The notes under the pieces are model-generated. The model ran no database searches. It worked only from the letters and a program-made list of their open reading frames with translations, and was not told the DNA's origin. This document shows, one piece after another, positions 1-47,505 of a DNA stretch of 47,505 bases. The stretch comes from Phascolarctobacterium sp. (GTDB lineage: Bacteria; Bacillota; Negativicutes; Acidaminococcales; Acidaminococcaceae), in assembly GCA_017452325.1 (NCBI GenBank), contig JAFTMR010000014.1, positions 1-47,505 on the forward strand. The letters are read 5' to 3'. Numbering within the stretch: the first letter of the stretch is position 1; every line of letters begins with the position of its first letter. The translations under genes were made by a program, and so were the position numbers.

Positions 1-321
1 ACGAACACGCAATATCGGCTTAGCAACTCCCATCGATTTAAACAACGGATATAATTGCTCTACAACCTCAACCAAAACACTTTGGTTATTAATCGGCTTA
101 TACTCTTTTGTTTCGCGTTGTTGTACTCTTTCGATAGCATCAAATATGAACTGCGCCTTGCTTAACACAAAAGCATCAATTTTAGCAACACGCACCAACC
201 TATTGGCAGAAACATACACGCTAGCATCCGAACGCACTCGCAAATTAATGTTCTTCACGTTTTTACGTTCTAGTTCGTAAACTATATTCAGATTTTGGAA
301 TTGAATGGTACGTATGGACAT
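1..321 (-). CDS. YgjP-like metal-dependent hydrolase (M48/DUF45), 5' part only
   Basis: Only the first 107 codons are in the window; the gene continues past base 1, so the HExxH zinc motif expected further on cannot be checked. The visible part reads MSIRTIQFQNLNIVYELERK, followed by a segment of the type NLRVRSDASVYVSAN and later LSKAQFIFDA. This resembles the N-terminal beta-rich domain of YgjP/SprT-like proteins (a polypeptide YELxRKxxKNxxLRVRxDxxVxVSAP followed by 'F...KxxWI'). ATG at 321 has an AGGA seven bases upstream and sits 9 nt after the stop of the methyltransferase gene, so it is probably the last visible gene of the DpnII operon. YgjP-like genes are often found beside restriction systems; their role there is not established. 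The family call is fairly sure, the function is not. Confidence 0.7.
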   Translation of the reverse strand, partial: MSIRTIQFQNLNIVYELERKNVKNINLRVRSDASVYVSANRLVRVAKIDAFVLSKAQFIFDAIERVQQRETKEYKPINNQSVLVEVVEQLYPLFKSMGVAKPILRVR

Positions 322-330
322 AAAATAATC

Positions 331-1080
331 CTACTTTCTAAAAACAAATAAATACTCATGCGCCAACAAAAGAAAATTATATTTCACGCTATTAGTTTTC
401 CAAAATCCTGTTGCTTTGCAGTTATGTTGTTCTTTTATAATGATCTCTTTTGTTTTAAACCCAACAGATTCAAAAATTTTCATCACTTCAAAACTCATTG
501 GTATAACATGTCCCTTTTGTCTTGTATCACCCATTAAGATTGCACAGAATTTACCTTTTTTAAGAACTCTATAACTTTCTTCTGCAACCTTCTCCATTTC
601 AACAAGAAACTCTTTTACTTTTAATCTAGATAAATCTTCTTCAATGTCTTCGCTATATTCAATAATATTTGCATATGGAGGGTGAGTACAAATCAAATCA
701 ATGCTTTCATTTTGGATAAAATATAAATTTCTTGCGTCACCTTTACGAATGTAAACTTTACCTTTTGCTTCTTCAATCTCAAAGTCTGTTCTTTCTTTAC
801 ATCTATCCAAAGCAATATCATTGACATCTACACCGATAATATTACGACTAAGAAGTTTTGCTTCAACAAGAGTAGTACCTCCACCAGCAAATTGGTCTAA
901 AACTAAATCTCCCTCTTGTGAATAACGCAATAAAATATTTCTAGGAATATAAGGAGACCAATTACCACGCCATTTTGCATCATGAGTTGCCCAATCACCA
1001 CGTTTTGGAAAACTCCATACAGTATTCATTTCTAATTCAAAATCATCTGGTTGCCATTTTATGATTTTTCTAGGCATCAT
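331..1080 (-). CDS. DNA amino-methyltransferase (N6-adenine/N4-cytosine), second MTase of the DpnII operon
   Basis: A 249-residue SAM-dependent DNA methyltransferase. Motif I is FAGGGTT (residues about 64-70), followed by an acidic SAM-ribose motif at IGVDVN. The catalytic motif IV is THPPY (about 132-136), a variant of the (D/N/S)PP(Y/W) motif of amino-methyltransferases. Motif I precedes motif IV, so the order differs from DpnA of Streptococcus, which is a beta-class enzyme with motif IV first. The start ATG overlaps the stop of the endonuclease gene (ATGA) and has GAGG seven bases upstream, which indicates translational coupling. By analogy with DpnII/MboI systems, which carry two methyltransferases, this one may protect GATC in single-stranded or otherwise poorly modified DNA. 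Its target is not visible from sequence. Confidence 0.82.
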   Translation of the reverse strand: MMPRKIIKWQPDDFELEMNTVWSFPKRGDWATHDAKWRGNWSPYIPRNILLRYSQEGDLVLDQFAGGGTTLVEAKLLSRNIIGVDVNDIALDRCKERTDFEIEEAKGKVYIRKGDARNLYFIQNESIDLICTHPPYANIIEYSEDIEEDLSRLKVKEFLVEMEKVAEESYRVLKKGKFCAILMGDTRQKGHVIPMSFEVMKIFESVGFKTKEIIIKEQHNCKATGFWKTNSVKYNFLLLAHEYLFVFRK

Positions 1081-1940
1081 TTGATAACCTCTTCGAGTAC
1101 ACCATTTTCTAAATCTTTGATATTGTAAAGATGTTCCAAAACATTAAAAACTTCTTCTAAATTATTACGCGACGGCTTCCAGCCTTTGCCATCCGTAAAC
1201 CAAAGAAATTTAAATCCTTTAATGTTCTTTACCTCTGTAGAAATTAACTTATAGTTACCTGCTGTTTCATTTGGTTTTGAACCTTGAGCATTATAAAAGT
1301 TAGTTTCAATACCATAAATCATTGAGTCTGTTTTTATAACAAAATCAAATTTTTTCTCCGTTTTTCCTGTATTAGTCATAGCGGATAAATCAATGCCCCA
1401 AAGTTCACAAATTTTTGAACGCTCCATTTCTTTAAAATACGTTTTATTTTTAACAAATCCAGCTTTACATATAAAACTTTCAACCAAATCCTCCATAGCA
1501 TCTCCTGTACGTGATTTTCTACCATTAGTATCCATTCCTACTTCTACACCAGTAACATAATCTACTAATGAATGGATCATATGATTTTGGAGCAAATCAA
1601 AAAGACCCGTTTTCTCCATAAACATTGCGTATTCTTCAATAGTATAATTCGTTTTTAGAAAATTGAATTTGTATTTCTGTTCAGCATCATTTATTATAAT
1701 TTCTTTTTCACGCTTAGCAATAAGTATAGGGATAACTCTAAGAACATTAGGATATTTAGAAGTTATACGTATAAATTCTTCTCTAATGTTTTCTTCACCT
1801 ATTAAACCGTTTAATAAATTCAATTCATCTTTTATCTGGTTAATATTTCGGTAGACCTTATCAAAATTAGTATAATATTTCCATGTAGCTATCGTGTCGG
1901 TAAAACTGGAAAACCATTCATTAAAATCTCTTTTTTTCAT
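1077..1940 (-). CDS. dpnII: Type II restriction endonuclease, DpnII family (predicted GATC)
   Basis: A 287-residue protein with long collinear resemblance to Streptococcus pneumoniae DpnII. Shared segments include an NFDEWL-type start (here RDFNEWFSSF), LLQNHMIHSLVDYVTGVEVG, MDTNGRKSRTGDAMEDLV, and FDFVIKTDSMIYGIETNFY. Family knowledge: DpnII/MboI enzymes cut unmethylated GATC and have a PD-(D/E)xK core; the FDFVI...IETNFY segment is the likely catalytic region. I place the start at ATG 1940 because GAGGAG lies seven bases upstream and the product then begins MKKRDF, like DpnII. An in-frame TTG at 1955 has no comparable site. The gene is coupled by 4-nt overlap to the downstream methyltransferase and sits 12 nt after the Dam stop. 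The cleavage specificity is inferred from homology only. Confidence 0.9.
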   Translation of the reverse strand: MKKRDFNEWFSSFTDTIATWKYYTNFDKVYRNINQIKDELNLLNGLIGEENIREEFIRITSKYPNVLRVIPILIAKREKEIIINDAEQKYKFNFLKTNYTIEEYAMFMEKTGLFDLLQNHMIHSLVDYVTGVEVGMDTNGRKSRTGDAMEDLVESFICKAGFVKNKTYFKEMERSKICELWGIDLSAMTNTGKTEKKFDFVIKTDSMIYGIETNFYNAQGSKPNETAGNYKLISTEVKNIKGFKFLWFTDGKGWKPSRNNLEEVFNVLEHLYNIKDLENGVLEEVIK

Positions 1941-1951
1941 GCTATTACTCC

Positions 1952-3019
1952 TCAAAAATTGGAAATCAACAACTCTTTAATCTTTCCTCTACCAGAACTT
2001 TTACTATTTATCATACGAGAAGCTTCTATCCTCTTGATATTGTAGTTAGCATATAAGTCATCAAAAAAATTATCTTCTTCATTATGATTTTTAGGATCGG
2101 AATTACTCAACAAAATTTTTGCTTTTCTTTCATTAAGCATATTGATATACTCTGCAAGTTCTTCTTGATTGCAATCTGTAAAAACTACTTCATTATAAGA
2201 TGTGAAAGCAGAAGTAGCATTTAACGGACGATAAGGAGGATCAAAATAAACGAAAGTATTCTCATCTATAAAGTCAATAGATTCTTTGTAATCTCCACAA
2301 ACAATCTTTACGTTCTGCAACTTTTGAGAAATCAACTGCAAATTTTCAGCATCGCAAATCAAAGGATTTTTATATGCTCCCATAGGAACATTAAAGCCAC
2401 CTTTACTATTTACCCTATACAACCCATTGAAGCAGGTCTTGTTCAAAAATATAAATAAAGCAGCCAACGCAACACTCATTGAATTAGATTTATCTTGTTT
2501 TAAATCATTGAACAATTCCCTTTTATTGTAATAATATATTTTTCTATCTTCTGTTGATAACGGAATAAATTCCTTTTGCATTGATTCTAATAGGTTTATT
2601 AATTCTTCTACATTATCACGAACAACAATAAAACTATTTACCAATTCCTGGTTTATGTCAGCAATCATAATTTCATCTAAATCATAATTAGCCAAGATTT
2701 CAAAAAGAACTGCACCGCCACCAACAAAAGGCTCTGCATATTTTCTGATAGTTTCACCGAAGCCATTAGGGAAATTTTCTTTTATAATATCTAGAATTTG
2801 TCCCTTGCCACCAGCCCATTTAACAAAAGGCTTAATCTTTTTGTTTTCAAAATAACGCAAACTTCTTGCATCTTGGGGCTTCTCCGCATCTTTAGGAATA
2901 AGCCACATATTTCCAAGCATCTCTGCATTCTCAATTCTATTTTCAGCACACAAGACAGCTACCCTGCGTTGAGAAATATTCCATTTCTCAGCAGCTTCTT
3001 TTGCGGTCATATATTTCAT
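1952..3019 (-). CDS. dpnM: Dam-type DNA adenine methyltransferase with N-terminal HTH domain
   Basis: A 355-residue alpha-class N6-adenine methyltransferase that should modify GATC and protect the host from the neighbouring DpnII enzyme. Motif X/I is FVKWAGGKGQ with PFVGGGAVLFE; motif IV is YFDPPYRPL; and TCFNGLYRVN is a Dam-family signature. The first about 60 residues (MTAKEAAEKWNISQRRV ... MWLIPKDAEKP) are not part of DpnM. They form a small excisionase/MerR-like helix-turn-helix of a type common as stand-alone proteins in Clostridia. ATG 3019 is preceded by GGAGGTG with a 6-nt gap; an upstream in-frame start at 3070 lacks a site and would lie inside the promoter. It is the first gene of the R-M operon. 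The HTH may give autoregulation of the operon; that is inference. Confidence 0.9.
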   Translation of the reverse strand: MKYMTAKEAAEKWNISQRRVAVLCAENRIENAEMLGNMWLIPKDAEKPQDARSLRYFENKKIKPFVKWAGGKGQILDIIKENFPNGFGETIRKYAEPFVGGGAVLFEILANYDLDEIMIADINQELVNSFIVVRDNVEELINLLESMQKEFIPLSTEDRKIYYYNKRELFNDLKQDKSNSMSVALAALFIFLNKTCFNGLYRVNSKGGFNVPMGAYKNPLICDAENLQLISQKLQNVKIVCGDYKESIDFIDENTFVYFDPPYRPLNATSAFTSYNEVVFTDCNQEELAEYINMLNERKAKILLSNSDPKNHNEEDNFFDDLYANYNIKRIEASRMINSKSSGRGKIKELLISNF

Positions 3020-3041
3020 TGCAAACACCTCCGTTAATAAA

Positions 3042-3070
3042 ATTATATTCCAAACCTCGAATAATAGCAA
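3042..3070 (-). promoter_or_regulatory. SigA-type promoter of the DpnII operon
   Basis: On the minus strand, TTGCTA (3065-3070), a 17-nt spacer and TATAAT (3042-3047) lie just upstream of the dam ribosome site. The leader would be only about 15-20 nt. The promoter is separated from the ATPase gene by a terminator. Confidence 0.65.
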
Positions 3071-3087
3071 ACAGAAATTTTAGACAT

Positions 3088-3124
3088 AAAAAATCCACCC
3101 CATATATTTAAGTTTCTGGGGTGG
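3088..3124 (-). terminator. Rho-independent terminator of the ATPase gene
   Basis: A 7-bp perfect GC-rich stem (CCACCCC at 3118-3124 on the minus strand pairing with GGGGTGG at 3095-3101) is followed on the minus strand by A and six T residues. It ends transcription 20 nt past the stop of the ATPase gene. Confidence 0.85.
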
Positions 3125-3142
3125 AACTATAGTAATATAAAA

Positions 3143-4672
3143 TCAATTAATTGTCTCTAAAAAATTCCTCATTAATTCTATCGACTCCTTAAGTTCAACT
3201 TGCGAAAATCTATCATTGAGCGTATTTTCAGGATGATGAATTTGGTGCCTAATGTACTCTGTAAGAGTTATTTCCATATTACTAACATTTCCATTCCTTA
3301 ATATTTTTTTATAAATTCGTTTATCTTTTTCAAGCTCATAATCAGCTTTTAAATCCATCGACTCAATTTGCGAATAAAGTTCATTATGATACTCCTCAGT
3401 AACGTCACCAAAAGCTACATAATTTACCTCATTAAGAGAAGGATACTTCAAACGCCCAGGATCAATATTTTCAACTTTCATATTACCATTAACATCCGTA
3501 GCAACTAGTCTCAAATTTTCAAACGCCAATTTCTTAACTATATTAGAACTGTGAGTAGTTATAATAACTTGCGTATTTTCTTGCTCAGATAATTCTTTAA
3601 ATGCATTTATAAGAATACTTTGATGTTCTATATGCTGAGATGTCTCTGGTTCTTCAATAGCATAAATGATACTATTATTAGCTCCTTCAATTCTCCGTTC
3701 TGCTTCAGCTCTAAAAAAATTTAACAAGACTAGCCTTTTTACGCCACTTCCTCTCTTGTTAATAGGAATACCTGCATCACCTGCTATAGATACATTTTTG
3801 AACACATCCTGCCATTTTAGATTTTGAGAAGATGGTATAACAGGATTTAAGCTTTCTGCAATCTCTGGATTCATCTCTCTAATCTTTGCTAAAGTTCTAG
3901 TAGAAACCTCTGATAGTTTTTCAAGTACAATATTCGAGATATGTTCTAAATCTTCTTGTATAGACTCATCGCTCAGTATCTGCTTAACAGCTTCTTTAAG
4001 AGGATCTTGAATCTCATCATCACTATCAGTATTTTTCCTATCTGATTGAAACAAAGAAAATATCGGTAAATATTTTATTAATCTTTCCCATATTTTCTTA
4101 GCATCCTCTTTCGATGCATCTATTTCAATCTCCGCTAAGTTTAAATCGTTTTCATAATATTTCCATATAGCTTTTCTCATCACTGAATTAACAGCTAAAT
4201 TTTCGCACTCTATACTATTACTACTAATTATTTTCCTTAGTTCTGTATTTTTCTTCAATAGCAAATCTGAACAAACTTCATTGGTAGGATGCAGTGCTCT
4301 GAGATATACTTTTGGCGAACCACCATTATTAAATTTTTTCACAATTTCTAATTCACTTTTCCTATTAAGCATATACTCTGATTCCAAATCAGTTTCTATA
4401 GTAGAATCAATTATTATGCTGTTCGGCAAATCATCAAAACAAGCTGTAATTACAGTTTCAGTATCACCATTTTCTCTTTCATTTACATTAACATCATTCT
4501 TATCTATTTTCACTACACCTTTTCCATCATTAAAGAAAATATCCAATGCTTCTAAAATTGTTGATTTGCCAGCATCATTTCTGCCCACAAACGCTGTTAA
4601 GTCATCAAAATCAATTTTAATCTCTTGAGAATAACGTCTGAAATTCTTTAGTTTTAAACAACTAATTTTCAT
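3143..4672 (-). CDS. ABC/AAA-type ATPase with C-terminal HEPN-like motif (putative defence protein)
   Basis: A 509-residue SMC/OLD-like ABC ATPase. Walker A is GRNDAGKST (about 30-38), directly after an LKLKNFRRY start typical of RecF/OLD ATPases. A helical insert follows. The signature-like KRGSGVKRL is near 307-315, Walker B is IIYAIEEPE (336-342), and the H-loop is TTHSS (about 373-377). There is no TOPRIM domain after the ATPase core, so it is not a full OLD/GajA nuclease. The last about 95 residues look helical and contain YIRHQIHHPEN (R475-x4-H480), matching the R[N/D/H]xxxH ribonuclease motif of HEPN domains. ATG 4672 has GGAGG seven bases upstream; a TTG one codon earlier is less well spaced. 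It lies between groEL and the DpnII operon on the same strand. Defence or toxin function is inferred. Confidence 0.75.
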   Translation of the reverse strand: MKISCLKLKNFRRYSQEIKIDFDDLTAFVGRNDAGKSTILEALDIFFNDGKGVVKIDKNDVNVNERENGDTETVITACFDDLPNSIIIDSTIETDLESEYMLNRKSELEIVKKFNNGGSPKVYLRALHPTNEVCSDLLLKKNTELRKIISSNSIECENLAVNSVMRKAIWKYYENDLNLAEIEIDASKEDAKKIWERLIKYLPIFSLFQSDRKNTDSDDEIQDPLKEAVKQILSDESIQEDLEHISNIVLEKLSEVSTRTLAKIREMNPEIAESLNPVIPSSQNLKWQDVFKNVSIAGDAGIPINKRGSGVKRLVLLNFFRAEAERRIEGANNSIIYAIEEPETSQHIEHQSILINAFKELSEQENTQVIITTHSSNIVKKLAFENLRLVATDVNGNMKVENIDPGRLKYPSLNEVNYVAFGDVTEEYHNELYSQIESMDLKADYELEKDKRIYKKILRNGNVSNMEITLTEYIRHQIHHPENTLNDRFSQVELKESIELMRNFLETIN

Positions 4673-4706
4673 CAAAATACCTCCAAATCCTAAACTTTCT
4701 AACTAC

Positions 4707-4739
4707 AAAAGCCCCCACAGAAATTCTGCAAGGGCTTTA
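4707..4739 (-). terminator. Terminator of the groES-groEL operon
   Basis: A 13-bp stem (AAAGCCCTTGCAG on the minus strand against CTGTGGGGGCTTT, with G-U pairs) and a short T run lie about 55 nt after the groEL stop. Confidence 0.75.
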
Positions 4740-4792
4740 AATTTTCAAACTACATTTTTAGGTTTAAATTTTAATGAATCGTTTTTAGTAGC

Positions 4793-6430
<1,638 letters not shown>

Positions 6431-6445
6431 CTATCTTTAGGTTAA

Positions 6446-6736
6446 TTATTTTTCGATTACTGCGAGAATGTCGCGTTCGCTAAGAATCAAATATTCTTTG
6501 CCTTCCAATTTAACTTCGGTGCCGCTGTATTTCGCAAATACAACTTCTTCACCAACTTTAACTTCGGGAACCACGCGGGTACCGTTTTCGGTAACCTTGC
6601 CTGCGCCAACTGCAATTACCTTACCGGTTTGCGGTTTTTCTTTAGCAGCGGTGTCCGGCAGAAAAATTCCGCTAGCAGTTTTTTCTTCTTTAGTAACAAC
6701 TTCTACAACTACGTGGTCATACAACGGTTTCAACAT
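6446..6736 (-). CDS. groES: Co-chaperonin GroES (Cpn10)
   Basis: A 96-residue GroES of normal length that caps the GroEL ring. It begins [14 protein letters not shown] and contains the mobile loop ([16 protein letters not shown]), the roof loop region and the end [15 protein letters not shown]. The start has AAAGGGG upstream. It is the first gene of the groESL operon, expressed from a SigA-type promoter overlapped downstream by CIRCE, so HrcA repression and heat induction are expected. Confidence 0.98.
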
Positions 6737-6792
6737 CTTTGATAACCCCTTTCGTGAAATATATTAATAAAATTTTTTATCATTAAAATTTA

Positions 6793-6819
6793 TTAGCACT
6801 CTAGTCATCGGAGTGCTAA
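6793..6819 (-). promoter_or_regulatory. CIRCE operator (HrcA-binding inverted repeat)
   Basis: TTAGCACTC (6793-6801), nine bases, then GAGTGCTAA (6811-6819): an exact match to the canonical CIRCE consensus. It lies between the promoter and the groES start, the usual position for HrcA repression. Confidence 0.97.
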
Positions 6820-6830
6820 CTGCAATTATT

Positions 6831-6858
6831 ATTATACTGAAAGCCAAATAAATTGCAA
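6831..6858 (-). promoter_or_regulatory. groES-groEL promoter
   Basis: Minus-strand TTGCAA (6853-6858), 16-nt spacer, TATAAT (6831-6836). CIRCE begins about 12 nt downstream of the -10, so transcription would start at the edge of the operator. Confidence 0.8.
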
Positions 6859-6910
6859 TACTCTTTCGTAGATTTTTTACACTTTATTCAAAAATTGTGC
6901 TTCGTTAACA

Positions 6911-6959
6911 TAAAAATACGCTTCACTAATCAAAAAACCGATTAACGAAGCGTGTTTTT
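6911..6959 (-). terminator. Bidirectional-looking terminator after the ANTAR regulator gene
   Basis: Arms ACGCTTCACTAATC (6918-6931) and GATTAACGAAGCGT (6940-6953) pair with one or two mismatches around an A/T loop, with T runs on both strands. It lies about 27 nt beyond the stop of the minus-strand ANTAR gene. Confidence 0.75.
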
Positions 6960-6979
6960 GTGTTTTGGAACTCTATTTT

Positions 6980-7936
6980 TTACTTTGCACTTGCAATTAC
7001 TCTTTCAGCAAGTTCTTTCAAAGAAATGCGCTTAACCATACTAAACTGTTGCAATTTACGATAAGCTTCCTGTTCCGTCAAGCCATGCGCTGCCATCAAG
7101 ATACCCTTCGCCTTCTCCAAAAGCTTACGAATCTCCAAACTCTCCTTCAAATCTGCCAGTTCTGCATTCAAAGCTTCAAGTTCTTCTTCTTTCTTACGCA
7201 GTTCTGTAATATCTTGCAAGATGACAATGGCACTGCCTGCCTTCGCCTTGGGAACCACAGGCAACACCCGCAGGGCGAGTAACATTCCATGAGAAGTAAA
7301 CTCTTTACCTCCCGCAACGCCGGTGTCGATAACCATACCTACTAGAGGCCAGTTAATTTCCAAATGATTAGTACGCTTACCAAGCAAATCGCCTATGCCC
7401 ATAACTTGGAATAAATGCTTGGCTTCATTGTTAGCTGCCGTAATCACCTTGTCCACGTTAACAACCAGCAAGCCATCTGCCGCAGTAAGCCGCTTGTAAT
7501 TGGAGTCCTTATCAACAGGTTTGGTCAAATTCAAAAGCAGCTCTACCGTTTCGCGTATAATCACTTCATCCGGATCAAGGGTATCAAAGCTTAACGCTCC
7601 GTAACATTTACCACGTACGTCACGCAAGGGATAAACCCAAAAGCTATTGAACACACCCAATTCCAGCTCGCGCATCCCACGTAAGGGAATGTTATTTTGC
7701 AAGGTTCGATGCACCAATGGCTCTTCCACCACGCGCACCTTACGACCGGTCAAATCAGGTTGCGCCTTGCCCAATTGAGTCAAAGGCTGCACCTGTTTCA
7801 AAACTTGTAAAAATCTTTTATCACTATCCAACAAGTAAACAGTTACTCTGGCGTGAGCAATATCCGCCGCCAATTCTAACCCTGACAGCATAGTTTGTAA
7901 AGTATTCTTTTGTTCCGCTGTCAAAGTGCTTAACAT
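6980..7936 (-). CDS. GAF-like/PAS/ANTAR RNA-binding antitermination regulator
   Basis: A 318-residue soluble protein. Residues about 10-145 form a GAF-like sensor of the histidine-kinase N-terminal type. Residues about 150-245 look like PAS (DGLLVVNVDKVITAANNEA ... AIVILQDITELRKKEEE). After a coiled-coil linker, the last about 55 residues are an ANTAR domain (LLEKAKGILMAAHGLTEQEA ... RISLKELAERVI). Family knowledge: ANTAR domains bind paired hexaloop hairpins in nascent RNA and prevent termination, as in EutV, NasR and AmiR. There is no kinase domain and no receiver domain, so the signal is probably sensed directly by the GAF/PAS part. It is monocistronic by its own terminator. The region upstream carries a cluster of DnaA-box-like 9-mers. 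Its RNA targets were not identified in the window. Confidence 0.88.
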   Translation of the reverse strand: MLSTLTAEQKNTLQTMLSGLELAADIAHARVTVYLLDSDKRFLQVLKQVQPLTQLGKAQPDLTGRKVRVVEEPLVHRTLQNNIPLRGMRELELGVFNSFWVYPLRDVRGKCYGALSFDTLDPDEVIIRETVELLLNLTKPVDKDSNYKRLTAADGLLVVNVDKVITAANNEAKHLFQVMGIGDLLGKRTNHLEINWPLVGMVIDTGVAGGKEFTSHGMLLALRVLPVVPKAKAGSAIVILQDITELRKKEEELEALNAELADLKESLEIRKLLEKAKGILMAAHGLTEQEAYRKLQQFSMVKRISLKELAERVIASAK

Positions 7937-7996
7937 GTTTTTCTCCTCGTCAAATTTTATGTCTTTTCCCCACTCTAGATAGGATAATCCACGTAC

Positions 7997-8090
7997 TTAT
8001 CCACATTATCCACAAGGTTATACACAGGAATTGTGGCGAAATTACGTGCTTTTCTATGAACTATCCACATTATCCACAGAGTTATGCACC
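7997..8090 (+). promoter_or_regulatory. Cluster of six DnaA-box-like 9-mers in two triplets
   Basis: All on the plus strand. TTATCCACA at 7997-8005, TTATCCACA at 8006-8014 and TTATACACA at 8018-8026 form the first triplet. CTATCCACA at 8061-8069, TTATCCACA at 8070-8078 and TTATGCACC at 8082-8090 form the second. Three are perfect matches to the DnaA-box consensus. Both triplets have start-to-start spacings of 9 and 12 nt, and the triplets are 64 nt apart. The cluster fills the intergenic space between tsaD and the ANTAR regulator gene, upstream of the latter. DnaA binding is inferred from the consensus match. Confidence 0.75.
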
Positions 8091-8104
8091 GAATGTACTC
8101 GTGT

Positions 8105-9118
8105 TTATCCCAATTTAAGAGATGGAACTGCGTTCAAATCCAGTGGACTTTCCATACCAGCCTGATACATAAAATAACCGCGGCAAGCAATCATAACCGC
8201 ATTGTCAGTACACAAAATCGGTGTTGGATGTACCAGTTCAGCGCCAACCTTTTGCACAGCCTCAGCCAAGGTTGTTTGCAGTGTTTTATTGGCAGATACA
8301 CCACCTGCGAGAACAATTTTCTTCAAGCCAGTGTCCTTCATGGCGCGCACTGCCTTTTGCACCAAAGCATTTACCACTGCGTATTGGAAGGAAGCCGCTA
8401 CGTCAGAACGATTGATTTCACGTTTAGCTTGTTCTTGGTTGTGCAAGTAGTTGATAACCGCAGATTTTAAACCGCTAAAACTAAATTCATAGGGAGCGTC
8501 CAGCTTCGCCACAGGGAACTCAATAGCGTGAGGATTACCGCCAATGGCAAGCTTTTCAATTTCCGGACCACCGGGATAGGGCAAGCCCATCACGCGTGCA
8601 ATTTTATCGAAGGCTTCACCCGCAGCATCGTCGCGAGTTTGACCTAACATTTCAAAACTATTGTAACCTGTAACTTTAAGAAGCGCAGTGTGACCGCCAC
8701 TTACAACCAACGCCATAAAGGGAGGTTCCAGTTCCGGATCAGTCAGGAAGTTAGCAAAAACATGACCTTCCAGATGGTTAACACCAATCAAAGGCTTATC
8801 AGTTGCCCAAGCCAAGGACTTCGCCGCAGATAGACCTACCAAAAGGGCACCCACTAAGCCAGGGCCATAGGTTACAGCCACAGCATCAATGTCTTTCAAG
8901 GATACATTGGCTTGCTGTAAAGCTTCGTCGATTACAGGCATAATGTTTTCGATATGCTTACGAGAAGCAATCTCCGGCACTACGCCGCCAAATTTGCGAT
9001 GAATAACGATTTGGGAAGAAATGATATTACTCAAAACCTCACGTCCGTTTTTCACTACCGCAGCAGCAGTTTCATCACAGCTGCTTTCAATACCTAAAAT
9101 ATATACATCTTTACTCAT
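8105..9118 (-). CDS. tsaD: tRNA N6-adenosine threonylcarbamoyltransferase TsaD
   Basis: A 337-residue Kae1/TsaD protein. It transfers the threonylcarbamoyl group to A37 of ANN-decoding tRNAs (t6A). Visible signatures are [16 protein letters not shown] at the N-terminus, the phosphate-loop region, the metal-binding HLEGH at about residue 113-117, VVSGGHTAL, and the C-terminal [13 protein letters not shown]. It is the last gene of tsaE-tsaB-rimI-tsaD; its start overlaps the rimI stop by 8 nt. TsaB and TsaE from the same operon are its obligate partners in bacteria. Confidence 0.98.
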
Positions 9119-9599
9119 TAGAGTTTATACCTCGTCTATACAGCCACATAATGACTGCATTTTCGTGATTATCTTCGTAATAGTTGGGGCGAATTCCCTC
9201 GCTGGCAAAGCCACAGGTCAAATACGCACGTTGCGCCGCAATATTGCTTTCACGCACCTCTAGGGTAACGGCTTCCGCATCCAGCTCCCACGCCTTATTG
9301 ACGAGAGCAGCAGTCAAGCGGGTACCATAATTCTTACCACGTTCACTTTTGATAACAGCAACGCGAGTAACTTGCGCTTCACCTGCTACCAGCCAAAAGC
9401 CTGCGTAACCAATGGTCTCACCATCTGCTTCCATAATAAGGTAGTGGGTTAAATCATTGTTCACTTCGCCTAAAACCATATTTTCGTTCCAAGCATCGTA
9501 AAAGGATTCTGCTTCGATAGCAACCACAGCTTTGATGTCCGCAGCCGTCATATCTCTAAAGGTGATTATTGCTGTAACATCTTTTGCCTTTGTTCCCAC
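9111..9599 (-). CDS. rimI: Ribosomal protein S18-alanine N-acetyltransferase RimI (GNAT)
   Basis: A 162-residue GNAT acetyltransferase. The N-terminal [20 protein letters not shown] segment, the acetyl-CoA motif A region ([19 protein letters not shown]), and the C-terminal [18 protein letters not shown] ... [12 protein letters not shown] match RimI. The GTG start at 9599 has GGAGG four bases upstream and overlaps the tsaB 3' end; a later ATG at 9551 lacks a clear site. Location between tsaB and tsaD is the usual Firmicutes arrangement. The substrate (S18, or other N-terminal alanines) is inferred from family and context. Confidence 0.92.
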
Positions 9600-10267
9600 A
9601 GTTCCTCCGCTTCTGACCTTCTAATATAGTAAGGCTCTAAACCAAAAATCTTTTTATCGTTTTCCGGGTCAAATTCTTTTTCTGCAACAAGGGCAATACT
9701 GGTAGCCTTGGGCATCAGCAAAGTTTTGGGAGCAAGCTTCACATCAGCAGGCAGTTCTAGTTTTTCCAGCTTCTTGCATTCACCCAGAATCAAAGCAGGC
9801 ATACCCACTTCTATAATACGTTCCAGCAAACGCTCCTTGTTCACAACTTCAGTACCTGCTACTTCTACCAGTTCCCCATCCTTCCATTGGTACAAGGATT
9901 GGTAGTAGTTACCCTTCTGAGCATCCAGTACGGGCGAAAGCAAAATACCTTCCAAGGGAATATTTTGTGCAAGAGCCTTCAGAGTGTCTACACCGTGCAG
10001 ATAGCATTGCCAGCTATAAGCCATTGCCTCCGCAGTAGCAAGACCAATGCGCAAACCGGTAAAGGAGCCGGGCCCCATGCTTACCGCGATTAAATCTATA
10101 TCTTGTTTTTTAGTATTAGTACGTTTCAGCAGTTGCTCCAATTGGGGCAGCAAGCCTTCGGAATGAGTGTTCCCCATGCTCACGCTGTATTCTGCCATAA
10201 CTTCACCGTCGCGGCACAAAGCCACGCTACATACTTTAGTTGCGGTATCAATTGCTAAAGTCAGCAA
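9566..10267 (-). CDS. tsaB: t6A synthesis partner protein TsaB
   Basis: A 233-residue ASKHA-fold protein, a catalytically inactive TsaD paralogue that dimerises with TsaD. Visible signatures are LTLAIDTATKVCSVAL at the start, the conserved NTHSEGLLPQ, and SMGPGSFTGLRIG. The start overlaps the end of tsaE by 20 nt and the 3' end overlaps rimI, so the four genes are translationally coupled. Confidence 0.96.
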   Translation of the reverse strand: MLTLAIDTATKVCSVALCRDGEVMAEYSVSMGNTHSEGLLPQLEQLLKRTNTKKQDIDLIAVSMGPGSFTGLRIGLATAEAMAYSWQCYLHGVDTLKALAQNIPLEGILLSPVLDAQKGNYYQSLYQWKDGELVEVAGTEVVNKERLLERIIEVGMPALILGECKKLEKLELPADVKLAPKTLLMPKATSIALVAEKEFDPENDKKIFGLEPYYIRRSEAEELWEQRQKMLQQ

Positions 10268-10721
10268 GCTGCTTCACCTCCTGCAAAAGTTCTTCGTAAC
10301 GCTCACCCTTGGGTTCAAGCACAGCCTTACGCCCCGCTCCGTCCAACAGCAAGGTTACCTGCATATATTCTTCCGGCAATTGGTCCGGGAAAAGCTCCGC
10401 CCATTCAATAAGGGTTACCCCCTCGCCGCCAGCGTACTCTTCAAAGCCAATATCTTCCAATTCTTCAGGACGATTAAGGCGATACAGGTCAAAGTGACGT
10501 ACCTCCAGCTCACTGCCATCGTACACGTTCATAATGGCAAAGGTGGGACTGGTTACATCTTCTTCTGCTACCCCTAAAGCAATGGATATCCCCCTGCTCA
10601 TCAGAGTCTTGCCTGCACCTAGATCTCCTGTAAAACAAAACACGTCACCGCTACGAGCAAGCTTACCCAAAAGCTCGCCAAGCTTTTCAGTTTCAGCAGC
10701 GGTCGGTAAATAGATTTCCAT
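10248..10721 (-). CDS. tsaE: t6A synthesis ATPase TsaE
   Basis: A 157-residue P-loop ATPase of the TsaE/YjeE family that drives turnover of the TsaBD complex. The Walker A motif GDLGAGKT is at about residues 36-43. It is followed by the family signature SPTFAIMNVYDG, and by FDLYRL and IEWAE. It is the first gene of the t6A operon. The start has a GGAGG site. Upstream is a small perfect inverted repeat (AGCTCCT/AGGAGCT, 10757-10777) without a T run, of unknown role. Confidence 0.96.
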   Translation of the reverse strand: MEIYLPTAAETEKLGELLGKLARSGDVFCFTGDLGAGKTLMSRGISIALGVAEEDVTSPTFAIMNVYDGSELEVRHFDLYRLNRPEELEDIGFEEYAGGEGVTLIEWAELFPDQLPEEYMQVTLLLDGAGRKAVLEPKGERYEELLQEVKQLADFSN

Positions 10722-10796
10722 ATAATTCCTCCATACCCCTCAGCTAGTATGCTAACAGCTCCTCTAAAAAAGGAGCTAAGAGTAATCTTATAATCT

Positions 10797-10828
10797 CAAA
10801 AAGCAGTACCAGCATTGCCGGTACTGCT
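10797..10828 (-). terminator. Terminator of the VTT-CYTH-acpS-nnr-amidase-GerMN operon
   Basis: A 9-bp perfect stem AGCAGTACC/GGTACTGCT (10802-10810 and 10820-10828) is followed on the minus strand by TTTTTGAG, directly after the GerMN lipoprotein gene. Confidence 0.85.
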
Positions 10829-10833
10829 CACTT

Positions 10834-11352
10834 TTATTTTTGCAGTAATGATTCGTTACGTTTCAATGGGTCTTCCACGTCAAGGTGTCCACCCAAAGTA
10901 ATTACCTTCTTGCCTTCAACAAGAATTTGTACCTGCTTAACCTCAGGGAACTCCGTCAAAGTATTTACAATTGCACCGGTCATCATAACTTCATTATACG
11001 ACCCTTGCCCGCTTTTGACAATTTCTTTGCTAAAATTGGCAAGCGCAGTTCCTTCCGGAGTAATACTAAAGCTCAACACCCTTGTACCATGGGGAATAAC
11101 ATCCTCGTACTTAGTGCTTTGCGGCTTAGCTCCCACCAGAGCGAGCAAAGCATTTTCCGGTAAGCTTTTACCATTATCAGTCATAGTAAATTTTTCCGGT
11201 AACAGCTTTTCACTGCCGTCAGCAGCGGCGCGGTAAATTGTAAAGCTAATTTGTTTAGGCGGTTGCGGTTTTTCCTTTTCGCCTTGGAAGAAGGAGCAAC
11301 CCGTTATGACAATGCTGAATACCAAAAGCATCAGCAAGAAAATCTTTTTCAT
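10834..11352 (-). CDS. GerMN-domain lipoprotein
   Basis: A 172-residue exported lipoprotein. The N-terminus has a lysine-rich start, a hydrophobic stretch and a lipobox VITGC with Cys19 as the likely lipidated residue. The mature part is one GerMN domain (TIYRAAADGSEKLLPEK ... NALLALVGAKP ... TALANFSKEIV ... TLTEFPEVKQVQILVEG). In other bacteria this domain occurs in spore germination protein GerM and in envelope proteins near amidases. Here it directly follows an AMIN-amidase gene (12 nt), so a role in peptidoglycan hydrolysis or its control is likely but inferred. It is the last gene of its operon. Confidence 0.88.
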   Translation of the reverse strand: MKKIFLLMLLVFSIVITGCSFFQGEKEKPQPPKQISFTIYRAAADGSEKLLPEKFTMTDNGKSLPENALLALVGAKPQSTKYEDVIPHGTRVLSFSITPEGTALANFSKEIVKSGQGSYNEVMMTGAIVNTLTEFPEVKQVQILVEGKKVITLGGHLDVEDPLKRNESLLQK

Positions 11353-11364
11353 TATATGCCCCCA

Positions 11365-12723
11365 TTATTTAAAGTAGTTTTCAATACCATCTGCAATCAG
11401 CTTGGCAGTTTTATTCTGGAACCAGTTGCCCCGCATCAGCTTTTCTTCCTTTTTATTACTGATGAAGCACAATTCTAACAAAGTAGCAGGCATACTGCAA
11501 CGTTTGATTACATAGAAGTTAGCTTCTCGCAGTCCCAAATTATCCCTGCCAAAGTTTTCCGTCAGCTCATCGTGAATAGATTTGGCAATCTTGGTATCAA
11601 ACTTTGTTTTCGGGAAGTAGTAAGCGCTAAAGCCACCAACCTTTTTATTTACAGAAGAATTGATGTGTACGCTGACGAACAAATCGGATTTGTATCTTTC
11701 TGCCACATTGATACGTGCCTGCAACTCATCCACGTCACTAGCCCCGGGGCCTGCAACCTCTTTATCCGTACTGCGAGTCATACGCACGATGGCGCCCTTT
11801 TCTTCCAACTCTTCCTTTAAGCGTAAAGAAATCTCCAAGGTAATATCCTTTTCCAGAGTTCCCCTTGCACCTACGGCACCCGGGTCGCTACCGCCATGAC
11901 CTGGGTCAATGGTAATAACCTTGCCTTCAATACCGCCATCGGTAAGATAGCCAACCTTATTGGCATCAATCTTACCTTTATTTTTCTTAGCTTTCTTTTT
12001 AGCTTCTTTTTCCTTTTTTAAACGTTCTTTTTCCGCTTTCTTGCGCTCTTTCTCTTTTTTCTTTCTATCCTTTTCGCTTTCCTCGCTACTACCGCCGCCA
12101 AGGGACAGGTTCACAGAAGGCGCACTCACGCTTGCATTGACAGTGGCAGGAGCAGTACCAACTCCGGGAGGCTTCTTGCGAGTGTTGGTTACAGGCTTGC
12201 TACCCACAACAGCAGTATCACTTGCCACTTTAGCAGAAGGTTTATTGCTTATGGTTACACCTGCCTTTTCGGTAGAAGCACTGCTCTTATTTGTCGTAGC
12301 AACACTGGCAGGAGCAATGCGTTTTTCCGCAGTGATGTCTAAAACAATACGGGCAGGACGCTTTGTTTGTGGGTCCTTACGCAGAGTGAAGCTTTTATAT
12401 TCATCAGCCTTGAGCTCTCTGCTCAAGGGAATTTTAATCAAGGTCTTGTTGCCGGCAGGCTCCACCTTCATTACGGAAGCAATAGTGCTACGGGTCTTGC
12501 TGCTTTTAGCAACTCCGTCCTTTAGCGCCGCGTCCACAGTCAAGGTCATCAATTTGTCCTGTACATCAACTTTATAAGTAGCTGCGTCCGTTAAATCCAC
12601 CACGAAGCGCAGCATGTTATCCTTATCCACGCCCCATTTAACATCAGTAACCTGAGCAGCACTTGCCACAGCACTGAAAGCTAAACAGCACAGCATAAGC
12701 ATTAGCAGAAATAATTTACGCAA
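11365..12723 (-). CDS. N-acetylmuramoyl-L-alanine amidase with AMIN domain (AmiC-like)
   Basis: A secreted zinc amidase (Amidase_3) of about 452 residues that cleaves the amide between MurNAc and the stem peptide. Order: signal peptide (LRKLFLLMLMLCCLAFSAVA ending SAA); AMIN domain, which targets peptidoglycan, about 25-140; a low-complexity linker with Ser/Pro/Val followed by a long Lys/Glu stretch near 215-245; and the catalytic domain, with IDPGHGGSDPGAVG, the zinc histidine in VSVHINSS, and the late glutamate in LLELCFISN. I choose TTG at 12723 because GAGGTG sits six bases upstream and it gives a clean signal peptide; a TTG at 12759 has no site. It lies between nnr and the GerMN lipoprotein gene in a co-directional operon. 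Confidence 0.93.
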   Translation of the reverse strand: MRKLFLLMLMLCCLAFSAVASAAQVTDVKWGVDKDNMLRFVVDLTDAATYKVDVQDKLMTLTVDAALKDGVAKSSKTRSTIASVMKVEPAGNKTLIKIPLSRELKADEYKSFTLRKDPQTKRPARIVLDITAEKRIAPASVATTNKSSASTEKAGVTISNKPSAKVASDTAVVGSKPVTNTRKKPPGVGTAPATVNASVSAPSVNLSLGGGSSEESEKDRKKKEKERKKAEKERLKKEKEAKKKAKKNKGKIDANKVGYLTDGGIEGKVITIDPGHGGSDPGAVGARGTLEKDITLEISLRLKEELEEKGAIVRMTRSTDKEVAGPGASDVDELQARINVAERYKSDLFVSVHINSSVNKKVGGFSAYYFPKTKFDTKIAKSIHDELTENFGRDNLGLREANFYVIKRCSMPATLLELCFISNKKEEKLMRGNWFQNKTAKLIADGIENYFK

Positions 12724-12760
12724 CAGTTTCACCTCACAAAAATTTATGCTTAATAACAAT

Positions 12761-14359
12761 TCATTCTAACACTTTTATGGCAGGGTTGCAAACCAATTCT
12801 TCCACTTCCACATCCTCTTGCACTAAACGGCGAGCTTCTGGCAGCTGCAAGGCAATCTCACTTGCAGCAAGTCCAAGCTTGCCATCCGCAGCAAGTTCCC
12901 CAGCCAAGCCATGTAGGTACACGCCACAAAGGGTTGCCTCCTGCAAAGTAATCCCCTGCCCCGCCAGTCCTGCAATAATTCCGGTAAGCACATCCCCCAT
13001 ACCACCAGTTGCCATAGCCTCGCAACCGGTAGGGTTAACATAAACAGTTCCGTCCGGGCAACCAATGACGGTAGCTGCACCCTTCAGCACAACTACTGCA
13101 TCCCACTTCATCGCGTACTGCGCCGCCAGCTCCATACGATTAGCATTAACCTCTGCAATGGACAAACCTGTTAAACGGGCGAACTCTCCGGGATGTGGGG
13201 TGAGCACCTTGGGCACACCCATTTCCTTCAATATATATGTATGCCCTACCAAAGCAGTTAAGGCATCTGCATCAATGACAACAGGCTTTTCAATTTGCAG
13301 TAGAATGTCACGCACTGCCGCCTGAGTTCTTTTGCCAATACCCAAACCGGGGCCAATGGCAAGCACGTCGGCCACGTTTACCCTTTCTGCAATGTCTTCC
13401 ACTGCGTCCTTAGTCAGTTCACCTTGGGCATCCTCTTCCAAGGGATGCACCATTACTTCATCTAATTTTATGGCAAGCAGCTCCGCAACGCTTTCCCCGG
13501 TCAGAAGGCTAACAAGTCCTGCCCCCGCCTTCACCACTGCGCGAGAAGCCATTGCCGCCGCACCAATAAATCCTGTGCTACCTGCCACTACAACTACGCG
13601 ACCAGCATCTCCCTTGTGAGCGTCCCTTTTACGCAAAGGCAATAAGTCACGCACAATGTCAGCAGTCAAACGATACTTTTTGCTGTGCAACTCATCAAGC
13701 AAATTGGCAGGCATACCAATTTCCGCAACAAACAGTGTACCCACACATTCACGAGCGGGATACTGCAACATACCTGCCTTGACCAGCTGCATTGTTACAG
13801 TGGCATCTGCTAAAATAGCATCCTCATCCATTGCACCACTGTCAGCATTAACCCCTGTAGGCACGTCCACAGCAACAACTAATTTGCCGGAAGCATTAAC
13901 AATCTGGCACATAGCCTTATAATAACCACGCAGTCCACCGCTAAAACCTGTCCCCAGCATGGCATCAATAATCAAATCCGCATGGTTGCAATCTATTTCA
14001 GCAACAAACATTGCTTCTTCGTCAAGCACCCAAGCCACTTCCACCCCTGCGTTCAAAAGCATCTTGAGTTCACAGGCAGCGTCGCCTTGGATATCATCAT
14101 ACTCAGCGTTCAGCACCAGCACTTGCACATCATAACCGTAATTGTGTAGCCAACGTGCCGCTCCAAAACCATCGCCGCCATTATTGCCCTTACCGCACAG
14201 CACCATAACCTTCCTACCACCATTTTCCGTAAGCAGCTCAACAGCAACGTCCGCCACAGCTTTGGAAGCGTTCTCCATCAACACAATGCCGGGAATACCA
14301 TACTCTTCCATTGCCAATCTATCTAAGTTTTGCATTTCCTTAGCACTTACCAGCTTCAT
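12761..14359 (-). CDS. nnr: Bifunctional NAD(P)H-hydrate epimerase / ADP-dependent dehydratase
   Basis: A 532-residue fusion of the two NAD(P)HX repair enzymes. The N-terminal epimerase (about 1-215) has the NAXE signatures VLCGKGNNGGDGFGAARWL and VDVPTGVNADSG. The C-terminal ribokinase-like dehydratase (about 225-520) has VVVVAGSTGFIGAAAMAS, LAIGPGLG, VIDADALTAL, LTPHPGEFARL, VVLKGAATVI and the ATP-site MATGGMGDVLTG. It repairs hydrated NADH/NADPH in the cytoplasm. The acpS stop is only 1 nt upstream of its start codon, the usual acpS-nnr linkage. Confidence 0.97.
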   Translation of the reverse strand: MKLVSAKEMQNLDRLAMEEYGIPGIVLMENASKAVADVAVELLTENGGRKVMVLCGKGNNGGDGFGAARWLHNYGYDVQVLVLNAEYDDIQGDAACELKMLLNAGVEVAWVLDEEAMFVAEIDCNHADLIIDAMLGTGFSGGLRGYYKAMCQIVNASGKLVVAVDVPTGVNADSGAMDEDAILADATVTMQLVKAGMLQYPARECVGTLFVAEIGMPANLLDELHSKKYRLTADIVRDLLPLRKRDAHKGDAGRVVVVAGSTGFIGAAAMASRAVVKAGAGLVSLLTGESVAELLAIKLDEVMVHPLEEDAQGELTKDAVEDIAERVNVADVLAIGPGLGIGKRTQAAVRDILLQIEKPVVIDADALTALVGHTYILKEMGVPKVLTPHPGEFARLTGLSIAEVNANRMELAAQYAMKWDAVVVLKGAATVIGCPDGTVYVNPTGCEAMATGGMGDVLTGIIAGLAGQGITLQEATLCGVYLHGLAGELAADGKLGLAASEIALQLPEARRLVQEDVEVEELVCNPAIKVLE

Positions 14360-14360
14360 C

Positions 14361-14732
14361 TTAACCCTCCAAAAGCACCTGCGCCATAGCGCACTCCTTG
14401 CTGTGGCTTAAAGTAACGTGAATTTTTTGCACGCCCTTTGCCTGCGCCAGCTCCAGATGATAACCACTCAAAGTCATTTTAGGACAGCCCAATTCGTCGT
14501 TCAGCACTTCAAGCTCCGTCAACGCACCGCCACGTAAGCCTGTACCCAACGCCTTGAGCAATGCTTCCTTGGCAGCAAAGCGCGCAGCAAAGCTGGCAAA
14601 CTGCTGCTTGCCCCTGCTTTCGCAGTAAGCGATTTCCGCTTCTGTAAAGACCCGCGCCTTAAAGGACTCGCTCTTCACAGCTTTTTCTACCCTATTTATT
14701 TCGATAATATCGCAACCAATTCCGATAATCAT
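14361..14732 (-). CDS. acpS: Holo-[acyl-carrier-protein] synthase AcpS
   Basis: A 123-residue AcpS of family length. It transfers 4'-phosphopantetheine from CoA to ACP. Signatures: MIIGIGCDIIEINRVEKA with the Mg-binding Asp, RVFTEAEIAYCESRGK, and the FAARFAAKEALLKALGTG motif. I choose ATG 14732 because AGAAGG lies seven bases upstream and the product then starts exactly like family members; the longer reading frame to 14777 adds 15 atypical residues. Confidence 0.97.
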   Translation of the reverse strand: MIIGIGCDIIEINRVEKAVKSESFKARVFTEAEIAYCESRGKQQFASFAARFAAKEALLKALGTGLRGGALTELEVLNDELGCPKMTLSGYHLELAQAKGVQKIHVTLSHSKECAMAQVLLEG

Positions 14733-14751
14733 AACAAAACCTTCTATTATA

Positions 14752-15402
14752 TTACGCCTTGTGGCTAGGCAAATCACTTTCTATACCAATAAGCGCCAAA
14801 CCTCTAGCAAATTTACTACGCTCTTCCCTATGCACAGGTACCAGCTTTTCTATCTGCTCTGCAAAGAGTAGCATTGCTTCTACCTTGCCTTCAACCAGCT
14901 CCAGCTCCACCTCGTCAATGGTGTCCTCGCCACCAGCAGCAAAAATCTTACCATTATCTATGGCAAGCTCTACAACTGCTCCATCCAAATCCAAAAGATA
15001 AGTAGTGCGCACCACGTCAACGGTAAAAAGCTTTTCCACCCCGTTAGGCGGCGCAAGGTCCGTCAACTCGTAGCCTAAGCCTAGCTCCGCAAAACCTTCG
15101 AGAACAGCAGCATTTTCTGTTAAGGGCAGGTTCAGTTCTAAACGCTCGCTTAAACCGCTACTACTTTTCTTATCAGTCTTAATGGTCGCTTCAAAAGTAC
15201 CATCACCCTTGTCGCGCACGCGGTAGGCAATACCGTTCTTCTTCAAGGCTAAATCTGCAGTATCGTAATAACTGCTCACCAAATTGCGTTGCTTTTCGCT
15301 ACCTGCACGCACAACGTTCTTAACTAAATCAGAAGCCAACAGCTTTTCCAAATCGCTCTTGCTCAGCAAAAGCTTTAACTCTATTTCCACATTCTTTTGC
15401 AT
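14752..15402 (-). CDS. CYTH-domain protein (triphosphate tunnel metalloenzyme family)
   Basis: A protein of 216 residues with the CYTH signature EIELKL at the N-terminus (ExExK). It also has the charged beta-strand residues expected to line the tunnel: YYDTADLALKKNGIAYRVRDKG, TIKTDKKSSSGLSERLELN, and a late DEVELELVEG. Family members are triphosphatases or adenylate cyclase-like enzymes, typically acting on inorganic triphosphate; the substrate here is not predictable. ATG 15402 is better spaced from the GAAAGG site than the GTG at 15411, which overlaps the stop of the upstream VTT gene. The gene sits in an operon with acpS and nnr. Confidence 0.88.
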   Translation of the reverse strand: MQKNVEIELKLLLSKSDLEKLLASDLVKNVVRAGSEKQRNLVSSYYDTADLALKKNGIAYRVRDKGDGTFEATIKTDKKSSSGLSERLELNLPLTENAAVLEGFAELGLGYELTDLAPPNGVEKLFTVDVVRTTYLLDLDGAVVELAIDNGKIFAAGGEDTIDEVELELVEGKVEAMLLFAEQIEKLVPVHREERSKFARGLALIGIESDLPSHKA

Positions 15403-15410
15403 ACCAGTCA

Positions 15411-16100
15411 CTACCTTTCTCGCATTCTCTTACATTCACCACTACGTTGCCACCAATACAGGGGTACGCCAAAGGCTACCAGTAAAACTAATACGGCAAT
15501 ATAAACCTTATTCGTACCGAAGGAATCTGCCAAAAAATTATAGGCAATCGCTCCGGGAATCATTCCTAAAAATGTCGCACCAATATATTTTTTCACTTCA
15601 AAGCCTACACTTCCGGCGATAACGCTTACCGGGTCATAGGGAAAGACGGGGACGGTGCGGAGCCATAAAAGTTTGGTGAAACTATTGGCGCACACCAAAT
15701 AGCCACGCAAACGCTCGCCCCAATGTCCGCCAAAATTTTCAAGCAGCCAACGTCCGCCGCCAAAGCGTCCCCACAAATAACAAAACATTGCGCAGCCCAT
15801 GCCACCTACTAGCAAAAAGAGCACGCCCCAATACGGACCAAAGAGTACCCCTGCGCTAAGGTTCAGTATTAATGTAGGAAATAGCAGTAAAGGACGAATG
15901 GTGTAGACCCCAACATACATAAGCGGCGCCAAAGTTCCAAAGCCTGCTACCCAACGACGGATATCCTCCGCGCTTTGGGGATGGGGATTGTAGGGCGATT
16001 GATACACAAAATAAAAGATTGCGCTCACCACTGCAACATACATCACCAAACGCAAAAACAAATACAAAAATCTAGTTTGCTTCATATATATCAGCTTCAA
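15411..16100 (-). CDS. TVP38/TMEM64 (VTT/DedA-like) membrane protein
   Basis: A 229-residue integral membrane protein with five or six hydrophobic segments. It has the VTT-domain signatures YTIRPLLLFPTLILNLSAGVLFG, the glycine-rich RFGGGRWLLENFGG re-entrant region, and LWLRTVPVFPYDPVSVIAGS, which carries the conserved arginine. Family members are thought to act in lipid scrambling or transport. The TTG start at 16100 has GGAG four to five bases upstream; the first ATG (16085) is too far from that site. It is the first gene of a six-gene operon that ends at the terminator near 10.8 kb. Confidence 0.9.
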   Translation of the reverse strand: MKLIYMKQTRFLYLFLRLVMYVAVVSAIFYFVYQSPYNPHPQSAEDIRRWVAGFGTLAPLMYVGVYTIRPLLLFPTLILNLSAGVLFGPYWGVLFLLVGGMGCAMFCYLWGRFGGGRWLLENFGGHWGERLRGYLVCANSFTKLLWLRTVPVFPYDPVSVIAGSVGFEVKKYIGATFLGMIPGAIAYNFLADSFGTNKVYIAVLVLLVAFGVPLYWWQRSGECKRMRER

Positions 16101-16129
16101 GTTTCTCCTGTAAATACATCTATATTATT

Positions 16130-16158
16130 ATCATACATTGATGGCAAAATCTTGGCAA
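16130..16158 (-). promoter_or_regulatory. Promoter of the VTT-to-GerMN operon
   Basis: Minus-strand TTGCCA (16153-16158), 17-nt spacer, TATGAT (16130-16135), about 30 nt upstream of the VTT gene start. No other good promoter is seen upstream of the operon. Confidence 0.6.
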
Positions 16159-16283
16159 GCACCTAGGCAGGAACTACTTTTAGAAAAGGAAAAAGATTGT
16201 GAAACGATTGACATTACTTTGTTAAAAGGTAATAATTAGGGTAAGAAATGTATACTTAAACAATTCAGAAAGTGGTGATTTAT

Positions 16284-16835
16284 ATGATTTTTAAGTTTGA
16301 AGGCAAACAACCTAAAATCGACGAAAAAGCTTACGCTTTCACTACCTCCACCGTAATCGGTATGGTAGAGATGAAAGAATACAGCAGCGTTTGGCCCAAC
16401 GTAACTGTTCGTGGTGACGTTAACCGTATCGAAATTGGTCGCTACACCAACATCCAAGACAACAGTGTTCTGCACGTAGCAGACAAATACGCTTGTGTAG
16501 TTGGCGACTTCGTAACCGTTGGTCATAGCGCACTCTTGCATGCTTGCACCGTTGAAGACCACTGCCTTATTGGCATGCACGCAACTGTTTTGGACGGCGC
16601 AGTAGTTGGTCGCGGTTCCATCGTTGCTGCGGGCGCAGTAGTAACCAAAGGCACCATCATCCCGCCCTTCTCCTTGGTAGCAGGCATCCCTGCCAAAGTT
16701 ATCAAAACCTTGGACGAAGGTAACTTGGACAACATCCACGCTCAAGCAGTTAAGTACAAAGACCTGTGGACCAGACGTTATGGCTTGTTGCCTGATGGTG
16801 GTGGAGAAACTTATAACGGCGAACAAATCGTATAA
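16284..16835 (+). CDS. Gamma-carbonic anhydrase family protein (left-handed beta-helix)
   Basis: A 183-residue hexapeptide-repeat protein of the gamma-CA/YrdA/CaiE group. The repeats run from about residue 20 to 145 (YSSVWPNVTVRGDVNRIEIG ... VVGRGSIVAAGAVVTKG), followed by the C-terminal helix ending the family pattern IPAKVIKTL. The three expected zinc-ligand histidines are visible in SVLHVADK, TVGHSALL and the LHACT that follows, so the metal site appears intact. Whether it is an active carbonic anhydrase is unknown; many homologues are not. ATG 16284 is preceded by an AGTGGTG site. It is monocistronic, followed by one copy of the dispersed 3'-UTR repeat and a terminator. Confidence 0.9.
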   Translation: MIFKFEGKQPKIDEKAYAFTTSTVIGMVEMKEYSSVWPNVTVRGDVNRIEIGRYTNIQDNSVLHVADKYACVVGDFVTVGHSALLHACTVEDHCLIGMHATVLDGAVVGRGSIVAAGAVVTKGTIIPPFSLVAGIPAKVIKTLDEGNLDNIHAQAVKYKDLWTRRYGLLPDGGGETYNGEQIV

Positions 16836-16841
16836 CGAAAA

Positions 16842-16958
16842 TTGTATAGCCACTGTCTGACTGTGTTGGAACTTCGATTGCTTGCTCGACGTACCATTAA
16901 GTACGCCTTCGCTTCACAATCTTGTTCCGCCTTGTCATACAGCACCTCTCCAATTTTC
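16842..16958 (+). repeat. Dispersed 3'-UTR repeat element, copy A
   Basis: It begins 7 nt after the carbonic anhydrase stop codon and ends before the terminator at 16977. Read in the sense of the gene, it shares an almost continuous block with copy B (at 36.3 kb): CACTGTCTGACTGTGTTGGA, then GCTTGCTCGACGTAC, a short loop, and GTACGCCTTCGCTT. The centre is a hairpin CGTAC/GTACG (16890-16905). It has no coding potential. Confidence 0.75.
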
Positions 16959-16976
16959 TTGCTTTTTACATCAATG

Positions 16977-17034
16977 AAAAAGAGACTGAAATTAAAGCTC
17001 TAATGAGTTTTCGTTCCAGTCTCTTAATTTTTTA
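16977..17034. terminator. Bidirectional terminator between carbonic anhydrase and phosphatase genes
   Basis: AGAGACTG (16981-16988) pairs with CAGTCTCT (17017-17024). On the plus strand the stem is followed by TTAATTTTTT, and on the minus strand by TTTTTC. It serves convergent genes on both sides. Confidence 0.75.
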
Positions 17035-17487
17035 ATACCCCAAGTATTTCAAAAAGCCGTCCAAGCCAACCTTCACATCATCGTAAGTCAGGTCAAAGTC
17101 ACCGGTATACCAAGGGTCAGCAATGCTTTGTCCGTTCCTGCCAGCAAAATCTAAAAGCAAGCTAACCTTGTGCAAATCATCACTACCAATAATGCGGTCA
17201 ATATTTCGCAAATTGTTCCTGTCCATAGCGATAATGTAATCATAATTTTCGTAATCGCGACGTGTCATCTGACGAGCAGTCTTGCCTGCAACGCTAATGC
17301 CAAACTGCGCCAGCTTTTTACGAGTACCGTAATGAACAGGGTTGCCAAGCTCCTCCCTGCTTGTCGCAGCAGAAGCAATGTCAAACATAGACGCAATACC
17401 ACGTTTGGCAACCATATCTTTCAGTAAAAACTCTGCCATCGGCGACCTGCAAATGTTCCCATGGCAAACGAAAAGGATTTTATGCAT
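17032..17487 (-). CDS. Low-molecular-weight protein-tyrosine phosphatase
   Basis: A 151-residue LMW-PTP. The P-loop CHGNICRS (C-x5-R-S) is at about residues 8-15 and the general-acid loop is DPWYTGDF near 120. It should dephosphorylate phosphotyrosine or related substrates in the cytoplasm. No bacterial tyrosine kinase gene is in the window. Two ATGs are adjacent; the second (17487) is 6 nt from AGGAGG and is preferred. It is the last gene before the second accessory island. Confidence 0.93.
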   Translation of the reverse strand: MHKILFVCHGNICRSPMAEFLLKDMVAKRGIASMFDIASAATSREELGNPVHYGTRKKLAQFGISVAGKTARQMTRRDYENYDYIIAMDRNNLRNIDRIIGSDDLHKVSLLLDFAGRNGQSIADPWYTGDFDLTYDDVKVGLDGFLKYLGY

Positions 17488-17541
17488 CATAAACCTCCTA
17501 AATTCTTTATTCAACACCTCATCACTTTGCTAAATCTACTC

Positions 17542-17686
17542 CTCACTCTAATAGTTGTCATGAGCAATCAAAAAGTGACGTAAAATTTTTCTGTTTTTGA
17601 AAAAAATTTTAACTAACAGCTTTTTAAAAAATTTTTTCTTGAGATTACGTCACTTTTCCCTTTCCGATGTCAACTATAAGGGTGAG
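17542..17686. repeat. 145-bp near-palindrome with 42-nt terminal inverted repeats (MITE-like)
   Basis: The left arm 17542-17583 and right arm 17645-17686 align without gaps at 32 of 42 positions. Exact blocks are CTCAC at the tips and AAAAGTGACGTAA at the inner ends. The 61-nt centre is almost pure A/T and itself partly palindromic. No target-site duplication is obvious. It makes up most of the 344-bp gene-free stretch between the phosphatase and the HipS-like gene; 17687-17831 is pyrimidine-rich with nothing recognisable. Confidence 0.65.
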
Positions 17687-17831
17687 ATTTCTTTTTTCCT
17701 CTCTTCTTTTGTTGGTTTTCTTCTCTCCTTTGTTTCTTTGCCCTGTTCAAGCAAAGCTAAAAGCTTTGCATCCTTTTTCTAAAGAATGTAGTAACTTAGA
17801 GTTATACGGATGTCAGAAATTATAATCTTAT

Positions 17832-18605
17832 CTACGCTAAATTCTTATATTCTTTCAACCTACGATAAAATGTAGCTCTGCTAATTCCCAAACGTTGTAA
17901 AGCTTCCGCTTCAGAAATCTTATCGTTGGTAAACAAACAGAACACTTCATCCGCTTTAAGAACATCCAACTTTATACGCTGTCTACCTCTTGGAGTAAAT
18001 TTTTTATTTTCAAGTTCTTGCTTACGCGCAGCTTCATACTCACTACGGTATAAAGTCATCAGCAAATGATAAAACTCTTTGCGGTTACTGTCATCTATCA
18101 AATAATTTTCCGTCTGAACATCGTGTCCAGTACAAATCACATCAAGAACTCGTTTACAATAACCCAAAGCTCTTTCCTCGTAGGAAGGTTCATCAATCAC
18201 AACACAATGCTTCTCGTCGACTTCAGTAAAACGCCTTACATAAAATCTATCTCCACTATAACGAGTGGTTGTGCGAATAAGCCATTCTAGTTGATTATGA
18301 TAATCTAATCCAACTTCCGAAAGCAGTTCCCATAAATCTTCTCTGTTCTTATTAGGAGAGCGCTCGCTAATAAAAACTGGAACCATATTTTCTCTAACAT
18401 ATTCTTTTTTGCGAAGCTCCATCTTCAAACCAGGTATCCCTTGATATAATGGAGCTTTCAACAAATCAATAACACTATAGTTTGGAGTGAACACATACTT
18501 GTAGCTTTCATCTTCCCAAACCGTATAACTTATCTTGGAAACCACATATTCAATTCCATATTCATCACGCAAGCAAATAAGCCCCGTAGTTGTAAATTCT
18601 CTCAT
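17832..18605 (-). CDS. HipS-like (HipA N-subdomain) protein fused to C-terminal HTH; partner of HipA-type kinase
   Basis: A 257-residue protein. Residues about 20-125 resemble the N-terminal subdomain of HipA toxins (YVFTPNYSVIDLL ... GIPGLKMELRKKEY ... VPVFISERSPNKNREDLWEL ... SGDRFYVRR), the piece that is a separate protein, HipS, in HipBST systems. A helical middle follows. The last about 30 residues are a resolvase-type helix-turn-helix (ISEAEALQRLGISRATFYRR). The start overlaps the kinase stop by ATGA, so the two are coupled. I infer an antitoxin/regulator that both caps the kinase and binds the operon promoter. The HTH is clear; the HipS assignment rests on pattern resemblance and is moderate. 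It could instead be an unrelated DNA-binding regulator. Confidence 0.6.
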   Translation of the reverse strand: MREFTTTGLICLRDEYGIEYVVSKISYTVWEDESYKYVFTPNYSVIDLLKAPLYQGIPGLKMELRKKEYVRENMVPVFISERSPNKNREDLWELLSEVGLDYHNQLEWLIRTTTRYSGDRFYVRRFTEVDEKHCVVIDEPSYEERALGYCKRVLDVICTGHDVQTENYLIDDSNRKEFYHLLMTLYRSEYEAARKQELENKKFTPRGRQRIKLDVLKADEVFCLFTNDKISEAEALQRLGISRATFYRRLKEYKNLA

Positions 18606-19456
18606 TTTGTATTCCTCAACAAATCGTAAGACGCTTTTAATATTTTCTCATAACGATGCTTCAACATATGTTTGTAGAATTCCTTGTGCACATCGCTAAG
18701 TTCAACAGTTTCATCTATCAAACTAAAAATTCTCTCCAAATCTATCTTTTCAACAATTTTTACTAACGCAACATTACATTCAGGAAAAGCCAGACTATTT
18801 ATAACTTCGTAATAGGAACTCTTCTTTCCATTCAATTTAACTTGGGAAGTTGGAAAAGTATAAATCCGTTTATCCGTTTCTTTTTCCGATTGCATAACTA
18901 ATAACATTTCGCGTTCATCAACCATTTTCGGATATAAGCAAGAGCCATTATCAAACACCGGAGCCAAACTATACTTATCTTTATTTTTTATAAATCCCCA
19001 ATTACCACCATGTCTATCAAAATTGCCAAGCAACGCATCCACAATAAACATTTCCCAAAACAGAGAAATCGTTTCATCAACATTTGTCAGCTTAGAATTA
19101 TCTCGTAGCATTTGCATAATGTCTTCGTAGGTGTACTGATACAATTCTTTATCTTGGTCTAAAGTACTTTCACCAACATCATTAAAAGGAACAAAGTACT
19201 CATCATAACCTATAAATTTTTTACAGGCAACAACAGGCTCACCATCATAACTTCCTAAAAAAGTTTCTTGCACTTCAAATCCAAGCAAGCCAAAAATTCT
19301 TGAACCTAAGTATTCAGAAACGTGATTATTTCTTTTACCAAAAGCAGTTGCCTTACGAAACTTAACCATGTATTCATCTTCACCAATGACTATTCCAAGC
19401 TTTCGTTCAGAACCACTGTAATAAACATCACTGCGTTTAAACATTGAAAGGTTCAT
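18602..19456 (-). CDS. HipA/CtkA-family Ser/Thr kinase (putative toxin)
   Basis: A 284-residue HipA-like kinase lacking the usual HipA N-terminal subdomain, as in HipT. The ATP-binding lysine is in YMVKFRK (about K32), and the paired glutamate is in HVSEYLGSR (about E48). The catalytic loop is DALLGNFDRHGGNWG (about 140-154, catalytic Asp147). The metal-binding DFG equivalent is APVFDNGSCL (Asp169). HipA/HipT toxins phosphorylate aminoacyl-tRNA synthetases; the target here is unknown. ATG 19456 has AGGTG four bases upstream. It is the first gene of a two-gene operon with the HipS-like/HTH protein, the reverse of the usual antitoxin-first order. Confidence 0.82.
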   Translation of the reverse strand: MNLSMFKRSDVYYSGSERKLGIVIGEDEYMVKFRKATAFGKRNNHVSEYLGSRIFGLLGFEVQETFLGSYDGEPVVACKKFIGYDEYFVPFNDVGESTLDQDKELYQYTYEDIMQMLRDNSKLTNVDETISLFWEMFIVDALLGNFDRHGGNWGFIKNKDKYSLAPVFDNGSCLYPKMVDEREMLLVMQSEKETDKRIYTFPTSQVKLNGKKSSYYEVINSLAFPECNVALVKIVEKIDLERIFSLIDETVELSDVHKEFYKHMLKHRYEKILKASYDLLRNTK

Positions 19457-19487
19457 AGTTCACCTGCTTTCTTCCTCTTTTAAGAAA

Positions 19488-19516
19488 AGTTTATCATAAA
19501 AAAAGAAGAGTATCAA
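19488..19516 (-). promoter_or_regulatory. Candidate promoter of the HipA-like kinase operon
   Basis: Minus-strand TTGATA (19511-19516), 17-nt spacer, TAAACT (19488-19493). The -35 lies in the distal arm of the terminator of the upstream STAND gene, so the two signals overlap. Confidence 0.4.
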
Positions 19517-19541
19517 TAATCGCAAATATTTTTGATACTCT
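19495..19541 (-). terminator. Terminator of the STAND NTPase gene
   Basis: A 10-bp perfect stem AGAGTATCAA/TTGATACTCT (19507-19516 and 19532-19541) is followed on the minus strand by TCTTTTTTT. It closely resembles the hairpin at 26142-26176. Confidence 0.8.
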
Positions 19542-19571
19542 AATTGTTGAAAAACAGAGGAGCGTCTTTTC

Positions 19572-22500
19572 TTAGCTTATAGCATATTCATCCATAACTT
19601 CGTCTAACGATTTCATATCTCTAAAATTATTTTTAAACAATGCATCCCACGCATTTAAACAAATAGTTTTAGCCTCCGCGTCATCCTCACATCTGTTCAA
19701 AATATTCATCAAACATTTTATGAAATCGTTAACTGCATTACGCAACCTATAATCTTGCTTTCCCTGCACAAGTTTTCCAGTAATTTTCTCAACAGCTTTA
19801 TAAACAAAACTTATATCATCAATATTACTCAAATAAGAAATAAAACAAGGTAACAACTTTGTTATATTATCACAACTCAATACTTCTAATATAAATTTTT
19901 TATCGGTAAGCAAATCAATTTTTTCTTTTAATACTTCTTCTGTTATAAAGACAGCATCAAGATTACAGTTTTGTATTATATGTAACAGAATTGTTTTGCT
20001 AATTCCTTTATACTTTTCAATTCCTAACATATAAATCGCTTGTCTCCAAATATGCGTAATTGCTATATCTGAATGATTGTAACCGATAATATACTCCTGT
20101 AATTCTCTGTTATTAAAATATGCTACCAAGGCACAGATAAATCCTGCTGCTTGTTCCTGTAAATCTTCTATATCCTTATCACATGCTGCTATTAGAATTT
20201 TGTTATAAAATTCTTCGTTACATTCATAATCTCTGCTTAAAAGTTGCCAAGCATTCAAAGATCCTATTGTGCGTAAATCTTTATTCACTAAATCCCTAAA
20301 GATTCGCAAAACAAAATCTTTATCAGCATCATAGTAATCAACTAAAGAGTCTACCAAAGTAAATCTAACAACAGAGTTTTCATCCTCACTCATACTTTGC
20401 AAAATCGTAGCAAATACATTTCTTAAGTCGATATGTTCATTTGCTAAAGATTCCATAGTACGTATTGCGCAACATTTTACATTATTCAATGATTTATTAT
20501 ATAAATCATATACTTTAACGGTCTCCTTTTCATTACTTTCCAAACATAGAACTTCTATAGCCTCTAAAACAAATTCTATAATATCTTGTGGCCAGTTATA
20601 ATATGCATATCTTTGTATTAATCCAAGGATTTCAATTTTAATTGACTCCTCCTCACATTGCCTAAACTTCCTAATAACATCACATAAAAGAGCTATTTCT
20701 ATTTTGGTTTCATTATTTTTAGACTGCAATGCATTTAAAACACTATTAATATATCCCATATAACAATTATCAGGAAATTCTAATGACAGCTTTGCAAATC
20801 TTTCAGGTTGCTTAAGTGCTTGAGAATGTAATGTCGCTGCAAACGTCGTGTGGTCTGCCTCAATGTAAGCATTTTCAGTTTCTTTCCATCTATGCCGTTT
20901 CATCTTACTTGCAGGTGTGCAGATAATTTTTAACCAAGTAGTATCAGATATTTTTTCAGCATACGATGCAATCGGAGACTGTACAAACTTTGCACTTCCA
21001 CCCCAATTATGACTCATATAATGTCCATCTCTTATATTAGGATTACGCAACAAAACCTGCAATAACTCCTTGGCATACTTAGATAAACGAAAATCACAAG
21101 TGCTTTCCAATAATTCTTTTTGTAAATGTCCCCAAAAAGCCCAATAAACTTTATAAGCACCTTTTTCTGTATTATGTTCTACTCTATTTTTTAAAAGTTT
21201 TCTCATTCGCTCAACATCTTCTTTCCAGAAAACAATTTTGTTTTCCAGTTCAGAGAACAAATCATTTGAACAATAAGGAGAAAATCTCTTTATAACCTTT
21301 TTACAGTTATCAAGAAAATTAGCAGTATTTCCAGTGTAATCAAAAATATTATTTGAGAAATCATTTACAAGCCAACTTACAACATCATTAGCGTAATATA
21401 TGGGAAGTTTACACAATGCGGATAAAATAAGTTCATTAGTTACCAAAGCCTCCTTGTATCTTTCATCATAAATAATCCTTAAAAACATTTCGGGACTTTT
21501 ATCTGCATATTCCTCTAGTGCCCATTTGCATATATCTACAATTTTCCTAAAAAATTCATTTCTTATGCTTTTATTTGTCCACTTAAAATAAACATTTTTA
21601 TAGGTTATTTGAGGTAATCTATAATGCAAACCTTTAGTTGCATAACAAAGTGCTGGCAACAGTTCCTCGACAATCAAATATGAATTCTCAATACTAAATT
21701 TTTTCAGCACGTCACTAGTTGGAAAATTAACATCTTTAAAATACTCACAACCATTATTCCCAACAAGAAAATTCAAATATCTAATACATCTTCTAGGAGA
21801 ATTTTTGAAAGTATCGTAAAAAACAAATCCATCATGTTCCAAAAGTTGCGGCTCATTTTCTAAAAGTTTCATCCTGAATTCGAACATTTTAGACGAATCT
21901 TTCTCCACATCGCGACAAAGACAATTCCATATAATTTTATCAGTTTCAAGATTTTTATACGCAAAAACTTCTAGTTGTTCGACAACAAAATCACCATCTT
22001 TTTGATTAATAGATTGTAACAGCCACATTTTGCTATCTTTTATGTCAACAATAGGTTCTTTTGAAAGTAAATATTTTATGCAAGTAACATTTTCATAAAA
22101 TACAACTTGCCATATATATTTTTCATAATCAGTTTGTTTACTGTATTTATAAACAAATTCCAATACCCTTTTTGATGGATTAATAATCTTAGCAATAGTT
22201 TCCCATATAGCACATTTGTAATAATACCGTATAGTCTTAGACTCTAAAACTTTCTCACACTGTTTAAGAAAAATATTATCACTTAATTCACAGAGACCTT
22301 GTAATACAACTAAAAATCTATATCTGAGATTTGGAGTTTGTTCATTTAAGACAGTATAAAATTGAGTTAAATCATTACCACGAATAATATTTTGTATAAG
22401 CTCTCTGGACAAAAAATAGTCAAGAAAACTTTGATGTACAAAAAATATTCTACCCGCATTTACATTTAACAATCCTAAAGAACATAATATCTTTATGATA

Positions 22501-24101
22501 TTTATCTTATCAATATATAAATTTTCTGGAACAGATAGTTGTCCAAGATCCCCCATTGAACAGGCAATATCATTAATCACTTTATCAACATCACTTGAGC
22601 TAATACCTTTCTTAGATAAACACAAACATATTTGTTCATACCACTTATCAAGTAACTGCTTCACATTAGTAACATCTATTACTTCTTGGCTATTGTTTAT
22701 TTTTGACCATACATAAAGATTTGACGGTATATGCAGCAATAATTTTAATCTCTTGGATAGACTGTTATATTTTTCCAGACCTATGATGTTTTTTACTTCT
22801 TCTTCAGAAAAAATATCTACCTCTATTTCTTTCCAGATAATTCTATTATTTTCATTTTTCAGAAATAACTCTTTTATACCATTATCATTTTTGTAATCAA
22901 AAGTTCTAGATACAAAAATTATTACAGTCCTCTTGCCACAACAATCATTCGTATCAGAAACTTGTTTTATCATTTTCTTGCAAACATTTAAAACTTGGTT
23001 TGCTCCTAAATTACCAGACTGTAACGCATCTAATTGATCTAATATTAATACATTAAGTTCATTCCCTGCGATTTTTTGTAGAGCTAAAATTGGTGACATC
23101 CCTAAACCTAAATTTTCTCCAAACTCATTAACGTTTAAGGTAGGTTCTACTTTATCTAATTTTATACACAGATTAGGAATACTATTCTTATCCAAATATC
23201 TTTTTAATAATTCTACGCATCCACTTTTACCACTTCCGGCTTTACCATGTAATATTATTGATTCACTTTTTTTAATGCATTTAATAACTTCTTCAACTAT
23301 GCTCCTGTGCATTAAACTATTGTTAACAGGTTGATATACAGGCCAATCTATGCTATTCAATTCCACAATTTTAGGTATAACCCTGTCAGCATCGCCTAAA
23401 TCCCTAAATCTAAATCCCTGTTTTTCAAGATATTTAGTTAATCTATTTGGCATAATCTTTACGCCATACCATCTATTGTCATTTACACAATTTTCTAATA
23501 CAACTCTGATTGTTTCTGTATTTCCATACAAACATACACCTATTTTTTCTTCAAAATCAATTCTACTGCGACAACCATCCATAACTGTCTCAAAATGACA
23601 ATTAGATAAAATATGAATCAACATTTTTAACTCATTCTGATCCTTAGGATCTAATAAAAATTTTCTTGCAACATTATTAAATGCCTTTTTTAATGACTCA
23701 TTGCTCAATTGATATTCAACATAATCATTTTCACTATGATTACGTCTAGCTCTATTACACAATTCATTTATTTCACAATAATTTATTGGTGATATAAAAT
23801 GATATTCATTCTTATCTCCAGACAGAATATGATTTTTAGCATGCTTAAAAAAATCTACTTTTTCCAAATCAGATATAGTCCATTTTAAATTATTTCCATT
23901 ACTTGCTTTACATTGATAGTATCTTTTTACACCGTCAATACCGGTAGATATAAACTCTACACCCTCACCTTCTTCTCCTAAAGGCTCAACCTCAATACTT
24001 GCAATCTTTTCATTCAATAACCTTAAAAGTTCCTTAGCTAAAAAACTATTCTCGTAACTATTACCTAATTTATCCGCACGACCACCAACTTCCAAACTCA
24101 T
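19572..24101 (-). CDS. Large STAND-type NTPase with N-terminal nuclease-like domain (Avs-like defence protein)
   Basis: About 1509 residues. The N-terminus (about 1-70) matches the PD-(D/E)xK/Cap4-like nuclease pattern: GNSYENSFLAKELLRLL, then PLGEEGEGVEFISTG, then YYQCKAS (E49 ... Q63-x-K65). A P-loop NTPase follows, with Walker A HGKAGSGKS near 286-293 and Walker B LNVLILDQLDAL near 349-360, a STAND-like sequence. A winged-helix-like segment and NTPase C-lobe run to about 570. The remaining about 900 residues look alpha-helical and HEAT-like, the expected sensor region. STAND proteins such as Avs sense phage proteins and then activate the effector domain. The subfamily cannot be assigned. 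ATG 24101 is 10 nt from AGAGG; a GTG at 24107 is an alternative. It is monocistronic and very AT-rich. Confidence 0.75.
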   Translation of the reverse strand: MSLEVGGRADKLGNSYENSFLAKELLRLLNEKIASIEVEPLGEEGEGVEFISTGIDGVKRYYQCKASNGNNLKWTISDLEKVDFFKHAKNHILSGDKNEYHFISPINYCEINELCNRARRNHSENDYVEYQLSNESLKKAFNNVARKFLLDPKDQNELKMLIHILSNCHFETVMDGCRSRIDFEEKIGVCLYGNTETIRVVLENCVNDNRWYGVKIMPNRLTKYLEKQGFRFRDLGDADRVIPKIVELNSIDWPVYQPVNNSLMHRSIVEEVIKCIKKSESIILHGKAGSGKSGCVELLKRYLDKNSIPNLCIKLDKVEPTLNVNEFGENLGLGMSPILALQKIAGNELNVLILDQLDALQSGNLGANQVLNVCKKMIKQVSDTNDCCGKRTVIIFVSRTFDYKNDNGIKELFLKNENNRIIWKEIEVDIFSEEEVKNIIGLEKYNSLSKRLKLLLHIPSNLYVWSKINNSQEVIDVTNVKQLLDKWYEQICLCLSKKGISSSDVDKVINDIACSMGDLGQLSVPENLYIDKINIIKILCSLGLLNVNAGRIFFVHQSFLDYFLSRELIQNIIRGNDLTQFYTVLNEQTPNLRYRFLVVLQGLCELSDNIFLKQCEKVLESKTIRYYYKCAIWETIAKIINPSKRVLEFVYKYSKQTDYEKYIWQVVFYENVTCIKYLLSKEPIVDIKDSKMWLLQSINQKDGDFVVEQLEVFAYKNLETDKIIWNCLCRDVEKDSSKMFEFRMKLLENEPQLLEHDGFVFYDTFKNSPRRCIRYLNFLVGNNGCEYFKDVNFPTSDVLKKFSIENSYLIVEELLPALCYATKGLHYRLPQITYKNVYFKWTNKSIRNEFFRKIVDICKWALEEYADKSPEMFLRIIYDERYKEALVTNELILSALCKLPIYYANDVVSWLVNDFSNNIFDYTGNTANFLDNCKKVIKRFSPYCSNDLFSELENKIVFWKEDVERMRKLLKNRVEHNTEKGAYKVYWAFWGHLQKELLESTCDFRLSKYAKELLQVLLRNPNIRDGHYMSHNWGGSAKFVQSPIASYAEKISDTTWLKIICTPASKMKRHRWKETENAYIEADHTTFAATLHSQALKQPERFAKLSLEFPDNCYMGYINSVLNALQSKNNETKIEIALLCDVIRKFRQCEEESIKIEILGLIQRYAYYNWPQDIIEFVLEAIEVLCLESNEKETVKVYDLYNKSLNNVKCCAIRTMESLANEHIDLRNVFATILQSMSEDENSVVRFTLVDSLVDYYDADKDFVLRIFRDLVNKDLRTIGSLNAWQLLSRDYECNEEFYNKILIAACDKDIEDLQEQAAGFICALVAYFNNRELQEYIIGYNHSDIAITHIWRQAIYMLGIEKYKGISKTILLHIIQNCNLDAVFITEEVLKEKIDLLTDKKFILEVLSCDNITKLLPCFISYLSNIDDISFVYKAVEKITGKLVQGKQDYRLRNAVNDFIKCLMNILNRCEDDAEAKTICLNAWDALFKNNFRDMKSLDEVMDEYAIS

Positions 24102-24145
24102 AGACACACATCCTCTCTGATATCCAATTATAAATTACTTTATAT

Positions 24146-24182
24146 TTAAAAAATACAGAGGACTTACCAACGGCAAGTCCTC
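24146..24182 (-). terminator. Terminator of the Fic gene
   Basis: An 11-bp stem GAGGACTTACC/GGCAAGTCCTC (24158-24168 and 24172-24182; one C-A mismatch) is followed on the minus strand by TGTATTTTTT. It lies 29 nt after the Fic stop. Confidence 0.85.
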
Positions 24183-24210
24183 CTTTTATATACTTTTCAA
24201 AGTACTATCA

Positions 24211-25314
24211 TTATTTTATTTCTACCAACACTTCCCATTTACCAAAACGTTTGCCATCAACACGACGAATAATACCACGTTCACGTAATGAGGCCATCAA
24301 CCTTTTTATTGTACTTAAAGATTTGCCAGTCGCTTTTGTTAAACTATCTTGAGACACATAAGCATTTTCGATTAGCAATTTCAAGACAGCAAGTTCTTCC
24401 AAAGTACATTCCAAAGTGTCATTTTGACCCTTTGGAACTTTAGAAATGACACTTTGGAAATCTTCTTCCTCATCTCTAAAGTCAAAATCAATATGTGCAT
24501 AACGATTTTTCAAATCGTAATCAGTACCCAACAGCAAATTACTAAAGAACATTTCCAGAAATTTAGTTGTAGAATGAATCCCTTTTTGTAAATCGTTATA
24601 GTTTGCACGAACTAAAGCATTTCTGAAAAACCAAGAATGTTTTTTGAAAGCTTCATTATCCAACTTTAACCCAAAGGTTTTCATATATTTGATGATAAAC
24701 ACAGCAGTTGCTCTTGTATTGCCTTCACCGAAGGGATGTATTTGCCAAATATCAGAAGCAAACTTTGCAAGATGCTTTATAGCTTCTGCAAGCGATAACC
24801 CTTCATAAGAAAATGCTTTCTCGGTTTTGAAGTCATAATCCAAAGTTTCATTGATACTGTTCCACGCAGAATAGATAACGGTTTCACCGTTCAACACCCA
24901 TTCTTTTTTAGTTATATTGTAATTTCTAACTTGTCCTGCATTTGTAAAAACACCTTCAAAAATTCTACGATGAATAGAAATCAATTCTGCAGGAGAAAAC
25001 TGGAAGGTCTTTTCCCCAAGAAGTTGGGTTATTCTGGAAGAAACGATATCTGCTTCTTTGGTAGCGTTCTCAATATCAACACGCTTGTCATGAGCTTCAT
25101 AGTAAGACAAAATCCGCTTTTGCGCTTCATCTATAGTAAGCTTGCCTTCAATGTGTTCTTTGGCAGTATCAAGCAAGTACGCAGAAGTTTTCAAACCATC
25201 CACTTGCTGCAAACCAATAGCTATCTGCCAAGCTTCGCTCTTTTCTGCTTGTTCAGGTTCACCTTGTCTGATATATTCTTCTAATTCTAACTGCCATCTT
25301 TTATCTTCAGACAT
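24211..25314 (-). CDS. Fic-family protein with N-terminal VbhA-like segment and C-terminal winged helix
   Basis: 367 residues. The Fic core (about 105-280) has FSPAELISIHRRIFEG, NAGQVRNYNI, and the active motif HPFGEGNTR at about 193-201, the HPFx(D/E)GN(G/T)R form with catalytic His and Mg-binding Glu intact. Fic enzymes usually AMPylate protein hydroxyl groups. Residues about 35-75 (VDGLKTSAYLLDTAKEHIEG ... TIDEAQKRILSYY) resemble the VbhA antitoxin-type fold, suggesting a built-in inhibitor, but no clean (S/T)xxxE(G/N) motif was found there. The C-terminal about 60 residues form a winged helix (LKLLIENAYVSQDSLTKATG ... LRERGIIRR). ATG 25314 is seven bases after AAAGGAG. It has its own promoter and terminator. 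Confidence 0.9.
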   Translation of the reverse strand: MSEDKRWQLELEEYIRQGEPEQAEKSEAWQIAIGLQQVDGLKTSAYLLDTAKEHIEGKLTIDEAQKRILSYYEAHDKRVDIENATKEADIVSSRITQLLGEKTFQFSPAELISIHRRIFEGVFTNAGQVRNYNITKKEWVLNGETVIYSAWNSINETLDYDFKTEKAFSYEGLSLAEAIKHLAKFASDIWQIHPFGEGNTRATAVFIIKYMKTFGLKLDNEAFKKHSWFFRNALVRANYNDLQKGIHSTTKFLEMFFSNLLLGTDYDLKNRYAHIDFDFRDEEEDFQSVISKVPKGQNDTLECTLEELAVLKLLIENAYVSQDSLTKATGKSLSTIKRLMASLRERGIIRRVDGKRFGKWEVLVEIK

Positions 25315-25356
25315 ACTTGCTCTCCTTTCAAATATCATTAAAATATACTCACATAT

Positions 25357-25385
25357 ATTATACCATTCTCTTTACCATCTAACAA
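25357..25385 (-). promoter_or_regulatory. Promoter of the Fic gene
   Basis: Minus-strand TTGTTA (25380-25385), 17-nt spacer, TATAAT (25357-25362), about 45 nt upstream of the Fic start. Confidence 0.7.
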
Positions 25386-25463
25386 AATCTATTATAATTT
25401 TTACCACTTTCGTGCTTACGAGCAGAAAGTTTAATAACAAATCTGTACTACTATGAAAGATAA

Positions 25464-25489
25464 ACGCCAAACCTTTCGGTCTGGCGTTC
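25464..25489 (-). terminator. Hairpin after the first 128-aa paralogue
   Basis: AACGCCAAACC (25464-25474) pairs with GGTCTGGCGTT (25479-25489) around a TTTC loop on the plus strand. The T run on the minus strand is poor (TATCTTTC). It is nearly the same sequence as the hairpin at 26859-26884. Confidence 0.6.
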
Positions 25490-25519
25490 AAACATAATGG
25501 CATGTAACTATAAATAATC

Positions 25520-25906
25520 TCATTTAATGTAACCAAAAAATAGTTGTTCCCCTGAACGACTAGCAACTCTAGATACACCAAGCTTTAAAAATACAATCTT
25601 CGGTAAATTCCTTAAATAAAATATTAAAAATTCTCTATATGTAATATTATAACAACATACGGCAACCGCATAATGACCACAACTTAAAAAATTAGCATAA
25701 GCTCCGTACTTGTAATCTAACTCCCTAAATTTCAAATACATAGAATGGTTATTATCTCCTTTTTGAAACAATAAATTCCATATATCAAATAAACCTTTGA
25801 TAAAATCTGCTACATCATATTTTTCTTTCAAATCACTTAACAACCTATATGCATTATGGAGAGTATCTATAAAGTTTTCTTTTGTATATCCACTAATATA
25901 TGCCAT
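25520..25906 (-). CDS. Uncharacterised 128-aa protein, paralogue 1
   Basis: I do not recognise this family. It looks soluble and mostly helical (AYRLLSDLKEKYDVADFIKGL ... MYLKFRELDYKYGAYANFL), with an aromatic, hydrophobic C-terminal third (REFLIFYLRNLPKIVFLKLGV). It aligns with the 128-aa protein at 26.4 kb over most of its length: shared positions include LKE, D-x3-F-x-K, DI-x2-LL, KF-x-EL-x2-KY, RE-x-L, and LP-x3-F-x-K. ATG 25906 has AAGGAG eight bases upstream. It is AT-rich like the rest of the island. No function is proposed. Confidence 0.7.
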   Translation of the reverse strand: MAYISGYTKENFIDTLHNAYRLLSDLKEKYDVADFIKGLFDIWNLLFQKGDNNHSMYLKFRELDYKYGAYANFLSCGHYAVAVCCYNITYREFLIFYLRNLPKIVFLKLGVSRVASRSGEQLFFGYIK

Positions 25907-26135
25907 TTAAGTTTCTCCTTTGCTAAAATGATTGTGAAGTATAATACATGCCATCCGTTGCTATAATAACAAAAATTTAATTTTCTTTTGCGTAACAACA
26001 GTTAAAAAACTTAAACATTTTTATGAACAAAAAGTACTATCAGTAATTTGTACAACCATACTACTTCCTACTTTTATCTTCTAAAATAACAAAAAAGTTG
26101 TTTAATCAATTTTAAAGTCACATAACGCATAACAT

Positions 26136-26176
26136 ATAAAAAGAGTATCAATAACAATAAAAATTACTGATACTCT
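26136..26176 (-). terminator. Terminator after the small ORF
   Basis: AGAGTATCAATAA (26142-26154) pairs with TTACTGATACTCT (26164-26176), 13 bp with one G-U, followed on the minus strand by TTTTTATATG. It is very similar to the terminator at 19507-19541. The rest of 25907-26182 is AT-rich with nothing else recognised. Confidence 0.8.
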
Positions 26177-26182
26177 CTATTC

Positions 26183-26323
26183 CTATTCATAATAATAAAA
26201 AAATATGCTTATACCAATGTATTGCCTTGCTCTATCAGACTGTGATAATACACTCCCAAATAAACTTTTCGTTAAATCCGAATACTTATCACTATTAAAT
26301 ACGTTGAAAACTATACTCTTCAT
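26183..26323 (-). CDS. Small ORF, 46 aa, hypothetical
   Basis: An open frame of 46 codons starting MKSIVFNVFNSDKYSDL and ending with an aromatic stretch FFYYYE. It begins 31 nt after the stop of the second 128-aa gene, has only a weak purine-rich site (AGAAAGAAG) directly before ATG, and stops 7 nt before a good terminator. That position supports translation, but no homology was recognised. It might instead be a 3' untranslated stretch. Confidence 0.35.
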   Translation of the reverse strand: MKSIVFNVFNSDKYSDLTKSLFGSVLSQSDRARQYIGISIFFYYYE

Positions 26324-26353
26324 CTTCTTTCTAGCAAATAGATTTTAATTTTC

Positions 26354-26740
26354 CTACGCACATTCAAATATCATATTGCAGGCTTCTGCTTCCAGGACTT
26401 TAGTCACTTTGTATTTCATCAACGCAAATAGTGGTAAGTGATAGTAATACAAACGCAACTGCTCACGCAAGGATGACTTCACATGGTTCATTCCTCTACG
26501 ATAGTTAAAAAGGTTAACGATATTCACATAAAAGGAATATTTTTCGCTAAGCTCGTCAAACTTTGCTTGCATCATATCAATATTATCTACCGGCGCACTT
26601 AAAAGCCATTCTATGTCGTTCATGTCTTTTAAAAATTCGCTCATATCACGTTCCTCTTTCAAGCTACACATCCACTCGAAAGCGTATTGTAAATTGATAC
26701 TGCCATCTTTACTGATAAGTCCGGAATCCATATAAGTCAT
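26354..26740 (-). CDS. Uncharacterised 128-aa protein, paralogue 2
   Basis: An unrecognised, probably soluble helical protein (YAFEWMCSLKEERDMSEFLKDM ... AKFDELSEKYSFYVNIVNL ... REQLRLYYYHLPLFALMKYKV). It has the same length and layout as the protein at 25.5 kb and appears to be a diverged tandem paralogue. ATG 26740 is chosen because AGGAGG lies seven bases upstream; a GTG two codons earlier is badly spaced. It may be co-transcribed with the small ORF at 26183-26323. No function is proposed. Confidence 0.72.
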   Translation of the reverse strand: MTYMDSGLISKDGSINLQYAFEWMCSLKEERDMSEFLKDMNDIEWLLSAPVDNIDMMQAKFDELSEKYSFYVNIVNLFNYRRGMNHVKSSLREQLRLYYYHLPLFALMKYKVTKVLEAEACNMIFECA

Positions 26741-26855
26741 ATTCACTCCTCCTTTACCATAGTATAATTTCTTTAGTATTACAATTATGATATCAGTAAC
26801 ACAAAATTTAATTGCGTCACAATGGTAAAGTCTTCTTTAACATTCTATGACAAGG

Positions 26856-26884
26856 AAAAACGCCAAACCCTTCGGCTTGGCGTT
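26856..26884 (-). terminator. Terminator of the EFR1-type ferredoxin gene
   Basis: AACGCCAAACC (from 26859) pairs with GGCTTGGCGTT (to 26884), followed on the minus strand by TTTTTCC. It lies 18 nt after the stop codon. Confidence 0.8.
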
Positions 26885-26901
26885 GATGGTTCTTGCAATT
26901 T

Positions 26902-27663
26902 TTAAATGAATAAGACGTTTTCCTTACGACCTTCGCACAAAGGTTGTAATCTTCGCGCAACGGCAGCTTCCACTCCATCTGCAAGACCTCTTGCTTTTAC
27001 GGGACAAACCTGTACGCAACGCATGCAGGTAATGCAAATTTCATTCTTAGTTTCGTTAGGAGTATCTTGCGGAATTGCACCTACGGGACATTGCAAAGCG
27101 CAAGCTCCACATTTAATACAAGCTTCGTTTGCAAAGGGTTTCATAGGCACGCCGTTATATTCTTTGTAGGGCTTGTTACCGGGAACTTTAATTTCTCTAA
27201 ACATTCCTACTGCAACTCTCGCAGCAATTTGCGTTGCAAATTTTTCCAAATCTCTTTGGTCTTGAGCATCAGGACGGTTAGCAGCAATGGAACGCACCAA
27301 GGAATGTTCTGCAATGGCACCGATGGCAGCAATAGTTTTGAAGCCTGCGTTTTCGCTAACTTCTTGCAATTCCAACAAGGTGTCGTCAAATTCGCGGTTA
27401 CCATACACAACCATCAGCACTGCTTTGGCTCCGTTGCCTTTAATTTGCGCCAAGCGCTCTACTGCAATAGCAGGAACCCTGCCACCATAAGAAGGTACTG
27501 CAATTACGCACACATCATTTGCATTGACAACAACGCTTGCAAAATCTAAGTTTCTATCGCACAAATCAATTGTTTCTACATTATTACTAAGAGTGTTTGC
27601 CACAATATAAGCAGCATTCTCCGTTCCACCAGTAGGGCTAAAAACTATTTTTAAAACTGCCAT
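26902..27663 (-). CDS. EFR1-type flavodoxin-like/2[4Fe-4S] ferredoxin
   Basis: 253 residues. The N-terminal flavodoxin-like half begins VLKIVFSPTGGTENAA (FMN phosphate-loop type) and includes AVPSYGGRVP. The C-terminal half has two [4Fe-4S] clusters: CIKCGACALQCPVGAI and CITCMRCVQVCPVKAR. It is a cytoplasmic electron carrier of the EFR1 family found in anaerobes; its redox partner is unknown. ATG 27663 follows AAAGGCGGA by six bases. It is monocistronic with its own promoter and terminator, and marks the end of the accessory island. Confidence 0.92.
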   Translation of the reverse strand: MAVLKIVFSPTGGTENAAYIVANTLSNNVETIDLCDRNLDFASVVVNANDVCVIAVPSYGGRVPAIAVERLAQIKGNGAKAVLMVVYGNREFDDTLLELQEVSENAGFKTIAAIGAIAEHSLVRSIAANRPDAQDQRDLEKFATQIAARVAVGMFREIKVPGNKPYKEYNGVPMKPFANEACIKCGACALQCPVGAIPQDTPNETKNEICITCMRCVQVCPVKARGLADGVEAAVARRLQPLCEGRKENVLFI

Positions 27664-27698
27664 AAGTATTCCGCCTTTCAAAAAACTTCTACCTTGAT

Positions 27699-27727
27699 AT
27701 TATAATCCATAAAGAAAACCACGGCAA
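27699..27727 (-). promoter_or_regulatory. Promoter of the ferredoxin gene
   Basis: Minus-strand TTGCCG (27722-27727), 17-nt spacer, TATAAT (27699-27704). The -35 overlaps the terminator stem of the upstream EamA gene. Confidence 0.6.
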
Positions 27728-27744
27728 ATTTACTCACCGTGGTT
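27710..27744 (-). terminator. Terminator of the EamA gene
   Basis: An 8-bp perfect stem AACCACGG/CCGTGGTT (27717-27724 and 27737-27744) is followed on the minus strand by TTCTTT. Confidence 0.75.
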
Positions 27745-27764
27745 ATTTTTATTTTATACGTAAT

Positions 27765-28178
27765 TTACAGCACCATCATCAGCGTACCAATACCAATCAA
27801 AATACACCCCATAATTGCCTTCATAGTAACAGGTTCGTGCAAAACCCAAAAGGCAAGCACAATGGTGAAGATAATGCTTAGCTTATCAATGGGTACAACC
27901 TTGGAAGCCTCGCCAATTTGCAAAGCTTTATAGTAGCACAACCAGGAAGCACCCGTTGCTAAACCGGACAGCACTAAAAAGATCCAACTCTTTTGGCTGA
28001 TGGAGCTTATTCCCCCTTGAGCATTGGTCAGAAAAACCATCCCCCAGCTCATGACAACTACAACCATAGTTCTGATGGCAGTTGCCAAATTGGAGTTAAC
28101 GCCTTCAATACCAATCTTTGCCAAAATAGAAGTAAGCGCCGCAAAAATTGCAGATAAGAATGCTAAAACAAGCCACAT
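27765..28178 (-). CDS. Half-size EamA/DMT-family transporter
   Basis: A 137-residue membrane protein with four or five transmembrane helices and a single EamA domain: WLVLAFLSAIFAALTSILAKIG at the start, GLATGASWLCYYKALQIGEAS in the middle, and VPIDKLSIIFTIVLAFWVL near the end. Full-length DMT exporters have two such repeats (10 TM), so this protein would have to work as a dimer. The substrate is unknown. The gene looks complete rather than truncated: it has a start, a stop and a terminator, and this half-size class is common in Firmicutes. Confidence 0.88.
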   Translation of the reverse strand: MWLVLAFLSAIFAALTSILAKIGIEGVNSNLATAIRTMVVVVMSWGMVFLTNAQGGISSISQKSWIFLVLSGLATGASWLCYYKALQIGEASKVVPIDKLSIIFTIVLAFWVLHEPVTMKAIMGCILIGIGTLMMVL

Positions 28179-28300
28179 GAAAAATTCCTCCTCCCAAAAA
28201 GAATTATCTTAATCCTATAATATTATCTTATGTTAAATTTAGCAATTTATTTTTTCAGTTTGTTCTATTTGGGGAAGTCGCTTCTTGTTTTTCTACAATT

Positions 28301-28367
28301 TATCTGCAAAAACACGCAAAATCCGTCATATTCTTGCAGATAACGGAAAAAACAGCAAAATCCCTCA
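28301..28367. promoter_or_regulatory. Inverted and direct repeats upstream of potABCD
   Basis: A 9-bp perfect inverted repeat TATCTGCAA (28301-28309) / TTGCAGATA (28334-28342) is interleaved with a 13-nt direct repeat GCAAAATCC(G/C)TCA (28316-28328 and 28355-28367). They end about 30 nt upstream of the pot promoter -35, a position suited to a regulator site. The rest of the 287-bp gap is AT-rich. Confidence 0.4.
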
Positions 28368-28395
28368 AAATACCTCTATTATTTTGCTAAACTTG

Positions 28396-28423
28396 TTGAA
28401 CTTTCTCTTGTTTTTGTTATAAT
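28396..28423 (+). promoter_or_regulatory. Promoter of potABCD
   Basis: TTGAAC (28396-28401), 16-nt spacer, TATAAT (28418-28423), 43 nt upstream of potA. Confidence 0.7.
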
Positions 28424-28465
28424 TAGTCTATATAAGACTGTGAGAAAGGTTGTGACAACGGTAAG

Positions 28466-29464
28466 ATGAAAGAGATGATCCGTTTACAGGGAATTTCTAA
28501 GAAATTCGGCGATCATATAATTATTCCGTCCATCGATTTGACTATTTACGATGGCGAGTTTATTACACTGCTGGGACCTTCCGGCTGCGGCAAAACTACC
28601 CTTTTGCGTATGATAGCAGGTTTGGAACAGCCTACCGAAGGCAAAATCTTTTTGGATGACGAGGATGTTACCAAGCTGCCCCCCTATAAACGTGACGTAA
28701 ATATGGTTTTCCAAAATTACGCATTGTTCCCTCACATGACTGTTGAGGAAAATATACATTTCGGTTTAAAAATGAAGAACGTTCCCATGGACGAACAAAA
28801 GGAACGTGTTGAACAAGTATTGTATCTTACTCAATTGGAAGAATTACGCAAGCGTCGTCCCCAACAAATGAGTGGCGGTCAACAACAACGTGTTGCCATT
28901 GCCCGCGCTTTGGTTAATAATCCTAAAGTTTTGCTGTTGGACGAACCTTTGGGTGCACTGGACTACCAGCTGCGTAAGAACCTACAATTAGAATTGAAGA
29001 ACCTGCAACGTGGTTTAGGCTTAACCTTCATCTATGTTACTCATGACCAAGAAGAAGCCTTGACCATGAGTGACCGCATTGTTGTTATGAATAAGGGTGT
29101 TATTGAACAGGATGATAATCCGGACACCATTTACCATACTCCGAAGACCAAGTTCGTTGCCAAATTCATCGGCGAAAGCAATTTCTTTGAGCACGAGGAT
29201 GGCTCTACCAGCGTAGTGCGTCCCGAAAAGCTGAACCTTTGCCCCGAAGATGAAGAAAACGCCAACCATCCGGAACCGCAGCTGTACGGTACTGTTGTTG
29301 ACGTTGTTTTCTATGGTACCATCGACAAGGTTTTCGTGCGTTTGGATAATTCTAACCAAACTGTTGTAGCTTACCAATATTTTGACGATGTTAAACGCTG
29401 GCAGCCCGATGAACGCGTTGGCATCTGGTGGCAGCCTCAAGACGAGGTGATTGTACACAAATGA
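28466..29464 (+). CDS. potA: Spermidine/putrescine ABC transporter ATP-binding protein PotA
   Basis: 332 residues. The ABC ATPase core has Walker [10 protein letters not shown], the Q-loop [12 protein letters not shown], signature [14 protein letters not shown], Walker [13 protein letters not shown] and the H-loop VTHDQEEAL. It is followed by a C-terminal TOBE-like regulatory domain (about 240-330). It energises polyamine uptake with PotB, PotC and PotD, encoded in order downstream. The stop overlaps the potB start by ATGA. The start ATG at 28466 has only a weak ribosome site; an ATG three codons later is possible. Confidence 0.96.
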
Positions 29465-30318
29465 GAAACGGAAAATTTATGGTTGCACCAACCGTACTCT
29501 GGCTTAGCTTCTTCTTTGTTGTACCGCTACTGATTGTTGTAGCAGTGTCCTTTGCCAGTCGTACCCCTTATGGTCAAGTAATTTTTGACTGGACCTTTGG
29601 CAACTATGCTCGCTTTACTGAAACTTTATATTTGTCCATTTTTGCGGATACCCTGATTGTAGCGCTGATTACTACGGTGCTGACAATTCTCCTTGGTTAT
29701 CCCTTGGCGTATTTCATTGCCCAGCTTCCTAAAAAATGGCAACAGCCCGGTTTGATTCTGGTAATGATTCCCTTCTGGATTAACTTTTTAATCCGCTCCT
29801 ATGCTTGGGTAATCATTTTAAGAACTCAGGGCGTACTCAATACTCTTTTGCTGAAATTTGGTTTGATTGACCAGCCTTTGCAAATGCTGTATAACGAGAT
29901 TGCTGTTATGCTTGGTATGGTGTACGCTTTGCTGCCCTTCATGGTTCTTCCTATCTACGTATCCATTGAGCAGCTGGACCACCGTTTGCTGGAGGCAGCT
30001 TCTGATTTGGGCGCTTCCCCCTTTACTGCATTCCGCAAAATTACCCTGCCCTTAACCATGCCCGGTATTGCGGCAGGCACGATTTTGGTATTTATTTCTT
30101 CCTTGGGTATGTTTGTAGTACCCGACGTTATGGGCGGTGCAAAATCTGCGTTGATTGGTAACTTGATTCAAAACCAATTCCTATCAGCCCGCGATTGGCC
30201 TTTCGGCAGTGCCCTTTCCATCGTATTGGCAGTGCTTTCCTTAGTACTCATCGTTCTGTACTACAAGGCACTTTCTTCTCAGCAAGGAGGTGGTAAAAAT
30301 GCCAAAGACATGGCGTAG
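29461..30318 (+). CDS. potB: Spermidine/putrescine ABC transporter permease PotB
   Basis: A 285-residue membrane permease with six predicted transmembrane helices (start [20 protein letters not shown]). It has the BPD_transp_1 EAA loop [28 protein letters not shown], which contacts PotA. The ATG overlaps the potA stop. Its partner PotC follows with 20-nt overlap. Confidence 0.95.
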
Positions 30319-31093
30319 TCACGTATTATGCGCGTACGCAATGGCTATCTTGGCCTTTTTGTACTTGCCTTTGCTCATTTTAGCGTTGTATTCCTTTAAC
30401 GAATCTCGCATCAACGCTGTGTGGAGCGGCTTCACCTTGGATTGGTACTTGGCTTTATTCAAGAACCGCCGCGTTTTAGAAGCGCTTACCAACAGCTTAA
30501 TCGTAGCCTTTGCTTCCACCATTGTATCTACCGTACTGGGTACAACGGCGGCAATCGCTCTTAACAAGTATCAATACAAGTACAAATCCGTAATCAATGG
30601 TCTTTTGTACTTGCCTATTCTGATTCCGGAAATCGTTATGGGTCTTTCTTTGTTGGTTCTCTTTAGCCAAGCGCATATTCCCCTTGGCAAAACCTCTTTG
30701 ATTTTGGCACATATCACTTTCTGCGTATCCTTTGTAGTAATTACGGTCAACGCTCGCCTGGAGGGCATGCGTCCGGAGCTAGAACAAGCAGCAATGGATT
30801 TATACGCTACTCCCTTCCAAACCTTCCGCTATGTTACCCTGCCTTTAGCAATGCCCGGTATCGTAGCAGGCGCACTGATGGCGTTTACCCTTTCCATTGA
30901 TGATTTCATCATCAGCTTCTTTGTGGCAGGTCCTAACTCCACAACCCTGCCCCTTTATATTTACGCAATGGTTAAGCGTGGTATTTCCCCGGAAATCAAC
31001 GCTCTTTCAACTTTGTTGATGTTGGCGACCATTATCTTGGTTATCATAGCGCAACTGCTCCAACCTCAACATGTTTCTAAAAAAGAAGAATAA
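30299..31093 (+). CDS. potC: Spermidine/putrescine ABC transporter permease PotC
   Basis: A 264-residue inner-membrane permease with six hydrophobic segments and the EAA loop LEQAAMDLYATPFQTFRYVTLP. ATG 30299 lies eight bases after a perfect AGGAGG inside the end of potB; an in-frame GTG at 30290 overlaps that site and is rejected. It forms the channel with PotB. Confidence 0.95.
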   Translation: MPKTWRSHVLCAYAMAILAFLYLPLLILALYSFNESRINAVWSGFTLDWYLALFKNRRVLEALTNSLIVAFASTIVSTVLGTTAAIALNKYQYKYKSVINGLLYLPILIPEIVMGLSLLVLFSQAHIPLGKTSLILAHITFCVSFVVITVNARLEGMRPELEQAAMDLYATPFQTFRYVTLPLAMPGIVAGALMAFTLSIDDFIISFFVAGPNSTTLPLYIYAMVKRGISPEINALSTLLMLATIILVIIAQLLQPQHVSKKEE

Positions 31094-31112
31094 TCTTGAA
31101 TGGAGGTCTGAA

Positions 31113-32171
31113 ATGAAAAAATTACTCTCTCTTCTCATCGCTTTGGTAGCATTCGCTATCGTTGGCTGTGGTGGCGGCGACAAAAAATCTGACGGCAAAG
31201 GTGAACCGCAGGTTTTAAATTTATTCAGTTGGGCCGACAACATTGACCCCGCAGTTATCGAAAAGTTTGAAAAGGAAAATAACTGCAAGGTAAACTATGA
31301 CGTATTCGCTAACAACGAAGAATTGTTGGCTAAGATTCAGGCAGGCGGCGCACAGTACGACGTTATCCAACCTTCCGATTACATGGTAGCAACCATGCTG
31401 AAGCTTGGTATGTTGGAAGAACTTAACTTGGCAAACATCCCCAATGTTAAAAATATCGTAAGCAATCTGCAAGCTCCCGCTTATGACCCCACCGGCAAAC
31501 ACAGCGTTGTTTATACTTGGGGTATGACCGGTATCGTTTACAACAAAAAGTATATTAAAGAAGCACCCACTTCTTGGAACGATTTGTGGAAGGACGAATA
31601 CAAAGGACGCATTATTCTTTTGAACGACAACCGCGAAGTTATCGGTATGGCACTGAAAAAGAATGGTCATTCCAACAACAGCTTGAACCCCCAAGAGGTT
31701 GAAGCAGCTGTTAAAGATTTGAAACAACTTGCTCCCAACGTACTTGCCTTTGACACTGATACCATTAAACAAAAATTCATCGCTGAAGAAGCTTGGATTG
31801 GTACCATGTGGACCGGTGACGCAAGCTACACCTATAAAGACAACAAGGACATTGGCTTTGTAATTCCTAAAGAAGGCGCAACCATCTGGGCAGACACCTT
31901 TGCAATTCCCAAAGGTGCTCCTCATAAAGAACTGGCTGAAAAATTCATCGACTTTATGTATGACCCGAAAATTAGCGCACAAAACTACGAATACATTGGC
32001 TACAATGACCCCAACGAAAAGGCTAATGAATTCCACAGCGAAGAATTCAAAAATGACCCGATGCTGAAAATTGGTCGTGAAAACATTGACAAAGGTGAAT
32101 GGCTCACTGATATTGGCGAAGCACTCACCATGTACGATCGTTACTGGACTGAACTGAAAACCGGTAAATAA
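31113..32171 (+). CDS. potD: Spermidine/putrescine-binding lipoprotein PotD
   Basis: A 352-residue solute-binding protein. The N-terminus has a lysine start, a hydrophobic core and the lipobox IVGC, so it is a lipid-anchored receptor. The mature part has the PotD pattern: LNLFSWADNIDPAVIEKFEK, YDVIQPSDYMVATM, TWGMTGIVYNKKYI, PTSWNDLW, and late FIDFMYDPKISAQNYEYIGY. The ATG follows GGAGGTCTGAA. It is the last gene of potABCD and is followed by a strong terminator. Confidence 0.95.
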   Translation: MKKLLSLLIALVAFAIVGCGGGDKKSDGKGEPQVLNLFSWADNIDPAVIEKFEKENNCKVNYDVFANNEELLAKIQAGGAQYDVIQPSDYMVATMLKLGMLEELNLANIPNVKNIVSNLQAPAYDPTGKHSVVYTWGMTGIVYNKKYIKEAPTSWNDLWKDEYKGRIILLNDNREVIGMALKKNGHSNNSLNPQEVEAAVKDLKQLAPNVLAFDTDTIKQKFIAEEAWIGTMWTGDASYTYKDNKDIGFVIPKEGATIWADTFAIPKGAPHKELAEKFIDFMYDPKISAQNYEYIGYNDPNEKANEFHSEEFKNDPMLKIGRENIDKGEWLTDIGEALTMYDRYWTELKTGK

Positions 32172-32179
32172 AAATATTT

Positions 32180-32223
32180 AAAGCCTACAGCAGGAAAGTT
32201 TTTCCAAAGCTGTAGGCTTTTTA
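32180..32223 (+). terminator. Terminator of potABCD
   Basis: A 12-bp perfect stem AAAGCCTACAGC/GCTGTAGGCTTT (32180-32191 and 32209-32220) followed by TTTAT, 8 nt after the potD stop. Confidence 0.9.
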
Positions 32224-32289
32224 TTGTCCTGAAAAAAATTCCCTATTTTTATAAAAATACTGTATACAATCTGCTTTTTTTACAAACCT

Positions 32290-32299
32290 CTGTTATAAT
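32290..32299 (+). promoter_or_regulatory. Extended -10 promoter of the first DAACS gene
   Basis: TGTTATAAT: an extended -10 (TGnTATAAT, TATAAT at 32294-32299) with no good -35 at the right distance, 52 nt upstream of the symporter gene. Confidence 0.45.
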
Positions 32300-32350
32300 A
32301 CTTAATTAAGTAGTAACTTTAATTTTTCAATAGTTTTAGGGGGTCTGTTT

Positions 32351-33538
32351 ATGAACTTATCAACAAAAATTTTAATTGCTCTCGGTTTAGGTATTATTGC
32401 CGGTTTACAACTGGGCGCTGAAGGTGCAACCTTCGCAAAAACTTGGATTGGGCCTTTGGGTACCATCTTTATGAACCTAATCAAAATGGTTATCGTTCCG
32501 CTAGTATTCTCCTCTTTGGTTATGGGTGTTTGCGGCTTGGGTGACGTCAAAAAACTCGGTCGCATTGGCTTCAAAACCATCGCTCTCTATTTGCTTACTA
32601 CCGCATTTGCAATCGCTCTTGGTATTGCATTTGGCGTATTGGTAGAACCCGGTGTTGGCTTGAATATGTCCACTGAAGGCTTGAAAGTTACTGCAAAAGC
32701 TGCACCGCCTATTATGAAAGTTATTATCGACATCTTCCCCACCAATCCGTTGGGCGCAATGGTTAAAGCTAATATGCTGCAAATCATCCTCTTCGCTCTG
32801 TTTGTTGGCGTAGGTATCGTAGCTGTTGGTGAAAAAGCAGAAGCTTTGAAAAACACCATTGATGGTCTTGCAGAAGTTTGCTACAAAATGGTAGCAATTA
32901 TCATGTCCTTTGCACCTGTTGGTGTATTTGGTTTGATTACCCCGGTAGTTGCTGCTAATGGTCCTGCAGTGCTCCTGCCCTTGCTGAAAGTTATCATCTG
33001 CGTATATGTTGGTTGCATTCTCCATGCGCTTATTGTTTATGGTACCTTGGTTGCTACTCTTGGCAAAACCTCTCCGATGGGATTCTTCAAAGGCATCGCA
33101 CCTGCTTCTATTTTGGCATTCTCCAGCTGCTCCTCTTCCGGCACCTTGCCGCTGACCATGGACTGCATGCGTAAAATGGGCGTAAGCCAAAATATTTCTT
33201 CCTTTGTTCTTCCGTTAGGCGCTACCATCAACATGGACGGTACTGCATTGTACCAAGGTGTATGCGCACTGTTCGTGGCACAAATCTACGGCGTTGAATT
33301 AACTGGCGCACAATACTTAACCATCATGCTGACCGGTACCTTGGCTTCCATTGGTACTGCTGGCGTTCCGGGTGCAGGCTTCATTATGTTGACCATGATT
33401 CTGACTGCTCTTGGTTTGCCCCTCGAAGGCTCCGCTCTTATCGCAGGTATCGACCGTATCCTTGATATGCCGCGTACCTCCGTTAACGTAACCGGTGACG
33501 CAGCTGTTACCTTAATCGTTGACAAATCCGAAGCATAA
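32351..33538 (+). CDS. Dicarboxylate/amino acid:cation symporter (DAACS family) 1
   Basis: A 395-residue GltPh/DctA-type transporter with about eight transmembrane segments and two re-entrant loops. HP1 has the serine-rich motif FSSCSSSGTLPLT. TM7 is GATINMDGTALYQG, holding the NMDGT cation-binding motif. HP2 is IGTAGVPGAGFIM. TM8 has RILDMPRTSVNVTGDAA with the conserved substrate-binding Asp/Arg/Asn region. It takes up acidic amino acids or C4-dicarboxylates with Na+ or H+; which one is not clear. It is monocistronic. Confidence 0.95.
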   Translation: MNLSTKILIALGLGIIAGLQLGAEGATFAKTWIGPLGTIFMNLIKMVIVPLVFSSLVMGVCGLGDVKKLGRIGFKTIALYLLTTAFAIALGIAFGVLVEPGVGLNMSTEGLKVTAKAAPPIMKVIIDIFPTNPLGAMVKANMLQIILFALFVGVGIVAVGEKAEALKNTIDGLAEVCYKMVAIIMSFAPVGVFGLITPVVAANGPAVLLPLLKVIICVYVGCILHALIVYGTLVATLGKTSPMGFFKGIAPASILAFSSCSSSGTLPLTMDCMRKMGVSQNISSFVLPLGATINMDGTALYQGVCALFVAQIYGVELTGAQYLTIMLTGTLASIGTAGVPGAGFIMLTMILTALGLPLEGSALIAGIDRILDMPRTSVNVTGDAAVTLIVDKSEA

Positions 33539-33560
33539 AACTTCTAACTCAAAATTAAAA

Positions 33561-33589
33561 GCTCGCTCCGAATGGAGCGAGCCTTTTTT
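33561..33589. terminator. Bidirectional terminator between symporter and MFS genes
   Basis: A 9-bp perfect stem GCTCGCTCC/GGAGCGAGC (33561-33569, 33574-33582) with a GAAT loop. The plus strand continues CTTTTTTA and the minus strand TTTTAATTTT, so it can serve both convergent genes. Confidence 0.88.
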
Positions 33590-33650
33590 ATTACTACTTT
33601 TTAATTTAAAATTATTAGAATTACCATAAGAACCAAAAACTTTAGCCAGC

Positions 33651-33714
33651 GTAGCGAACTACTATACATACGTCGGTTCAATAAGTAAATTTTTGCCAGA
33701 CACATCCACAATAC
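33651..33714 (-). repeat. Dispersed 3'-UTR repeat element, degenerate copy D
   Basis: Lies between the MFS stop codon (33715) and the terminator. On the plus strand TACTATACATACGTC (33660-33674) matches the core of copy B at 13 of 15 bases, and the outer part has a weak match to the TGTCTGGC block. Orientation relative to the gene is the same as in the better copies. Confidence 0.4.
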
Positions 33715-34938
33715 TCATAAAGACTTTTTCACTCTAGTGATGTATGTGTGCAACGACACGCTTATCAAAATTAAACCTGCACTAATAATCACAAACTTTG
33801 TCGGTAGCACATGCCCTAAGGCTCCACCCAATAGAGGTCCTACAACGCCACCAAACATTTGCGCTGATGTTACCAAGCCAAAGGCTTTTCCCCGTACAGT
33901 CTGGTCTGTAACCTCTACCAGATTAGCGTTGATATTAGGTATAGCTCCTGCAAGGAACAAGCCGTAAATAAACTGCACCGCTGCAAACTGATACACATCA
34001 TTACTAAAAAGCTGAAACAAATTAACAATACCTGCACCTAAAGTAATGAAACAGAAGGTACGCACATAACCGTAGCGTTGTCCTCGCTTACCCCAAAAGG
34101 GCGCCGCCAGAATCCCCGCTATACCAGCCAGCGAGAAAATAATTCCTGACATCTGAATTGTTGCATCATCCACTTTACCCATTAACTGACCAACATATAC
34201 TGTAATCAGAGGCTGTAAAATCATTACACATACCTGCACCAGGAAGAACATAGTCATGGTGAAGAGTAGCCCCTTATTTCTAAGTGACTCCCTCAAATCA
34301 CTGAGCAGTTCAATCTCCCTGTTCTTACGTTCTTCACTAATAGGTACATCATGTACAAAGAAGATTACCAAGGCCGTTGCTACGAGCAGGCAAACGCAGC
34401 TTACCCAGAAGGACATCCTCATTCCAAACCAGCTGCTAAGATAACCACCAATCAACGGTCCTAAAATACCACCACTGGATAGCGCTGTCTGCATTAGCCC
34501 CATGCCCCACCCCATCTTGTCTATGGGAAGTGTTGAAGAAACTAAAGACATAGAAGCAGGCACAAAGCCACTAATAATCCCTGTAAAAGCACGCACTATC
34601 AGAAGCTGATACTCATCCTGACACAAAGCAGTGAACACATAAGAAAGTACCAAGCCTAACCCTGCGCGTATGGCCATCTTACGTTGTCCCACCTTATCAG
34701 CCCACGCTCCCCAGTAAGGAGCCATAACTGCGGAACCAAGAAAGGTTATGGAATAAACCAAGCCACTCCAAAAGCTAAGATGCTCCTCGCTCACATGCAG
34801 CTCCTGCAATAAAAAGACGGGCAGGAACGGAACACACATAGTATAACTAGCTGCAGCAAAGAATACGCCAATCCAGAGTACAGCTAAATTTACCTTCCAA
34901 TTTATTTTCTTCTCACCCTGTTCATCAAACAAAGCCAC
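33715..34938 (-). CDS. MFS drug-exporter-like transporter (MdtG/DHA1 type)
   Basis: A 407-residue protein with 12 predicted transmembrane helices. Motif A between TM2 and TM3 reads GAWADKVGQRKMAIRAG; motif C in TM5 reads SGGILGPLIGGYLSSWFG, typical of antiporters; and a second motif-A-like segment (FWGKRGQRYGY) begins the C-terminal half. It most resembles multidrug exporters such as MdtG; the substrate is unknown. The start is GTG at 34938, eight bases after GGAG. An extended -10 (TGGTATAAT, near 34973-34981) probably drives it. Confidence 0.9.
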   Translation of the reverse strand: MALFDEQGEKKINWKVNLAVLWIGVFFAAASYTMCVPFLPVFLLQELHVSEEHLSFWSGLVYSITFLGSAVMAPYWGAWADKVGQRKMAIRAGLGLVLSYVFTALCQDEYQLLIVRAFTGIISGFVPASMSLVSSTLPIDKMGWGMGLMQTALSSGGILGPLIGGYLSSWFGMRMSFWVSCVCLLVATALVIFFVHDVPISEERKNREIELLSDLRESLRNKGLLFTMTMFFLVQVCVMILQPLITVYVGQLMGKVDDATIQMSGIIFSLAGIAGILAAPFWGKRGQRYGYVRTFCFITLGAGIVNLFQLFSNDVYQFAAVQFIYGLFLAGAIPNINANLVEVTDQTVRGKAFGLVTSAQMFGGVVGPLLGGALGHVLPTKFVIISAGLILISVSLHTYITRVKKSL

Positions 34939-34972
34939 TTTATCATCTCCAGCTCCAAGCTTTCATGAATAT

Positions 34973-34981
34973 ATTATACCA
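34973..34981 (-). promoter_or_regulatory. Extended -10 promoter of the MFS gene
   Basis: Minus-strand TGGTATAAT; no clear -35 is seen. About 35 nt upstream of the GTG start. Confidence 0.45.
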
Positions 34982-35113
34982 CTCCTCTCAGAAGATGTTA
35001 CTTTAGCAACGAAAAAAATCTTCTAATGGTAGAAGTTTTTGCAAGTTTATCTTTCTATAACTTAAAAATTCCTGTATAATATAGGAAATATGTTTTTAAA
35101 AGGATGTGTAATC

Positions 35114-36202
35114 TTGAAGCCATATACCCTGCAAGAATTAGAAGAACGTGGACTTTTCTCCAGCCTGCTCAGCGGCAAGCCTGTACAGAACGCATGGGCT
35201 GAGATTAACAATATTTTAGTGGAAGCTACCAAAGCCCAAGACCTTACCGCAGCCCAAGTAAAATCTGCTGTAAAAAAATGGGGCGCTAAAATGGATGAAA
35301 CCAGCTTGGAACAACGTAGTGGTATTTACCGCAAGCTTGCTGATGTCATCTACAGTGAGGCACAAAGTGAGGATGATGAACTTTTTGCTCAAGGCAAACA
35401 CTTGGCAGAGGTTTTAGAGCTCCCTCTCCATTTGGTAAAACTTGCTGACAAAGGCGCTAAGACCAACGCTTACTACAACCGTTGCGCTGCTCTTTTGACT
35501 GGTGAAGAAAAACTGGACATCCAAGCCTTGAACAAAGTGTTCAGCTACGATTACGAAGATGGTTTCGCAATTCGCCGCCAAGCTTTTGATGACCACTTTA
35601 ATAAAATTTTTGACGGCATCAGCGAAAGCAGACGCTTCTCCGTTGAAGTAGAAGATGGTCTAATTACAGACTGCAAAACCTTGGACATTCCCTACGAGTT
35701 CAAGCCTCACATTTCCAGCGCTTTAGAAAAATATCGCAGTATCTGGAACGCAGAAAACCACGAAGTAACTGCTATGACAGACCTTAACCTGCCCTTGGAA
35801 AAAGGTGAAGCTTGCTACGCATACGCTAACAGCGGTCTCTGCGAACATAAAGTAGTTGAACGTGAAGACAACTATTTTGAATTGACCCGCAAATTCAATA
35901 TAGATGAAACCGTTTCCTTCAAGGGTGAACACATCGAGCATCCTACTATTAAAGAAGAGACTACTGTTTTGGTGGAGTTAGGTTACTTCTTCCTCACTAA
36001 CCAACGCATTATCTTCTTGGGACAAACCATTCATAAAGCAATTGCCTTAAAGGATATCGAAAATGCGACCTTTGACGGTATGAGCATGATTACCTACCAT
36101 ACTAAAAATGAAGGTAATGTTCTGTTCAAATACAGCGACGAATCCGCAGAAGTTATGTATGTAATCTTTAATCGCATTAAGAAAGGTGAATATAAACAAT
36201 AA
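35114..36202 (+). CDS. Uncharacterised protein with C-terminal PH-like domain
   Basis: 362 residues, no signal peptide or membrane segment. The first about 240 residues are charged and mostly helical, with no recognised family. Residues about 280-360 (ETTVLVELGYFFLTNQRIIFLG ... AIALKDIENATFDGMSMITYHT) fit a bacterial PH-like domain, in which 'G.(L.)TNQRIIF' and a following 'I.L.DI' are typical. I choose TTG at 35114 because AAAGGA lies nine bases upstream. The ATG at 35090 would lie only 10 nt after a TATAAT (35075-35080), leaving almost no leader. It is monocistronic with a strong terminator. Confidence 0.75.
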   Translation: MKPYTLQELEERGLFSSLLSGKPVQNAWAEINNILVEATKAQDLTAAQVKSAVKKWGAKMDETSLEQRSGIYRKLADVIYSEAQSEDDELFAQGKHLAEVLELPLHLVKLADKGAKTNAYYNRCAALLTGEEKLDIQALNKVFSYDYEDGFAIRRQAFDDHFNKIFDGISESRRFSVEVEDGLITDCKTLDIPYEFKPHISSALEKYRSIWNAENHEVTAMTDLNLPLEKGEACYAYANSGLCEHKVVEREDNYFELTRKFNIDETVSFKGEHIEHPTIKEETTVLVELGYFFLTNQRIIFLGQTIHKAIALKDIENATFDGMSMITYHTKNEGNVLFKYSDESAEVMYVIFNRIKKGEYKQ

Positions 36203-36206
36203 AGAA

Positions 36207-36246
36207 AAGAGTGTATTACAAATCAATCGTAATACACTCTTTTTTA
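36207..36246. terminator. Terminator between the PH-like gene and the aminotransferase gene
   Basis: A 13-bp perfect stem AAGAGTGTATTAC/GTAATACACTCTT (36207-36219 and 36229-36241) is followed by TTTTTA on the plus strand. The minus strand continues TTCTTT, so it may also end the aminotransferase transcript. Confidence 0.88.
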
Positions 36247-36273
36247 TCATTATCATTATAAAATTTCTAGAAG

Positions 36274-36366
36274 CGCTGGAAGTCGCGAAGCTTATTAAGC
36301 GAAGGCGTACTAAACGTACGTCGAGCAAGCAATTGCAGTTCCAACACAGCCAGACAGTGCTTATGG
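36274..36366 (-). repeat. Dispersed 3'-UTR repeat element, copy B
   Basis: Begins 5 nt after the aminotransferase stop and ends before the terminator at 36207-36246. In gene sense it reads AAGCACTGTCTGGCTGTGTT, then GCTTGCTCGACGTAC, GTTTA, GTACGCCTTCGCTT, with CGCGACTTCC at the far end. It matches copy A over nearly its whole length and copy C in the core and at the far end. Confidence 0.75.
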
Positions 36367-36371
36367 AAAAA

Positions 36372-37550
36372 TTATATGCATTCTTTGATAGCTTTCGCCA
36401 TACGTTTGATGCCTTCAACAATTCTGTCGTCCGGCATATTAGAATAGTTTACGCGCATGCTACGGTCAGTTTTGCCATTGGGATAGAAAGCGTCGCCAAT
36501 TACAGCAGCAACCTTCATTTCAATGCATTTGTCGAAAACTTTACGAGCGCTTACGCCTTCGGGCATGGACAGCCACAGGAACAAGCCACCTTCTGGATGA
36601 GTCCAGGTGCAGCCAGCAGGCAGTTCTGCTTCCATGGTAGCGAGGATCAAGTCACGACGATGACGATACAGCTCTACAATTTTAGCAACGTGAGCGTCAA
36701 GGTCGTAGGCATCCATATACGCATCTGCAACGCCTTGGTCAAAATTAGAGGTGTGTAAGTCAGCACTTTGTTTGATTTTGATAAACTCGCTCAGTACATT
36801 TTTATCTGCTGCAACCCAACCAAGACGCAGGCCAGGGCAGAACACTTTGGAGAAAGTACCAAGGAACATTACCAAACCTTTAGTATCCAAGGATTTCAAG
36901 GAAGGCAGTATCTCTCCTTCAAAGCGCAGCTCGCCATAGGGATTATCTTCCAATACAGGCAGATTGTGTTTATTAACAACTTCCATAAATTTTTGACGGC
37001 GTTCCATAGACCAGGTACGACCGGTGGGATTTTGGAAGTCAGGAATTACATAAATAAATTTACAGTTGGGAGTGGTTTCCAGAATTTTGTCCAACTCTTC
37101 CGGGAGCAAGCCGCCATCATCAGTGGGAACTTCTACAAATTTAGGTTCATAAGCATTGAAAGCGTTAAGCGCGCCCAAATAAGAGGGGCTTTCGCACAGA
37201 ACAACATCACCAGGGTTTAAGAACAGCTTACCAGCAAAGTCAAGGCATTGTTGGGAGCCGGTGGTAATGAGAATTTCATCAGGGTCAACATTAGTATGAT
37301 ATTTATCTGCCATACGTTTTGCGATCTTAGCGCGCAAAGACGGACGACCTTCAGTAGTTGCATACTGCAACAATTGGCGACCTTCCTTCATAACCAAGTC
37401 ATGGGAAACCTTAGCAATTTCTTCTACAGGAAAAAGCTCCGGTGCAGGCAAACCACCAGCAAAAGAAATGATGTCTGGTTGTGCAGTCAGTTTTAAAAGC
37501 TCACGGATTTCGGACGCTTGCATACGTTCCATACGTTTTGAAAAGTTCAT
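36372..37550 (-). CDS. PLP-dependent aminotransferase (class I/II, LysN/2-aminoadipate type)
   Basis: A 392-residue fold-type I aminotransferase. It has the N-terminal FAGGLPAPELFPVEEI segment of the 2-aminoadipate/MocR-related group, LQYATTEGRPSLRAKIA, TTGSQQCLDF, YVIPDFQNPTGRTW, the DNPYGELRFEG region, and the PLP-lysine motif GTFSKVFCPGLRLGW. Its amino acid substrate is not evident from sequence; homologues act on aromatic, branched-chain or aminoadipate substrates. It is monocistronic, with a promoter spanned by an inverted repeat and copy B of the 3'-UTR element downstream. Confidence 0.94.
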   Translation of the reverse strand: MNFSKRMERMQASEIRELLKLTAQPDIISFAGGLPAPELFPVEEIAKVSHDLVMKEGRQLLQYATTEGRPSLRAKIAKRMADKYHTNVDPDEILITTGSQQCLDFAGKLFLNPGDVVLCESPSYLGALNAFNAYEPKFVEVPTDDGGLLPEELDKILETTPNCKFIYVIPDFQNPTGRTWSMERRQKFMEVVNKHNLPVLEDNPYGELRFEGEILPSLKSLDTKGLVMFLGTFSKVFCPGLRLGWVAADKNVLSEFIKIKQSADLHTSNFDQGVADAYMDAYDLDAHVAKIVELYRHRRDLILATMEAELPAGCTWTHPEGGLFLWLSMPEGVSARKVFDKCIEMKVAAVIGDAFYPNGKTDRSMRVNYSNMPDDRIVEGIKRMAKAIKECI

Positions 37551-37604
37551 AATAAAATCTCTCCCTCATTTTTATTAGCAAAAATATTTTTTGTATGATT
37601 AATA

Positions 37605-37633
37605 ATTGTAGCACTTTCCCCTGTTACGGACAA
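37605..37633 (-). promoter_or_regulatory. Promoter of the aminotransferase gene
   Basis: Minus-strand TTGTCC (37628-37633), 17-nt spacer, TACAAT (37605-37610). Confidence 0.6.
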
Positions 37634-37644
37634 GAGAAAGTGCT
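37610..37644. promoter_or_regulatory. Inverted repeat spanning the aminotransferase promoter
   Basis: AGCACTTTC (37610-37618) and GAAAGTGCT (37636-37644): a perfect 9-bp inverted repeat with a 17-nt gap. Its arms touch the -10 and flank the -35. It may be an operator, or the terminator hairpin of the upstream C_GCAxxG_C_C gene. There is no good T run, so the operator reading is slightly preferred. Confidence 0.4.
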
Positions 37645-37691
37645 ATTAATTATAGAACTTATTGAATTATAGGCTCAAGCTGTAAACTTCT

Positions 37692-38135
37692 TTACGCTTT
37701 AATTAAACCTTTTTCTTCCAAGAACTCTGCCAAGAATTTACCAATTTTATTGGTCAGCTTCAAGCAGTTTTTCAGATGGTCTTTAGTGTTGAACTCAAAG
37801 GGCATCAAATCTTTGCACATAGTGGAACCAAACTCTGCTTCAAAACGATCATGGAATTCTTTGCTTACGGGATAGATTTCACTCAGCGGTTTTTCAGAAG
37901 GATGGTTACGACCAACCAAAGTGCTAATTACCATAGTGCAGCCAACCAACGCGCCGCAGATATGACGGGCATGACCAATGCCACCACCAAAGCCGGAGCA
38001 AAGACGCAGAGCGTTATCGTCAATATCAACGCCAGCTTCCTTACGGAAGGTTTCTACAATTGCTTCACAGCAGTTAAAACCTTGCTTAAAGTTATTGCCT
38101 ACTGCCATTCCCATTTTTTCGCTAAACTCACTCAT
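37692..38135 (-). CDS. C_GCAxxG_C_C family protein (putative redox protein)
   Basis: A 147-residue protein with a conserved cysteine pattern: FNCCEAIV, LRLCSGFGGGIGHARHICGALVGCTM, and later MCKDL and LKNCLKL. This fits the C_GCAxxG_C_C family of small proteins with regularly spaced cysteines, thought to have a redox or metal function. ATG 38135 follows AGGAGG by seven bases. It is the last gene of an operon with a CoA-disulfide reductase-rhodanese fusion, which supports a thiol/persulfide role, by inference. Confidence 0.85.
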   Translation of the reverse strand: MSEFSEKMGMAVGNNFKQGFNCCEAIVETFRKEAGVDIDDNALRLCSGFGGGIGHARHICGALVGCTMVISTLVGRNHPSEKPLSEIYPVSKEFHDRFEAEFGSTMCKDLMPFEFNTKDHLKNCLKLTNKIGKFLAEFLEEKGLIKA

Positions 38136-38148
38136 TTTTCTGCCTCCT

Positions 38149-38478
38149 TTACCATTCACGCTCGCGCAAAGCATCTTCCAAAGGAATATCAATCTTGAAC
38201 CATTGCAGGATATATTCCAGAGCTGCCGCAATGCTTTCGCTAGCTACGGTTTCAATTTCACTATCCTGATCCCAAAATTCCTGTTGCAAACTGTTAATGA
38301 ACATAGTAAATTCGTCTAGCTTATCCTGAATCAAGGAAGTATCCTTCAAGTCCATCCCTTCAAAATACTCAATTAAATGAATAAACTGCCATTTAATTTT
38401 GTCCACCAAAAACTGAGGGTAATAAGTATCCTCGTACATATTCTGCAACAAGACATACTGGTCATCAAACTTATCCAT
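38149..38478 (-). CDS. DUF5713-like hypothetical protein
   Basis: A 109-residue soluble, acidic helical protein. The N-terminal YVLLQNMYEDTYYPQFLVDK is the pattern I associate with DUF5713 (function unknown). ATG 38478 lies 17 nt after the CoA-disulfide reductase stop, with AGGAG 13 bases upstream, a rather long spacing. It is co-transcribed with the flanking genes. Confidence 0.7.
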   Translation of the reverse strand: MDKFDDQYVLLQNMYEDTYYPQFLVDKIKWQFIHLIEYFEGMDLKDTSLIQDKLDEFTMFINSLQQEFWDQDSEIETVASESIAAALEYILQWFKIDIPLEDALREREW

Positions 38479-38494
38479 ACAGTCAGAATCTCTC

Positions 38495-40195
38495 CTATTT
38501 TTTCCTATCAGATTCAGTTGCGTAGGGCCAACCACTCATACCGCCTTCAAGGCTGTGCACATTTTCATAGCCCAAGCCACGCAAAATACACTCTGCTTCG
38601 TAACCACGCAGGTCAATTTGACAAGAGGTAATAATTTTTTCACCGGGTTTTACAGGTAAATCCTTACCTTTTTCACGCAACTCACCCAAGGGCAAATTAA
38701 CTTTGTTCTCTATGCCTGCAATACGATTAGCCGCAAACTCGCCGGTAGTACGTACGTCTACGAAAAGGTAGCCGGGTTCTTTTTTCATAGCTTCAAAATC
38801 TTTGGGATTAATGCCATTCATTTGACCTTCCAGTTTATTGTGCAGTACATTTGCCGCAGTAGCGATATTGTCGATAGGTCCGTTGAAAGGCGGTGCATAA
38901 GCAATGTCAAAATTGGAAAGGTCTTCCAGCTTAGCGCCCAAGGAGATTGCCGCAACCAAAGTATCGATACGTTTATCAACACCACCACGACCAACAGCTT
39001 GTACGCCCAATACACGCTCAGTTCCTTCTTCAGCAAGAAGCTTCAACACAATGTTCTTCACGCCAGGCATATAACCCAAGCGGTCACTACCGGGAACAAC
39101 AACTGATTTAAACTTTAAGCCTGCTGCCGCTGCAGTACGCTCATTCAAGCCTGTAGCACCTGCTTGCCAATCCAGAATTTGGCATACACCCGTACCTAAT
39201 ACCCCAGGATATTTAATACCGTCACCGCAAATATTATCTGCGATAACCCTGCCATGTTTGTTAGCAGTAGAACCCATCGGAGTAAAAATCTTCGCTCCAC
39301 TTACGCGATGAGTATTTTCTGCGCAGTCACCGCCTGCGTAAATTGACGGGTCACTGGTTTGCAGGTATTCGTTAACTGCGATGCAGCCAGTGTGTCCAAT
39401 TTCAAGACCTGCCTCTTTAGCAAGCTCTACGTTAGGACGAACGCCAACAGCTACGATTACCAGTTGAGCAGGAATCTCACGCTTATCGGTCTGTACAGCG
39501 CTTACCACTCCGTCAGTAACTACAAAGCCTACGGTCTTTTCTTCTAAATATAAATTGATGCCTGCTTTTTGCAAAGGCTTCTTCACCAAATCAGCAAGCT
39601 CTTTATCAAGCATTTGGGGTAAAATTCTATCCTGCATTTCTACAATGCTGGTAGTCAAGCCACGTTTATGGAATGCTTCTGCCAATTCCATACCAATAAA
39701 CCCTGCACCGATGATTACCACATCAGTTACGCCACGTTCAGAAATAGCAGCTTCCACAGCGTGCACATCCCAAGGGAACCAGAAGCTGTGAATTCCTTGG
39801 GCATCCGCATTGGGCAAAGGCAGTTTTACAGGAGTGGAACCGGTACCAAGCACCAGCACATCATATTCCAAAACCTTTTCCTCGCCAGCTTCAACGTAGG
39901 TAACAGCCTTAGCCGCGCGGTCAATTTTAGTTACGTTACAACCTGTACGTGCGTCAATACCCTTAACACTTTTGAAGAAAGCTGCATCGCGGGGAATCCC
40001 CTGGGGAGTATGGTCAAACTGGTTAAAGCTTTTAACGTCCCCACTCACATAATAGGGAAAACCGCAAGCACCATAGCTCAACTGTGGGCCACGTTCTAAA
40101 ACAACGATTTCGATATCTTTATCGCGACGGCGTAAACGGGAAGCAGTTTTCATGCCAGTTGCCACGCCACCAATAATCACAACTCGTTTTGCCAT
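38495..40195 (-). CDS. FAD-dependent CoA-disulfide reductase with C-terminal rhodanese domain
   Basis: 566 residues. The N-terminal flavoprotein (about 1-445) has the FAD motif VVIIGGVATGMKTASRLRR, a redox cysteine in SYGACGFPYYVSG, the NAD(P)H motif VVIIGAGFIGMELAE and the second FAD motif IYAGGDCAE. The C-terminal rhodanese domain (about 465-560) has FVDVRTTGEFAANRI and the active-site loop SCQIDLRG (C-x5-RG type). Such CoADR-RHD enzymes reduce CoA disulfide, CoA persulfide or polysulfide with NAD(P)H. It is the first gene of a three-gene operon with the DUF5713-like and C_GCAxxG_C_C proteins. Confidence 0.94.
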   Translation of the reverse strand: MAKRVVIIGGVATGMKTASRLRRRDKDIEIVVLERGPQLSYGACGFPYYVSGDVKSFNQFDHTPQGIPRDAAFFKSVKGIDARTGCNVTKIDRAAKAVTYVEAGEEKVLEYDVLVLGTGSTPVKLPLPNADAQGIHSFWFPWDVHAVEAAISERGVTDVVIIGAGFIGMELAEAFHKRGLTTSIVEMQDRILPQMLDKELADLVKKPLQKAGINLYLEEKTVGFVVTDGVVSAVQTDKREIPAQLVIVAVGVRPNVELAKEAGLEIGHTGCIAVNEYLQTSDPSIYAGGDCAENTHRVSGAKIFTPMGSTANKHGRVIADNICGDGIKYPGVLGTGVCQILDWQAGATGLNERTAAAAGLKFKSVVVPGSDRLGYMPGVKNIVLKLLAEEGTERVLGVQAVGRGGVDKRIDTLVAAISLGAKLEDLSNFDIAYAPPFNGPIDNIATAANVLHNKLEGQMNGINPKDFEAMKKEPGYLFVDVRTTGEFAANRIAGIENKVNLPLGELREKGKDLPVKPGEKIITSCQIDLRGYEAECILRGLGYENVHSLEGGMSGWPYATESDRKK

Positions 40196-40284
40196 AAAGT
40201 CACGCTCCTTGCACGATTATATTAATAGTAAATTCTACACGAGCAGTGCTTTTCCCTCTAATTATTTACTGCTATTTAAAAATT

Positions 40285-40323
40285 AAAGGCTGCCTACAAC
40301 CTTGCGGTCATAAACAGCCTTCA
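40285..40323 (-). terminator. Terminator of the second DAACS gene
   Basis: AAGGCTG (minus-strand 5' arm, 40315-40321) pairs with CAGCCTT (40286-40292), followed on the minus strand by TAATTTTTAA. It begins 13 nt after the stop codon. Confidence 0.65.
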
Positions 40324-40335
40324 AGCCTAAGTTAC

Positions 40336-41529
40336 TTACAGCACGTTTTCTTCTGCGGAAACTTCTTCAATATTATTCTTTTCAGCGTAACCAGTCAGCA
40401 CCAAAGTCAAAGCGCCGTCGCCAGTTACGTTACAAGCGGTACCAAAGCTGTCTTGCAATGCAAAGATGGTAAGCATCAAAGCAGTACCAGTAGCATCAAA
40501 GCCAAGTACACTGATGATGAGGCCAAGGGAAGCCATTACAGTACCACCGGGAACACCGGGAGCACCAATCGCAAATACACCCAACAGCAGGCAGAACAGA
40601 ATCATATCGCCAAAAGCAGGCAAAGTACCGTACAATACTTGGGATACTACCATTACGAAGAAAACTTCAGTAAGTACGGAACCGCACAGGTGAATATTAG
40701 CAAACAGAGGAATACCAAAGTTTACCAAGTCTTTGCGCAAAACTTTAGATTTAAGTGCGCAACGCAAAGCGATTGCCAAGGTTGCAGCAGAGCTCATAGT
40801 GCCAACTGCGGTGATGTATGCAGGACCATAGTGTCTAACAACTTCCATGGGGTTCTTGCCGGAGTAAGCACCAGCAAAAAGGTAAAGTACTGCCATCCAA
40901 ATATAGTGACCTACCATTACGATAGCAACTACCATCAGGAATACAGGCAATTGTTCAGTAATACTGCCTTCATAGGACAATGCGCAGAAGGTGCAGGCGA
41001 TAAACACCGGCAGCAAGGGAATTACAACCCTAGTTACGATGGAAAGAACGATTTGTTGGAATTCTTCCAAGCATTTTGTAATGGTGGTGGAATTAGTCCA
41101 AGCCGCAGCCAAGCCAACCAAAACAGAAAGCACCAAAGCACTCATAACGCTCATGATGGGAGCAATCTTCAAATCAAAGAGCAGCTTCGGTAATTCTTTT
41201 AAACCATCCACCGCAGGGGTGATGTTTAAAGAAGGAATAATGCTGTAGCCTGCGAACATAGAGAAGAACGCGGCACCGATGGAAGAAACATAAGCCAAAA
41301 TAATTGCCAGACGCAACATAACGCTAGCATTTTTACCCAAGCGGGTAATGGACGGTGCGATAAAGCCAATGATAATCAGCGGAACGCAGAACATGATGAT
41401 ATTACCAAGGAGGCTTTTACAGGTAAGGATCACCTGCATTAAAGATTCATTTGCCCCAAGGCCAACCACAATACCTAATACTACGCCAATAACAAGGCGT
41501 ACAGGCAGGCTACCTAAAAAGTTACCCAT
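40336..41529 (-). CDS. Dicarboxylate/amino acid:cation symporter (DAACS family) 2
   Basis: A 397-residue transporter of the DAACS fold but clearly divergent from the copy at 32.4 kb. HP1 is GTMSSAATLAIAL in place of the SSSGT serine motif. The TM7 region reads GIPLFANIHLCGSVLTE, without NMDGT. HP2 is IGAPGVPGGTVMA, and TM8 is FGTACNVTGDGAL. The missing NMDGT suggests a different cation or substrate from classical members. Na+- or H+-coupled uptake of a dicarboxylate or amino acid is likely; the exact substrate is unknown. It has its own promoter and terminator. Confidence 0.92.
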   Translation of the reverse strand: MGNFLGSLPVRLVIGVVLGIVVGLGANESLMQVILTCKSLLGNIIMFCVPLIIIGFIAPSITRLGKNASVMLRLAIILAYVSSIGAAFFSMFAGYSIIPSLNITPAVDGLKELPKLLFDLKIAPIMSVMSALVLSVLVGLAAAWTNSTTITKCLEEFQQIVLSIVTRVVIPLLPVFIACTFCALSYEGSITEQLPVFLMVVAIVMVGHYIWMAVLYLFAGAYSGKNPMEVVRHYGPAYITAVGTMSSAATLAIALRCALKSKVLRKDLVNFGIPLFANIHLCGSVLTEVFFVMVVSQVLYGTLPAFGDMILFCLLLGVFAIGAPGVPGGTVMASLGLIISVLGFDATGTALMLTIFALQDSFGTACNVTGDGALTLVLTGYAEKNNIEEVSAEENVL

Positions 41530-41576
41530 TTTTTCACACTCCTTTTTTATAAATTTTGTTTGGGTTACATACAGAT

Positions 41577-41605
41577 ATAATAGTCCAAAAGCGAAAATAC
41601 TTCAA
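41577..41605 (-). promoter_or_regulatory. Promoter of the second DAACS gene
   Basis: Minus-strand TTGAAG (41600-41605), 17-nt spacer, TATTAT (41577-41582). Confidence 0.55.
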
Positions 41606-41626
41606 GCTATTTTGGTGAATTTGTGA

Positions 41627-41663
41627 ACAAAAATAAGCTCCTGCCGAAAAACAGGAGCTTATT
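41627..41663 (-). terminator. Terminator of the yjiH-yjiG operon
   Basis: A 12-bp perfect stem AATAAGCTCCTG/CAGGAGCTTATT (41632-41643 and 41652-41663) is followed on the minus strand by TTTGTT. It lies beyond copy C of the 3'-UTR repeat. Confidence 0.85.
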
Positions 41664-41691
41664 GCATTTGTAATAGAAAATTCTTAGAAAT

Positions 41692-41790
41692 ACCGGAAGG
41701 CGCGAAGCAGTGAAATTCGTACCGCGCAGACGTACTAAACGTACGTCAAGCAAGCGAGTGAACTGCGACAAAGCATAATGGTGCTTATAA
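41692..41790 (-). repeat. Dispersed 3'-UTR repeat element, copy C
   Basis: Begins 7 nt after the yjiG-like stop codon and ends before the terminator at 41632-41663. The core is a perfect hairpin GACGTAC-TAAAC-GTACGTC (41729-41747), joined to CAAGCAAGC as in copies A and B. The outer ends (GCTTAT near the gene, GCGCGAAGC at the far side) also match copy B. Confidence 0.72.
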
Positions 41791-41796
41791 CCTGTC

Positions 41797-42276
41797 TTAT
41801 GCGAAGAACCAGTTCATAATCAGCATTGCACAAAGCGCATTCAAAAGACTTGCACTCATCAGCAAAGGCCAATATCTTTTGGGAACGTCTGCTACACCAA
41901 GCAAGCGACCCATATACTGGAGCTGCGCACCTAAAAGGAAGAAAGCAGGCATCAAAATAGTCAAATGACGCGGTTCCAAGATACCATTGTTGAACATACT
42001 TGCTGCCAAGCCAACTGCTGCAGAGCTGGAAAGCCAAGCGGTCAGAAGAACGGTAACAGCTTCGCCTGGCAAGCCGAAGATGAACATCATAGGACCAAAA
42101 ATTTCGCCAACCAATTTCATAACGCCCAAAATACGTAATACTTCGGAAACAGCATAAGCCATCAAAATATTGGGAACCAGATTATTTACAGCGATGTTAA
42201 AGCCTTTACGCGCACCAATGATAAAAATATCAAAGGGGTTATTAGTAGTATGTTTAGATTGACCATTATTGCTCAT
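41797..42276 (-). CDS. yjiG: YjiG-like nucleoside-recognition (Gate) domain membrane protein
   Basis: A 159-residue membrane protein of the SpmB/YjiG group: NNPFDIFIIGARKGFNIAVNN, PNILMAYAVSEVLRILGVM, LPGEAVTVLLTAWLSSSAAVGL, and a late RYWPLLMSASLLNALC. Family members work with an SpmA/YjiH-like partner as a two-subunit membrane complex, probably a transporter. Here the partner is encoded directly upstream with 11-nt overlap. Substrate unknown. Confidence 0.87.
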   Translation of the reverse strand: MSNNGQSKHTTNNPFDIFIIGARKGFNIAVNNLVPNILMAYAVSEVLRILGVMKLVGEIFGPMMFIFGLPGEAVTVLLTAWLSSSAAVGLAASMFNNGILEPRHLTILMPAFFLLGAQLQYMGRLLGVADVPKRYWPLLMSASLLNALCAMLIMNWFFA

Positions 42277-42958
42277 CTTGGAAATCCCCCTTATAGAACA
42301 AATTTAACATAATGCGTACATAAATTGCGCCAACAAATTTAAAAATAAAGATTAACGCAAACGGAATCAAAAGTGCACAGGTAAGATTAGCAAAAAGTGC
42401 AGAGCCAATCATAAAATAGTTTGCAATCATGCCTGCACCAGAATATTGCCATGCACCCATAATTACCAGGTCTTTCTTGGTAATGAGACCATCATCATAC
42501 AAGCCCTTAGTCAAAACAGCGCCTGCGTCAGTACTTTGCAAGTCGGTAATCAATGCCAAGCCAGTCAAACCAGGGATACCAAGCAACGGTTTCAAAAACG
42601 GAGTCAAGCATTTTTGAGCAGCTTTAATAGCGCCGTAATGTTCCAACACCTCAATCATGCCAAGAGCAAACATAACGCTAGGAACCAAGGATAAAGCAAA
42701 CAGGAAACCACCGCGTGCACCTGCACCACCACTACCTACAAAGGTAGCTTTACCAGTTGCCTTAATAGCACCAAACTTACCAGTCAAGGTAGTAAAGTCA
42801 AAAGCACTTAACCATTTCATATCCGGAAAGTTTACCAATATACCGGAAAAGAATAAAATAGCAACAATCAGAGCAATGAATCCTTTAGGACCAACCTTCC
42901 ATTGCTCGGGATCATATTGGGCAGAAACTTTTTTCTGCTCTTTGTTTTCTTCTTGCAT
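42266..42958 (-). CDS. yjiH: YjiH-like nucleoside-recognition (Gate) domain membrane protein
   Basis: A 230-residue membrane protein: a charged N-terminal tail, then hydrophobic segments GPKGFIALIVAILFFSGILV, GARGGFLFALSLVPSVMFALG, and PGLTGLALITDLQSTDAGAV with GAWQYSGAGMIANYFMIGSAL. This matches the YjiH partner of YjiG. ATG 42958 follows GGAGGGG; upstream in-frame starts lie across the promoter. In E. coli yjiHG sit beside iadA, an isoaspartyl dipeptidase; here the divergent neighbour is an M20 amidohydrolase, a similar pairing. Confidence 0.87.
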   Translation of the reverse strand: MQEENKEQKKVSAQYDPEQWKVGPKGFIALIVAILFFSGILVNFPDMKWLSAFDFTTLTGKFGAIKATGKATFVGSGGAGARGGFLFALSLVPSVMFALGMIEVLEHYGAIKAAQKCLTPFLKPLLGIPGLTGLALITDLQSTDAGAVLTKGLYDDGLITKKDLVIMGAWQYSGAGMIANYFMIGSALFANLTCALLIPFALIFIFKFVGAIYVRIMLNLFYKGDFQDEQ

Positions 42959-43018
42959 CAAAACCCCTCCAATTTTTCTGAATGCATACATATACCTTCT
43001 ATGTAATGTAATAGCTAA

Positions 43019-43048
43019 ATTATACCTAAATAGAGACTGTTCTGTCAA
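43019..43048 (-). promoter_or_regulatory. Promoter of yjiH-yjiG
   Basis: Minus-strand consensus TTGACA (43043-43048), 18-nt spacer, TATAAT (43019-43024). Confidence 0.78.
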
Positions 43049-43068
43049 TAAATATGCAACTTATCAGC

Positions 43069-43097
43069 TTGTAATTTCAATTTTCTTGTGTTAAAAT
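43069..43097 (+). promoter_or_regulatory. Promoter of the M20 amidohydrolase gene
   Basis: TTGTAA (43069-43074), 17-nt spacer, TAAAAT (43092-43097). It diverges from the yjiH promoter with the two -35 elements 20 nt apart, so a shared regulator is possible. Confidence 0.6.
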
Positions 43098-43166
43098 GCG
43101 TATGGAATATACAAACTTACTCTTAACCATTTAAATTACAAAAATATTTCTACAAGGAGAATAGTC

Positions 43167-44270
43167 ATGGCTGTTTTAAACGTAAAAGAAATTTACAACG
43201 ACCTGCACCAAATGCCCGAGCTTGGCTTGGAAGAATATAAAACCTCTGCTTATTTGGCAGATGCTTTGGAAAAACTAGGCTACGATGTTACCAGAAACGT
43301 CGGCGTAACCGGTGTTGTTGGTATTGAGAAGGGCGAAGAAGAAGGCCCCGTAATGTTGCTCCGTGCAGATATGGACGCACTGCCCTTCATCATCAATGGT
43401 GAACACGTTAACATCCACGCTTGCGGACATGATGCTCACAGTGCAATGCTCCTTGCTGCGGCTTCTGTCCTCAAAGGCAAAATCAAACGTGGCACTTTGA
43501 AAATCTTGTTCCAACCTGCGGAAGAGACCTTGAAAGGTGCTCTTGGCGTAATCGATGCAGGCGTGTTGGAAGATGTGGATATGGCTTTGGGCTTACACAT
43601 CCGCCCCGTACAAGACATTCCCTTCGGCACCCTCTCCCCCGGCGTAAAACATTCCTCCAGCACCTTCGTAAAAGTTGTGCTGCGCGGACGTAGCGCTCAC
43701 GCTTCCCGCCCCCACCTTGGCGTGAACACCATCGAAGCAGCCGCTGCCATCATTCACAGTGTTGGCGCAATCAAAATGAACCCTAACTTCTCTTGGAGCT
43801 GCAAGCCCACCATCATCAACGGCGGTGGTACTGCAACCAATATCATCCCCGACTGCACCTCCATGATGTTTGACATTCGCTCTCAAACCAATGAAATCAT
43901 GAGCGAGCTGCTAGAACGCTTCCAGAAAGTTGTAAAGAACGTTGCTGAAGCCTTCGAGGCTGAAGCAGAAGTCATCTTCCCTGGTGGCGTAATCCCTGCC
44001 GCAGTTTTAGACGACGAGCTCACAGCAGAGGTTGCCGAGAGCATTAAAGAAGTTGTTGGCGAAGCGAACCTTATGCCCGTACTGAACAACACTGGCGGCG
44101 AAGACTTCCACTACTTCGCAAATAAATATCCCAACCTGAAAGCTGCCTACTTTGGCGTAGGTGTTGCTGCTGAACCGGGACTCCACGATCCTAATATGCA
44201 CTTTAATATTGACGGTCTCCAAAATGGCGTTGATGTTCTGGTAAATATGACCTTGAAAAAATTGGGGTAA
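43167..44270 (+). CDS. M20-family metallo-amidohydrolase (N-acyl-amino acid/hippurate hydrolase type)
   Basis: A 367-residue zinc amidohydrolase of the M20D group. Signatures: HQMPELGLEEYKTSAYL, LLRADMDALP, the metal site HACGHDAHSAMLL, FQPAEE with the catalytic glutamate, GRSAHASRPHLGVN (dimerisation-domain histidine), NTGGEDFHYF, and LHDPNMHFN. It removes acyl groups from N-acyl amino acids or cleaves related amides in the cytoplasm; the exact substrate is not predictable. The start follows AAGGAGA by seven bases. It is transcribed divergently from yjiHG. Confidence 0.94.
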   Translation: MAVLNVKEIYNDLHQMPELGLEEYKTSAYLADALEKLGYDVTRNVGVTGVVGIEKGEEEGPVMLLRADMDALPFIINGEHVNIHACGHDAHSAMLLAAASVLKGKIKRGTLKILFQPAEETLKGALGVIDAGVLEDVDMALGLHIRPVQDIPFGTLSPGVKHSSSTFVKVVLRGRSAHASRPHLGVNTIEAAAAIIHSVGAIKMNPNFSWSCKPTIINGGGTATNIIPDCTSMMFDIRSQTNEIMSELLERFQKVVKNVAEAFEAEAEVIFPGGVIPAAVLDDELTAEVAESIKEVVGEANLMPVLNNTGGEDFHYFANKYPNLKAAYFGVGVAAEPGLHDPNMHFNIDGLQNGVDVLVNMTLKKLG

Positions 44271-44299
44271 ACATAACAGTAGAATAGTATATAATGTAG

Positions 44300-44345
44300 A
44301 AAACAGGATTTAACCTCGTACGAAGTTAAATCCTGTTTTTGTTTT
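44300..44345. terminator. Terminator between the M20 gene and hsdR
   Basis: A 15-bp stem AAAACAGGATTTAAC/GTTAAATCCTGTTTT (44300-44314 and 44325-44339), followed by TGTTTT on the plus strand; the minus strand continues CTACATT. It mainly serves the M20 gene and may also stop hsdR transcription. Confidence 0.85.
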
Positions 44346-44366
44346 AAATCTAAACTTACTTCATCT

Positions 44367-47300
44367 CTACGCTATACCATCATAAGTGTTATAGAAGTAT
44401 TCAAAAATTTTCTCCTCATAATATTTATGGCGGTCATAAATAAATTGAGGTGCTTTGTAATAAATTATATCGATAATTTTAGTTTCGACCTGTGCTTTTG
44501 TTTCTTCCTTGTCTTTCCAATGGTCAAAGCTGTCAATCATCTCTTTAATTGTATCGTACATTTCTTTTGCCATAGCTTTGATATCGCTGATTTCTTTTTT
44601 AGAAAGCTTTTCAGAAAACAACAAGTCATAAATCGCGAGCTGCCTATCATTATCAAACTGCTCTCTTATATAACGTTGCATTTCTTCATTCATAGATTTG
44701 CTTAAATCCATAAGTTCCATAAACACTTTCTCAATGGCAACCCTATCTTTATCTTCATTATATTCATCTATAATCTCGTTATAGCGTTTATAATAATCTA
44801 TTCTATTAGGATTACTAAAAATCATTTGGGCAAGCTGAACTTCTATCACTGCTTCCAAATCCCTTAGCAAAGTGTTCTTATGTTTCACACGCAAGAACTC
44901 TGCACGCAACAAATCAAAATCTATTTTGCTAATATCGAACTGCTTATTTTTACCCTTATCTGCTGCAAGTTCCAAAGCAATATGATCATTCATAATCTTG
45001 TTAATAGCAACCATAACATCAGTAGTATCAACATGCTTAATTTTTTCTTGAAGCATCTCAAAAATAGCAATAATTGCATTCTTATTCGCCTTGATTTCCG
45101 TAGTGATATCTTCCCTGTCCATATAGCGAAGCAACCGCTTCAACTCTAAGACGTGAGTTTGAAATGCCTTCTTCACTTCTAAGGGCAAACACAAAAGATT
45201 TTCTGCTTCATCAAGTAAAACAACCTTTTCAAAATCATTAGCGTTTATTAACTTATCGAGATTAAATCCGTGATTGGCAAGGAAACCTCTAATTTCTACA
45301 ATCAATCCTTGCACACGTTTAAGCAATTCCTCTTTGTCAATTGTCGGATCTACACCATCACCTCTATTATTGTTAGTATATTCCGCTAAAGCTTGACGTA
45401 ACGCCTTGATAATACCAACATAATCTACAATCAAGCCATTGGTTTTGCCTTCAGCCACACGATTTGCCCTTGCGATTGTTTGCATCAAAGTATGTGCTTT
45501 CATAGGCTTATCCAAATACAAGCACGAAAGAGACTTCACGTCAAAACCAGTCAGCCACATTGCACAAACAAAAACAATTCGGAAAGGATTTTCCGTTTCC
45601 TTGAACTCTTTATCAAGTTCACGCTTAACCATCTTTTCACGGTGCGGTCTAATATCTAAACCCCACTTCTTGAAAGTTTCCTCCTCGTTCTGTTCGTCAC
45701 TAATGACAACCGCCATCTCTGTTTCTTGCATCCAACGAAGCTTCCGTTCTAATTCCAAAGCTTCTTGCTGTGAAGCATCTTTTATCTGCTTTTCCAGAAG
45801 CTTCATTTCAAAATCCCAATACTCCTGCACAAAATGGTACATGCGCACGCAAGTAACTTTGTTCAAACAAACGAACATCGCCTTGCCGCTTTCCCATAAG
45901 TCAGTATAATGCTTCACAAAATCGTGAGCAATAGAACGCAAACGCGGTTCCGCAGTCAGCAAATGAATCTCTTTGGCAAATTCTTTCTCCAACTTTTCTT
46001 TTTGGTCATCGTCCAAATCAGCATTTTCTATGGCATCCAAAATCTCTTGCGTAATTTCTGGGTTCTGCAAATTTTGAATCTTATCCCCACGATTTTCATA
46101 ATACAACGGAACAGTAGCACCATCTTCTACAGCACGTTTGAAATCGTAAACAGAAATATATTCGCCAAAGGTACGCGCAGTTAAATCGTTACTGCCAAAA
46201 ATAGGCGTACCTGTAAAACCAATTCTCGATGCCGTTGGCAAAAGGTTGCACATATTTTCTGCCAAATCACCATATTGGCTACGATGTGCTTCGTCAGAAA
46301 TAATAATGATGTCGTGGTCAGGAATAATTGGCTCCAAACCACTTTGATTAAATTTATGAATCAAGGTAAAAATAAAGCTTGGGTTACCGTGCAACTTATC
46401 AAGCAAATCTTTACCACTACTTGCTATAAAACTGCTTGCCTTAGAGCTTCCTAACACTCCGCAACTTTCAAAAGTTCCGCTAATCTGCTTATTCAGCTCA
46501 TCCCTATCAGTCAAAACCACAAAAGTAGGCGAACCAGTCAGCTTGCGTTTTATCTTTTGCGCAAAGAAAATCATGGAATAACTTTTACCACTACCTTGGG
46601 TATGCCAGAACACACCAAGCTTGCCATCCTTGAACTCTTTACGTTCAAATTTTTCTACCGCCTTATTGACGCCCAAGTACTGATGATTGCGTGCCAAAAT
46701 TTTTGCAGTCCTACCATTAGCGTGGTCGTACAAAATAAAGTTTTCCAACAAATCAAGGAAGTTTTCTTTCTTGCAGATACCCAAAAGCATAGTTTCTAAA
46801 GCGACAACACCTTTTTCCTCTTCTTCAAGACGCTTCCACTCATGGAAAAATTCATACTTGCTACCCAAGGTACCAATCTTCGCATCCAACCCATTAGAGA
46901 AAATCACAAAGGCATTATAATAAAACAGTTGGGGTATTGCCTTTTGATAATCACGATAATTATCAATGTAAGCATTATAAATATCTACATTTTGTTTTTT
47001 CAACTCGATGAACAACAAGGGAATACCATTAACAAATCCCAAAATATCCGTCCTACGATTATAAATAGCACCGGAAATTTTAAGTTCCTGCACTGCAAGG
47101 AATGAATTGGATTCCACATTTACAAAATCAATTACAACAGCAGTCTTAGTAATGGTTTCACCACGCTCATCAACATCTGTTACCTTAATACCATCTTTAA
47201 TGAGCTTGTACTTTTCTTCATTAATTTCTAATGGTTCCGCAGTAGAAAGATGTGCTTCTAAAATTCCCTTAGCTTCTGCAATTTGCTTATCAGTAATCCA

Positions 47301-47495
47301 CGGATTAAGTTTTTTAAGAGCATTGGTAAAGTATTTAGGCAAAATAACTTCCTTGTAACTTTTGCGCCCAAAGATGCCACCATCACCTAACACTTCCTTG
47401 TTATGAGCATATACAACTTCCCAACCCAAAGTGTTTTGCAATAAATTGGCAGCACTACCTTGTATTAACTTGTTTTCGCAGTACTCGTTACTCAT
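44367..47495 (-). CDS. hsdR: Type I restriction endonuclease, R subunit HsdR
   Basis: 1042 residues. The N-terminal PD-(D/E)xK nuclease is visible around RTDILGFVNGIPLLFIELKKQN (D ... E-x-K; about 145-170). The SF2 translocase has Walker A WHTQGSGKS near 320-330, the DEAH box ISDEAHRSQYG, motif III GFTGTP, AMWLTGFDV (motif V region) and MQTIARANRV (motif VI). A long helical C-terminus (about 750-1040) should contact the methylase core. It is DNA-translocating restriction machinery needing HsdM and HsdS, which are not in the window and would be expected upstream, beyond the right edge. The ATG at 47495 has GGTG upstream. No frameshift is seen. Confidence 0.96.
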   Translation of the reverse strand: MSNEYCENKLIQGSAANLLQNTLGWEVVYAHNKEVLGDGGIFGRKSYKEVILPKYFTNALKKLNPWITDKQIAEAKGILEAHLSTAEPLEINEEKYKLIKDGIKVTDVDERGETITKTAVVIDFVNVESNSFLAVQELKISGAIYNRRTDILGFVNGIPLLFIELKKQNVDIYNAYIDNYRDYQKAIPQLFYYNAFVIFSNGLDAKIGTLGSKYEFFHEWKRLEEEEKGVVALETMLLGICKKENFLDLLENFILYDHANGRTAKILARNHQYLGVNKAVEKFERKEFKDGKLGVFWHTQGSGKSYSMIFFAQKIKRKLTGSPTFVVLTDRDELNKQISGTFESCGVLGSSKASSFIASSGKDLLDKLHGNPSFIFTLIHKFNQSGLEPIIPDHDIIIISDEAHRSQYGDLAENMCNLLPTASRIGFTGTPIFGSNDLTARTFGEYISVYDFKRAVEDGATVPLYYENRGDKIQNLQNPEITQEILDAIENADLDDDQKEKLEKEFAKEIHLLTAEPRLRSIAHDFVKHYTDLWESGKAMFVCLNKVTCVRMYHFVQEYWDFEMKLLEKQIKDASQQEALELERKLRWMQETEMAVVISDEQNEEETFKKWGLDIRPHREKMVKRELDKEFKETENPFRIVFVCAMWLTGFDVKSLSCLYLDKPMKAHTLMQTIARANRVAEGKTNGLIVDYVGIIKALRQALAEYTNNNRGDGVDPTIDKEELLKRVQGLIVEIRGFLANHGFNLDKLINANDFEKVVLLDEAENLLCLPLEVKKAFQTHVLELKRLLRYMDREDITTEIKANKNAIIAIFEMLQEKIKHVDTTDVMVAINKIMNDHIALELAADKGKNKQFDISKIDFDLLRAEFLRVKHKNTLLRDLEAVIEVQLAQMIFSNPNRIDYYKRYNEIIDEYNEDKDRVAIEKVFMELMDLSKSMNEEMQRYIREQFDNDRQLAIYDLLFSEKLSKKEISDIKAMAKEMYDTIKEMIDSFDHWKDKEETKAQVETKIIDIIYYKAPQFIYDRHKYYEEKIFEYFYNTYDGIA

Positions 47496-47505
47496 AAACT
47501 ACACC

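Follow-up and report, generated by a model that had tools for sequence, protein, structure and literature searches.

The window, the whole stretch of 47,505 nucleotides of Phascolarctobacterium sp. DNA that was analysed, holds three copies of a non-coding element of ~122 bp, each lying against the stop codon of an unrelated gene. The copies, their target genes, and a candidate remnant are located as follows.

16272 to 16835 (+), target gene: hexapeptide-repeat protein (gamma-carbonic-anhydrase-like), PF00132
16837 to 16959 (+), element copy: full length, R1 110.5 bits, R2 112.4 bits on the opposite strand
33607 to 33693 (-), candidate decayed remnant: 6.5 bits, E 0.26 (241-nt region searched alone), downstream of an MFS gene at 33715 to 34938 (-)
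36259 to 36373 (-), element copy on which the first-pass annotation had focused: R1 73.7 bits
36372 to 37550 (-), target gene: class I/II aminotransferase, PF00155, E 1.5e-41
41676 to 41794 (-), element copy: full length, R1 100.5 bits
41797 to 42276 (-), target gene: Gate/nucleoside-recognition domain protein (YjiG-like), PF07670

The three clear copies that the first-pass annotation had described were borne out far above chance, with E-values of 5e-26 to 2e-16 for model R1, which was built from 28 own-genome copies with 16837-16959 (+) among them. The intervals given there fall on the middle of each element, whose true length is greater than had been noted. Position and orientation within the window are as described: the left end lies +1 nt from the stop of the hexapeptide-repeat gene in the first copy and +2 nt from the stop of the Gate/YjiG-like gene in the copy at 41676-41794 (-), and it lies at -2 nt in the copy at 36259-36373 (-), where the first two bases of the element are shared with the aminotransferase stop codon (36372-36374). 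The left and right halves of this last copy resemble different subfamilies, and its arms are therefore mismatched in part. The proposed fourth, degenerate copy at 33651-33714 found no support, as the whole-window search gave no model match there up to E = 1; a decayed remnant of the element is possible at this site.

Elsewhere in the window, three TTATCCACA and one TTATACACA, which are DnaA-box-like, lie within 82 bp at 7997-8089 (+) and are flanked by an ANTAR-domain gene and tsaD, and TTATNCACA has 7 matches in the window as a whole compared with 2.6 expected. An intergenic inverted repeat at 17542-17686 has 42-bp arms that are 79% complementary and spaced 61 bp apart, and the 1511-aa ORF at 19572-24107 (-) has no Pfam match at E 1e-10.

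The host, a gut bacterium, is represented by a Phascolarctobacterium-like MAG of 1.8 Mb, 90% complete and in 119 contigs. The covariance model gave 76 matches in it, representing ~75 places, and the core shared among the window copies was recovered as a 15-nt core that occurs 51 times with at most one mismatch, the reversed control pattern occurring 0 times. When 75 copies were placed relative to genes by a home-made gene caller, none lay inside a gene, and the left neighbour, in the orientation used by the first-pass annotation, was co-directional for 58, divergent for 14, and unknown for 3. Of the 72 copies that could be tested, 51 have the left end between -13 and +8 nt of the stop of a co-directional gene, compared with 6.7% of left ends if intergenic positions and orientations were random (P ~1e-43); none of the 72 has its right end at a stop. 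While the element's own internal TAA serves as the stop codon in 11 copies, its leading A bases complete the gene's TAA in many others. To say that the element "always" sits at a stop codon was nevertheless too strong: ~71% of copies do so genome-wide, ~17% precede a divergent start or Shine-Dalgarno sequence, and the rest mostly follow the T-tract of a terminator. Most of the divergent-gene copies (14/72 face a divergent start) are found 10-24 nt from the start, immediately upstream of its Shine-Dalgarno sequence, and 6 copies lie directly after a terminator T-tract. Nor is a terminator always the next feature; within operons it is frequently an RBS. The placement was replicated at loci of other genomes, with 67/82 copies at stops and 13/17 near starts, and stop-side copies are also present in a second genus.

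The usual copies are solitary. In G034, a genome from another genus of the same family, four element-like units lie head to tail at ~125 bp spacing (L226/L232, G034:C63 72-577). At two other loci (L046 7222-7342 and L031 6405-6524), a new copy seems to have gone in at the TAA with which an older one begins on the left, so that left ends now stand in tandem.

Target composition was taken from the 12 bases before the left end and compared with 631 control gene ends over 5000 resamples. Stop-side left flanks contain 11.6% G compared with 24.1% in the controls (0/5000 resamples as low) and 54.8% pyrimidines compared with 39.1%, and at non-stop sites pyrimidines dominate the left flank nearly throughout. 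As the complement of a Shine-Dalgarno sequence and a T-tract both form pyrimidine tracts by nature, the three settings of stops, Shine-Dalgarno edges, and terminators are united by this preference. The mild pyrimidine bias alone cannot account for the strength of the stop-codon pinning. No excess of target duplications longer than 2 nt was found. TA pairs are present at the element ends 30 times compared with 12.7 expected, an excess that can be ascribed to the self-complementary stem, and TA stands at both ends in 8 of 149 copies.

The element is a single long imperfect palindrome with complementary outer arms, and its ends carry A-tract and T-tract arms. The conserved hairpin has tandem internal loops and the tip CGTAC-NNNN-GTACG. 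In an alignment of 39 divergent copies, standard pairs make up 94.9% of the cells in 40 pairs. Double changes are present in 29 of the 40 pairs (0/500 shuffles as high), and they outnumber single changes in the outer stem. The outer arm is perfectly matched within its copy in 68 of 149 copies, compared with 7.6 when right ends are shuffled. The strand originally described has nearly no wobble intermediates because its conserved mismatches are of the A-C type, and each of these reads as G-U on the complementary, bottom strand. Counted on the bottom strand over 149 copies, G-U cells number 634, compared with 74 A-C cells; most of the G-U cells sit in four columns, and elsewhere the ratio is still ~2:1. 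Similarly, the bottom strand is more stable than the top in 145/149 copies by RNA parameters (-47.5 versus -33.0 kcal/mol) and in 144/149 by DNA parameters (-23.7 versus -17.8), energies that do not discriminate RNA from single-stranded DNA. The same preference is present in 19/21 class-wide and 19/20 phylum-wide homologues, and at most places the bottom strand is antisense to the mRNA of the upstream gene. The first-pass annotation had counted copies found equally in both orientations, in 5' regions, or between divergent genes, or a lack of covariation, against its own proposal; covariation proved very strong and orientation strongly biased, and copies do also lie in 5' regions and between divergent genes.

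The relatives that were compared share 82-90% nucleotide identity, and many sites are common to them with variable presence of the element. One copy (C118:1226) occurs in the own genome only, another (C24:17513) is also in G002 and absent in G001, and a third (C66:14404) is missing from both G001 and G003. At C83, the stop codon is occupied by a copy in the own genome, G002 is empty, and G003 carries an independent copy in the opposite orientation, against the RBS of the next gene. Misassembly of MAGs could mimic single cases of presence and absence. Some "empty" sites bear a 28-nt scar, left by a deletion between the GCAC repeats that lie at the base of the hairpin. The view that short palindromes at "empty" sites represent ancestral targets was rejected, as GCAC-repeat deletions, giving AAATCGTTATAAGCACTTCTAACGATTT at independent loci, fit better. 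A different palindromic repeat (GGCGCCCCTGAAAGGGGAGCTGTCAGCGTAGCTGACTGAGGGG) takes the place of the element at L159 18690-18780 (G002:C17), a site orthologous to the stop at own C24:31159, and at L163 a sequence similar to this repeat comes after an element.

Identity reaches 93-100% for many of the elements in 53 orthologous pairs. In other pairs, the elements are 56-70% identical, like random copies, at the same site and in the same orientation, with flanks mostly 85-97% identical. Each replaced copy has its own outer arms, which match each other. Gene conversion is unlikely to swap both outermost arms because homology ends there, and independent insertion or replacement would thus be the simpler reading of divergent elements at one site. 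One pair (L136/L191) is a clear left/right chimera. The observation that one site bears different matched arms across species also led us to reject two origins for the outer arms: inverted copying of the target, and a terminator already in place whose loop holds the element. The best-conserved orthologous elements lie in intergenic DNA that is about equally conserved, and strong selection on individual copies was rejected on this ground.

When named genomes were scanned for the exact core, all matches fell in Phascolarctobacterium MAGs, the majority from the gut of deer. The repeat is present in each of the 4 genomes of the genus, with 30-77 copies per genome, and in 13 of 59 genomes at the level of the taxonomic family. 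A second model detected it in 72/380 genomes and 34/102 genera of Negativicutes, and a third in 46/398 genomes and 34/267 genera across the phylum, with a patchy distribution; copy counts from these two wider searches are lower bounds. Distant copies retain the tip CGTA-NNNN-TACGC, the CATCTnCnnnGTTG / CGCCTnGnATCTG stem, and complementary outer arms. Similar sequences may occur in other phyla too. Rfam gave no match in the window and, at the loci of far homologues, a T-box only, outside the element. Plasmids and phages gave no blastn match to the element, and the core pattern was not found in viral contigs. Literature searches of open-licence papers returned no paper with these sequences or this repeat family. 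Within Rfam and that literature, the earlier statement that no described family was recognised therefore holds.

We looked for an enzyme that could mobilise the element. No autonomous relative, with separated element ends and a gene between them, was found in the 1.4 Mb of sequence analysed for this, and the Y1 tyrosine transposase (Y1_Tnp) is absent from the own genome (G000) and from 7 of 31 other carriers. The carriers that lack each candidate enzyme are listed below.

Without Y1_Tnp: G000, G001, G003 (98% complete), G034, G035 (99%), G036, G061, G313
Without reverse transcriptase (RVT_1): G000, G001, G002 (99%), G034, G035 (99%), G308, G130, G472, G434, G577, G516
Without IS110: G000-G003, G034-G036, G130, G516

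MAGs may miss genes, and several of the enzyme-free carriers are near complete. As each enzyme is missing in some carriers, RAYT/Y1, reverse transcriptase, and IS110 are not required by all, and each was rejected as a universal mover.

Taken with the placement and the structure, these results are probably explained by a small non-autonomous mobile element with fixed polarity, a pyrimidine-tract target, and a hairpin recognised as a folded single strand. A mobile element with a strict target preference was one of the two readings first offered, and it fits the clean presence and absence, the independent insertion in one spacer, and the same-site replacement. Weighing against it are the failure to find a mobilising enzyme or autonomous relative, a pinning to stop codons stronger than the pyrimidine bias would give, and the orthologous copies with 93-100% identity, although in those cases the intergenic DNA beside them is conserved too. 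In the mechanism that we propose, the bottom strand would fold into the conserved hairpin, and the folded single strand, DNA likelier than RNA, would be recognised by a putative trans-acting recombinase or transposase. Insertion would proceed with fixed polarity and without target duplication over ~2 nt, setting the left end immediately downstream of a pyrimidine tract that is poor in G, in most cases at a stop codon. The leading A bases or the internal TAA of the element would then supply or restore the stop of the gene. We infer the single-stranded intermediate, the enzyme acting in trans, and a selfish mode of maintenance.

Integron attC sites share two properties with the element, a preferred folded bottom strand and a location right behind a stop codon. 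However, the RYYYAAC ... GTTRRRY boxes of attC ends are present in 0/149 copies on either strand, and the element is not in cassette arrays; identity with attC was therefore rejected. A broader, unlikely version of the mobile reading is that these are phylum-wide, perhaps wider, hairpins with no dedicated transposase, which a conserved host recombinase may move as folded single-stranded DNA with a built-in preference for gene 3' ends. If true, the element would be an attC-like mobile unit outside integrons, and its 3'-end preference would make insertion harmless.

The other reading first offered was a transcribed 3'-UTR RNA element, in which the top-strand transcript folds behind the stop and protects, processes, or terminates the upstream mRNA. 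Although this would suit the 51/72 copies directly behind stop codons, a top strand that still folds (~-33 kcal/mol), and terminator-like A-tract and T-tract arms, the wobble pairs lie on the opposite strand, and the retention of foldability there, in most places antisense to the upstream gene, speaks against selection for a role in the 3' UTR. In addition, ~20% of copies do not follow a co-directional gene, the own genome has copies facing divergent starts or following terminators, presence differs between species, copies are exchanged for unrelated ones, and conserved orthologous copies are hardly more conserved than nearby intergenic DNA. Such a function is thus unlikely for the family as a whole, and from the sequence comparisons mobility appears to account for the data better; a domesticated role at single loci could still apply.

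It is quite unlikely that the element is instead a DNA palindrome used by the host for protein binding, supercoiling, or chromosome organisation, with its arms kept matched by hairpin-templated repair. In-place repair would be consistent with the dominance of double changes in the outer stem, and vertical conservation at some loci with a host role, but repair does not predict that whole copies differ at orthologous sites with their arms still matched. Strand-specific wobble, conserved internal loops, and the patchy distribution also speak against it.

The known repeats closest in kind to the proposed mobile element are REP/REPIN, ERIC, and other MITE-like repeats. REPIN hairpins have a similar total size and strand-specific folding, and like the element they are extragenic and near upstream 3' ends. 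REP sequences are found at <20 bp from the 3' ends of ORFs and are able to provide the stop codon (PMC3733652), so the position of the element is not new in kind. That the element is a repeat of the REP/REPIN kind, with a RAYT (Y1 tyrosine transposase) that moves it by working on single-stranded hairpins, is nonetheless very unlikely; 8 carriers lack Y1_Tnp, and for the genus this reading is mostly refuted. Compared with REPINs, which consist of two inverted REPs, the element is a 122-bp single hairpin with conserved internal loops, occurs in Bacillota, has left-end polarity, and needs no RAYT; of the two tags that mark the REP families beside their palindromes, GTAG is within 8 nt of an end in only 1/149 copies and CGTC in 0/149. 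A retro-element, whose bottom-strand RNA would be turned into DNA where a pyrimidine-A site has been nicked, as in target-primed reverse transcription, would fit the excess of G-U over A-C on one strand and a position just 3' of a pyrimidine tract, resembling primed insertion at T-rich/A sites, but it is highly improbable given 11 carriers without RVT_1, no tail or target duplication found, and no promoter shown.

ERIC / RU-1 (127 bp, enterobacteria) resembles the element in size, long hairpin, and multi-copy intergenic location (PMC2229807), whereas the element differs in sequence, has polarity towards the stop codon, and is without consistent TA termini or target duplication. YPAL / RU-2 (168 bp, Yersinia) is likewise palindromic, with filled and empty sites in related species (PMC2229807); however, it has 3-26 bp target duplications and dyad targets, while the element has no duplication >2 nt and a pyrimidine-tract target. 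MITEs of the ERIC/RUP/Correia type are also small and non-coding with inverted-repeat ends, and they duplicate their target, usually a TA; a TA-duplicating MITE was rejected on the duplication and TA counts given above. What appears to be novel is the family itself, its phylum-wide structure, its polarity, and its lack of the usual enzymes.

If the mobile reading is right, the element would belong to a family of bacterial mini-elements that is ancient, widespread, and apparently without a name. Its polarity would be unusual, with one end delivered to stop codons, Shine-Dalgarno edges, or terminators. The carriers without RAYT, reverse transcriptase, and IS110 raise the question of what moves the element and how the end of a gene is found. 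Moreover, a hairpin behind a stop codon may be mistaken for a regulatory RNA, and the strand that carries the G-U pairs provides a simple test.
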